Position numbers and translations under genes: made by a program. The notes beneath the pieces were generated by a model that saw nothing but the letters and a program-made list of their open reading frames with translations, searched no databases and was not told where the DNA came from. From Mugil cephalus (Eukaryota; Chordata; Actinopteri; Mugiliformes; Mugilidae): a stretch of DNA of 64,000 nt. How positions within the stretch are numbered: position 1 is the first letter of the stretch; each line of letters opens with the position of its first letter. The stretch is taken from positions 16,685,913 through 16,749,912 of the forward strand of contig NC_061783.1 of assembly GCF_022458985.1 (NCBI RefSeq), given 5' to 3'. Below are positions 1 through 64,000 of this stretch, one piece after another.

Positions 1-2648
1 CCTAAGCTGGTTAAAGCCTTATCAAGCACGACATCTTGATTCTTAGCCATAAAATCCCGCAGTGATCTCCTTTGCCATTTGCTTCTGAGGCCTCCTGCTG
101 TGCAAACTTTTGACTTTTGCACCTTGATAATGACCTGTTGCACTTTTGGATCTTTTTAGCACCACCTGTATATGTTTATATTCTTATAAAGACCCTCAAA
201 ACCAGCAAGCTCGATTTGTAGTAACAGGAGTAAATAGGGTTGTTTGTGCTGCTGCGGAACGAGACAGTTAACTGTACACTATGCGCTTCGGCAGCGACAG
301 AAAATTTGTGTAGGAAACCACAATGACAAGAAGTCTACTCCTTCCTCCCCGTTTTTTATTTTTTGTGTCGCCTGCCTACATGACATTACATGGTTGTCTT
401 TGTGAACACATGCAAAACCACACTGGTATTTACTGTTATTCAACGAGTGAAACTGCTAATGAAGTGTACTTTAGTTTATGTTTCCTCTTTTTTTTTTTTG
501 TTTTGTTTTTCTGAATCCAATTCTTACTTCAGAAAGAGTGAGAAGGTAGCTAAACTCTTATGCAATAGACAGAAGACAGATAAACACAGATAAACTTTGT
601 CACTTTCCCACACCATGCCATGAAGATAAATCTGAGTCAGACTTTTACAGTGTATTATAGAACATTGTCGAGAGTTGTTGAGCTGCTGGTAGTTTCCCCT
701 CTCGCTCCTGCTTCCTTGTTCCCTCGAACAAATTTGAGCATTTCTGTTGAGTCAGCCCTCACCGCCTCTCAGACAAATCTCTCTTTGTGTCCTCTTGGAC
801 GTTTGCTAGCAGGGGTTTGGGTTGTTAGACTGGACTCTTGGCAGAGAGATTTAGACCACGCTGACCTTCCACTGTACGCCTGAGTGATGCAGACAGCAGG
901 CCGCACAGTCTCAGTTTGACGTGGGTGAGGTGGAAAAAAATGTAAAGTGCTAGAGGAAGAGCAAAAGCGAGGAAGGGCGAAGATAAAACGGCAGTTTGAC
1001 AGTCATACTGAGAGAAATAAGGATTTTTATTCGGCCTGTTCACGCTGCATGTTTTTTTTTTCGCTCACTTCCTCTTTCAAACTGAGCCACTTCCTCCAAA
1101 CAAGAGGCAGAGGTAGGCACAGGGGAGTGACGTGGTGTCCATTTTTAAATTGCCAAATGCAACCCAGACGCTTAAGGACCATCTGTTTCACATTGTGAAA
1201 GAGAAACCTCTAAATTAATTTCTCCAAATCTCAACAGTCCAGTCCAGTCATGTATCCTTAAATAAACAGTTTCTGTGAATTCCTCTCTCTAAGTAGCCCT
1301 TTTGTTTCATGGAACTTGCTTCTTTCTTCCATAACCACACTTTAGCTGCAGTGAGCTTCTCTGGCCACCTGTCGCTCTCATGTTGTTGCCGTTTAGGCTC
1401 CTTTGACGTCAGGCCTCCTTCCCTACCCCCTCTGAACCACACCATCGTTACACAAAGGGGGGTGCTGACCTGCTTGTTTCTCATCATCCTCCACGTTTAT
1501 CTTCATTTTCGCTTTAGCCCTCGCTCGTTAAATGCTCTCGATTCGCACTTTTGAAGCTAAACATTGCTGCAGATTTTCTTAGAGATTAATCAGTTTGTCA
1601 TAGTTTTTGTCTTCAAGCAGTCACACTTTTCTGTTGAAAGTTTATCTAAGATGTGACCTCTTAGGTTAAGGTAAGCAGGTAAGCATTGAAAATGTAAAGA
1701 ATTATTATTACTTCATGAACTTCCCCCTTTTTCTCGTATTCTTCCTGTCCCTGTGTCTCACCGGGTGGCCCTGCAGCCCTGCTGGGTTAATCAGGTTCAG
1801 GGAGGGAGGATTAACCTCCTGTGCCTTAGCATGGTTAGGACCAGCCTCTCTAATGCAGCGCTATTATCTGCACTCCGCTGCAAACGTCCATAGTCAGGGA
1901 GAAGCAGATAGTGTCTGCACCCACGGGTCTGTTTGCTGCAGGCCTCAGAGCCGAGCTGCTGTTATTATAAGACAGAGTGTGGACGTGCTGCCGTTTCCTG
2001 TCGGATTTAGTCAGGCTGTATACACCATGCTGACTGCTTGAAAGAAAGAACTGAAACATCCGTCAGTCAAGGCGAAGCTTGAACACTCACTCTCCTTTTC
2101 AGTAATTTAAGTTGTAAAGCAGAACTCGCGTCCAGTTTATGCTGCCCGTCTCTAATCAATAAGTGCACCAAGTGTTTAGTGAGTAAGTACTCCTACGGGG
2201 AGTATTTGCGCTGTGTTAAGCCTCATGCTGTCAGTTAACATTACACTGACAGCGTACAAACACCTCACAGACACAAACACTCTCCAGTGCCTCTAGCCTG
2301 TGTTTACGATCACGTAAGCACACGTCAGAGTAAGTATGCACCTCTCCATCCTAATTTTAGCTTTCCTTTGCAGCATGGATGCAAGGCTTTGTTTCGTGTT
2401 CCAAAATACATTAAGTTCAGAATAAAAACAGGATAAGCATTTAGTTGCGTGCAAAATCTTTAAACAGTCTTTATCTGTATTTTGTGAGTGAAAAATCCAA
2501 ATTACTTTATAAAATAGGCAGCATATCAGGCTACATCTGTTCCACATTAATACAATTTCTTTAAGAAAAAGTTGCAAATCGAATCAAATTTGACCGAGAC
2601 TTTTTTTTTAAAATTTAAGTTTAAAAGTTTCTGTCTTCCCATTTGCAG
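1..2648. other. Non-coding stretch, probably intron or upstream sequence of the first gene
   Basis: I see no exon here that I can support. Open frames are short, lack protein-like composition and have no matching splice sites. The right end is a polypyrimidine tract followed by TTTGCAG, a good acceptor for the exon that starts at 2649, so much of this stretch is probably an intron of a gene that begins before the window. Confidence 0.5.
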
Positions 2649-2906
2649 ACTAAGGTTTGTTTCGACGAGGAGCAGCTGGAGCAGGTGTGCGAGTACCCGT
2701 CAGAGAACTTCATGCTGGCGTTCAACCCCAACCCTCATGACGTGGGGAGGATGGAGAGGCCGCAGGGAGAGGAGGGGGCGGCGGAGGAGGGGGAGGTAGC
2801 GAAGACGAGTGTCCTGCACAAGGGCGTAATGGCCACGGAGACTGCAAAGGGGCCGCGTATAAAAGTGGGTCAGTGTCACCCCCTTCTCAAAAAACATAAA
2901 GTGTAG
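2649..2906 (+). CDS. Terminal or near-terminal exon of a phostensin/taperin-like PP1-binding protein (partial)
   Basis: The exon follows a TTTGCAG acceptor and opens with TKVCFDEEQLEQVCEYPSE, then an acidic Glu/Gly-rich linker, and stops at 2904-2906. KVCF fits the RVxF-type docking motif for protein phosphatase 1. The combination of an RVxF-like motif, an acidic stretch and a YPSE motif recalls the PP1-binding region shared by phostensin (PPP1R18) and taperin (TPRN). These proteins bind actin and direct PP1. Upstream exons are not in the window, so only the C-terminal part is visible. An alternative structure uses a weak donor (GTGGGT) at 2865, after PRIK, and an acceptor at 2933, giving a 69-bp intron and a further in-frame segment beginning TSVDFTLDKKLNF. 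A polyadenylation signal lies at 3078-3083. The family call comes from motif memory and is tentative; PPP1R18 is preferred only because other genes here have human MHC-region orthologues. Confidence 0.45.
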   Translation, partial: TKVCFDEEQLEQVCEYPSENFMLAFNPNPHDVGRMERPQGEEGAAEEGEVAKTSVLHKGVMATETAKGPRIKVGQCHPLLKKHKV

Positions 2907-3077
2907 TAAGACTGTTTTCGCCACGTCTCGCAGACATCTGTGGATTTCACTCTGGATAAGAAGCTGAATTTCATTTCAGCACAGAAGATGGATAATTATG
3001 ATGATATACTATATTTTTTATTTTTTACAATCAACAAATCCCACAAAAAAAGCTAAAGTGACATTGAAGTGATCATA

Positions 3078-3083
3078 AATAAA
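3078..3083 (+). terminator. Candidate polyadenylation signal AATAAA of the first gene
   Basis: An AATAAA hexamer lies about 170 bp beyond the stop of the PP1-binding exon, in AT-rich sequence that reads as a short 3' UTR. Chance occurrence is possible in such AT-rich DNA. Confidence 0.35.
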
Positions 3084-3349
3084 TAATCGGACATTGGTGT
3101 AAACATAATATCAAAAGTTCACTGTGAAATCAACATCAAATGTGTTCCAATCTGCAGGTCATTATTACAAATCATTATTTAATCCCCTTTCAAAAATGTT
3201 TGCTAAAATATTCCAGTACCCGAATTCTTAGGAAAGTCTTTTCGTCTTTGTCAGTTTCATATCAATTATATAATTTTGTTCACCTAAGGTTATTAAAGCA
3301 AGTAAAAAGACATCTTTGTTAGTTAATTATTACTACAAGTTAGCTAGCT

Positions 3350-3640
3350 ACAGGGTTGACAGATGGGAAATGACAAGTATTTTGAGGAAAATTATCGTAC
3401 GTACCTGATTTGAAGTTGCTTAGAACCTTCTGCTGCGTAAAACATTACCACAGACAATATAGTATAGCTTATAATGCAGTTTTACCTTTAAATAAGCTAA
3501 CAGCTCTGTTTGTGTTTGCTAATAGTCAAGTATTAAAGGGGTCAAATTATTGTACATTATGGGATTTTTGGAATTACTGATTGTACAGAGGGTGGTACAA
3601 ATACGATAATTATCGCACATCTAGCAACACTAGCTAGCTG
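3350..3640 (+). repeat. Dispersed repeat, copy 1 (second copy at about 27010-27250)
   Basis: This stretch shares long near-identical segments with 27010-27250 in the same orientation. Shared blocks include CTGTTTGTGTTTGCTAATAG, then CAAGTATT, GTCAAATTAT, GTACATTA, and later TACAAATACG followed by an ATCGCAC/ATCACAC block and GCAAC. It carries no coding sequence. It is probably a non-autonomous transposon or the internal part of one. Confidence 0.6.
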
Positions 3641-3677
3641 TCAGTTAACCAATAGTTGCGCTAACTGACAGCTAGCT
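3632..3677. repeat. Perfect 16-bp inverted repeat with 14-nt loop
   Basis: The arm AGCTAGCTGTCAGTTA (3632-3647) is exactly reverse-complementary to TAACTGACAGCTAGCT (3662-3677). The loop is 14 nt. It sits directly after the dispersed repeat and may be a terminal or internal palindrome of that element. Confidence 0.8.
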
Positions 3678-3699
3678 TCCTATATCTGCTACTGGCAGC

Positions 3700-6060
3700 A
3701 AGTTTAGTCTCATAATTGTCAACACAATATTCCTCCATGACATAAAGTTATATAGTGTAAACTACTTTGACACAGAGTCTATGTTGAAGAAAAGAAGAAA
3801 TTTAATGGAGGTTAATGGCACAACACGGCTAACGAGCTAGGATGCTAGCCTCATTTTAGGAGTGTAGGTCAGCTGCTAGACAAAACAGCAACAACAAACA
3901 GTTTGGTTAATTTCATGCAATTTGTTGACAATAAGAAAAATATAGAAAAACAACATTTAAACAGAAAAACTGACTTCTTTTCTTTTTTCCTTTTCTTTTC
4001 TTTTTTTTTTTTTGTAAATAGTAGCAGCGTGGACAAGCGCAGTAAAAAGACTAAAAATTAGGGTGACCTGACGTGCCCGATTTCCCTATTATGGATGACC
4101 TGCCCCCCGGCTAAAGCTGTACATGAAAATGTCCCAGATTTTAGCATAAAATTACGGTTATTATGGTCATGCTTAATTCTTTTATATACATATATATATA
4201 TAAAGTCATATAAATGTCTGGTCACTTTATTAAAAATCACAGAACAAAATGGAAATTAGTGAAAGAAATTAGGAGAGCAAATGGAGAAGGTATAGTTGCA
4301 TTTATGGGCCTTACACAGCCATAAATGTCACTGTTGGTGAATGGATTCCCCAGACGTACAAAATAAAATATAATATGTCCGTCTGTCTGTCTTCCAGATG
4401 AGTCTTGCCCTCGATAGAAGCCAGTCACCTTCGCCAAAATTGCCCATGTGATGAGATCACCAGCATATTACTGAACAAATTTGGGCTTTGTATTTTATTT
4501 GGACTGATGTGTGTTTGTAATACATGTTGTGTTTTTGTGTTATCTAGCAGAGGGATGAATGAAATGTACAGGTCAGTTTGGGTCATGCGGTTGATTAAAG
4601 GGACATAACTGTGTTTACTGGGAAACGATATCACCTAGTTTACTTTCAGGGACACTGAGGGACAGTTGTGAATGTATAAATATGGTACTATGTCAATAAT
4701 CACCCCTCAGGTGTAAACTACAGTGTGACAAATGATCACTTGTCTATGCAATATAAGAATAAAAGGGATATTATTTTGTAGTTAATATGTTTAATAGTTT
4801 CTTCTATGTTGATACCTTTATAAACCTGAGTGAGCACAGAAAAAGTGATGTTTATATCATCTGGTTTCATGTGCCTGCTGGATTTGCCCATACAGATGAT
4901 GTGAAGATCAGCTAGTGTAGCTACTTCAGACCAACCTCCTCTCAGCAGGTGTTGTGTTGCATGACCCGGGTTTTGGTGCAATGTGTAAGCTGATGCAGAT
5001 TTCCTTTTTTTTAATTATTATTATTATTATTATTATTAATAATAAATCGGGTTTAACGAAGCCTTACTGTTCACAAAACAACACCAGTAACAGTTCAGCA
5101 AAATGTGCATGGGTTTACATGAAGGTTTTATTTTGTGATTTTTGTCATGTGGAAGTGAAGAGTGAGTGAAAGTCCATGAGAAGAAGATTTGATGACATAA
5201 ATCATTCAATTAACAGATTAACTTCATCATAATACGACTCCAGCTGTGCTACATTTATAATATTACATATATGTATACAGAGTGTTTCTTGTTTATAAAT
5301 TAAAGTTTTAATTGGTAAAATATGTGCAAACTCTGTATTTTTTCTATAACAATGAAAGAAGCTGGCTTCAAGAAAAAAAACTAATAAATATTTCTGAAAA
5401 CTGTTTTGTCTCCACTTTTATTTGTTACAGACACAAACAATGTTTTTTTCTATGAATTTATAGCTATCACTCTACAGAAACCTAAAACCTCAAGTGTGAT
5501 ATTGTCTATATAACCTCATTGATATTTGTGTGCGCACGTAACTAGTTGTAACAGCGACACTCTGCGGACAGATGCGGTACTTCACCAAATCTCAGAAACA
5601 ACATCAAAAGTTTTTACTTGTACGACGTAGATACTGAAGAGAGACACGAAGCCAAAATTTTAAACTGCAAAGAGATCTGTTGTTTTGGATTAAAACCACA
5701 GACTGTATATGAAAGATATTTATTTATAGTCTATGATTTTAACCCGCTTTGTTGCGGTTCTTTCAACTTGTTCTGGACACAATCAAATCTATCATGTTCC
5801 AGTATTGTTGTTGTTTGTAAATGAGTAGAGTAAAAACGTATAATCACAAATTAAAAAAGAAGTAATTTAATGAGTATGAAAACATTCACACAGATATAAG
5901 TATTGCACTTGGGAAAAGACCAGAATTACAGAATACAGAATACTGTATACTTGTATACTTATTACTTATTTATCCATTACAGAATTCGTACAGTGAAGTG
6001 AAATATAATAAGAATAGCTAAATAATTATGCTGAAAAAAAAAAATAAATAAAAAACAACA
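3700..6060. other. Intergenic region with low-complexity AT-rich sequence
   Basis: I see no gene. The stretch holds an (ATT)n tract at about 5010-5040, poly-T and poly-A runs near 4000 and 6035, and scattered short open frames without coding character. Confidence 0.6.
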
Positions 6061-6558
6061 ACAACAACGCTGAGGCGCTTTCACAGTTTTGGGCCTCCCG
6101 GCTCCCCTTACCACCTCGTGAGCGAGCTTCACCTCAGATACCTCGGAGCGCGCGCGTCCACGCGGCCGATTTTACGATCCCCGAAGAGGAAACCGAATCT
6201 GACACAACACCGGAAACATCCCTACGTCAGCACGTGCGCGGACTCCCAGCCTGAGTCCAGTACGTGAGTGTTTGCATGTGTGCAGCTTTTGGAGGAGAAT
6301 GAGAAACGCGGAGCGGGGCTGCGGGTTTGTTTTTGTGATTGTTTGAGTCGTCGTCTGTCGAGCCATGAGGTCTCTCGTCTACAGGCAGCACGCAGAAGAA
6401 GAAGAAGAAGGAGGCGGTCTGGGCTTCGCTATGGAGATCTGACCCTGTGCAGGACTGTGTTGTGTTGTGTTGGGGTGGAAAAAAAAAAAGTTGTCGGGAA
6501 ATAAAGGCTAAGCTGCTTCTTTTTTTGTGCCACACATGCAACTCGGAGCCGAGGAAAC
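6060..6558 (+). promoter_or_regulatory. Promoter and 5' leader of the carnitine acetyltransferase-like gene
   Basis: The sequence becomes GC- and CpG-richer (for example GAGCGCGCGCGTCCACGCGG near 6146) than the AT-rich DNA to its left, as expected of a vertebrate promoter. A short upstream open frame (6365-6442, 25 codons plus stop) and a GAA repeat precede the chosen start at 6559. No TATA box is obvious. The transcription start cannot be fixed from sequence alone. Confidence 0.45.
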
Positions 6559-9500
6559 ATGATTTTGTGGAGAATTCACCCAGGAAGCTGCAGAGCATGG
6601 CTGTGTCGGGTGAGTTTGTTGACATGCTGTTTCTGTATAACACTATTTAATGACAACTGCCATGTCTTCCACACTTCCTATTTTGATACGCCCTACAGTC
6701 GCGCCCTTCTTTTTCTTGGCACTTGGTCAGACTTTATTTGAAGTCTGCGCACTGTGTTGACATGCAGCTGAACTATAACCGTCCTTAGACAAACTTTTAA
6801 TGTGATATCATTGCATAAGTTTTCTTTTTCCCTCCTCCTCCTCCTCCTCCTCCTCCTCCTCTTGCAGGTTTCATTGAGGCAGGATCAGTGCTTCTTCTCG
6901 GTGTCTTCTTCCTCGGTGCCTCAGCAGCCGGTGCCGCCTCTGGCCCAGACCCTGCAGGGTTACCTGCGGGCTCTGGAGCCCCTGCTGCCCCCCGACGAGC
7001 TCAGCCACACCCGCAGGATGGTGCAGGAGTTCGGGCGGCCCGGTGGTCTGGGTCCGCACCTGCAGGAGGGGCTGGAGAGGAGAGCCAGACTCACCAAGAA
7101 CTGGGTGTGTGTCCGCACCGGTGTGGGAAATGAGACACATGTCGGAGCCACAAAACAAAAATAATCCTAAAAATACGCAAAATAACTTGGAAAGTGTTCC
7201 TAAAAAATGGCGGTTAAGTTTCATTTAATTAATGAATCGGAAAATGTTTGCTAAAATAAAGTCATTCTGTTATAATAAATGTGATAATTCAGACAAAACA
7301 TGGCTTTTAAAGACCTTAGGTTCAAAAACTTTATAAGTTTGTGCTGCTAACATATTTAGAGAATGGACTGAGGTAAGTTAAGATGTAGTGATGCGTGATT
7401 TTTCCAAATAAGCATTTATGCCATCAGTAAATTTCTTAATATTATGTGTGCGTGACTCTTCATCTGTGTTGAAGAACTCTTTTAGATTAATAAAAATCTG
7501 ACTGACGTGACTCAGTTTAAAGAAAATACATTTATAACTTGTGTTTCTTTTTAAATACACGCAGCACTAATCACATCTTTTAAGCTGATGTGTTTTAAAT
7601 GACTTTGAGATAAACAAAAGTTTTGCATTTATAAATCCAGAGCCAGTCTTTCTAAAACTACATTTTTTTTTCTTTTATTATCTGACTGTGAAGTTTAAAG
7701 CTGATTTGAGGGTCTTTGCGTGTGCGTCCCTGCAGATCTCAGACTGGTGGGTGCAGTGGGCGTACTTGGAGAGCAGGCAGCCGCTTCCCGTGCACTCGAA
7801 CCCGGCCATCTCTCTGCCCAGGAGAGACTATAACGACTGGAGGAGCCAGCTGGTGTGAGTCCACACGTGCCAATATGGTGACGCAGCACATGAGTCCCTG
7901 TTGACTTGTTAAATGTTAGTCCTGGGAGAAAAAAAGAAACTCAGGAGTGAATAGTCAACGTTTTCATTTGGAAAATTCTGCTTAATCAGATTTGGCAATG
8001 TTTTTTGATCATTTCAAATGGTGTAGACTAAATTTAAGATACCGATACTGTCTGTGTTCTTCAAACTGCTTTCACTTTAAGAGCTGAATGCTTCCAGGAA
8101 TGTCCAAACAACACTGTGTATATTATAGTGTCGTGTCTTTGTGTCATCGTTCACTTATGATCTGCGTTTATTATGTGAATCCGTGCTGCCATTTAAACCC
8201 TGTAGCATAAACACTGTCATATAAACTGGAATAATATAATGTTTAGTCATTCCCTGTCATTAATAATCTCTACTATTCGGCGCCTATAGACTGTTCGGGT
8301 GAATATGAACTCTATTTATGGTAAAGTTGAGGTTTAAAAAGTGGGAATGTGCCGCATAATAATAGCAACAATAACGTGTTTGTTTCTATTCAGGTTTGCT
8401 TCCAAGCTGATAGCAGCTGTTCTGGACTTCAAGGCCAAGATCAAGACGTAAGTCTAAATTTATAACCAGACAACGTTCAGTTTTGAGTTTAAAAATTCAA
8501 ATGCTATAAGAAAATGCAATAAGACTATTCTTTGCAAGTGTTGCTTTAATGTCCGTCTTTATATTTATTAAAATATATTTGAGCAGCATTATTGTTGTGT
8601 TGGCCATTCAGCTGAAATTAATAGAGTTACTTTATTTTATACTTTAATTAAACCTTTAATACCTTAATTTTGCAGCAAAATCACTTCATAAAAGTAAAAT
8701 ATGTCACATGAAAGAAGTTTCTCAACAACTATAAACTGTATAACAATGAAAATAACCAGTAAATACAGGAGAAAATGAAAATATTGAACCTAAATACTTA
8801 AAATACCTCAACATAGGTTCAATAAAACTCTATATTTAATGGTGCGTTGTGACAATTCTCTTATTGCTCTCTTGGTCCAGTACATCTCATTACAGCTTAA
8901 TTAAACCAGTTCCTTATGAGTAATTGTGACAGTTATGAAAGCTGGGTTTTCTCCTCATTAATCCACTGCTGGCTTTCACCAGCTTCTATTTCTGTGCCGT
9001 AACCTTTAACCTGACTGGCTTCGACTTGTGTTTCTCGGCCGTATGAAGTTAATCTGTGTCTAAATTTAGTTTCCTGCTCTGACTGTAACAGAATCTCAGC
9101 TACTGAAACGTTCACCCCCCCGTCCCCATTTTAGTGTTAGATGTAAACTTAGTCTTTGGTTATGGGCCGTTTATCAAATTTAGATATTTCTGTCAAATGT
9201 CCAGCTTCTCAACTTCCACGACATACAACATTCACTTAGAATAAAACAAATGTCAGTTCATCAAATATAATGATCTATTGACGACCTTATTTTTTGATGT
9301 AACTACTTAATTAAATATTATGTGGTTTGTCTATGAGTTGCTAACTCCAAAGTTACAGTACATTTTCTCTCTGGAATAATTTAAATAAATGCTAAGACCC
9401 AAAGAAACGGAAAGCAAAGTTGTTTATTATAGAAAATATCTGTATGTTGTACATATCTTTTAAGGAAGTTTTATTTATATCAACTAGAAAGAACATCATG

Positions 9501-12500
9501 GCTTTAATGACCTGATAACAAACCAAAACGGGTTTTTATGTCTAAAACAAGAGTTGGTTTCTGCTGTTCCTTATCAGCTCTCAACTAACGGTAGCTTGGA
9601 AAACTTTATAGTACACGCACACACACAGATAAGCTGATGCCTTCTAGATAATGGAAGTGTAAAAAGTTGTCTGCTGTAGTGAATGTGGTTGACTGGTTTA
9701 CGGGTCACGGCAGCAACATGAAAATATAAATAAACATTGCCAAACAGATGGTCTGTTTGTCTCAGAGTGCAGATAAAGCCTGGCGTACAGCATGAAATGA
9801 CCTTTATAATGTAGTGTAAATAACAGTGAGCCTAATATAGATCCCTGAGGGACGCCTTTCTCAACCGAATGTAACTCTTTCAGCATCAGAACTTTTAAAT
9901 CCATCAGGGAGATAAGACATGACCCGGCTGTGAGAGGAAACATCGAGCCAACACAGTGCTGCTTATTTAAAAGACGTTATGATCATCTTAGAAGACTCAG
10001 ACAGATCTATAAATTTTGAATTTTAGCTTTAACAGAATTTTAGCATCAGGTGCAAATGAGGGTCAACAAATTGTGTTTTACTTTTAGACATTTATCAGGG
10101 GTTTACTGACCTAATACCTGGATCAGTACTGGCCATCACATGACTAAACAATATTATATAATGTTATATTCATTCATTCAGTGCATCTCACAGATATCAG
10201 ATCTCAATGTGACATATACAGGTTTGGAAGTCTCGCAAAAACATTCACCGAGTGGGTGGATCAGTCATTATAACGCTAATAAAGTTTGTTTTCTCTGTGT
10301 GTCCGTCAGCGGGCAGCTGCCGGTCGAGTACATGCGAGGGAAGCCTCTGTGCATGGAGCTCTACCCGCGCCTCTTCTCCTCCTGCAGGATCCCCGGCCCC
10401 AAACACGACCACATCGCCCACTACGGCCGCTCACGGCGCTCGCCAACACACATCACAGTCGTCAGGAACTACCAGGTGGGTTCTGCAGACGGACAGACAT
10501 CACATTTTTGCCCCAGTGACAGTCGTGTGTCGCAGCTGCAGCCTCACCTGCAGATTTGGTTCACTTTGCCAACTGTTAAGTTAAACTATTAAGTTTCTTA
10601 AGGACTAAACCGATTAGAGGTCGTCACTGGACGTTTTGGCTGAAGGTCATCCTGCGAGATTAGAGATTAACCTTTGCCTGAGACTGCTCTCTGGACATTT
10701 CAGCAGATGTTCTTACTATTAACTCTGATTTAAAGTATATTTTGCATTAAAATGTGCATCAGGAGCATTGGATCCATTACGTGTTAATGGAAGAAGTATT
10801 TACAAACCTGAAAACTTTTCTCGTGTTTACCATTTTGTTAACGAGTCACCTTTACATTAAGATATTATGTGTTCAGGCGTTGAATATAGAAGCTAACTCT
10901 AAGAGTGTCTGCAGCTAATAGTCTTTTAACTATGTTTAATGTGCAAAGTATGTTCTTAAATTTACATGTGATCAGTTGGTCTCTAAAATATTAGTGATTT
11001 GGAACAGTTTGCATAAACTCACAGGGTATCACATAGTTTCAGTGTTTTTTTATTATAAGAAATAAAAATGTAAATGTAAAAATACATAAATTACTGCTGT
11101 AGTGGTCAAAGAAAACCATTTGTTTAAGTGTATTAACTAATCAGCTTTTTTTAATATTCAGTTTGTGTCTGGATTTGACAATTTGGACACAAAAAGCTTC
11201 ATCTCTCCAGCATCTTTGAGCCTCCTGACGTCTTTCCTCCTTTTTCTAGTTCTTCCAGCTGGAGGTTTACAACAGCGACGGCTCGCGGATGACGGAGAGT
11301 CAGATCCACTCACAGCTGCTGAGGATCCGGTCTCAGTCCTGGAAGACTGACAAGGAGCCGATGGGCATCCTGACCAGCGAGCACCGCCACACCTGGGGAC
11401 AGGCCTACAACCGCCTGCTCAGAGGTACGTGACATGACCACTTACATACCCAAGAAAGGAGACTAGGCGGCATTTATACTGGCATATTTTAACCCATTTA
11501 TTACAAGACAGTTCATTACCAGTCCATGATTCTTTGAGCTCCTTTATTTGCAGCCATTTAGCTCCGAGACAAAAACTCAGTGACATTGGTCACTGGATCC
11601 TAAATGTGGTTTTCTTCTTTCTGACTCAGATAAACTGAACCAGGAGTCGGTGCGGCTCATAGAAACAGGACTTTTCTCCCTGTGTCTGGATTCTCCAGTC
11701 ATGAGGATATCAGATGAGAAGTATGCACAAACACACACGTTTGTATGGCTGTCTTTGTGAGGACAATTCATTGACGTAGTGCATTCATAGTGCATATTGC
11801 AACCTTTACTCTAATACCTTAACACTTAAACAGTCTTGTAAAGAAGCGAGGACTCGGCCTTTGCACAAATGTCCTCACTCTTATATTGGACCACTCAAGC
11901 TGGTCCTCAGAAAGATAGCTTTACAAGAGCAGATACACACACACACACTCTCAGGTATTTCTGTGTTTGCTAACATTGAGTAACCCCTCTGTCTGTGCAG
12001 ATATCATTGTGTCACTTCCTTCATTTGAGCTGTTGCTACTGGTTGGCAGATTTATCTCTAAAGATTGTGACGGATTATTTACTGGCTTTAAGTGTCGTGT
12101 TTGTTCCGGCTGTGATTGACAGGTACGCCAGTCGTAAAGCAGCGCAGGTCCTACACGGTGGCGGGACGTTCTCCAACAGCGGGAATCGCTGGTTTGACAA
12201 AACGCTGCAGGTGGGAGTAAAATACATGTGATAAGAAAGGGTGTGAACAGGCCAGCTGATCGGAGTGGGCTGACTATTGTCTTTGTTTGTTTGATCAGTT
12301 TGTCGTAGGAGAGGACGGCTCATGGGGTCTTCTGTATGAACCGGCCACAGCCGAGGGTCCGCCCATAGCCACACTGCTGGATCACATCCTGGAGTACTGG
12401 TGAGATAAAGAGTCCCTAGGTTGATTAGTGGGGTTTGGATTTTAAAGGTTTGATTTATTTTTAGTTTATGTTTTTTTCCACTTTCCCCAGAAGCAGCATC

Positions 12501-15500
12501 AAAAAAAAAGAAGATTAAACTGAAGTAACCAACTAGAGGCAGATTCCCACTTAACTGTTTACATGGACACTAAATAAAATGATCTGATAAGATATATGTT
12601 GAAGAACATCAATCACAGGAAGAGAAGAGTTTTTGATGAGTCTACCAGAAATATAACAAAAGAAAAAGAAGCAGTTTGTTCCCTCATTTTATTAAGTGCT
12701 ACGTCTGTCTTTCCTAGAAACTGGTCACTAGAGATCGACCGATACAAGCTTTGCAGACAGGCACATCCACAGGCAACCCTGTGCTGCTCCAGACACTACG
12801 GACCTGTGCAGCCCATACATGTCCCCTCCCCCACTAGCAGAGTCCTAAATTTTACTGTTGTTTTCGTTAAGTAGGAGTTTGCTAGCAGGCAAACTAATAG
12901 TGCAGGTTGTCAAACAACCACTGTCCACAGTTTAGATTGAAGCTGTTGTTAAGCTATGTTCTTTTATCAGAACAAAAAACACACGTCCTGTGGCAGTAAA
13001 ATATTGACAATCAGAGGCTCAGAGTAACTGAAAAAAAACGAGTCCACTCACATCTGTTTGTCGTCTATCAGTTGTCACCAGTTCCCAGACTGAAACATCA
13101 AACGCACGTCAAACACGGAGCCTGATAAACTTTATCTAAACATCCATGAATACACAGGACTCCTGCTTCTGTTTTTGTTGCTGCAGTTTCAGTTGGAAAC
13201 CGAGCTTCTTAAAATCCAAAGCTCTGACACATGTTTATCTCTTTCTAATACTTTGCCTTTCTCTCCCTTCTTGCTCACAGCGGTCACATACGATTTCCAA
13301 CTAAAACAAAATCCTCTACAACATGTAGCTGCACAGTTTTGTGGGTTGCCTTTAATGAATATCTTGCAAATATCTTTCGACCTTAGTGTTATATAATGTG
13401 GTTAACATGTTAAAACTCTGATATTTGTATTTACAGCATGCCCAAGTTTCTTTTTGTCTTTTAGTGTCAAATAGTTAAAAACAGTTAAACATCTCATTAA
13501 TTTCTCAGTCAGTGCTCCAGTAGTATAATTAGGAAAGTAAAATTCAGGTGGAAAATTGCCACATTCGTTTCAGAGGTTTTCATATATTTTATTTTCTTGT
13601 CTGCAGTGAGAAGCCAGACCCAAAGAGGGCGCCGCTGGTCCCTCTACCGATGCCCAAGAAGCTCTACTTTCACATAGACAGAGAAATCAAGAGGGACATA
13701 GAGCAGGCCAAGCAGAACCTCGACATGTAAGCCTTCCACAGTCTCAGTTGTTTAAGTTGGAGTTAAATTGTGCAGGACACAGCGTCCGCCGGGTGTTTGC
13801 TCCAAAATCCAACACAGCTGGAACAAACCCGCTCTGGAGGAAAGCCGCAGGAGAGTAAACACATTTATCTTCTCCGTGTTTATGTAACCTTGATGAAAAT
13901 AATTCACCCTTTGACTTAGCTGCCTTTTTCAATCGCTCGAAAGTCACTCTTTTCTATCTGCTGCTTTTTTCTTTTTTTTTTTTTTTTACAACCACAACTA
14001 AACACAACTTCAGAGCATTTCTAAATCGTTCTAAATGAGATGTTTTCTGCTCAAAAACTGAATTGTGGATGTTGATACAAACATATAATTAGAAGAATTT
14101 TGATGCTACTGTTGAGAATTCATATAACTCCTGTCATACAGTGATTTATTGTTGCAGCTGTTGACAGATGTTACACTTAAAATGTCCTCATGTCACCTTA
14201 CAACAATATTTTATTTGCCTTTAAGTGTTACTTAAATGCATAAATCCGTGCTAAAAATTGTGACCTAACGAGTTACCACAGTCTTCAAAATCTAATATAT
14301 TGAAATATGAGAAGAGATGGGCATTTATTGATATTGATGCCATTATCGATTCTGCTTATCGATCCGGTTCTTTATGGATTCCCTTATCAACTCTTCCTGT
14401 GAGTTTTGTGGTGTAGAAGAAAGTAGGCGTTCGTGGTTTTGTGTAAACAACAGCAATTTTATTGAGTTTCTAAACAAGAGATAAGAGCTTGTGTAAGAAA
14501 ACAAACGGAAAATTGGTCACTGGATCCTCCCTATCGCGTGATGTGAATAAAAAAGTAGAGATTCTTCTTCTATCGTTTTATGGCGGTTGACAAACAACTA
14601 TTTAGGTGCATTACCGCCACTTTCTGGACTGGGACGTAAAGATTCAGCACAGAAAGTATCGTTAGTTGGAATCGATAAACACAAAGGCTAATGACATTGA
14701 TGAATGGAACCGGTTCTTTTAAAGAACCGCTTATTAATGCCTATCTCTAAATGTGAAACCATCAAAGTTATGCAGCTTTCTGTCCTGTCATCACAGTCCA
14801 AATTCACGATTCCTCCCTGTTGCACAAACGCTCACTCGTGTTTGCAATCTCTCTGCAGACTGATCAACGACCTCGACGTCAACGTGTTCAACTTCAAGAG
14901 ATTTGGCAAAGAGCTTCCCAAGCAGCACAAGCTGAGTCCAAACTCCTTCATCCAGGTCGCCCTGCAGCTCGCCTACTACCGGTCAGTAGCTGCGTTTCCA
15001 TTCCATGTCCACATCACAAAATATTTCTGTGCTTTGTACGTGTTTCCATTGAAATAAGCTGTAACTCTCGTGAAGTTTCGTCTTGTCGCTTTGAGGAAGA
15101 GGGACTTCAAATTAACTGGTCACATGACCCCCTGCATCATCTCCAGTAACACCACTGACAAGAATTGCGAAAAAAAGAAATGTTTTGAGGATATTTGAGA
15201 GGTTTTTCGAAATGCAGGCATTTCTATTTTTTTTTATTGTGATATTTAGGTTTTGTGCATTTCTAGGGGTAATGGAAACGCAGCAAGTGACAGCGCCGTC
15301 CCCACTAACGTCAGTGAAGACTGATGCTACATTTCTGTTAGAGAATAATAACAACCATTAGAAAATGACACTGTTATTATCATGCAGCTTCAGTTGAACT
15401 CCCTCAAGTTTGTGGATTTTACAGAGTTTTAGACATAGATACGTAAACAAAGGTTAAATGTTGGATTAATGTTAAGAATGTTTTCATTTGCCACTTGTAA

Positions 15501-18244
15501 ACTCCATGATCATCTTTCCCAAGCGCCGTTGTTGACGGAATATACTACAGATCACAGCGTTTTTGTGATCTCCTTGTTTCACTCAGCTGAAAGAGAGGGT
15601 TACCTAGGCAACCAGAGAATGGCACATCCACTGGCGACTACAGAAATCTGCAAATTGTTGTGTGTTTTGTCAGGTCTTAAGGTTGAGTACAGATGCTCTC
15701 TCTACTCAGAACTCCTCAGATGCTTGAACTGTACCTACAGCTTCAGATACATTTACTTTTCACAAAAAAAGTATTTTGCTCTCAAGCTCTGGAACAGGAA
15801 GCAGAATGTGCATTAAGGTGGACTCAAGATTCAAGTTGTTTATTGTCACATGTAAAGTAAAAACAACAATCTACACTAGGGGTGGGAAAAAAAATATCAA
15901 TGTGGCAATATATCGTGATATTTTTTTTTCCCAATACAATGATTTTGAAAGTCTGAATATCGGTTTTGTGCTGAATGTGAACAACTTCCGCACTTTTTCT
16001 GTACAAGTGCAATAAATTGGAAGTGAATCATTTGGAGTAATATTGTTTTTTGACTTGAATTATCGCTGTCATCTGCTGTACATATATACAACGTGTATTT
16101 TAAGCTGCATTTAAAATATCTCAGTGAGTCATGTAGAACATTGCAATATATCATATGATATCATAATATCACAATAATGTATCGTATCGTGACTAACGTA
16201 TCGTGATACGTATCGTATTGTGAAGTCCCTGCCAATACCCAACCCCAGTCTAGACCACATAATGACATTTTTACTTTGCAAGTCTGTCTCACTAACAACA
16301 CTAAATTAATGGGAAATAGAGAAAGACCTACAATAGAATAGAAAAATTAAAAAACCTGCATCGTTGGTGTTTATCTGATGAACACAGCCCTTATAATAGT
16401 ATTTTATTTCTTCCTCCAGAGTCCACAACGAGGTCTGTCCTGCCTGTGATATCGCCACTCAGAGGATGTTTCGAGGAGGAAGGACGGAGTACATCCGCTC
16501 GCCCACAAATCAGACGCTCAAATTCATTCTTGCCTTTGACGATCCATCCGTATCCGTGAGAATTTTTATTTATTATTTATTTTTTGTCTGCAGGTGATTA
16601 AATAGCTGAGAAATGTTTAGTGGCTTGTATGTGTTGTGTTGCAGAGGGAAGCAAAGCTGGAGCTGTTCAGAGAAGCTGTTGATGCCTATGCAGCTCTGAC
16701 CACACAGGTTAATACCAAATATATTTTATCTTTATTTGTATTTTTTTAATTATTTTTACGTGATAAACACTCATCTATTTGCTGCTTTTCTCTTCTGCTC
16801 AGGCGCTGAAAGGACACGGTATTGATAACCACTTGCTGGGGCTCAAGCTGCAGGCCATCGAGGAGGGACTGAGCATTCCCAAAATCTTCATGGATACAGC
16901 CTACGGCCTGGCGACGCACTGGAAGCTGCGCACGGGACAGGTTTGTGTTTGTCGCTCAACAGGAAGCGGGACTTTTGTTGTTCATTTTATGAATATTTGA
17001 GAGGGAACTTTGTCCCAGACGATAACATCTGTAAAGTTGCTGCCATCACGTACACTATATTGAGGGAATTTCCAGTAATCAAGCTCTTCTCTTTTCTAAA
17101 GTGACGACCGGCAGATTTTAAAATAACTTGTTTTATACGATGCTTTTTATGACCTGTTGTAATTCCCCTGCTTTTTTACAAGTCACATTTTATGTCAAAA
17201 CACTTTTATAATGTAGTGACCTACTGAATCTGGTGACTCAAACTCGATCAGAGCTTTTCTTTCACTTCACATTTTCACATTTTAGCCTTTCAAGTCAGTG
17301 TCGCTCTGAACATTTTACATACAAATGTTTTTATATCAAGAACAACCAGATAGGTCTGCTTTCTGCTCTACGTTAAATTATTCAATCGTTTTTTTTAATC
17401 TTTAAACACAATTTTCCCAGTAGAAAGTTGCTATAACTCCGTATAAAGATCAGTGGAGAGAGGAGTTTCAGAACAAAGTCATCCTCGTTTGCTTTTTACA
17501 ACAATTTGCTGAAGTTGTTGTGAATTGTGAATTTGTCCGATGTATTCGACCTGTTAGGGACTATTTTAAATGTTGGGTTTTTAAAGAAAATTGTGTCACA
17601 AAGACTATTTTCACTTATTCAGTTTTTTATTTTGTGAAATTAAACAAACACATACATTGAAGTCTTATTATTTTATCCACTAACAATGTTCTTGTTTAAT
17701 ATGTTTTAATTGTTTAATTGTATGATATTGGATGATAATAAGGGTCAACTCTTAGCTTAATCAGGATTATTTGATCGTATTGTATTATTTTTTAATTTAT
17801 TTTTATTTTAAATAAAACTGCTGTCTGATATTTTTTATAATTAATACTTAATTCACTTTAATTCCATCTGATTAACAGCGGTTGTTATAAAAATCCACAC
17901 CATCACACCTCAATGTTTTTATGAACATTTAAAATAGTCTGAAAGCATCACAGTTCTCAGGGTAAAAAATGAACTTTTGATTTTATTTTCAGCCTCTTGT
18001 AGTAAAGTCTTCTTCGTGTTCTCCTGTCGTTTCCCTTCAGGTGCCTGCTAACACAGACAGTGTGATGTGTTTTGGGCCTCTCGTCCCCGATGGTTACGCC
18101 GTGTGCTACAACCCCCAGTCGGACCACGTCCACTTCTCCATCACCGCCTTCAACTGCTGCGAGGAGACTAATGCGGAAACACTAGCTCGCACAGTGAAGG
18201 ACACCTTGTGTCATCTGCATGAGCTGCTGCAGCCTACCGTGTAG
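6559..18244 (+). CDS. crat: Carnitine O-acetyltransferase-like protein, predicted pseudoenzyme (15 exons, 621 aa)
   Basis: Exons: 6559-6609, 6868-7104, 7736-7854, 8394-8447, 10310-10475, 11250-11424, 11630-11720, 12123-12210, 12299-12399, 13607-13726, 14859-14981, 16420-16555, 16645-16707, 16803-16940, 18041-18244. All phases join and the total is 1866 nt; human CRAT is about 626 aa. Family hallmarks are PVEYMRGKPLCM, GPKHDHIAHYG, THITVVRNYQ, LHGGG, NSGNRWFDKTLQ, LVPLPMPKKL, KLSPNSFIQVALQLAYYR and FGPLVPDGYAVCYNP. The start is chosen because exon 1 (MILWRIHPGSCRAWLCR) joins exon 2 in phase 0 and gives a basic, acid-free, mitochondrial-type N-terminus. Active CRAT exchanges acetyl groups between carnitine and CoA. 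Here the catalytic YEHAxAEG is YEPATAEG, the STS motif is RTG, and carnitine-site residues are changed, while the CoA-binding lysines in FGKELPK remain. The C-terminus QPTV lacks a peroxisomal PTS1. Family membership is certain; activity is doubtful. The gene symbol gives the family and not a proven orthologue. Confidence 0.93.
6832..6862 (+). repeat. (CTC)n microsatellite serving as polypyrimidine tract
   Basis: About ten CTC/CCT triplets run to within a few bases of the acceptor TTGCAG that opens exon 2 of the CRAT-like gene at 6868. The repeat therefore forms the polypyrimidine tract of that splice site. Confidence 0.85.
9698..9960 (-). mobile_element. LINE reverse-transcriptase fragment
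   Basis: On the minus strand this intronic stretch (intron 4 of the CRAT-like gene) encodes KGVPQGSILGSLLFTLH, the conserved GVPQGSxLGPLLF block of non-LTR reverse transcriptases. A degraded YADD-like region follows. Only a few hundred bases remain, without either end. Confidence 0.7.
12728..12750 (+). repeat. Short remnant of an interspersed repeat
   Basis: CTAGAGATCGACCGATA in intron 9 of the CRAT-like gene resembles the start of a widespread vertebrate interspersed element. Too little is left to assign a family. Confidence 0.25.
14311..14748. mobile_element. hAT-like non-autonomous DNA transposon (MITE)
   Basis: The ends are imperfect inverted repeats: AGAGATGGGCATTTATTGA on the left and, as reverse complement, AGAGATAGGCATTAATAAG on the right. 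Flanking 8-bp direct repeats AAATATGA (14303-14310) and AAATGTGA (14749-14756) differ at one base, as expected for an old hAT insertion. It is about 438 bp, non-coding, and lies in intron 10 of the CRAT-like gene. Internal ATCGAT and GGTTCTTT blocks recur in inverse order. Confidence 0.7.
15827..15868 (-). mobile_element. 3' tail of a non-LTR retroposon (minus strand)
   Basis: TTCAAGTTGTTTATTGTCAC is the reverse complement of a typical fish LINE/SINE tail of the form GTGACAATAAA...CTTGAATCTTGA. It lies immediately before a hAT-like MITE in intron 11 of the CRAT-like gene. Confidence 0.5.
15877..16247. mobile_element. hAT-like MITE with GGGGTGGG ends
   Basis: The left end reads TAGGGGTGGG and the right end, as reverse complement, TGGGGTTGGG. 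The inside is rich in TATCGTGATA-type palindromes, typical of a well-known teleost MITE group. Flanks ATCTACAC (15869-15876) and GTCTAGAC (16248-16255) match at six of eight positions and may be a decayed 8-bp target duplication. It lies in intron 11 of the CRAT-like gene and is non-coding. Confidence 0.65.
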
Positions 18245-18994
18245 GACCCACAGGATGAACCCACTCGCACTATGTTTTCTGAAAACATTTTGTGTCAGTC
18301 TCGATGATGTGGCTTTTTGTCATTCATGGCACTCGTCACCAGAGCATTTAATTCTGGGAGAGTGAACTCGGCGTCTCTGATGTGATTTTGATGCTTTTAA
18401 AGCTTTGGGGAAGCAATGTATTATCCTGTTTCTTGCTCAGTCAAGCTGCTTTAGCTGCAGAGTTGCTACAGTGGATTCGTTTGGAGGAATCTGATGCTAC
18501 CGAGTCTCTGAGTGAAGGAAAGTTGAAGCCAACCTGACACTCCAGCATTAATCCGAACAAGCCAAAGCGTGAACTGACTGCACTCCTTTTACAAGTCATG
18601 CGATGACCAGTATTTTTCTTGTATCTTAATATTTTTCCCATCAGAGTTGATTGACAAATGTGTTGGATCCCTTTGATTTTTGTAAAGCATAGAAATGGAC
18701 CAAGCGACAGAAAGCAAAAGGAACCGCAGCTGTTTTTCAGGCCTGGTTTTCTGGATGCGTTTTGAATGTGAAGAGTTGTGGCCCTTCAGCAGGACGTGTA
18801 GTTCTGGTGTCAACTTGCAGGACTGGGGACTGGATAATAAAGTCCGTGATCACGTGACTCTTGTGCAAGTGGTTATGTGTTCGCGGGTGCTCTGACAGGG
18901 TGGAGGACGGTGTTTGTTTTTGTATTGATCATTGATATTGACTGCTTTCGTTACTGATATTCCTACAGAAATCACTGAGCTATTTCAGATATGC

Positions 18995-19000
18995 AATAAA
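18995..19000 (+). terminator. Candidate polyadenylation signal of the CRAT-like gene
   Basis: AATAAA lies about 750 bp after the stop codon at 18244. An earlier ATAATAAAG near 18835 is an alternative. The sequence between is unremarkable 3' UTR. Confidence 0.45.
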
Positions 19001-19689
19001 TCGCAAGACTTCAGAGTGTTTCTGACTACAAAGAAATACCAAGCCAAACCTTTAAGGACTCATGAGTAGATATGTTTTTATCCAGGTTACTGCTTTCAGG
19101 AGGACGATAGAGACCCATGGATACATTTTACATCAGGGCGGCCCCAGTGTTTTTCCTCTGGCCATAATGAGACTTTGTCAACATTTTATTTGTGCTACAA
19201 GTTTTTGTTTATTTGTGCTTCACCAGTAAGTAAAACCCCATGCAGCCACTGCAACTAAACACACTTTACAGATTAACATTTGCCGCAGATGTTTATAGAA
19301 GTGTTGATTCGAATTCTGATTTGATCGTAGCCAAGTTAGAACATATTTGTCTGTGTTTTTTTAAAAAATAAATAAATATAAAATCTCTTCATAAAAATAA
19401 ACAATCATTGTAAAATGTCAGAAAAGAAACAACCTTTATTTCATTTTCACATTTTACTGGTAAAGATCCAAATATAACACAAATAAGGTTAAACCCTGAG
19501 TTAATGTTTCCATAAATTAAACAAAAATTAAAACTATTAATTATTTTAAAATCGTTTGCCAGCTCAGTAACACAGCAGAACAAATTTAATAAGAATAGAT
19601 TTTTTTTTAATAAAATATAGAACTAACATTAAGTTAAAGTTACAAATATAAATAAAGTAAAAGGTAAATAATAAAAACGTGTTGCCAGG
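19001..19689. other. Intergenic spacer between the CRAT-like gene and ppt2
   Basis: AT-rich sequence with no supported gene. It separates two genes in the same orientation. Confidence 0.6.
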
Positions 19690-19800
19690 AAACGTCCTCC
19701 ACGTGAATTTGTGGAACCCCACTTCGCTCTGATTGGTCCACTGGAAACGGGAAGTGACGTCACTGGCGTCCGCTTCACCTTTAATTTAAAACCGGAACAA
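19690..19800 (+). promoter_or_regulatory. ppt2 promoter with E-box, inverted CCAAT and CRE
   Basis: CACGTG at 19700-19705, ATTGG (inverted CCAAT box) at 19732-19736 and the palindromic CRE TGACGTCA at 19755-19762 lie within 65 bp, about 315-375 bp before the ppt2 start codon. A CACGTG box is the core of the CLEAR element through which TFEB drives lysosomal genes, which suits a lysosomal thioesterase. That link is an inference, since the flanks do not match the full CLEAR consensus. Confidence 0.55.
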
Positions 19801-20075
19801 ACAAAAGCAGCAGAGCAGCTGCAGCTCTAGAGTGTTTTATCGGGAGTGTAACCAACACGTAAATGCTTAGGGAGCCCAGTGAAGGCGTCAGACGGATTAT
19901 TCAAGGGGATTCAAGGGGGACGATCTGCTCATCTGTGCCGCAGCTGGAAAAAAAAAAAAAAAAAATGGAGTTGAGGATGATTTGAGCTAAACATTAATGT
20001 TTTTATTTTCTTTTACATCGTCTTTTTTCTTTCTAAAAACCTTTTGCGTTTTTTAAAAAATAATTTTAAGTCATT

Positions 20076-23000
20076 ATGAAAGGCTACCATGTTGCAAGTC
20101 AGACGAGGAGGTGGAGGGGTAGCGGCAGCGGGGCGTCCGGGCTGCTGTGTCCGCTGCTCTGTGCGTGTCTCCTGGCTGCAGTGGTCGGGTACAAGCCGGT
20201 GATCATCGTGCACGGTTTGTTCGACAGCTCGGGGGATTTTATAAACTTACAGCGTTTCATCAACGAGGTGAGTGCCCTCGATTTACAGAAACTGGTCCGG
20301 TGTTACTGTTTTAGGGGATATTTTGGGGTGCAGAAAGATATTTGAAAGTACATTCTGCAGGCCTTTCAGCTTGTGTTATCAGCAAAAGGTGGATCTGTAC
20401 CATGAAAAGTACTTGTACATTAGTCAGCTGTCATCTTCGCAGTAGAGTCAGCAAATAATCTTGTACTGTGACAAGATGTCGGTCTTGTTCCTGTAGAAAA
20501 ACTACTATAATGTAAATTAATATACATGAAACGTGCAATTATATAATTATAAATGTGTTATTTTGGATTTAGATGCTTCATAATAAAAAAAAAGAACATG
20601 ACAACAAAGTATTTATTAGGGAGACAGTTCGGTGTACTTAAGTGGAAAGAAACAGGTTTTATGAAGGAGGACTTATTCAATAAAGCTGTCAGTAGCATTT
20701 GAACACATGGTGATGAAATGTGCCCCTTCCTGCTCGTCTTCTTGATTTGCCCAAAGCACTCACACACCTGTAGCCCATCTGGTGCGGTTAGGAAAAGAAA
20801 AGGGAAGTTTTTCTGTGGGGACTCTGACAAGGTCATGGGGTTGAATTACCATCTAGTTCCTGTTTTATTCTATGTTATAAAGCAGTGGATTGCGACAAGA
20901 CTAGATATTTTTGGAGGGGCAAGAATCGGAAGCGGAAATTCAGACCTCATTGCTTCTGATTCAGTTAGTCTGCACTCCCGCCTTCCTAATGAATCATCAA
21001 TATTTGAAGCCATCCTCTCCAGCAAGCCAAACATCCACCTTTGATAACGCTGAAATCTGAGCTCAGTCTTGCTGAGGTTAGCGTGTTGATTCTTGTAGCT
21101 GTTGATCAGCTGTTAATCAGTGAAAAACCTAACTCCTTCTCTTTCCTGCAGTCTCATCCTGGAACAAACGTAACCATCATCGACTTGTTTGACAGAAGCG
21201 CCAGTCTGCAGCCCATGTGGAAACAGGTGGAGGGGTTCAAGGCAGCTATATACCCAATAATTCAAAACGCAGAAGAAGGGGTCCACTTCATCTGCTACTC
21301 TCAAGGTCAGAGTGCGAGTGAAATAATAACCGAGACTGATTTAAATGCAGTCAAAATAAGCCATTTTTCCTGAGACTTCCATCACAGTGGTGCTGTTTCA
21401 AGATTCAAGATCACTTTATTGATCCCTGCCGGGAAATTATTTTGTCCAAGAGTCACGAGATAAGAAAAAAAAAGACATACATGAACAAAACAGACATAAG
21501 AATAGAATAGAATAAAATAGGAATAAGTGTGAGAGTAAGAAGTAGAAGTAAGGTTTGCAGAAAATGTGCACAGTCCAATTTACATGAAATATACAGTAAA
21601 TAAATCATTTAGCTCAAGTGTCTCTGATTGCTGTAAACTGTAAATGTTTTATTTCTCAAAGCTTCGGTTTCAGTGTCTGGAAATCCCCAGCTCTTCCTGC
21701 GTCTCGCTGTAAAAACTAGGAGAAGAAAAATAAACTATATGAACAGATTTTCTTCACTCAGCAGTTTCTGAAACTTGATTCTCTGAGGAGCTTTAGATCC
21801 CAGATTCTTATTGTTCGTTATTCGTTTTCACAGATTGAAGATCAAGCTTTGGTGAAATTAAATTAAAATGCAAATGAATGTGAAAAAAATAATGTGCAGA
21901 AGTGTAATTAGCAAGAGTATTTTCAGACATATTTAAGTTAAAATAGCCAAATAGTTTCATCTTCCACCTTCTGAACTGAGAGGATTTCCTGCTGTTTGTG
22001 TTTTAATTAATGGTTAATTAAATATCTACAGTTGACGTATTTCCCATCTGTCTTTGTTCTGCGACGCATCAGAGATATTAAAGGAGGACTCGGTGACCTA
22101 TTTATCCCCACAAAGCTGCAAATATATGAGAAGGACATTTTGTTTTTTTTACTACAGGTGGCCTGGTTTGCAGAGGAATCCTCTCCACTCTGTCCAACCA
22201 CAACGTGCACTCCTTCATCTCGCTGTCCTCGCCTCAGGCCGGGCAGTACGGAGGTTAGTCCAACTTGAAAACAGGCTGAACACATGACCGTGTTCATAAT
22301 GTCTTGCAGCACTGAACCTACAGAGAATTGAAACCCAAGTCTGCATCTGCCCTCCCGCTTAATGGAGCGTGATGATGTGTTCAGCTCGGCATATAGCCGC
22401 CTTGCTTCAAGTTAACTCTTCTGTGACATATTCCTATTTTCATGTTCAGCCCCAGCAGGCGGTTATTTTAGGCACCAAACAGCAGACTGACACAATTAGC
22501 AGCTAGCTGGTGAACATGGCTGAGCATGATGCAGCTAAAAGCTCCAGACGTTTCCAAGAGGAGGCAAGAGCAGAGATAAAATAGAAAGCAATACATGACT
22601 TATATTTCTCAGGTGGATGCAAACGTGACATTTAAAAGCGTCAGCTGGACTAGAAGAGTTTTGAAAAGACATTTTGCCAAGTAGCTTATTCAGTTCTACA
22701 GGACTGGTGGGGAGTTTGAGAGTAAAAACTCATCAGATACTTGCTGGACTTGTTTCTCTAAGAGCCAGAAACCGGTGCAACTGACTAACATGTTTCTTCT
22801 CTCTGGCTTGTTCTTTCTTCTCTTGTTTCTTCTCAGACACAGACTACTTAAAGTACCTGTTCCCTCAGTTTGTGAAGTCAAACCTCTACCACATCTGTTA
22901 CACTGCGATAGGTCAAAGGATATCCATCTGCAACTACTGGAACGGTGAGAGTCCAGGAAAAATGATTAGAAAATGAGAGATTCACTCTGAAAACTTGTGA

Positions 23001-26000
23001 TGGTTATGTCTTTTTCCGACACGGTTATTGTAACAGAGAGTTGTGGTTCAGATCATAGAACTACTGCTGTATTTTGACATTCTCGTTCCTTGTCCTTGCC
23101 CTCCCTCCTCCTTCCTCCCTCCAGACCCCCACCACAGAGACCTGTACGTGAACAGCAGTGATTATTTGGCTTTACTCAACGGCGAGAGACCAAATCCAAA
23201 TGCAACAGGTCAGCACATTGCTTAAGAGAATGCTTCGTCTATACGTTGAATGTGTGAACCAATCAGTGCGTGTTTGTCTTTGCGACAGCTGATCAGCTGA
23301 TCTCATGACCAGGAATCAAGGAACTATAATTAACTCGTAATTCACTATCATCTCAAGCCAATCAAATCCTGCTTCAACTTTATTGGAGTAAAATAAAATA
23401 ATAAAATGAATGTGACAACATACAGTTAAAATGTAGGACAGGAACCCTCTTCACTTTCATTATTGTAACGTCCAAAAAACATTCTCGATCTAGACAGCCA
23501 CCGAATCTTTATGGATGTCTGTCTCATCTTCAAAGTTTTGTCCCCCCCCACCACTGAATGAATTCATCCAGAGAAAAAAAAACTTTGAAGAATGAAGAAT
23601 GAGAGCTCTAACTAGAGGCAACTGTAACGTACCGAGGCGTAGAACTAAATTCTCCCAGATGGTCTCTTCTGTAAGAGGAACATATTCCTGGAACAAGTTA
23701 CCACCGCACATCTGAAACTGTGACAACTACTTACTTTTTTAAGAAGCAAAAATCTCCAATGCTGGTTAAAAATTAATCAGGCATGTACTCACAGAGCCTA
23801 AATACTTTTCTTAATCTGTTACATACTCTTTGGTTCTTGGTCCATGTCTGTCATGTAATTGTCTATTGTATGATTGTTGTTTTTAAAGTCTTCTCTGTGT
23901 GTGTTGTGTAGCTGCCTTAGGACTACACCTGAAAATTAGCATGTGTGCTAAGGGCAGTGCATTTACACTGATGACTAACACTGTCCCAATTCAATAAACT
24001 AATAATAATAATGATGAATAGCACAGTGACGCAATGCATTGGACAAACCCATCAAAATATGCAACATTTACGCAAACGGCCAACAGGCTGGAGCAGTTTT
24101 GTGTCACATGTAACTGGATAAGAAAAGTTTCATCTTAAAGATTAACACTACAATAAAGATTTGTTTGAACAAGATTTGAAATCAGGGTCAGCCTTCAAAC
24201 ATGGTGCCTTAAACACTTCTGGTGTTTGTATAATCACACTGAGCGCGTTGTATTTTCCAACCGTAGAGTGGAAGACAAACTTCCTCAAAATCAAAAAGCT
24301 GGTGTTGGTCGGAGGACCAGACGACGGAGTCATCACTCCCTGGCAGTCGAGGTGAGTTTATCCTCTGGCTCGTTCAGTTTCTTTTTGATCTGACGTGATC
24401 TTAGATCCATTTTTCTGATGTTTCAGGTGAATGTGAGTTAATTATTATAAGAACACTTCAGTCAGCTGAGGGTTTTTTTCTTTCCACTGATTTAACATGA
24501 CTTCCACAACATCTTTTTTTCCTCCCAGGGAAAATAAAAAAAAACTTTCTGTGCTCAGATCACACTTCACATCATATGCTCTTTTTTCAGACTCTCCGAT
24601 GACTCTCATGTGATGCTCTCACACATTTTATCCCTCTGCCTCGTTCTTGTTTTACAGCCAGTTTGGATTCTTTGACGATAACGAGACCGTCGTTGAGATG
24701 CAGCACCAGGATGTGAGTGAAACTGTTTTTTGGTTTAGTTCAAGAAATCTTTAGTGATTAATAGTTCATTATTGACTGTCAAAACCCCTTTAAAATCCCC
24801 TAATACAATATTATAAATGCGTTTTTATCCCAATCTAACAAATAGTATCTGCCACCAGAAGTGTCCCACTCCTTAAATCACTGCTCATCAAGACCACAAG
24901 AACTTCACACAAAAAATCAAATCTTGATTTAAAGAGAAATAAATCAGTTTGTTTTCAGTCTCATCAAAACATTTTGGTAAACATTTTCAATTCCTTCAAC
25001 ATATTTGGGAAGTATCAGCTTCCAGCAAGTATCATCTTTGAACAGGAAGTAGTAGTTTTTGAAAAAAATACAAAGTCATATGTGGACACTGGTATTATTT
25101 CATTATTTATATTATAAAGAAGTCACCAGTGTGTGACAGAATATATAAATGTTTATTTTAATACCTGAACATTGATCACATGTGCAATGAGAGAATTGCA
25201 AACAATGAAGTCCCAACATCCTCAAACGAGTACGTGCTGTCCTATCAAACTAGAAATGTTAATAAGCATAAATAAATAAGTTTTAACATTTGCTACCTCT
25301 AGATGGCAGACTAAAGTGTCCACTAATAAGGACAATGGGTTTAAATGAAGCACAGTAAACACCTAGTTCTAAACACCAGTATTTCAATCCTAATTTATGG
25401 CAGTTGTTGTATCATCTCCCAGTGCAATACATTATGAGTCTGTTATTTCTTCTGTAACAAATATACACGATGTACATATTTGGTATCAATTTGATGTCTT
25501 CCTGTTAGATAAATGGACAAATAAATGTCCACGATATCTGCTTAAAAATCTTACAGAGAGACTTTTCTTCTAACTGCAGAACTTGCTTGAAAATAATCAT
25601 GTTTTTAAGTTTGCTTCAGTATCCTAGTCACCTAGTTGCAGTTTTGTGTTCATGCATGGATGCACTGCAAACAGGACCTGGTGGTAGATCATCCTGCATA
25701 GTTTTGTAAAATATTAACAAACACGGGAAAAATATATTTGGGAGTTGCAACCCCAGAAATACTAGGAGAATTGCAATTTAATGAATGAAAGAAAAAAGAA
25801 TAAGAACAATCATAAGACAACAACGCAAAGTAAAAAAACAACAAAACTTTTTATGTTCAAAAGGAGTAGGAAGAAGCCAATGCTTGTTAAATCCCACCCC
25901 TTCTCCCTATGTTAAATCAATATATACTATAATAAGTTATAAAATAGTAGCAATATTTATATATGACATATAATAATGTATACTATATAACTATAACATA

Positions 26001-26328
26001 CGTGTATACACATACATATACATATATCTACCCATACATTCATGTACAAACATAACTACAAGAGCATTATTATGAGGATCAACTGTAGTGTTTTGAATGT
26101 GTTTGTGGAGTAGAGTGCGTGTCAGTCTCTTATAACCCCTGCAATTGATTAACTAAGAATTTGTGCGCCGTTTTCTTTTCCCAGTTCTATCTGAGGGATG
26201 TTTTTGGCCTGAAGACGCTGGCGGCTCGTGGAGATGTGATCATCTGCTCCATTCCCGGCGTCGAACACATCCGGTGGCACTCGAATGAAACCGTGTTCCA
26301 CACATGTATGGAGAAGTGGCTGGACTAG
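20076..26328 (+). CDS. ppt2: Lysosomal thioesterase PPT2 (8 exons, 305 aa)
   Basis: Exons: 20076-20267, 21152-21305, 22158-22253, 22837-22944, 23125-23208, 24267-24351, 24658-24712, 26185-26328. Phases join and the total is 918 nt, close to the roughly 302-aa human protein. PPT2 is a soluble lysosomal alpha/beta-hydrolase that cleaves thioesters such as S-palmitoyl groups and acyl-CoA. After a basic N-terminus there is a hydrophobic signal segment (about residues 22-38), then [15 protein letters not shown] at the oxyanion strand. The nucleophile motif is CYSQGG, the acid lies in [11 protein letters not shown] and the base in [11 protein letters not shown], so the catalytic triad looks complete. 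Possible N-glycosylation sites include NVT, NSS, NAT and NET. The start is the first ATG upstream of the signal segment. Introns contain LINE remnants. Nothing suggests loss of function. Confidence 0.96.
21402..21500 (-). mobile_element. 3' tail of a non-LTR retroposon (minus strand)
   Basis: CACTTTATTGATCCC followed by GCCGGGAAATTATTTTG is the reverse complement of the common fish LINE 3' end GGGATCAATAAAGTG. It lies in intron 2 of ppt2. The 5' extent is unclear. Confidence 0.6.
22400..22600. repeat. Interspersed repeat remnant in ppt2 intron 3
   Basis: CAGCAGGCGGTTATTTTAGG, then AGCTGGTGAACATGGCTGAG and GCAGCTAAAAGCTCCAGACG resemble a repeat found across teleost genomes. It has no coding potential, and I could not find its ends. 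Confidence 0.35.
23560..24010 (+). mobile_element. 3' end of a LINE in ppt2 intron 5
   Basis: Degraded plus-strand coding reads like the C-terminal end of a LINE ORF2 ([19 protein letters not shown] type, with WNxLP). It is followed by a 3' UTR and a terminal CAATAAACTAATAATAATAATG with a short AAT-repeat tail. The family is uncertain. Confidence 0.5.
25770..26060. repeat. AT-rich low-complexity tract
   Basis: Intron 7 of ppt2 contains about 300 bp dominated by TATA/ATAC steps (TATATATGACATATAATAAT and similar). No gene or mobile element could be recognised in it. Confidence 0.6.
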
Positions 26329-26736
26329 AACGAAACTCCCTCGCAGCAAACTCAGACACACACAGAGACACACTTTACAGTTTTTATATGCTATTAACAT
26401 CATATATGTTTGAAAAGCCCACCTCTGTAGTTGGACAACATGGTGAGGATTCTCTTAAGGGAAATAATCTCATTTCAATCAAACAGACTCACAAGGTTTT
26501 ATTTTCCTGGTGTTTTCTGTTGATGAGGTTACTGATTTCTAGATGTTTTTTTTGTTACGCTCATCCAAATAACTCTTTATTTTTAAAGAAATAGTTTCGC
26601 GTTTTGTTAAGAGTTATTGAGAAGATTGATACCACTCTCGCGTATCATACAATAAATATGGAGCTACAGCCAACAGTAGGTTAGCTTAGATTAGCCTAGC
26701 CTAAAGACTCGAAACAAGATACAACGGTTAGCCTGT

Positions 26737-26755
26737 CCGTCCGTCCGTCCGTCCT
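26737..26755. repeat. (GTCC)n microsatellite
   Basis: About four to five tandem copies of the tetranucleotide GTCC inside the 1-kb transposon remnant. Confidence 0.7.
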
Positions 26756-27009
26756 AAACTGACAAAATCTGCCTATCACTGCTTCTGAACACATTGTGTT
26801 TCATACATTCAATGTGTACAAAAACTGAAGTGAAACATGACATGACTTGGTTGACATTTGACAAAAACAACGTTGTTTCCAGTTTATATGCTGAGCTAAG
26901 AACATAGAGCATGGACTGTATATAAAGATGAATGAACCTTCCTGAATAGCAGTTTTTGTGATGGCTCCAGCAGCCGCCATCTTGGCAATGACTCCACCTA
27001 ACTCCTGGC

Positions 27010-27250
27010 TCAGTGTTGCCAGATGGAAATGAATATGTAAGATGGAAAAAATTAGGAAAAGTATATACAACCAATTTGAGTCAGACATTGCAGAAAAATA
27101 AATATCATCGTTTATTTGAGCAACAGCACTGTTTGTGTTTGCTAATAGCCAAGTATTGAAGGAGTCAAATTATCGTACATTACTGATCATACAGAGTTTG
27201 ATATTATCGTACAAATACGTTAACAATCACACGAATGGCAACGCTGTCCT
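27010..27250 (+). repeat. Dispersed repeat, copy 2 (first copy at about 3350-3640)
   Basis: Direct-orientation match to 3350-3640: CTGTTTGTGTTTGCTAATAG, CAAGTATTGAAGG, GTCAAATTATCGTACATTA and TACAAATACG occur in the same order. It is nested inside the inverted-repeat element 26603-27610, which suggests that both copies derive from the same transposon family. Confidence 0.6.
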
Positions 27251-27619
27251 GGCTAATCAGAAAATGATCCAAGGGGTCAACCTTAAGTCAATCTGTGATG
27301 GCACCAACATGTAAAACAGAAAATCACCTCCTGCTCAGTTCTTCTGAATGGACAATTTAGCCATAGAGACTAAAATGATTTTCAGTACCAGTCTGTAAAC
27401 ACATTTACTCCAGCTGTTAAAGTTGGACGTTTTTAACATGGAGGTCTGCATGGATTGAGTTTCTTCTGGAGCCATCCTCTAGTGGCCATTTGAGGAACTG
27501 CAGCCTTTGGCATTGATTTAATTTTTCTTCCCCAGAGGAGGTTTCTGCTGCTGCTGCTAATAGAGACATGTGAGTGGTATCAGTCTTCTCAACTTCCTCT
27601 TGGAAAAAGTGTGTTTTGA

Positions 27620-28920
27620 AAAGAAAAAAAACAGTCTTTTAAGTCTAATACTTTTATTGTTTATTTTAAACCAGTGTTGTTGCCACCTGACAGTTGTCAG
27701 AACTATAAAAAAAAAAATGTAAAAGTTCAGACTCCTGTTCAGCCGGTGAAGGTTAAGCGATTAGCTGCTTTTATGGTATTAGGATCTGTAAACCAGACTT
27801 TAAAGGAGCATTTCTGCATTTTAGTATTTCCAGGACACATTAAACATTGTAAAAAAAAAAAACAATGATGTAGCACAAGTTGAGAGTTTAAGACGTTTTG
27901 ATTTTTTTAATTTTTCCATTGACTTTTTGATGAAACCCTTCCTACTTTGGATTTTTTATCATTTTAACCCAGACATTGATGTATCAGACACTTAAACATC
28001 TCTTCATGCGTCCTGGAAAGCATAAATTGTGGGGGTGCCCTTTTAATTATGTATTAAAATGGTTTAATTAATTAGTACTGTACTCGCATGCATACAGTTC
28101 ACCCACATGTGTGTCAGTTTGATCACACATACCTCAAAAACGCCACACAACACGACGGTGCCTGAGCGACGTTCTGTCGTCCTGTCTAACGTGCGAACGA
28201 ACTGCCCTGCTCATCCGATGAAGCAGTAATTTATAACTTTTTATTCTTCCATTTTTACCCAGTTTTTTATTATAGTGTGCACGTCTGATCTGATAATCTG
28301 TGTAAACGTTTGTTAACGCGTTCATGGAGCTGTACTCCATCGCTTTAGTAGATCGAGCCTTAAACTTTCCCTCCCCCCCAGGCCTCTTTGTCTTTCATGT
28401 CCATTACCAAAGTGCTAAGACACACTGCCTTTAAGTAACGAGAGGGTGACACCCAGCACAGAGTGACTAGAGAGTGGCAGTGCAGTGTTTACTGGTACAC
28501 CAAACTCTTTACCTCCCATCACATTTAGATATCTCAGGCGTTTTAGAAACCTTCATGTTTGTTTGTCTTTGTTAAAAAAAAAGAAAAGAAAAGTAAAGAA
28601 AAAGGGATTAATTTGTCTGAACATTTTTTTGGCTGTTTCTCGTGGCCTGTTGTACCTAAAAGAAACATAAAAACATTAATTGTATGTTAAAACAAGCGAC
28701 TCTTGAAAGACTAACGTACAAATTGCACAGTCTGAAGGGATCTTATAAAAATGGGATAATTTTAACTGTATTAAAAGTGTTCAGTTCCAAGTGTTGTTTT
28801 ACTATTGTTGCATCCCTTGCATGTCTTTATGCTTGCACAAATTACCTGCATAAACTATGGATTTAAGGGATGTCCTGGTCTGTTCACTTTTCTTGTTATA
28901 CAAATGGTAAATGCTGATAT

Positions 28921-28955
<35 letters not shown>

Positions 28956-29288
28956 CCTGAGGCTATATATAGTACTATTTTGACGGTGTCCTACTGTTTC
29001 TACAGCATTTGCCCTGCAAAAGAAATGGTGTCAAATGTTCTCGGTTCCTCAATAAAAAACAGCTTTGAACATTTTTCTGTGTATTTGATTAAAATTTCTG
29101 ATACTTTTTCATGATATCACAAGAAAACTGACAAATTTGTCGTATTAACTTAGGTAATTCAGCATCCTAATCAGAAATGAGGCCTCATTAGTAGACGCTT
29201 GAGTCAGGCGATTACTATATTAGAAAAAACAAGAAACATGAGGTTACATTTTTATTAATATCTCTGTAGCTTGATCTCAGTATTTTAT

Positions 29289-29354
<66 letters not shown>

Positions 29355-29500
29355 CATCCATCCATCCATCCATCCATCCATCCATCCATCCATCCATCCA
29401 TCCAAGCTCCATTTCTTAGTAGTTATTAGAATGAGAACAGTAAATCTTGGAATTAGCATCCAAGTTAATAGGTTAGAGTTTGTACCGTTTTTACCTTTTT
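27620..29500. other. Intergenic spacer between ppt2 and rps5
   Basis: No supported gene. It holds a poly-T run (about 28926-28951), short AT-rich open frames, and the compound microsatellite described separately. Confidence 0.6.
29290..29404. repeat. Compound microsatellite (TCTA)n-(TCCA)n
   Basis: An uninterrupted array of about 15-16 TCTA units passes directly into about 13 TCCA units. Such arrays are usually highly variable in length. It lies about 270 bp upstream of the rps5 promoter. Confidence 0.95.
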
Positions 29501-29514
29501 GTTACTTCTGTCTC

Positions 29515-29580
29515 CAGGTACAAAAATACATTTCACTGTGCGTTGTACTATGTATACCTGTGCGTGAGACAAATAAAAAA
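29515..29580 (+). mobile_element. 3' tail of a non-LTR retroposon (plus strand)
   Basis: ACATTTCACTGTGCGTTGTA followed by CTATGTATACCTGTGCGTGA and GACAAATAAAAAAAAT matches a common fish LINE/SINE tail ending in GACAAATAAA plus an A-rich run. It abuts the rps5 promoter. Confidence 0.5.
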
Positions 29581-29594
29581 AATATCTTCTCTTA

Positions 29595-29719
29595 GAATAC
29601 ATTTCCCATGATGCTTTGCGGTCCGGAAGTAGCCAACCAGCGGACCGGATATCTGCACGCGGCGCCCCGTAAAGGCCCTTTTCCGTCTCAGAGAAGTGTG
29701 GTACACAACGGCAGACACA

Positions 29720-29720
<1 letters not shown>
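29595..29720 (+). promoter_or_regulatory. rps5 promoter, TOP start site and non-coding exon 1
   Basis: TTCCCATGATGCTTTGCGG (about 29603-29621) matches the ZNF143/STAF-type element common at vertebrate housekeeping promoters. An ETS-like CCGGAAGT follows at about 29623. The pyrimidine run CCCTTTTCCGTCTC from 29676 is a classic 5' TOP motif, so transcription probably starts there. Exon 1 would be about 29676-29720, ending at a strong donor, GTGAGT, at 29721. TOP mRNAs are translationally controlled by mTOR through LARP1. Confidence 0.7.
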
Positions 29721-32366
<2,646 letters not shown>

Positions 32367-32389
32367 ACATGTTCACTTTCTAACAAACG

Positions 32390-32395
32390 AATAAA
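32390..32395 (+). terminator. rps5: rps5 polyadenylation signal AATAAA
   Basis: AATAAA lies 24 bp after the stop codon, giving the very short 3' UTR usual for ribosomal protein mRNAs. A GT-rich stretch follows. Confidence 0.8.
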
Positions 32396-32399
32396 TCTG

Positions 32400-33293
32400 A
32401 AGAAATTTGTTGAAGCTGGAGTGTTTTAATGTGCACATGGTTGATGGTTTACACACATTTACTTGACAGTTATTAAGAACATTAAACTAAATTAATATAA
32501 CAATCCTGCAATGGATATTAACCTCAAAGGGTTAAAATGTTCAGTTGAGGTGTCAGTTGTACCTTATGATGTATGATGCTAAAACTAGCAAATCATACAA
32601 ATCTGAACATTATAAACCCTTAATGAAGGTAGGGCTGTATTAGTTTGAGCCCTCGTGTACCTAATCCAGTAAATGACACAGGAACAAGTACTGTAAAAAG
32701 TTGGATCTGATTAATCTCTACAATTGCTACAAATTCACACATTTCAAAGCTAAAGCAAATCTACATTTAGCAGCTAGATGTTCTATACATGTCACTAGAA
32801 CAACAAAATAACAGAGACTGTTGCCTTATACACGAAGGCTAGCCATTAAAAATAAATGTATGTACCACTGGGTATCTGCAAGTCTGAATTCAGCATCATC
32901 AACGACCGTAACAAGACTAAAATCTAAATGGACTTAACGGGCACTAATTTCAATTATATCAAAAATTAAATAACTGCTGCCAAACAAATGATTATAATTC
33001 AAGGCTACAACTTTCCTACTGGTTTGGTTCACAGGAGAATTAAAACAGGATGAAGTCTGCAGAAAGTCCAAGCTCATGGGGAGAAAGAGTAAATTAAAAC
33101 AGGCTACAGCTGAACTTAGTGGTTTTACGATTAGGCTGCGTTGTGCGTTCAGCAGGGGGCGCACATGTGTCGTAATCCTGCCTCCTACAAATGCTGCACG
33201 TCGGTGTTTCCTCCCAACAATAAATACGCTATCTTTAACTCAGGCCCCCGCCACCAAACGTGCAGATGAAAGCTGTGTAACCTGCGCTGGATT
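32400..33293. other. Convergent spacer and ddah2 3' UTR
   Basis: Between the ends of rps5 (+) and ddah2 (-) there is no supported gene. The right part is probably the ddah2 3' UTR on the minus strand. Confidence 0.6.
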
Positions 33294-36200
33294 TCAGAAA
33301 TACGTGTGCTTTCTGTTGATGAGGAGGCAGAGCGAGGACAGAGACGCTCCCAGTTTGGAGGCCTCGCTGCAGGCCGTCGGCAGGAGGGTGTAGTCCTGCA
33401 GCTTCTGGAAGGCCTGCAGAGAGGAGAGAGGAAACGGATCATGCACCCAGACACATACTCTGGACATACAAAGGAGGAACAACTGCCTCAGTGGCTAGAA
33501 ATCATCTGAATGACTCACTGTTCAAATACAAGCTGCACAGGCCGGTGCTACACGATCACATCGTAAATCTATGTTTGGATTCATAACATTTCTCATGAAC
33601 AAATGTAATTCAGAGAGCAAAATAAAAAACTAAGAGGGTGTACTTTATTGAATATATAAGCAATTTTACTTACAATTTACATGAATCTGTCTGAATCCTC
33701 ATATAAAGTGCAGCAACTATTTTATAAACGTTTTTATAAATTCCCCTTTTCACTCACTGTAGTGAACTATTCCAGATATCTTGACATTTCTTCTGCCTCC
33801 AACTCACATTTTTAACAGGTCAAAGATGGAGGACAGAGCTGAGAGCAAAACTACAGCTTCACAAGACACCTCGAGGAGCCACAAACAGTTTAAAATTAGA
33901 TATCTCTGTGCACAGATTTGCTTCACTTCTATGACCACAAACCGTTGTGTTGGTGCATTTCAGCCTAAAGACTTTAATTCTTGTAATGAATGTTTGGTTA
34001 AATGTGGGTGTGAAGTGTGAGTTTAAAAAAGTTTTTCCATCACTGCAGGAATCAGTATTTTTGGAGCTTAACCTATAACAGGAAGTAAAAGTCCACATTT
34101 GATTCCTCTAATTTTAGCCAAACTTCCAACCAAATCCGTCTCCAAATTCTGAAGCCATGAAATTTTTTTTCTTTTTGTCCTTCCACAAATTAAAACAATA
34201 CCGCTCTAAAAACCCTTTAACCGAGTCTCTTTCTGAAACCAAATCCTCATCTGTACTCACAGAGACGCTGTCGGGACATTCCTCCGCAGGCCGGTGCAGC
34301 AGGAAGTCCCGTTTGGACGGACCTTTGATGTAAATGCAGTTTGCTGCCGACTCCTCTGGGACGGTGAGCACTTCGTAATGGTGGTCAGTCAGCTGTTCCA
34401 TCATCTGGAAACAAACACACACACACATCCAGCATCACACATCAGTCTCAGAGGCAACGCTGCTGCAAACAATAACATGTCATCAGCTGTGAAAAGAGAT
34501 TATATACTTTATTTAGAACTGGTAAGAGGTTCTGGAGAATTACATTAGCTCCAATAATAATGATAATAATGATGATAAGTATTTAGTCATTTTTACATTT
34601 ATGTTTGGGTAAAACCAATAAAATATATGACGACACACAGAGACAGACAGTCTGTGTTGAAATCAGGGTGTGGCTGTTCATAACCATGACTCTTTAAGAG
34701 ACAGTTCTGCATACTTGCTATTAATGTTGCTGTTGTGGCTCTACACATGATGCTAACTTTACACTCCTTCACTGTAGAGATCTGAATCAAACAAAACTGT
34801 ATAATGCTCATCTTGCCTGCAGCTTCTTAAAGAAAACGTATTGTTACAGGAAACATTTTCAAGTTTCAAGTAAAACACAGATATTAGCCACATTGAATGA
34901 TTATTTTTGCTGAGGATTTAATTTTAGCCAGCTCACCCTGTATCTTCATCTGTGCAAGATTTACTCAGACTTTATCCTAGATGTAAGAAATGTAACTACA
35001 TGTTACGGCACTGCAGACCCCAAGAGCTGGTAGTGGAGTGTTTCTGCTTTAGTATTTCTGGCTGTTTCTCCATCTCCACAGTTTTCAAAATCGTTGTTTT
35101 AAATCAGTAAAGGTCGAACACTTGGTTAATTGAGGAGGTTCAGAAATATAAACATTTGTACAACTCGTCCTCAGTGAAAGTTTCAGTCGTCGTAGTTTTA
35201 AAAAGAAGCAGGAAGTGGAAACAAAAATGAACCAGGCTGGCAAAAAAAAGACACAATGAGAGCAGCGTTTGGTCGTTTTCAGAGCGAGTCAGGCTGACGA
35301 GTGCACAAATATAAATGATGAATAAACAAGTTTAAAAAAATGGAATTAACTTATAAACCAAAATATATCCTAAACTTTGGACTCATCAGAGAGACCATCT
35401 TTGGCCGATTTAACACGTAAACACACTTGTGACATTGTTTCTTTCTAAAATGGGAATGAAATATTTTTTGAGAGAGCTCTTCCCAGAAATGTGTGACACA
35501 CATTTGCACACTTTGCCTTCACTCTTCTGTCCAGTTCATTACAAACCAGCTCTTTTTATCCTGAGGTAGCTCTGGTATAGCTTGGACTAAAGTTTTGGGT
35601 CATTATCATTTCTGTAGGATGAAGCTCTGACCTGTGTGTCCTGCAGTGCTTTTAAAAAGCCTCAAATATTAAGCTAACATGATGTCTAGAGCCAGAATAT
35701 CAAGAAAAGTGCCAGGTTAAAACAAAGTTTAACAATATTTTACATTTACTTTGACAAACTCTGGAGTAGAAAACATCTGTGCGCACACACACTCTTACCC
35801 GGAGCGTCTTCTTGGCTCCGTCGCTGTTGCTGATGATGATTGTGTCTGGACCTCCCATGGAGCAGATGTTTTTGAGTCGGGCTCCGCCGCAGACGGGGAC
35901 AGTGGACACAGCAAAATCCTGAACAGAGGGAGGTTGAAAGGTTTAATCCACACGTGGTCTCTTCGGGTTACTAATAAAAGGGTAAGGGGGTGGACATTTT
36001 GTCTTAGCAGGAAGAGCGAGCGTCCCACTAGAGATCACAGAGAGACAGCAGCAACAACAGCTGAGCTCCTTTTTGTAAAATGAGAGAGTAGCAGGAGTAT
36101 TTGATCAATTTAGACAGTTCATTATGCTGTGAAACCTACAACAAATACTGTAAACAAATGCTAAAACCTTCATGAAGCATCCTACGCCCCCACACTAACT

Positions 36201-37525
36201 CAAACCCAACACCCAGAAAACACACAACGCTGAGTATGTGTTAAACCAAGAGTGTTTAAAAAGCACTTAAGAGAAACGGGGGGGAAATCAATACTAATGG
36301 GTGTGTCGCGTGGAGCCTGAGGAAGTCTCCATTATTTGGATGGAACAACCTCATTCATCAGTGTTTACAGATGAGAAATCCCCAAATGCAATACAGCAAA
36401 AGGCCACCTGCTCACTCTGGCAGCTGAGTTTGTTTTCCTGACGAGGGCCTTGGCACTCGTTTTATCTGCATACATTCAGGGGGAAAACTGACTTTTCTCA
36501 GCTACGCAAAAATATTTTAGATACTGTTTAGTGGTCTCTTATCAGTACACAGACAAATACAAACAGCTGCAGAAATTGGTCAATCCATCCTATAAACATC
36601 ACATCTATTATACATATATATATATTTTAACGCCTTAATCCCATTCCTCTTACCCTGAACGTGTCTGCCAGCACCTCGGCCCCTCTGCGGTTGGTGTGGG
36701 AGGAGATCCCGACAAAGAACTCCCTCCCCGTGAAGAGGACGTCGCTGCCCTCCAGCGTGGCCCCTCCGGAGTCCCCGTCCTCGCCCCCCATCTCCACCAC
36801 GGTCAGGTTGAGCTCTGACATCACCCTCCTCACTGCCTCCACCTGAACGACAAAAAAGGCAGGGACGGTCAGCTCGAAAACAGCTGTTTTCAAAGTGTGA
36901 TAAATGAGCAAGTTATTCTTTTCAGATTTCTTGATGCATGATGTTAAATACGTTTAAAACTGAACTGTTTGACTGGTCGCCACGAGTTCATGAATTTCCC
37001 TAAAGTTCCATCCAGGGAACATCCACAGTTTAAGTCTAGTAACACCCATGAACAAGCTGCCAAAAACATGACATCGCTTTGAAAGAAATCTAAACAATAT
37101 GGGAAAACATGGAGACCACACCAGTGTGTTTAGAAGCTGATCACTGCACCACAAAGTAACAACAAGGAAGTTTTGGACCATGTGACAACAGTCTAATAGC
37201 TGAGGGTGATTTTATTTTATATTACCTCGCTGCGTCTCTGTTGTTTGAAGGGCCTGGTGATGAGCGCTGTATCTCCCTGGATGACCGCCACGTCCTCTAT
37301 CCTCCAGCTTTCTGGCAGCTCGGGGTCAGGGGGGATCTCGATGAGCTGCAGGCCCACCTTCTGCCTCAACGCTCCCGTCAGGCAACCGAACTGACGCTGA
37401 GCCTTGGCCAGCTCCACCGAGACCTCCCCGTTCTCCCGGTTGTCTCCCGCCGTCTTGCCGAAGGTCTCCGGGACGCCCCGCACCACGGCGTGGGTGAAGC
37501 GACCGTAAGGGCACATGTTCGCCAT
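33294..37525 (-). CDS. ddah2: Dimethylarginine dimethylaminohydrolase 2 (5 exons, 290 aa), catalytic residues not conserved
   Basis: Coding exons in transcript order: 37526-side start 37525-37226, 36842-36654, 35918-35799, 34404-34261, 33413-33294. Total 873 nt. DDAH1 hydrolyses the NO synthase inhibitor ADMA to citrulline. DDAH2 is its relative, and its own activity on ADMA is disputed. AIIRG-type start [60 protein letters not shown] and C-terminal LSSLCL match DDAH2 rather than DDAH1. Where DDAH1 has the catalytic His in GLHLKSFC, this protein has GARLKNIC, and the DDAH1 catalytic Cys (LTCCSVL) aligns with Ser in LSSLCLL. The LDGGD aspartate of DDAH1 is Glu (LEGSD). The start is the only upstream ATG, with a conserved N-terminus after it. 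The frame is intact. The first exon boundary given as 37525 is the A of ATG. Confidence 0.93.
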
Positions 37526-38639
37526 GGCTTCAATAATTTAGCAACTCCACCAAAAATGACAACAGGTTGTTTGAGGAGATGAGCGAGAGGCAATAACTCA
37601 AATAAAAAATAAATAAAAAAATAAAGAAAAGCCAATTGAAAAATGCTCTAAACGAGATCCAGAAGGTGAGCGAAGACCATCTTCATCCCCGTTTCTCTTC
37701 CTCTTCTTTTACTGGAGCGCTCCACCGTCTATTTTCCATCTGCCAGGAAGTAGAAGCAGATGATCCGGGCCTAAAATAGGAGAAGATGGAAAAATCAAGG
37801 CCAGAACAAACTCACAAAACTTTCATTTAGACGTTCATTTTATTATGAGAAATAGAACCATTTCGAGGCTGGACCGATAAATGCTTGCATTAGCATTCTG
37901 CATGACACAAAGTATTACACAGAGGAAGCGCATCTTGGTGTTTGTTCGTAAGAAAAACAAATTTAGACCACATTAAAACCTTCAAGGGCACCTGAAATAA
38001 CAGAGGGAGATAGCACAGCTGAAAGCAGACAAAGGAGCGTTGTTCAAGGATGGATTGTGAGGAAACGTTATTCAGAAGTTGCACTGCAATATGCTGCAAA
38101 TCCCTTTCCATATCTGGGCACTGGGTTAGGTTTAGGACAATTGCTCTTTCATCATGTCCCCTGACCCTCACAGCAGTCGCCCACTGGGAGGCTGCAGAAA
38201 GGGACTTAGTTTCCCTCCTCACAGGATGTCTCCCAAATCTGCTCCGCAACTTACGCAACAAGTTCCAGGTTTGGATATTCACTTAAATCACTTAAAGAAG
38301 CATACCAAGCATGCTCTGAATATTTATTTGCAACTTCAGGCACAGACAACACTGCTTAAACTGGACATTTTAACTCACCCCACCCCACAAATAACAGTTA
38401 TGTGTCTAGACATATGTTAAAGCACATTACTTTGAGTGAGTCCAGCTGCACTAATGAGCACAAACCTGAGCCAGAACAAAACATATTGACTGCAGGAGTG
38501 CACCGCCCAGCACTTCAACGCTCTTCCCAAATACTTCTGATGATGTTACACATATTTCTAACGGGGAAATTATCACCGACGCGCCCACAAGTCTCAAAAA
38601 TAACACGCAAAGGAGGGCGTTTAGGTAGTTTACCCGTTT

Positions 38640-38800
38640 AAAATGTCGCGTGTCCACCTTCGGCTGCGTTTTCCTCAGTGTAAATTAATTTCCAACGCAA
38701 AGCCCAGTTCCCGTTACTCTCTTGCTCCCTTTTTCCTTTGCCGGACTACAGTCAATATGGCGTGTGTGTGAACAAACGTGTTTCCGGTTATACATTTCAA
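38640..38800 (-). promoter_or_regulatory. Candidate ddah2 promoter and non-coding first exon
   Basis: A YY1-like AATATGGCG (about 38754) and relatively CpG-rich sequence precede a minus-strand donor-like GTAAAC (plus-strand GTTTAC near 38630). A non-coding first exon about 38640-38750 is plausible. No splice partner can be proved from sequence. Confidence 0.3.
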
Positions 38801-41389
38801 AGTAAGACCTAACACCCTCATTGGCCACTTGATTTGTGGTCACAAACAACACACTTCCCGTTTTTAATTAATTAAAGGTAACAGTATAGCTGTTTAAATA
38901 TGTTATGCAAAGGCATAAACAACAAACTAGCGATATACAGTCGTCTAAATGTTAAATTTGGACAAACGTTAAGCTCTTAGTTTTTAAAGCCGATACACTA
39001 AACTTCCGGTCTTCTTCGTGTGTTTATGTCCAGTTTGACTCGGCTCTCCCACCCTTTCATCCCAACACCCCCCATCCCCCACACGTCCTGCCCGCATTTA
39101 ATCAAGTCTGATTGAAGTTATCACAGCCACCCTTGTTTTAGCCGTCAGTACTGTTGAATAATACAAGTAAAGGCGAATAAAAAATTCTCATTTTTGTTTC
39201 TCCGATTTCACTTAGAAAGAGAGGACTTAAATAATTAAAAGTCCCGCAGACAGAATGTCCAGATATTTTTAGTTAGAAGTGAAGTAAATTTGACTATTTA
39301 TATTTTAACAAACAATCAAATGTTAATGTTAGCTTGGTAGGGAATTTATCAGTAATTAATAGCCAGTGAATTAACTAGCAGCTGTTAGGCTAATGCTTAT
39401 GCTAACAGTTCAAAGCTAACTGTCGATAACAGTTAAGAAACAAACACGGCCTTGATTTGACATTAGGTACTACATTATGAGAAAATGTTTAAATATACTT
39501 TGCCTAGATTTGATTTGCTATTTCAGTGAACAAAACTAATACCGTTACCTTGATTTTGGATGGAACATCCAAAACCAAGCTAACAATATGTGACCGTTAG
39601 GGCTAATGCTAATGATAATAGTTAGCTGGAATTTTGCAGCCGCTAATTAGCTTGTCAGAACTAATTAGGGCTGATAGCATTAGCTAGCTACATTATTGGA
39701 AATGTATATGTATATTTTTATTCTCTGTATTTTGGCAATAGCTAATATATACCTTCACAAATAAAATTATTTGCTTACTCTTAAGATAATGCTAAAAGTT
39801 AGCTTGAACTTTATAACTAGTGTTGATTACTGATTAAAGTAATTAAGACTTTTTTTGGTTTAACACCAACAGGTTGTATTATTGGAAAACGTTAGCAGGA
39901 ACAGACTCCCTATATTTTTTATCGAACTAGCAAACATCCCTTGTATTGACCCACTGAATATAGCAGATTATTATTTTTTCTCTAGGATTAAGGATTCGTC
40001 TTTCATATCCCCCCTTGTAATCCTGATGAAAAGTGTATGAAGGGTCAGACGCAGTCCTGCCTGTGCTTTACATACAATATAAATGTGTACTGTCTGCAGT
40101 GATATATTATGTTGTAGGTCATCATAGATTAAGGACTATACGATGAGTTACTGAGCGGTCCCCGCTGTTTTTGTTTGTGTGACATGGCAAAAAAAATTAA
40201 TCTGGCTTTTCCTGGAAAGTGGGTCAAATTACAGCGGATAAACCAGTTCCCTCTGCAGACACCAGAGAAAACACGAATTGTGTTTATAAGTGCTATTAAA
40301 AAATGTAAACATGAACAAGCTTGTTTTGACTTGTGAGGCTGCACAATATTTCCTTCTAGTGATCAGATGGAGTTACTGCAGCAACAGGGAGCCACAGATG
40401 ATTGTGACAATACAACAGAAAAATGTCCAATGATGTGAAGAATAGACGCAAATTGTGAGGAGGACGCAACAGTAGAAGGAAATGTGGAGGGATTCAGGAT
40501 GGGAGGTATTTTAGAGGGCACAGACAGGATTAAAGCACACCATCTGTCCACTAAAATCCTTTAGCCGGCACACAAAAATGTCCCCGTCACATACAGCATC
40601 AGCACACGTCTGTAAAGGAATAAGTGATTTTCAGATCTTGTCTTAGCTCAGTTTTGTAGACTCAAAAAAGTGAATCTGAAGCCAGTAAATCTATTTTACA
40701 ATGGTATAAAAAAAAATGCAACTTGTGCAAATTGAAAAAGTGCATATTTCTGAAACCAGAAATACGTGATACCCCTTAGCTGGTGCTGCTGAATATGCAG
40801 TAAAGTACAGTTTTAATGTTACTTGACGTGATATGTGCACATTCTAAAAACTATTTAAATCTCACACCAAACTCCATTCAAAAATCACCTGCTTTAACAA
40901 GAAACACATACAAGTACAAAGCGTATGACAAATCATACATTTTTTATGACATTTATGATTAACAGAGGTGTGTCGCACATTTCTGCATAAATCATTCAAC
41001 CCTGAAAAATGAAAGAAAAGAAATATTCTCAGGGAGTTTTTTTTTCTTTAGAAGCGGTTCATGGATTTGTAATTAATCAACTGGTAAACAGCTTATTCAG
41101 TCTGAGCTCAGGTGGCTCACTCCATCACAAGACTGCTGTCAGCAGACCGTCCTGCATGCTGCCCTCACGTCTCCTATTACGCCCTGAAGGATAATTCAGT
41201 TAAACTGGCTCGATCTCCAGCTTACTGAATCTCTGTCTCTGACACGCTGACGTCCCCTCTCCGTTCGTCTGCTGACTCTTTCTGCACGGTGCTGACTATG
41301 TCGGTGTCTCCATCTTTTCTCAACATCACTGCAAATACATCGTTTTATTTTGACTGACCCGGCACTAACCAAACTCAGTATTTCTCTAT
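38801..41389. other. Intergenic region between ddah2 and the first Ly6 gene
   Basis: No gene is supported. The stretch is AT-rich and contains several GCTAATGCTAA/GTTAGC motifs (39380-39680), commonly seen in teleost repeat-derived DNA, without an identifiable element. Confidence 0.55.
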
Positions 41390-42228
41390 TACACCACATC
41401 ATTATGAGAATTGTCAGCGGGTGGGATATAGGAAGCAGCAAGAGAACATTTTGTCCTCATAGATGATGTTAGAGGCAGGAAAAATGGATGAGTGGAACCA
41501 TTTTAGCCAATGACTTTGACATTGGCTAAACTGCGATGGCTAGACGTCTGGGTCAGAGCACCTCTGAAGACTGGCGCTCTTGCGGGGTGTGTCCAGACCT
41601 GCAGTGGTCAGTACCAATTAAAAGTGGTCCAATAAATGAAAAGCAGTGAAACAGTAATAGGGTCATGGGAGGCCAAAACTCTCTGATGCCTTGAAGAGAA
41701 ACTGTTGTAGCTCAGGACGCTAAAAAAGTTCATGCTGTTCCTGTTCGAAAGGGATGTGCTGGATACACCTTGCAGAACGTAAAGTATCTTGCATTTTGGC
41801 TGATCAAAGCAACAAAGCCATTATTAAAGGTGTTTTAATTATTTTTTTGTACAGACGTGAGGCTATAGGAAGCTTTCCATTCTGCAAATCTTCTTCAGCT
41901 TTGCAGAAAAAGCTGATGCAGGTTCTAAAAGAAAGGTTTCAGACCATTCACGAAAGTACCTACCGTGGCCATGTGAGCTTTATAATTTAACCACAAACCA
42001 CTGGAAGAATGTGATATGGTCTGATGAATCGCATTTTCTATTACATCACAAGGATGGCTGCATGTTGCTTACCTGGGAAACACATGACACCTGGATGCAC
42101 AGACAGTAGCACATCGTAGCACACCATGTACACGTACCTTTCATGGAAATTTTCAGAGGTCTAGTCCAATCTGATGGTTAAGGGGAAGCATACACAGGTG
42201 GTCACGATGTTATGGCTGATCGGTTGTA
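41390..42228 (+). mobile_element. Tc1/mariner-like DNA transposon, internally deleted and degraded
   Basis: The 3' end GTCACGATGTTATGGCTGATCGGTTGTA matches the ends of a common fish Tc1-like family in pieces (GATGTTATGGCTGATCGG). The left end TACACCACATCATTATGAGA is a decayed counterpart. Between them are ATGGCTAGACGTCTGGGTCAGAGCA-type helix-turn-helix coding and, near 42017, WSDESHFLLHH, which contains the second catalytic Asp region of the transposase. The length of about 840 bp, against roughly 1.2 kb for intact relatives, and several breaks show a fossil without function. Confidence 0.85.
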
Positions 42229-42857
42229 GATTTCGACATTATGCTTAAACAGTGTTTTAATCCTGGTTCATTTTGCAGCTTTGTTCACAAGTTGTAAGAC
42301 TGACCAAAAAAAAAGCAACGTTTTGTCCTAAAAACTGTGACTTCATCAATATACATCCACATGTTTAGATCAAAACAAACACACCACTCCGCCTCATGTG
42401 TAATCATGAAGCTGTCAATCTTTCATGTGATTGAAACGCTTAAATTTGAACTGTAGCTTCTTATCTGTTGCATTACTTTGTGAATGCGCGGGTAAAGTTT
42501 TTAGTCAACGTTCGCTTCACTTCAACATGAACATAAACCTTCCTTTAGTCGGAGCCCATAACCATGTCAGCCGTTCACAATTACCTTAAATTAAATTAGT
42601 ATTTTTAGGGAGGAGACCGTCCGAAGAGGAGAAGAGTAAGAAAAACTCAGGTGACCCGCGAGTGCTGATCATATAAATCACACTGAAGGAGACACCTTTT
42701 ATCAGATCAATGGAAATACAGAGAGAGGTCAGCAAGAGACAAAGAGACATTTAATTTGGTAATGAGTTGTGGGACGCTCCAGATTAAGCAGTTAGAAGAA
42801 CCCGGGAAGGGATTTCTTTAGTACGACCCAGCTTGAAAAGTTGCTCGACGGACTTTT

Positions 42858-42881
42858 GAGGACTTTCAAGGACTTTCAAGG
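42858..42881. repeat. Tandem GGACTTTCAA duplication before the Ly6 start codon
   Basis: GGACTTTCAA occurs twice in direct tandem just before the ATG at 42889, with a related GACTTTTGAG a few bases earlier. GGACTTTC partly resembles an NF-kB half site, but the second half is not conserved. It probably lies in the 5' UTR. Confidence 0.6.
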
Positions 42882-42888
42882 AAGCGCT

Positions 42889-45472
42889 ATGTCTCGTCCT
42901 CAGATTTTAGTTCTACTCCTGTGTTGTCTCCCTTTGGCAGGTACGTAAGAAGCTTTTAGTTTAATCAGATTTTAGAAAATGTTAAAAATTTTGCAAAGCT
43001 CCTAATTTTTTTTTTTTCCAATGTATTTTAGCGCCTTTTATTTATTTGCTTTAATGTTCCTTTCTGTTCAGACTGGACATTAAACAATGAGTTTCAAATA
43101 CATGTGTGGCGAGCTTCAATAGTCTACCACAGATAGTTTAAGACATAATGATTATTTATCCCACCTATGGGAATTTTCCTTGTCACAGTAGCACATAATT
43201 AGGTAAGAAATATTTAGAAAAGACAATGTCAAATTTGAAAGAATGTACAAAATATACAAGAATATAACAGCACTCTGACATTCAGTATATACAGTGTGGG
43301 CTGGGAATTAAAGAAATGCAAAGAAAATTGGAATATAATATAACTGCTAAGATACTAAATGTGAATGGGGTCCAGTTGATTTGATTAGCTCAACTATTTG
43401 TCTTTACACATAATCCCGTGGTTGAGGAAAGGATCTATGAACAGGAGAGATTATTAAATGGGCAAATGTTCACCCACTGTTTCTTTTATTTATTTATTTA
43501 TTTATTTTAATTATGGCAGTTTTGGTCCTCCATATCGCTAACCTTGTAAGACCGATGTGAATAATTATACTTCACTTTATTTAAAAATAGTTTATAATGT
43601 AACTGAGCGAGTATGGTGTGAATCTATAACAGGAAACCTCAACAGTTGTTGCTATCTCAACACCATCAATAAACAAGCGCTATTACTTTTTCCTAGAAGA
43701 ACCAGTATCAGTGTTTATGTTGGCTGAAAGTAGCTGCAGCTCAGAAAATAATCTGATGTCATTTAGAAAGAATCTATTGTCTCTAAGAGCTAAATCAGCT
43801 GTAGAAATTCTGCTGCTACATTAAGATATAACATCAGCTTTTTAAACTCTTGTTGTTAGCCCTTAGAATTTGATGGTTCTTTATTGTCACTACATAATTT
43901 AATATTATGCCATCGTGTCCCTCAGCCCCTTTGTGCTGTTACACCTGTTTTTTTCCGGCCATCTCTCCTATGGATTGCATCAAGTATCGTCAGGAGTGTC
44001 CAGCTGGCCAGCAGTGTCTCTCAAGTGTGGCGACAGGAAGACGAGGTAAGATCCAGATCTGTGCGTGCGACAGGGTTTATTAAATTATTGAACCTGGCAA
44101 ACAAAGCCCCGTTGTCCGAGAACAGTTTGCATGTATTCGCGTTGACTTAAATCTGTTATTTATAGATTCAAACTTTAAATTTAGAATCATTAATTGATTT
44201 TAAGGCCTACGCCCTCAGACAGATACCTTAATAGATTGCTTCTTTCAGAGTTAACCGCTATAAATAATGGTGCTGTTTGCAGACTGCACTCTCTCATGTC
44301 TGCTATGGGCACTGAAATAAAAGGCCGGGATCCTTTCTCTGTGTGAAAGCAAACAAAAGAATGAATCAGTGGATCAGACCTCAGTACCATCTCTCATCAG
44401 TCTGGTTCTCGGGACACTGCTGCCTGTTATGCCATCAAATTATGATCTAAAAATAATTCTCTGGGCTCCGAGGGAGGGGCAAAAACATTTGCTGTGTCTC
44501 ACCAGAGGACAAAATACTGTTTCCAGTGTGAGCAGCATGCAGGAAGAACATCATCCGTCATGGGCGTGATTGAACCCTGACGTCAGGTGATAACTAAAAA
44601 TATCAAGCAAAGATTTGGTCTTCAGTGAAAAAATATTTTAACTTTTCTACATCTGAGTTTTCAGATTTAAGTCCGGATATCAGTAAAATTAAACATGATT
44701 GGAAGGAAGATTTGACAGAAGGGTGTTCACATGGTTGTAGTCTGCAACCCCACCACAAGATGGCACTAAACCTACAACCCGGTTCTTTAAATAAAACCAG
44801 ATTTAAAGCATAAAATATAAAATTATTCACCTGATTTTATGCTGTAGCATCATTTAAAAATATAAAGGTTCAATTCACTTCTTAAATAAAATAAATAAAG
44901 GGATTTGATTTGACTTGTAGTGGTGGAAAGAAACACAGTGAGGCTGAGTAGAGAGCATCATATAGGGCTTATTTTTGCTTTCCAAACTAAATGTAAGACC
45001 TTGTGAAGGGACTGCAGTGTCAAATAAAGTGAAAACACCTCTTTTATGAAATGAAATATCTAAGTATATCTAAATATAGCCTAAATATTTCAGCCTAAAA
45101 TTAAGCACAAAAGCATTTTATAACCAACTAAAATAAATATGTGCAACAAAATTTAATATATTCTTCTGAGTTCAATGTTAATTTCGACTATTTAATACCA
45201 GCAGATAATGCAATATTTTAATTTTTTAATATTACATGCACGCGTTATCCTCTCTCAAAGGTGCTCTACAAATAACGATATACGAGAAGAGCTGCGCCAT
45301 CAACTCCCAGTGTGGTCTGAGCGGACAGAAGTACACAACGGGCATCTACTTCAACTACACTAACACCTGCTGCAATACGGACCTGTGCAATGGGGCCGTG
45401 ACGGTTGCTGCACTCAGCTGGAGAGGAGTGGCGCTCTGCCTCCTGCCTGCAATCACCCTCCTGCTGGGCTGA
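42889..45472 (+). CDS. GPI-anchored Ly6/uPAR-domain protein A (3 exons, 127 aa)
   Basis: Exons: 42889-42940, 43926-44045, 45261-45472, all joined in phase 1; the total is 384 nt. The signal peptide MSRPQILVLLLCCLPLAG is followed by LCCYTC at the domain start, paired cysteines through the domain, and CCNTDLCNGA at its end. A hydrophobic C-terminus (LCLLPAITLLLG) lacks a cytoplasmic tail, which is typical of a GPI-anchor signal. The three-exon, phase-1 layout is the standard one for Ly6 genes. Three-finger Ly6 proteins act on the cell surface or as secreted ligands in immunity, fertilisation or receptor modulation. The ligand of this one is unknown. The gene lies on the strand opposite to its two paralogues and beside ddah2 and clic1, as Ly6G genes do in the human MHC class III region. 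Confidence 0.9.
43147..43300 (-). mobile_element. 3' tail of a non-LTR retroposon (minus strand)
   Basis: TTATCCCACCTATGGGAATT followed by TTCCTTGTCACAGTAGCA is the reverse complement of a common fish LINE tail of the form TGCTGTGACAAGGAAATTTCCC...GGGATAAATAA. It lies in intron 1 of Ly6 gene A. The 5' limit is approximate. Confidence 0.5.
43482..43510. repeat. (TTTA)n microsatellite
   Basis: About six TTTA units in intron 1 of Ly6 gene A. Confidence 0.85.
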
Positions 45473-45479
45473 GCAGCAG

Positions 45480-45792
45480 AGGCCAAATCAAGAGAGACTG
45501 GAAAAAAAACAAGGGTTGTAACACAAGATTTAGAGAATTTCTGTTTTTGTGGAGAATTAACCAGGAACATGCCCCAAGAGGCCACTCAGCACATAACTCT
45601 GCTTTATGCTTTAATGAAGATAATTAATTTTTCAGCTTGATTTGTCACATTTTTGTCTTCCACAATAATCCTTATAGATGGAAAACTGCAATATACAAGT
45701 AAAATAATGTCAGAAGAAATAATTACGGGTTGGGGGAAAAAAAAAAGAAAAGAAATGCAATTTTTTTATTTTTTAACAGTGGCCGTACTAAT
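45480..45792. other. 3' UTR and downstream flank of Ly6 gene A
   Basis: Sequence after the stop at 45472. No clear AATAAA lies close by; ATTAATTTT-rich sequence near 45625 may carry a variant signal. No other feature is seen. Confidence 0.4.
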
Positions 45793-46554
45793 AGACCCCT
45801 TCATGGCCTACGTCACTGTGACGTCATGATGTTAACTGGAGGCAAAACAGAGGGAAACTTGAGGCAAATACTGTCAAGTTCAACCATGAAAATGTCATCT
45901 TGCTGTATTTTTGGTACTAAAATCAAAACACTAACTGCCACTCGAAGACAACTTTGATTTGGCGATTAAAAGAAAGGATTGGAGTGAGACAATCAACAGA
46001 TTAATGCATCAGTTTTAGCCTGGAAAACGTTAAAGGTTAGAATAAATCGTGACTGAAATGACATTACGTTAATCCTTATTTAGGGGGGTTCTTGTTACAT
46101 GCTAATGCTAATGCTAACCGCGAACTAACGCAACATTAGTTGTGTGTTTCAGGGGTATTGAAGCAGAAGTTGTATTTACTACATTACCCTCCACAGTGGT
46201 TCCACTTACTACTTGTAATATCTTTGTTGGAGAGGCTTCACTTGATAAAGACAAACCAGACTTTGTCCCCTCTGTGTCCTCCTTTGGTCAAATCGTCCAT
46301 CCAGGTAGTGGGACATCGGTGAATATAGTCCCCTCAGTCAGAGTCAACTTTTTAAAATAACACTCACGGTCTCAGGGTGTGGGTGCATTAGTATATTCAC
46401 TAAAATATGCGCTTTCCTCGTCCATTCTTGCCAAAACAGTCCATTGAAATGTGCTAACAGCTGTTTACCGGCTACAGTGTTTGAGATGTGTTGCATCCAG
46501 TTAAGCCCCGCCCCTCAAAATACATCACTTTGTTTACAAACCGTGAAGGGGTCT
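45793..46554. mobile_element. DNA transposon remnant with AGACCCCTTCA termini and AT target duplication (possibly ISL2EU-like)
   Basis: The left end AGACCCCTTCATGG and the right end, as reverse complement AGACCCCTTCACGG, match at 13 of 14 positions. AT flanks both ends (45791-45792 and 46555-46556), fitting a 2-bp target duplication. The length is 762 bp. Inside, a plus-strand open stretch reads SLDKDKPDFVPSVSSFG, similar to text seen in THAP/DDE-type transposases of fish, but no full domain is present. A 2-bp AT duplication and short ends suggest an ISL2EU/PIF-Harbinger-related group. That family call is tentative. Confidence 0.7.
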
Positions 46555-46556
46555 AT

Positions 46557-49140
46557 AAAAGTATGGAAAGGCCTTTTCAGTATTATGCTCGCCAATGGTG
46601 CTGTAGTCTATTAGCATATATTGACATTAACGTTTCCTGCTTCTGTTAGAGCAGAAATAGTTGGCATTCGTTTTCTACGGCTTCTTTGTGGACATTTCAA
46701 CATGAGCACACCCGATAAGAGGTTAAAAAAAAATAAAAACACACCTGCCACCGAATGATTTATTGTCAAGTTATTTTATTAGACCAGTAATAAATGTGTC
46801 TTTTAAGTAGAAAATACATTTCAGCCGTGTTATTAGTTTGATTGTCTTTGATTGTCGATTTACTGATTTAGCTTCCACATCACCGTTTAGATCCTGTGGG
46901 CTTTTAAGTGCAGCTGCTTTTTACTACATGAATAAAAAAAACAAAGCTAAAGGCTAAAATATTTTGTAGGGAAATGCAAAGAGAAAAGCTCGATATGAGT
47001 TTAACAACAGTGAAGTGAAAAAGAAAATATGCAAACAAACGTTACATTTAATGAGTTTAATGTGTTAAATGGTCCCTGAAACTGTATCAAGTCCTACAGT
47101 TAAAAGTGAACAAAGGTTCTACAACAACACATTATCGCTGAAAATATTCAGACTCCTTCCCTTTGAAACATTGGTCCACTTCCAAAATTAAAGATAAAAT
47201 CCACAATAATTCGGTCAAGTAAAAACATCATCATCAAGATTAAATTTCTGTAGAAAAACTTTGCTTACACACATTTTTTTCCCAACTCAGGATACAAGAT
47301 TGTCTTTTTAAATCCCTTTAAATTGCACTTAGGTTTATTTTTTTAAAACATCCTTCACACTTATCTGTGAGACACAACAACAAGTCCTCAATAAATGCTA
47401 ATTTGCACAATTACTTGCAGTAAAAACGAGTTCTTATTAGTTCCAGTTCCTCCCAATGAGTTCATTTCAAGTCACACAAAGTTCAGACTAAGACTTCCAG
47501 GCGTGGACAGTGAAGGGTCAGTCTTACATCTCTAAAGGCCTTTAAAGGATGGTAACAACACATTTTTAATGTCAACAAGTCCCGTGAAAACATCAACAAG
47601 TGTAAGGAATGATTTCAGAGCCAAGTCGATGCAAAGATTTAGTAGCAGAAAAGTCAAAGCTACTGAAAATAGTGACAATAAAAAAAGTTTAGTAGCAGTT
47701 TTGTAGTCACAACACACAATTTACAAAATATAACATTTTAAACTGATTTAATTCAACACAAAGGTACTGAGACTTAATGAATTTCAGTGGTATTGGTAAC
47801 AGACTTCCACCTAATGAGGCTGTACTTGAGCTAAATGCTAATATGAACATGCTAACATGTAGCCGGAGAACCATTAGCCAACATCACCAACTTTATTTGG
47901 TGTGTTAGCACGTACATTGTACATGTGTGTTAGCATGTACATTTACCATCTAACATTTACCAATTAACATTAAAGACATTTCTTTTCGAGCCCAGACTCT
48001 AAATGTGTATTAATCCGCAGTTAAAAATAGGCCCCAATAAATGCACTGTTTACTCCTGATTGAGTTTACTGACGTCCCAGCTGGTCTGGGAAAATATTAA
48101 GCCTTTACTTTTTAATTCCTTCATTTATACCAATAAAAAGGCTATATGGTGTTTTGACCCGCTGAGGGCACAGACAGGTTAATGAAGTCTGGAGGTATTA
48201 AAAAAAAACAAAAAACTGCCTGTTTTCATGGGATTTGTTGACATTGAGGAAAATATAAAAGGATCCCGGCCTTACTCTTTAACGAACTATGAACCAGTTA
48301 TAAGAGAGCCTATCGAAGCTATTTTCAGTTTAAACATTGCTCATGTTTACACTAAACTTCCTGCCTTTTAACCCCCCCCCCCCTCATGAATGCGACATAG
48401 CATAAGCCTTGGACATGCTGCAGGAGGAGGCTGATGGGAGAGCTTCATCTCTTCATCCACAGTCGCTTCAATGCACTCACAGCCTCCTTCCACACACGAT
48501 GAGCAGAACTAAATACATTGTTGGCGTTGGGCCCTCACGGCGGATCACGCACAAGCTTGGTAATCTTGAATAATCCTTCACGCCTGCTATGGGAGCACAG
48601 AAAGAGGAAGCCCGGGTCTATTGAAACAGTTTCCTGTCTCTAACTGTTCTCAGCTCTCCCTCCTCACAGTGAGACCCCCTCCCTCTTTGAGGTGCACTAT
48701 GAAGAATAAAACACTTAGAAAACTGTATTATTAACTGTAAAAGGCCTTGTTCCCTCAGAAATGAAAGAAAGGTTAATGTGAAAGCTGTTGTCATAACAGA
48801 TAAATCACAAAAGACTCTTTGGCAGGCGAGTCGGCGCTGGTATGCAAATATCACTTCCTTAATCAGAAGAAATGAATGAGTTGAATCAGCCCCTATGTGG
48901 CTCGCAAGGTAAAAGCAGGCAGCTTCGTGTCTGTCAAAAACTCCCCAAGACATGACGAGGAAGAGTTGAACAAAGAAAAGCATCCGTGTCTCTACCGATA
49001 GTGAAACTGTACACAAAGCAAGGTGGCCATTAAAAAGGTGAAAACGTTCCTGCAAGCGACGCGATCGACGAGCCAACAGACGTTTCCTCATCTCCCCGTC
49101 AGCAAAACAAATTTGAACAGGGTTTAATGTGTTTGTTTTT
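46557..49140. other. Intergenic region between Ly6 gene A and clic1
   Basis: No supported gene. A C-run lies near 48370, and a 157-codon minus-strand open frame (48618-49091) has no splice context or recognisable domain and overlaps the downstream flank of clic1. Confidence 0.55.
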
Positions 49141-49450
49141 TTTTATTGTGCATGTGTTTGTTTTTGCGTCAGACATCTGAGCTCATGGTTTTAATACCTA
49201 GTTTAAGGTGAAGAAAACTACAAACTACATGTGTGTAGTCTGAAAACACTGAATCAGGTCTTCAACATTATAAAAACATCAGATGTACTTTAAGAGAAAC
49301 GTCTCGATCGTGTTGCTTGCAGAGAAACCGTACAAAAGTAAATTTTTAATCTGTGTTTGTGCTTTTGTTTGTCATTCTGCTCATATATGCATGATATATA
49401 CCCCCCCCCCCCCCCACCCACCACCACCCCCTATCCCACCCATTCTCCTC
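49141..49450 (-). other. clic1: clic1 3' UTR with poly-C tract
   Basis: The minus-strand sequence after the clic1 stop codon runs to a polyadenylation-signal candidate (AATAAA on the minus strand, plus-strand TTTATT near 49142). It contains a C-run of about 17 followed by CCACC repeats at about 49401-49437, which is a G-run in the mRNA. Confidence 0.5.
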
Positions 49451-52400
49451 CTACTTGAGAGCCTTAGCTACAGAGGAGTAGGCGATGTGGATCTCATCGT
49501 CGATCGGGCAGGTGGAGGAGAACTCCTCCCTGGCGTACGCTGCGTTCAGGTACCTCCAGAGGTTCGTCAGAGACTGAGGGATGTTGAAGTTTCTGTATTT
49601 CAAACACACCACCTGTGGGGAACAAAAGAAATAGTTGGAGAGGTGCGATCACAACCAAAACACAGAGACTCAACCACATCATGGCGCTCACGCTACTTTA
49701 AAACACCAGATACCTTCACAATGTGGAGCTTAGGCAGGAGGTTGCAGTCAGCCAGAGTCAGGTTTTGGCCGTCCAGGAAGGGGCGGGAAGAGGAAGTGAC
49801 CTCATCAGCGCTATTCTCGTCAATCTCATCAGGAAGTGGGGAGCCGAGGTAGTCGTCCAGCTTCTTCAGGGCCTTCAGCAGGCCTTTCTCCAGATCTGAG
49901 CGCACGTGCGAGAACAATGTGTGATTAAAGCTGAAGGGGCAAATGTACAATTGCCAATTAACAGCAGAGCAACGGGATCAGAGCGCAGAGCGGCAGGTGG
50001 CCTCTTAACACTCAGACCATAATGTTATTAACGGACGCTCCCGGCTGGAATACACGGTAGCAGTAGACAAGAGCAGTTCTGCTGCGTCTGATGCAGGAAA
50101 ACCACAAAAAAAACAGTCTGGCCTGAACAACGAGTTTCATTTAATTGTTAATGACTTCTTACTTTCATTGGCCTGAGGGTTTGAGTTCTTGACGTAAGCG
50201 GAGAACTTGGAGAAGAGGTCCATGCCGGCCGTGTTGGACTCTGGGTTACAAGCAGCCAGACGAGGATATCTACACAACGCAGACATCAATGATCAAAAAA
50301 AATTAAAAACTGATATGCATTAACTTTACAAACAAAGTCTGGATTAAAAACTGCAATAAATCTAAACAGAAGGAGGGATGGACACGTAGAGCTGCACTGA
50401 CTTTCATGATGAGTCTATTTGTTGTCCGTTCCTCAAAACTTGCAAGGGTGTAACTTAGATTCACATGACATCACCGGCGGAAGGATATTTTAAAACGCAT
50501 GGTGACGTCTTCTAAATTTACATTAAGGGCAGTTTATTTTGGTCTGATGAGGACGATAATCCAATTTGAAGACAGCGTGCATCTGTAATCCAGAGGACCG
50601 TTATTATCCAATGAACCATCAAAACATACAATTTTGAATCATATATGGAAAATAAAGCAGCACATCCAAACGTTTAAGAAGCTCAAATTCAACTCTAACA
50701 GAGAAAGTTATTAAAATAATTAAGCGGTTACTTTGGAGGGCACAGATTTTCCTCCAGGAACTCCTCGATCTTGTTGGTGTCGGTTTTCACCTCGCTGCCA
50801 TACAACAGGAAGGGAGGCTGGGCCCCCGGTGCCAGGTCCTTCAAGATCTCTGGCTTCCTGTAGGTGGAAGGGAAAAAGTCAGAAAAGACAGGCGGCATGG
50901 AACGAGTGAGTCAGAATGCAGGAAGCGGATGGAAGAAAACGGGACAAAAACTGTGCGGAAAACCTATCAAATCACAGGAAATGACTCCTGGCAAAACACC
51001 TAATATCTGAGTGAAAGGCCTCAGTGCATTAAAAGAGGCTGATATTATTTGGTGTATCAACAAGAAGTACAAAGCTAAGGGTTTTCACCTCTTCATGTCC
51101 ACGGTGGTGACGTCGAAGGTGACTCCTTTCAGCCACAGCACCATGAAGAGACGCTGGGAGAAAGGACAGTTGCCGATGCTCTGACCATCGCTTCCTGCCT
51201 GGGAAACAGCCACAGAGTCAAACTACTAAAATATTTTGAACAATTTCAGAAGATTCTACTTTCGCACAAACACACGTCAACAAACATGTTGAAATCTGCC
51301 TAAACACTAATGATATGGAGTTTATTATAACACATGAGCAATAAAAGCATCTACTTAAGGGAGTTTGCTCAACTTTCACAAGGTAATGAGGGCGATATCT
51401 GAATATTTCTGCAGATTTTTAATTATTTTTCTCTTATTTGGAAATTAAATAAAATATAAACAAAAAAAAGAGCTTTTCACACTGGAAACAAACCGCAGAG
51501 TCAGCACTAAGGATGTGCGTCACCATTCAATGAATGGGCGTTAAACTCTATGAAACCTCCTGCAGAGCTCCCTTTCATTCTCGAAAAACTCCACTGAGTT
51601 GAAGAAATTAGTTGATTTTTTTTCCCGTTTGTTTTGCAGAAACAGCAAAAGGCTGCAATGAATGATTATTCTTATTATTGTTTCCCCTTGAGAATAATTT
51701 GGATTATTACTTCTGCACATTTTTTATTGGCCTAATGTTTGATTTAAACGATGCAGCCTCTCATTCCTTCTTCTCGGCAGAGCCTGTAGGCTGCTCAGGA
51801 AATGATCACAGAAGTCACATTTCATGTAAATCACCAGGATTTCCTTCAGGATCGGCCCATTTGAAGCTGCAGAGTGTTAGTTAAACGCATATATAATGAA
51901 ATAGGCTGAGCAAAAACCAGGGTTTAGAGAAGTTACAACAGCATCTTTCAACCCCGAAGAGGGGAAGAAAAAAAAAAGTGGAGGGTGGCGCACATGTTCA
52001 TACAGAGGAATCATTATGTGTGGAGGAACTCATACTGGTTATATTAGAGCATGTTTTTGGCTCAAAGAAAATGGGATTAGCCAGCCCGGTCAACATACTA
52101 AATACAGATTATCTTAATGTGCATTTAATTAGATTATACTGGAGGTTATAAACCGGGTGAGTCAGCAGAGGTGGTCCGGCTGACTTGAATATTATGACTT
52201 TAAAGGTGACTTTGAATCCAGTTAAAAAAAAAGCGAGAGACGTCGATAAGTTATCAGATGGTAAACACACCTAGAATAAGGGAGAGACGTGATTAGAACA
52301 AGTTAAATAAACTCATGTCATATAATGTCGCCGCGCCTGCGTCGCTCTCTGGGCGTAATGCTGTTCTTTCCTCTCTCTTCTTTTTTTTTATCCTCCTCAT

Positions 52401-52454
52401 TCAGTCGCTTACCTTCACAAAAAGCTCAACTCGGGGCTGATTAGCGTCGCTCAT
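49451..52454 (-). CDS. clic1: Chloride intracellular channel protein 1 (6 coding exons, 242 aa)
   Basis: Coding exons in transcript order: 52454-52413, 51198-51089, 50857-50732, 50269-50163, 49895-49714, 49612-49451. Total 729 nt; human CLIC1 has 241 aa and the match runs the whole length. CLIC proteins have a GST-like fold. The N-terminal thioredoxin domain carries the redox cysteine in [20 protein letters not shown] (first residues of the putative transmembrane segment), here Cys25. The all-helical C-terminal domain includes [45 protein letters not shown] and [11 protein letters not shown]. Soluble CLIC1 can insert into membranes and form a chloride conductance, and it also has glutaredoxin-like activity. 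An acceptor TTTTGCAG about 25 bp before the ATG shows that a non-coding first exon exists. No lesion is seen. Confidence 0.97.
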
Positions 52455-52764
52455 CTTGTCTTGATGCTGCACAAAACCCTCTGCAAAAGAAATGAGAACA
52501 CGATTGTTTTAAAATAGAAGTGGAGAAAGGGGAAGAAACGGAGCACGATTACGCACAAACTTTTCTGAACGAAAAAAAGGAGGCGAGTATGAGACGCGGG
52601 GCAGCCAAGCCCATCATCTTCCGCTACAAATCCCGCTGACTAAAAGTGATAGATGACACACAGTAGCCGCCACACGAGCACAGGAAACGCGTCTCAACGC
52701 ACATCTTTACGCGCTGGAAGCTCCTAAAGTTGAATTAGTTGGTGATTTAAAGTGCGCAAAGCCT

Positions 52765-53000
52765 CAAACCTCAAAGTGCTGAAAGTTGTCGCTGCCTCTT
52801 GGTGCTTTCTCCTCCCTGTTCTGCTCACTGCCTGCCTGCTACACACTCATCATCATCATCATCGTCGTCGTCATCATCGCAGTCTCTGCTGCTCGTCCAT
52901 TTCCTGGTGGTGTGTGACGGGCTGAGCGCTCAGCGAATCAAAGTGGCGTTAAGGCCCAGAAGCGCGTAGGAAAGAAGAGAAAGAGAAGAAGGAGAAGAAG
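52765..53000 (-). promoter_or_regulatory. Likely clic1 promoter and non-coding first exon
   Basis: A 5' UTR acceptor near 52481 requires an upstream exon. The CpG-containing sequence at 52770-53000 with (ATC/GTC)n repeats at about 52845-52880 is the likely place, with a donor-like GAG/GTTTGAG near 52768 on the minus strand. The exact start is unknown. Confidence 0.4.
52845..52880. repeat. Trinucleotide (TCA)n/(TCG)n repeat
   Basis: ATCATCATCATC passes into GTCGTCGTC and back to ATCATC, in the probable clic1 leader or promoter. Confidence 0.85.
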
Positions 53001-53499
53001 AAGTGAGATCATGAGGAGAGACACTTCAGTCACGTTGAAGCTCCTTTAGTTCAAAAAGAAACAAACCCTCTCTTAGTTTTAAAGAAATGCTTCTTTGTAG
53101 TCAGCAAACAGTTAAAACCTGTGGCTTAAATGGGACCCATAGTGGTGATTTTCCGTTGTCTATCCATCCCCTTTATTTAAACATAGCTGCTGTCTCTAGT
53201 GTACTCTGTTATATGACTGCAATAAATACATATAAAGTGTAAAGTGCATTAAAGGACACGTTCTGAGCACTTGCTAACTCTTGCACATGAACATTGCAGC
53301 ATTTCTCTACTTGCTTAGAGCCTTGAGGTTTGTGTTCTCACTCATCCTGCTGAAAATAAGTACGTGTACGTGAGATGGGCTCCGCGACCCCTAGGGGACA
53401 TGCGGAGGTACTGCAGGGAGTGGACCCCCATGTTAAAAAGCCCAACTTTACAGCATTATTAAACATGTTGTCCTCCATTAATTAATACCTCCATATTAA

Positions 53500-55602
53500 A
53501 TCAGACAAACTTATCTTTATTAGCAGGATAAGTGCCCCAGTCTTTTAAAACTGCTGTAATTAAACATTTACTTAAAAACCCCACTCTTGACCCAGATGTT
53601 TTAGCCAGTTATAGGCCAATTTCCAACCTTCCTTTTATCCAAGAGCTGGTTGATCATTTAAACAGAAATGGTTTGTTTGAGGAGTTTCAGTCAGGTTTGA
53701 GAGCTCATCATAGTACAGAAACGGCTCTGGTTAAAGTTACCAACAATCTCCTCATGGCTTCAGACAGTGGACTTGTCCTGCTAGATCTCAGTGCTGCAAT
53801 TGACACTATTGATCACAGTATTCTACTACAGAGACTTGAACGTGTGATCAAGATTACAGGAACTGCATTAGACTGGTTTGAATCATATCTGTCAGACAGA
53901 TTCCAGTTTGTCCATGCAAACAACAATTCTTCTATATATAAGTAAGCTATGGAGTTCCTCAGGGTTCTGTGCTAGGACCAATATTATTCACATTATACAT
54001 GCTTCCCTTAGGCAATATTATTAGAAAGCATGACATAAACTTCCATGCTATACAGATGATACCCAGCTATATATATCCATGAAACCAGATGAAACTAATG
54101 AGCATGCCTTAAAGACATAAAGGCTTGGATTACCTGTAATTTTCAACTTTTAAACTCAAACAAAACAGAAGTTATTGTATTTGGCCCTAATCATGTCAGA
54201 GATTCATTATCTAATCACCTGGTTTCGTTGGATGGTATTACCTTGGCCTCCAGTACTACTGTAAAAAACCTCGGTGTTATATTTGACCAGGATATGTCCT
54301 TTAATTCTCACATAAAGCAGGTGACCAGGACTGCTTTCTGTTACCTTCGTGATATCATCAAAATTAGGAACATCCTTTTTCAGAGTGATGTGGAAAAAAT
54401 AGTTTATGCATTTGTGTCTTCTAGGCTGGATTACTGGATAATTAACTCATTACTGTCTGGCTGTCCAAGTAGCTCTTTAAAAAGTCTCCATTAGATTCAA
54501 AACGCTGAAGCCAAAGCACTGACAGGAATTAGCAAGCGAGATCATATTACTCCAGTTTTAGCTTCTCTTCATTGGCTCCCTTTAAAATCTAGAATTAATT
54601 TAAAATCCTCCTTCTTACATACAAGGCCCTGAAAGGCCTAGCTCCATCATATATGAAAGACCTCACAGTACCATATTGTCCCTACAGATCACTTCGATCT
54701 CAAAGTGCAGGCCTACCTGTGGTTCCTAGAGTTTCTAAAAGTAGAATGGGAGGTAGAGCCTTCAGCTATCAGGCTCCTCTCCTATGGAACCAGCTCCCAG
54801 TTTGGGTTTGGGAGGCAGACACAGTCTCTACGTTTAAGTTCAGGCTTAAGACCTTCCTTTTTGACAAAGCTTATAGTTAGGGCTGGACTTAACCATCCCT
54901 TAGCTATGCTGCTATAGGCTTAGGCTGCAGGGGGACGATGCACTGAGAACATGTCCTCTCCTCTTTCTTCTCTGGCTCCTGTCCTCTAATATGTTATCAT
55001 TTTATTTTCCATCTCTTATCATTTATTTTCTTTTACTAACCGCTGTGTCTCACTCATCTGACCTGTGGAGTTCTAAGCTACATCTGCTGTCGTGGCCTAA
55101 TTAACCAGCCCAGTCTTCATGGTCTGGAGTGCTTTGTATCAGACCTGTGGAGCTCCATGAACTACATCTGCCCCAGTCATCATGGCCTCCTCCAGTTGTC
55201 CACTCCTACCTAGATGAACAATTCTCCAACCTGCCCATAATTCCTGTTATACTCACAAACTGTCACAGATCATCAGCTATGTGTTATATTACTAGACCCT
55301 TCATGTTTCCTTCCGCTTGATGTATGGTATCTATGACAGAAGTTTGTTTATCTTATTTCTCCTGTTCTTCTTTTCTCTCTATCTTCTCTGTTTCTACCTG
55401 ACTGGCCTTCAGCAGACGGGTCCCTCCATATGAGCTGGGTCCTACTAAAGGTTTCTTCCTGTTAAAAGTGAGTTTGCTTTCCCACCGTCGCCCTCGAGCT
55501 TGCTCTGGAGGGTGTAGGCCGGTTTTTGTAAAGCGTCTTGAGACAATTTGTATTGTTATCGCTATATAAATAAAATAAAATTGAATTGAATTGAACTGAA
55601 TG
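53500..55602 (+). mobile_element. 5'-truncated L2/Maui-type LINE
   Basis: The plus strand encodes reverse-transcriptase blocks in order: ASYRPISNLPF (about 53605), LLDLSAAIDTIDHSILL (domain A), then [17 protein letters not shown] (about 53948, domain B), and a decayed YADD segment. These are followed by the C-terminal NLGVIFDQDMSFNSHIKQV, SSRLDYWI, HWLPLKSR and GRAFSYQAPLLWNQLPV. Coding is split by a stop near 53943 and frame changes, and the YADD catalytic motif is lost, so it is inactive. The end has TATAAATAAAATAAAATTGAATTGAATTGAA, a short-repeat tail typical of L2-clade LINEs. No endonuclease domain is present, so the copy is 5'-truncated. Confidence 0.9.
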
Positions 55603-58100
55603 TTTTACACCCTGGTTCAAAAAACGGTTTTGGTCTCAATGGTTTATTTCACTATTCATGACAACTGTACGGGGGATGAGTTTTTTTTTTTCTAACTCTT
55701 TCATTTAGTTTTAAGGATTAAAATTCTGCGTAATTAAGGGTGTTCCCGCTCTGAGTGACCGGCAGTAGCCTGAGCAAACTGGTAGCGGAGGGTTGGGAGG
55801 GGTGGGTCTCAACGTCCAACACGACCCCCTATGTCCATATTTGGACATAGTGGGTCTGTAGGATGTTGTGTTTGCTCCAAACATTGCAAATGTGTCACCA
55901 TCCCAGCTCTTCCTTCTGTAAGTTAAAATGCAAACAGATGCCACCACTTCACCTTTCTTCACCTCACACATACTTCTTGACGTTGAGATGTTTTCCACTT
56001 GACTTCTGGGAGGTAGTGATGAGGATCTGAACACTGATTTGTAACTGATATGGACACAACAACTGACACAAAAAACAACTTTTTTGCTTCTTTTCCATAT
56101 ATTGGACTTGTCGTTTTGTTTTTAAAGTGACAGAAAATTTATATTTTTGTGCAGACACATGTTAAGATGTTTTGTTTGGTCTTAAATATTCAGTTTATTG
56201 TCAGGTGCGACAGATAAAAGCACCAGGCAGACATGAATAACGTTTATAGGGTTGTTTCTCTGAAAACGTCATGATAATTGCTATTATATGCAGTTTTGCA
56301 AGTTTTTCTTAGTCCAGTTTGCATCGTCTCTGATCAATTAAAAATTTGGTGCATGCCCTAGCTCATTAAGTCATTAAAGCTAATTTGACTGTGGTTTTGC
56401 ATCTTCTTTCAAACCACTCAATTTCTGAGATAATTCTTCCTCTCATGGTGTCAATTTGAGTTGGTTTGCATCTTGCCAGTTTTGTTTTTCATCTTTTCAT
56501 CTCTAATAGTGGTTTGGTTTCTATTTGTTGTCAGATGCATTAGAGGATTTATGGTGGTCTTTTTTTTTATTTTTATTTTTTTGCAATTTTTCAGCAAACA
56601 TACAAAATGCCATTGCGCTTTATATACTGTATGTGTTCAGTTGACAGTATAACGCACTGTTGTAGTAAAATAAATCACCAGTAGAGTGAGACATTGAGCT
56701 GTCATAGATTTAAAATTATAGTCATGTAGAACTGGTCCTGGTCCCAAAGAGTAGAAGCTTTAATTGAAGTGTTCTGAGGGAGGTCTGGCTGTTTTTTTTT
56801 TTGTTTTTTTTTTTGTTGTTGTTTGTTTGTTTTTTTATTGCCCAGTGATCACGTAACACTTAAAGTAAAATCTTTAATCCAGATACAGTGTGTTTCCTGT
56901 CATGGACGCCCAAACTGGAATCTGGTTACCTCCTGCAGAGCTTGGACAACTTCCAGGGGATGGTTTGAGCATAGTTTAATCTTTTAAACCCAGCAAGAAG
57001 TTAAGTGTCCCCCTGTGAACTGCCTTCACTCACACATAGAAATAACAAAAACATATAATAAATGTGATAGCAGCTGATATGTTAAAGAAGAGAGAGAGAG
57101 AAAAAAAAAAGATTAGACTAATCTGCTGTGCCCCTGCTGCTCATACACTAGAGGGCATCCTTGATATCTAAATGACTCCCAGACACAGTGGTTACATGTG
57201 ATCCATTAGATCATAAACAGTAGTCTGTCTGTAATAAGCCAGTGTAGCCAGCTCATCGTGTGAAAGAACAGGTTGTCCTTCCAAAACAGACCTGCGTGTT
57301 ACAACAAGCACACTTACCCGGAGTCTGTGGGATGACATCATTCACACATGACTGATTGAGGTATTTTTAGCCCACAGATTACAGTGCAAGGCTTCAGTTT
57401 TCTAAATGACACAAGGCTAAATTAACCTGTTGACACCAATTACATGGTGACTTTGTTATTTCCCAAGGCTTCGTGAAACCAACCAGCTCTCTGTGAACTG
57501 TAAATATCAAACGTTTCTGTCAATAAGCAGCTAAAAGAAGGGAATAATATCTTAGAGTAACCTTGAAATGTGAACTTTAAATCACGTAAAGTAATGGTTA
57601 TTTTCACACTTGTAGTCCTCCTGTAATCAATTAATACATTAATGTTGGTGGTGTATTTCCCTTTTTGCTAATACCAGATATTTCTCTGTCAAAAAAAAAA
57701 CATTTTAGTTTCACACAGATCTGTTTTGAATCTCCAGGTATTAAAAAAAATATGATAAAATGTTAAAATATTTGCTTACATATTTCATTTGTTGGCTTAA
57801 GATTAGTCCTGCATAAATGTACACATGGTCTGAAATGCTGGATTTTACTCAAGAAAACAAAACAATATATACCTGCTGCAAATCTGACTGAATTCAAATT
57901 AAAATAAATTCTGAAGGCAGTTTTTTTTTTAAGTCATTTATTTATTTTAAGATGACAAACGATGCTAAAATTGATACTGTTGATTGATTAATTAATTTCA
58001 ATGTGAGTAAGAGACATCACAAAATGTTGATTAGTTTAAGAATCAGTGCAGAAAGTGGAGTTAAAATCCTCTTGGGGGGGAAATGAGGCCGCTCACATGG
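55603..58100. other. Intergenic region before Ly6 gene B
   Basis: No supported gene. It contains poly-T/TTG low-complexity tracts near 56550-56580 and 56790-56835, and an (AG)n run near 57090. Confidence 0.55.
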
Positions 58101-58102
58101 TG

Positions 58103-60924
58103 CTAAAACTCCGAGAAGCCCCAGACAGAGGACAAGAGGGCGGCGCAGAGGGCCACGGCCAGAGGGAGCTGAACGGAGGTGGCCCCGTTACACAAGTCGG
58201 TTTCGCAACACCTGAAGTCGCTGGTGTAGCTAGCGCCCAAGATGGAACTAGTCACCGTACGGTTGCACAGGTTTCTGTTCAGGCAGCCGCGGGTGTGCAG
58301 GGAAATGGTCCCCGTAACGTTGAACTCTGAAAACAGACAATGAAGAAAATGGTTTCAGTTTAATGAATGCATGGCAGAGATGACAGAGCCGCGCTATCCC
58401 ACAGACGGCTCCGTTTCTCTTCTTCTTCTTCTTCTTCTACGCCCGGCTTTCTTGGAAGTGTTTGTTCCGGGTTCACACGCCAGCGGTGGTTGAGCATGCG
58501 CACAAGCATTATCCGATGAAAACTCCGATTCCAATCGCATTACCTGGGTCTCTCAGCCGGACAAGACGACACCAATTTTAATCGGAGTAACGTGTTTACA
58601 TGCACTTTAGTTCTCCTGATATAGTCCGATTAAGGCAATAATTTTTTTTTTTTTTTTTCACGTGCATGTAAACGCACTGAATGTCTGATAATGGACTCCT
58701 CAATGGGAATTATTGTTCAGTTGTTATTCTGTTTATAACCGTTTATTGAACGGGAAGGTGTGTCCTGGTAGTGTACCTTGAGTTTTTTTAACCTAACTGG
58801 ATCAACTTGCTAGTCAGCTCCTGGGTAAAAAAAAAGAGGGTGCTGGGTAGATGCTAATCTCTTATCACTGAAATCTAATCTCAACTCATCTTCTACTTCT
58901 ACTTAGGGTCACTGGGGTTGCTGGAGGCTTTCCCATCAGGCGAGAGGTGGGGTGCACCCTGGACACTCACACAGTGAGTTTAGGGTCACCAATTAACCTA
59001 ATGAGCAGAGAAAACTCTGAGAAAACCCACGCAGACACGCAGAACATGAAAAGGTCCAAGTCTGGAAAGCGTCAGTCCTAACCACAGATCCACTGTAACG
59101 CCCATGACTGAGATCAGTGCTCAGAAAGCTACCTGAGATGTGCTCTGTGTTCATTTGAGTAAGCACAACCAATACTGTAACAGCATTAAAACCGCCAAAC
59201 CACAGCGTTTCCTCTTACAGTTTAAAAGAGGTTTGTGCAGCCTGACGACATGCTTCAATAAACCTCTGGCAGTTACACATTTTCTCTGAAGAGAAATGGT
59301 TGTGGCACGGCATTTCCTCACAAGGCCATCCGTGCTCAGCCGTGTTACTCAGAGTTCTGCGGGCTTGTTTTATATTTGTTTGTTTTGTATGTCAAGCACC
59401 GTGGGTTGCAGTTCATTTGTATGAAAGGTGCCATATAAATGAAGTTTGATTTGATTTGAGTAATATTTGCCTGTGTTAAGTGGCCGTAACGTCCACAGCT
59501 ACATTTACCGTTCACTACAAACAATGGCGGTTCTAGCTTGAATGCAGCTGCCAATTATCCACACAAGCCGTGACATGACAGATAACCAATTAAAAAAAAA
59601 AAAAAAAAAAAAATGCTCAGCGGTACTTTCATCTGCACGCACTGATACCCATGTTTTTCTGTTATTATTATTATTATTATTGTTATTTCCTTCAGTCAAT
59701 TCGTTGCCCAGTGACAGACAGCTCAAATCTCCATTCATCAGCCCAAATAACGCCGGTCGAGGGCCCTGGCTGGGATGAAATTTTATTTTATTTTATTTTT
59801 TTTGCTTCCTTATACCTAAAAAATGCCCTACAAAACTGCCACCCCGGGTGGCTGCCCACATTGCACCATACCGAGAACCATACACACGAAATATTCACTT
59901 TCACGGTCATTCTGAGACTGTTGCAAGCATCTATCCACCTCTACATTCACACATTCCCTCACTTTCGTACTTCACTTAACAATGTTAAATTGATTGCTTT
60001 CTTACGGGCATCTCCCCTGTAGCAGCTCTCTGTTTGATTGTTGCAGCTGACGTCACTTTGAAACAGGCATGACCCAAGTACACCGATGGTACACTCGCGG
60101 CAGGTCAGGCATTGAGCTGTTCAGTGAGAAGAAATAAAAGACAGATCAGGTGGCAGAACAAACAGATGGATGGACGGATGTTACTGTGTCTGTAAAATAC
60201 ATTTAAGGGACTAAAAAGTAGTGAAATGTTTCTGAAATGCAGTCAAAGTATTAAGTGGCATCAAATAACGGGCAAGCACAAACATTCAAAGAAGTCAAGT
60301 ACAAATACCTAAAAAATAAATACCTGTGTATTATGCCTTAATATTTTCCTCTTTTACTATGTTCTTAAGCAGGATTACTGTCTTCACAGGTATTATACTG
60401 TAGACTTACAATTTGAATAAGTCTGGAAAATACAATTGAACAGGTATCTGAAGCTTCATTTCAATAAAAGACTTGGACCTGAACCAAAATTCAGATTACT
60501 CAATGGCTCATCTTGGGTTGTCCCAAGTAATGAGCAGCGACATTAGTCACAATAAACCGTTGCTCTGCACTGTAAGACAAATACAAGAAAACCACTATTT
60601 TAGGACCAAATGATCAACATATGGTTAAATATGAAAGATTTGAGCACGACAGCCTTTATTTTTTTTTTATTTTGCTGGATAATTCTTATTTTTATTTTAT
60701 TTTAATCTAACCTTATTTTATCTTTCTTCTGTTTTTTGAGTGTTTCTTTTATGTGCAACAAAGTTGCTGTGACAAAGTAATTTCATTAAAGTCTGTCTAA
60801 GTCTAAGTCATTTACGTTTTTTCTTGGTTTTATTTTTTTAAATCAGCACTCCAATTGTTTTTATTCACTCACCTGCTGCAATAGCGGCGCTCAGGACGAT
60901 CACTGCTTTCCAAAAGTTGTTCAT
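58103..60924 (-). CDS. GPI-anchored Ly6/uPAR-domain protein B (3 exons, 128 aa)
   Basis: Exons in transcript order: 60924-60873, 60116-60006, 58326-58103, joined in phase 1 throughout; total 387 nt. The signal peptide is MNNFWKAVIVLSAAIAA. The domain opens with CLTCRECTIG, carries NQTESCYRGDAQFNVTG and HTRGCLNRNLCN, and ends with CCETDLCNGA. The hydrophobic end (LPLAVALCAALLSSVWGF) is a GPI-anchor signal. Possible N-glycosylation sites are NQT, NVT and NRT. The layout RGC-x-C, then CC-x-D-L-C-N resembles teleost SPACA4/Bouncer-like Ly6 proteins, some of which act in gamete fusion, but that resemblance is from memory and weak. It is a close paralogue of gene C (shared TRGCL/SRGCL and CNGATSVQLPL), clearly from tandem duplication. 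Confidence 0.9.
58490..58685. mobile_element. MITE-like inverted-repeat element in intron 2 of Ly6 gene B
   Basis: GTTTACATGCAC (about 58594-58606) is inverted as GTGCATGTAAAC (about 58663-58674), separated by a poly-T run. Several TCCGATT/AATCGGA units lie on either side. This pattern is seen in a common class of teleost non-autonomous DNA elements. Target duplications were not found. Confidence 0.45.
58905..59090. repeat. Common teleost interspersed repeat remnant
   Basis: GGGTCACTGGGGTTGCTGGA, then GGCGAGAGGTGGGGTGCACC, CTGGAC, AGGGTCACCAATTAACCTAA and GAGAAAACCCACGCAGACAC occur in the order known from a widespread fish repeat. It is shortened and non-coding. Confidence 0.6.
59385..59460 (+). 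mobile_element. 3' tail of a non-LTR retroposon (plus strand)
   Basis: GAAAGGTGCCATATAAATGA followed by AGTTTGATTTGATTTGA is a typical fish LINE 3' end with a short-repeat tail. It lies in intron 2 of Ly6 gene B. Confidence 0.55.
60680..60810 (+). mobile_element. 3' tail of a non-LTR retroposon (plus strand)
   Basis: AAAGTTGCTGTGACAAAGTA followed by ATTTCATTAAAGTCTGTCTA and a CTAAGT repeat is a decayed LINE tail in intron 1 of Ly6 gene B. Confidence 0.5.
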
Positions 60925-60929
60925 TGTTC

Positions 60930-61364
60930 TCGCAGCTATTATTAAAGGTCTATTGAACCGTTTGAAAACAGATTACTGAAAAGGTCTTTATACCTCTCTC
61001 AATCAAGTGTGACTGCCAGGAGACACTGGCAGAGATTTTAAGTACTTGAAGAAGCAACATGCAAGAATGAGGTTCGTCCAGTTTGTTTGTGTTTCCGCGA
61101 CATAACAAGGAAGTCTACTCATTTGCAACTTATGGGAAAGTTATAGGAAAGTAAAATTCTGATCAGTCTGAACAACTTTTACTATTTGCCCAACAGATTT
61201 CACACAGTTAAAGACACCTTTAATGATTAAACCATTATTGTATACATTGTGTCTACACTCTCTGAAAACCCCACATTTATGCACTACAAGACATTACAGT
61301 TGAATGTAATTCTTTAATTACAGAAGGTTGATTAAGATTTTTCCATGTTGTTTTTTTTTTTTTT
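60930..61364. other. Spacer between Ly6 genes C and B
   Basis: About 440 bp separate the end of gene C from the start of gene B on the same strand. It should hold the 3' UTR of C and the promoter of B. No clear TATA box or other motif stands out. Confidence 0.4.
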
Positions 61365-64000
61365 TCAAAAAGCCCATGGGGTACAAGACGCTATTATGGC
61401 GGCTCCCAGTGCAGCTGTGAGAGGCAGCTGGACAGATGTGGCTCCGTTACAGCGGTCAGTGGAGCAGCAGGTCCTGGTGATGGTGTATCCGGCCGTCAGG
61501 AGGCTCCCAGTTTCCGTCTTGTTGCACTGAGACGAAGCCAGGCAGCCTCGAGAATTCATGGTCATCAAGCTACTGACGTTGAACGCTGAGAGGGAACAAG
61601 GAAAAAAAAAAAGAAAAATGCTTTAAAAGTGTCTAAAATAAAGCAGAATGATGTTAAAAATTACTAGATGAATCTAGGTTGTGTAATTATTTGAAGAGGG
61701 AACTAAGTTCTGCTACGAAACCTTGTATAATAATTAGTGAAATGATGTGAACTTATTGTGTATATGTAATAATAAACCACTCTGCTACTGAAATTTCAAA
61801 CTTCAAACTAGAGTCACATGTGTTACTGTGAAATATAAATACAGTTGGGAAATTTAAGTAGCAGAGACAATGCACCAATTGTCTGAAATAATAAGGAAGT
61901 ATAAAGTTCCATGTGTGGAAACCCCCCCCATCACCAGGATCTAATGGCCTGTGAGAGTTTACCAAAAGGATCTGACTCAAGTGTCAAGAAAAATGTTAAA
62001 TACATTTTTAAATTTTATGATAGATTTTACGATTATAGACGCACCGATGGAAAATACCTCTACTTGAATAATCTTTCATCCTTGGATTACTGCTGATGCA
62101 TTCGTCTGTGAGCTTTTTCAAATTCACTCTTTCTGTTGACTTAGACTGCTTTGTGCCGAGTTAAAGCAAACATTAAAGCAACAACAGCTAAAAGTGTTGA
62201 GGCGCAGCAGACTCTCCGGCTAACACAGTGACGTATAGAGAAACAGCGAACCTGTTTCTTGAGTGAGTTATTCGACTGGATTACTGTGTTTAACCCTGCT
62301 TCCTGTTTCCTTCCACTCTTATTTCGTGGAAAGCTAAACTTATAGTTAGCCCGATAGAAATGCACTTAGCCAATAGATACCGCAGTAGTATCGGTCCAGG
62401 TATCAGGAAGAGAAAAAAAAAGAGTGTACGTTCACGTGTCCCTCTCAGATGTGACCCTAAATTTCACTAAATAAATTATATTCTTTATTTCTGTTGAAAC
62501 AAGAATTCAAACTCATTCATAAATTATATAATGTGACGTTTTTTTTTTGGTTGTTGTTTTTTTTTTTTAACTTAAAGTGTTGTTATATATTTATATTTAT
62601 AATAAAGCACCTCGTCGGTCCATTCGATTGTTCATAGCCTGAGGGAGCTAAAATTCCAGTTATGGTTTTGAAACAGTGCTGCATTGACGGGAGTCATTAA
62701 ATCAGCTGATCCCAGTGAGTCAGCTTTGTGGTTTGGGAGCCTCTGGCTAATTGTTGAATTTACTTGCAAGATGTTTTTTTTTTTTTTTTTTTTTTGTGAA
62801 AAGATCACCTGTAATTTTGTTCTAAAAGCTTTTATTTTGAAAAAATAAGCAGCGGTTGCTCGCAATGTAAAGTAGATGATGTGAATGGTAAAGACCTCGA
62901 CACATGAACAATGCAACCCTGCTAGAAGATGACTAAAGAGTCTTTTTTTTTAATTTATTTTTGTTTGTCTGTAACTAGTTTATTCATTTAATTAATTTCT
63001 CTTTGTTGTTTATTTACTTCTTTAATTCTTATCAGCAAGTAACCGACATACTTGATTTTTGCTCTTTTCTTTTCTCTTCAGTATGTCTCTGACCCTACAT
63101 CCAGTCTGTATGAACAGAAACCACTGATTCATGTTGTATTTCAGTTTTCACTGTTTGATACAGGCACAAAATCTATTTTTTTAAAAAAAGTCAATTCAAA
63201 TACCACAGATGTCGCACACGGTATATGCAGTTGTATATAAATCACAGACGCTACACCAGTACATTCACAGCAGTATCTAATGTCCCAGTTATTTTAGGTA
63301 TTTTCAGTTTGTTCCTCATACTCATACTCTAATATTCAAAGTACAGTAGGAGGGAGTATGTTTTTTTTTTTATATCAGTAGCACGTACATGTCATTCTCC
63401 TGCCTGGCTACTGGCCTAAACTTCATGACACAATGGAAATAAGTCATGTGACTTCAAAGCTTCACCCTGATGGATTTTAGTATTGTGTGCACATTGTGTA
63501 TCGCGTTTTCTTAAATGTATCAAATAAAATCAATCAATCTAAATATAAATAGACAGATTTTGTTCTTTGTTTTTTAAATTTCGTTTTAGATTCAAAATCC
63601 ACTTTTGTGTGATTTATTTATTACTGACTCCCTGTTCTGCTTTGTCACCTTTGTATTGACCCTCCTATGAGGGATCAGTAAAAGTACACTGTATCTTATG
63701 ATCAGGGTATAGAGGAGAAACTCCTTGAGCCTCTAGGCGTGTTTGACGTCCGGTTGACGCCTCAGTCTGATCCTTCAGGGCAGGTTTTTCATGTTCAGCC
63801 GTCTGACGTACTCAGTGATATCAGAAGGAGTTCATAATCTCCGGAGAAACACATGTTTCCTCACACCTTTCTCCGTTTGTATTGACTCAAGAGGAGAGGC
63901 GATTAAGAGTTACTCACCCAGTTTCCCCCAGTAGCAGTTGGGCTGAGAGTCGCGGCAGACCTCAGTCGAGCCGAAGAAGCATTTACCTGCGATATTCATT
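61365..64000 (-). CDS. Ly6/uPAR-domain protein C, partial (exons 2-3; runs off the right edge)
   Basis: The last exon is 61585-61365, and the preceding exon runs from the window edge (64000) to 63918. They join in phase 1. Exon 2 reads NIAGKCFFGSTEVCRDSQPN then CYWGKL, which aligns with GVLGSCLFQSDVSC of gene B. It is therefore open through an apparent TATCGCAG acceptor near 63987, and the exon continues beyond the window. Exon 3 gives FNVSSLMTMNSRGCLASSQC, CCSTDRCNGATSVQLPL and a hydrophobic GPI-type end. Genes B and C are tandem paralogues. The signal-peptide exon is not in the window. Confidence 0.82.
61600..63600. other. Long intron of Ly6 gene C
   Basis: About 2.3 kb with no supported gene. 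It holds poly-T runs near 62545-62570 and 62775-62796 and AT-rich sequence. Confidence 0.55.
63610..63705 (+). mobile_element. 3' tail of a non-LTR retroposon (plus strand)
   Basis: CCCTCCTATGAGGGATCAGT followed by AAAAGTACACTGTATCTTAT resembles a decayed fish LINE tail (GAGGGATCAATAAAGT). It lies in the gene C intron, just left of exon 2. Confidence 0.45.

Follow-up and report, generated by a model that had tools for sequence, protein, structure and literature searches.

The general base of carnitine acetyltransferase (CRAT) is His343 in the known mechanism, as set out in passages of PMC11852590; the same passages describe contacts of Lys419 and Lys423 with the 3′-phosphate of CoA and a bond between Asp430 and Glu453 in the CoA site, and the five residues named there (343, 419, 423, 430 and 453) match the letters of the CRAT numbering used here. 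In CPT1A the corresponding His is crucial according to part of PMC6092487, a source that also provides the nearest known case to the protein considered below: CPT1C, a paralogue of the same superfamily that binds palmitoyl-CoA with roughly 100-fold lower transferase activity and has another reported role. CPT1C belongs to another subfamily, however, is placed in the endoplasmic reticulum, and keeps its catalytic His, which passages of that report describe as needed for this role. In mouse, Crat is described in part of PMC4089027 as a single gene that lies divergently, head-to-head, with PPP2R4; in zebrafish, passages of PMC8919083 describe Crata with the PTS1 AKL and Cratb without a PTS1. A literature search covering titles and some passages, with most subscription journals outside its reach, returned no description of an inactive CRAT or of the gene described here; entries named 'carnitine O-acetyltransferase-like' are present in a salmon protein list and a catfish transcript list, without sequence detail in the portions retrieved.

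Here we describe a CRAT-like gene of Mugil cephalus whose protein has lost the catalytic His and most of the carnitine pocket and has kept the lysines for the CoA phosphate; the His is present in all 11 of the other vertebrate enzymes compared.

A complete CRAT-like gene and its relatives in the genome

The window, by which we mean the whole 64-kb stretch of DNA that was analysed (C14:16685913-16749912, from a genome of 634.8 Mb in 24 contigs), contains a complete CRAT-like gene on the forward strand at positions 6559-18244, with 15 coding exons that encode 621 amino acids (1866 nucleotides including the stop). All 14 introns are bounded by GT-AG and the reading frame has no internal stop. Our own spliced aligner, guided by human CRAT, yielded the same exon borders over 6916-18232, with no gaps across 585 amino acids. 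The original prediction had reported a carnitine acetyltransferase-like gene at 12299-16940; this segment corresponds to exons 9-14 of the gene, and the accompanying statement that 15 exons join in frame holds for the entire coding region.

Coding exon 1 (6559-6609), with the ATG start, is placed by an open frame and a donor site only, and no homologue covers it. Exon 2 (6868-7104) follows from the gene model and, from 6916 onwards, also from the spliced alignment, and both sources agree on exons 3 (7736-7854), 4 (8394-8447), 5 (10310-10475), 6 (11250-11424), 7 (11630-11720), 8 (12123-12210), 9 (12299-12399), 10 (13607-13726) and 13 (16645-16707). Exons 11 (14859-14981), 12 (16420-16555) and 14 (16803-16940) are given by the gene model with residues assigned by alignment to CRAT, and exon 15 (18041-18244), from the gene model, runs to the stop codon TAG. 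A tblastn search of the whole window with human CRAT (E <= 10), which bears on whether a mutually exclusive exon encoding the His or a tandem copy is present, gave 13 matches, all on exons of this gene, and four further weak matches (E 1.7-4.2) that resemble chance.

The protein matches the PF00755 profile from end to end (positions 2-573 of 574), scoring 619 bits where the cut-off is 22.3, which identifies the carnitine/choline acyltransferase fold. In a phmmer search against solved structures human CRAT was the top match, at 764 bits over 586 amino acids without a gap, and the whole fold likewise aligns ungapped with CRAT of human (1nm8) and mouse (1ndb, 1t7q and 2h3p) and with the CRATs that this fish encodes on C8 and C19. 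Pairwise identity falls from 55% with human CRAT to 38% with rat ChAT, 30% with mouse CROT and 29% with rat CPT2. Splice phases are common to the window gene and its C8 and C19 paralogues, apart from one extra intron of 402 bp (11721-12122) between exons 7 and 8. The counterpart of these two exons is a single exon of 179 nucleotides in both paralogues and of 170 nucleotides in both ChAT genes of the same genome; a gain of the intron in the window gene is likely.

Several further features are signs of a live gene, though none proves expression. A CpG-dense stretch on the forward strand (6001-6500) precedes coding exon 1 and is a probable promoter: two 400-bp windows, which begin at 6001 and at 6101, contain 31 CpG each, the highest count among 636 such windows in the 64 kb, and the observed/expected ratio is 1.22 at 6001-6400 versus 0.57 for the window as a whole. 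Polyadenylation signals lie 3′ of the stop, the first at 18836, although such hexamers are common in A+T-rich DNA, and third codon positions have 74% G+C versus 36% in the introns.

A PF00755 search of the M. cephalus genome gave at least 80 exon matches (76 of 83 candidates were scored), which were grouped into 12 places. Two of these, at C8:19.65 Mb and at C19:22.66-22.68 Mb, proved on gene modelling to be CRAT genes that carry the mammalian CRAT residue at all 13 positions considered (107, 343, 347, 419, 423, 430, 452, 453, 465, 518 and 552-554), and the second, catalytic crat that the original prediction proposed to look for is thereby represented by two genes with intact active sites. Mammalian CRAT carries a PTS1; among the fish proteins the C19 CRAT ends in the PTS1 AKL, the C8 protein in AKH and the window protein in PTV. 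Matches to PTPA (PPP2R4) lie at C19:22.692-22.703 Mb on the forward strand beside the CRAT gene on the reverse strand, in a divergent, head-to-head arrangement, and no PTPA match was found near the window gene. Taken with the intact sites and the PTS1, this arrangement makes the window gene most likely a third gene, distinct from both crata and cratb.

Residues replaced and retained in the active site

Ungapped alignment places codon CCG (12341-12343, exon 9), which encodes Pro342 of the window protein, opposite catalytic His343 of CRAT, in agreement with the earlier report of Pro at this position. Both paralogues have CAT here, so the codon differs from each by the two bases that had been claimed, while the amino-acid change itself needs just one. 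Near the end of exon 14, LRTGQ (16926-16940) stands in place of LSTSQ, and the STS motif at 552-554 has become RTG (S552R, S554G), also as predicted. Beyond these, the active site and its surroundings carry five more changes (CRAT numbering): D430N at 14941-14943 in exon 11; Y452C, E453D and T467Y at 16445-16447, 16448-16450 and 16490-16492 in exon 12; and R518N at 16827-16829 in exon 14. Two of them prove little by themselves, since residue 467 is Ala in the C8 paralogue and residue 518 is Asn in all three ChATs compared. The latter is a point of likeness to ChAT, which nevertheless keeps the His, the STS motif, Tyr452, Asp430 and Glu453, unlike the window protein, and shares only the 38% identity given above.

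Retained are Y107, E347, K419, K423, T465, T553 and F566, all as in CRAT. We take Y107, E347, Y452, T465, R518 and the STS serines to have roles in the CRAT active site, and on this presumed list the carnitine-binding residues Tyr452, Thr465 and Arg518 read C, T and N in the window protein, with one of three kept. In the CoA site, D430 and E453 are changed and both lysines for the CoA phosphate remain (K419 at 14908-14910 and K423 at 14920-14922, exon 11); the PKQHKLSP loop that contains them is identical to that of the C8 enzyme.

That errors of assembly or base calling produced the active-site changes has a negligible probability: the data do come from a single assembly, but eight replaced codons spread over four exons would have to be wrong, six of the eight with two or three base differences from both paralogues, in exons that are otherwise open.

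Loss of the His is not unique in the wider family, as two of 22 PF00755 relatives from prokaryote assemblies also lack it. The catalytic column is His in 20 of these 22 loci, one of which (L020) is a 126-aa fragment, and Pro in none; the exceptions have Gln (L008) and Tyr beside an alignment gap (L021). Both share the replaced His with the window protein and are distant from it: L008 has also lost K419 and K423, and L021 keeps both lysines and differs at most of the other listed residues. As a separate observation, L008 and four more PF00755 loci (L010, L011, L012 and L015) are without K419/K423, Tyr452, Glu453 and Arg518; four of the five are titled alphaproteobacterial, and it is possible that the group consists of pseudoenzymes or performs other chemistry. 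The fragmentary L020, titled as a Cycloclasticus symbiont of a sponge, has a PF00755 match over 2137 bases in which the best open frame is 126 aa, with a CPT2-like sequence surrounding the His; the long match with a short, CPT2-like frame suggests that this contig may be intron-bearing host DNA.

Constraint on the protein

We left out each sequence in turn and counted its changes at sites invariant in the remaining ones. The set comprised seven of the 12 PF00755 places in the genome and five chains of solved structures; the four other places that appear to be CPT1-like and an odd place at C20:165-169 kb were left out. The window protein changes nine of 67 sites that are invariant in the 11 other enzymes (Q172L, D215E, H343P, D430N, Y452C, E453D, S552R, S554G and G575A). 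Nine of the 67 are listed active-site residues (Y107, H343, K419, K423, D430, Y452, E453, S552 and S554), and six of these are changed versus three of the 58 others (Fisher p = 6e-5); if the 58 scaffold sites had changed at the active-site rate, the chance of three or fewer changes would be 5e-23. The scaffold is retained, and the active site is singled out for change. Other enzymes changed between zero and five sites: human and mouse CRAT and rat CPT2 none, rat ChAT one and mouse CROT four; and, from the same genome, C8 one, C19 two, C13 none, C16a two, C11 three and C6 five, two of the last being gaps at alignment ends. Across these 11 there is a single change at a listed active-site residue, T553S in the fish's own CROT (C11). 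An earlier count with the five chains gave 6/9 active-site versus 8/77 other sites (p = 4e-4), and the contrast is weaker when confined to the five residues published in PMC11852590, in the part of it available (3/5 versus 11/81, p = 0.029), the remainder of the list coming from outside that source. The original claim of good conservation over the remainder of the fold is borne out for invariant sites outside the listed active site but fits less well with an overall identity to human CRAT of only 55% and a long branch.

These counts bear directly on the explanation that the window gene is a young decaying pseudogene, one that lost its function recently and whose frame is unbroken by chance of time. 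The branch to the window protein is indeed long, at 0.70 versus 0.17 for C8 and 0.29 for C19, and relative rate tests show it evolving faster than human CRAT in all three cases at p < 0.05 (73 versus 40 with ChAT as outgroup, p = 0.002) and in three of four on a second alignment; against C8 and C19, two of eight tests gave p < 0.01 and the remaining six missed 0.05. Neutral drift at the active-site rate, however, predicts changes at about 39 of the 58 scaffold invariants, and three are observed. There are also no indels over 586 residues relative to human CRAT, all splice sites are intact and the CpG-dense 5′ end is kept, and decay of this kind appears quite improbable.

A dN/dS test on this branch had been proposed with the original prediction. 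In a branch codon model of five fish genes (580 codons), omega = 1 on the window branch was rejected (2dlnL 66.6), but with saturated synonymous sites and a branch that ran to the limit set on its length, omega itself carries little meaning: the fitted value of 0.0045 for the window branch is not believed, and a free-omega fit, in which two inner branches were at the boundary, was not used. The test moreover spans time both before and after the loss of the active site. A separate comparison took the sites at which human CRAT and rat ChAT have the same residue: where CROT and CPT2 both share it, the window protein has changed 14 of 86; where one of them does, 20 of 86; and where neither does, 36 of 76. 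Such a gradient is what would be expected under purifying selection somewhere on the window branch, and we consider it very probable that the protein has been under such selection.

The reading that we favour, at a probability of roughly 0.7, is that the window gene encodes a pseudoenzyme kept under constraint. It is supported by the intact frame and splice phases, the contrast between scaffold and active site, the rejection of omega = 1 on the branch, the CpG-dense 5′ end and the presence of two CRATs with intact active sites. The original prediction had concluded on a selected pseudoenzyme rather than a decaying copy; the evidence supports this in part, and stops short of proof for the word 'selected'.

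Descent and possible function

Phylogenetic trees place the window gene inside the CRAT clade and apart from ChAT, CROT and CPT2, with support of 99/99 in a 10-row tree and 100/99 in a 19-row tree, from which nine of the 22 prokaryotic loci were omitted as very divergent or fragmentary and in which L013 was trimmed to its last 640 aa. The position within CRAT is less clear. A topology that unites human, mouse, C8 and C19 to the exclusion of the window gene had a log-likelihood 0.40 above that of the free search (AU p 0.565), one that unites the window gene with C8 and C19 was 0.45 below it (AU p 0.403), and those that join it to C19 alone or C8 alone were 6.07 and 5.86 lower (AU p 0.117 and 0.131, respectively). 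None of the four is rejected, and the tree does not place the window gene relative to C8, C19 and mammalian CRAT. An orthologue search with the window protein found no relatives in 16 pattern stretches of a genome-contig collection and no pattern matches in viral contigs.

The neighbourhood of the gene is more informative. Upstream, the window contains the end of a phostensin-like (PPP1R18) gene (25.5 bits, cut-off 25), and downstream, over 20070-61622, PPT2-like and ribosomal S7/S5e exons are followed by DDAH-like and CLIC-like exons; a Ly6/uPAR-like exon, below the cut-off, also lies downstream. In human, PPP1R18, PPT2, DDAH2, CLIC1 and the LY6G6 genes sit within or next to the MHC class III region (6p21), and CRAT is at 9q34. 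The three phostensin/taperin matches of the genome are confined to C14:16.685 Mb, 192 bases upstream of the window start, and C19:19.32-19.34 Mb. BET genes occur at C14:21.19 and C19:17.76 Mb, among seven places of which one is on C8. RXR is present on three chromosomes: at C14:21.27 Mb (a weak match, E 3.5e-4), at C19:17.71 Mb and on C6. Both chromosomes are also among the 12 places with PF00755 genes. The pairing of phostensin/taperin, BET and RXR on C14 and C19 points to one paralogon, in which the best interpretation of the window gene is a second CRAT ohnologue; that it is a CRAT ohnologue in the MHC paralogon is likely, and it is probably an old, third CRAT copy of this fish.

With the general base His343 and the STS serines lost, acyl transfer by the known mechanism should end, and judged from its residues the protein would very probably be dead as a carnitine acetyltransferase. 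The R518N change, together with the loss of Tyr452 and Ser552, implies that the carnitine pocket cannot be as it is in CRAT. Binding of CoA remains possible in view of K419, K423 and the PKQHKLSP loop, whereas D430N and E453D, in the pantetheine part of the CoA site, speak against unchanged binding. The N-terminus is basic and the C-terminus, PTV, is without a PTS1, which makes the mitochondrial matrix a likely location. A well-kept scaffold with a rewritten catalytic site suggests that the protein probably binds or regulates something instead of performing catalysis.

One may alternatively postulate a new catalytic activity on the kept fold, with Cys451, Asp452, Tyr466 and Arg551 (window numbering) as new pocket residues. 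Several pocket residues are now polar or reactive (C, D, Y and R), and the long branch would suit such a change; Pro, however, is no substitute for a His that acts as general base (PMC11852590, in the passages cited above), and a second motif was not recognised. We regard this alternative as improbable. Against the pseudoenzyme reading stands that some annotated pseudoenzymes were later found to be active, USP53 being an example given in part of PMC12037411.

For the constrained pseudoenzyme that we favour, a series of steps can be proposed. A CRAT ohnologue surviving on C14, in the MHC class III-like paralogon, would have kept a full-length carnitine/choline acyltransferase fold; replacement of His343, the STS motif and most of the polar network that binds carnitine would have abolished acyl transfer; and the protein, presumably imported into mitochondria, could bind CoA or acyl-CoA by way of K419/K423 and leave it unconsumed, serving to sense CoA, as a decoy or as a partner in regulation. 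This role in CoA binding is put forward tentatively. A variant in which the protein serves purely as a scaffold or as a partner for pairing and takes up neither CoA nor carnitine, regulating the catalytic CRATs for example, is conceivable but doubtful: CRAT is a monomer in solution, and the lysines and their loop are kept as in the C8 enzyme, which count against it, while the D430N and E453D changes touch the CoA site and two paralogues with intact active sites are available in the same genome. Other pseudoenzymes do pair with an active paralogue, as passages of PMC10211241 describe for FAM20A and FAM20C.

In the broadest scenario, the MHC class III block would owe a second CRAT to a genome duplication in early vertebrates; this fish lineage would have retained the copy and made of it a mitochondrial, non-catalytic binder of CoA or acetyl-CoA that senses the acetyl-CoA pool or controls the catalytic CRATs, and mouse, with its single Crat, would have lost it. 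As a whole this chain is speculative and rather unlikely. If true, the gene would provide a natural separation-of-function variant of a central enzyme of acetyl-CoA buffering, in a fish that has two CRATs with intact sites, and an example of an MHC-paralogon gene that mouse lacks, its Crat being single according to the relevant part of PMC4089027.

Two minor observations concern other sequences. The odd place on C20 (C20:163500-171500, with matches at C20:165307-168743) holds a very divergent PF00755 gene that reads EHSAVDG around a kept His and has long simple repeats upstream; its open frame runs on into stretches that, by eye, we take to resemble an isoaspartyl peptidase/asparaginase-like domain. 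Within the window itself, open frames at 53532-54877 resemble, also by eye, a LINE reverse transcriptase.
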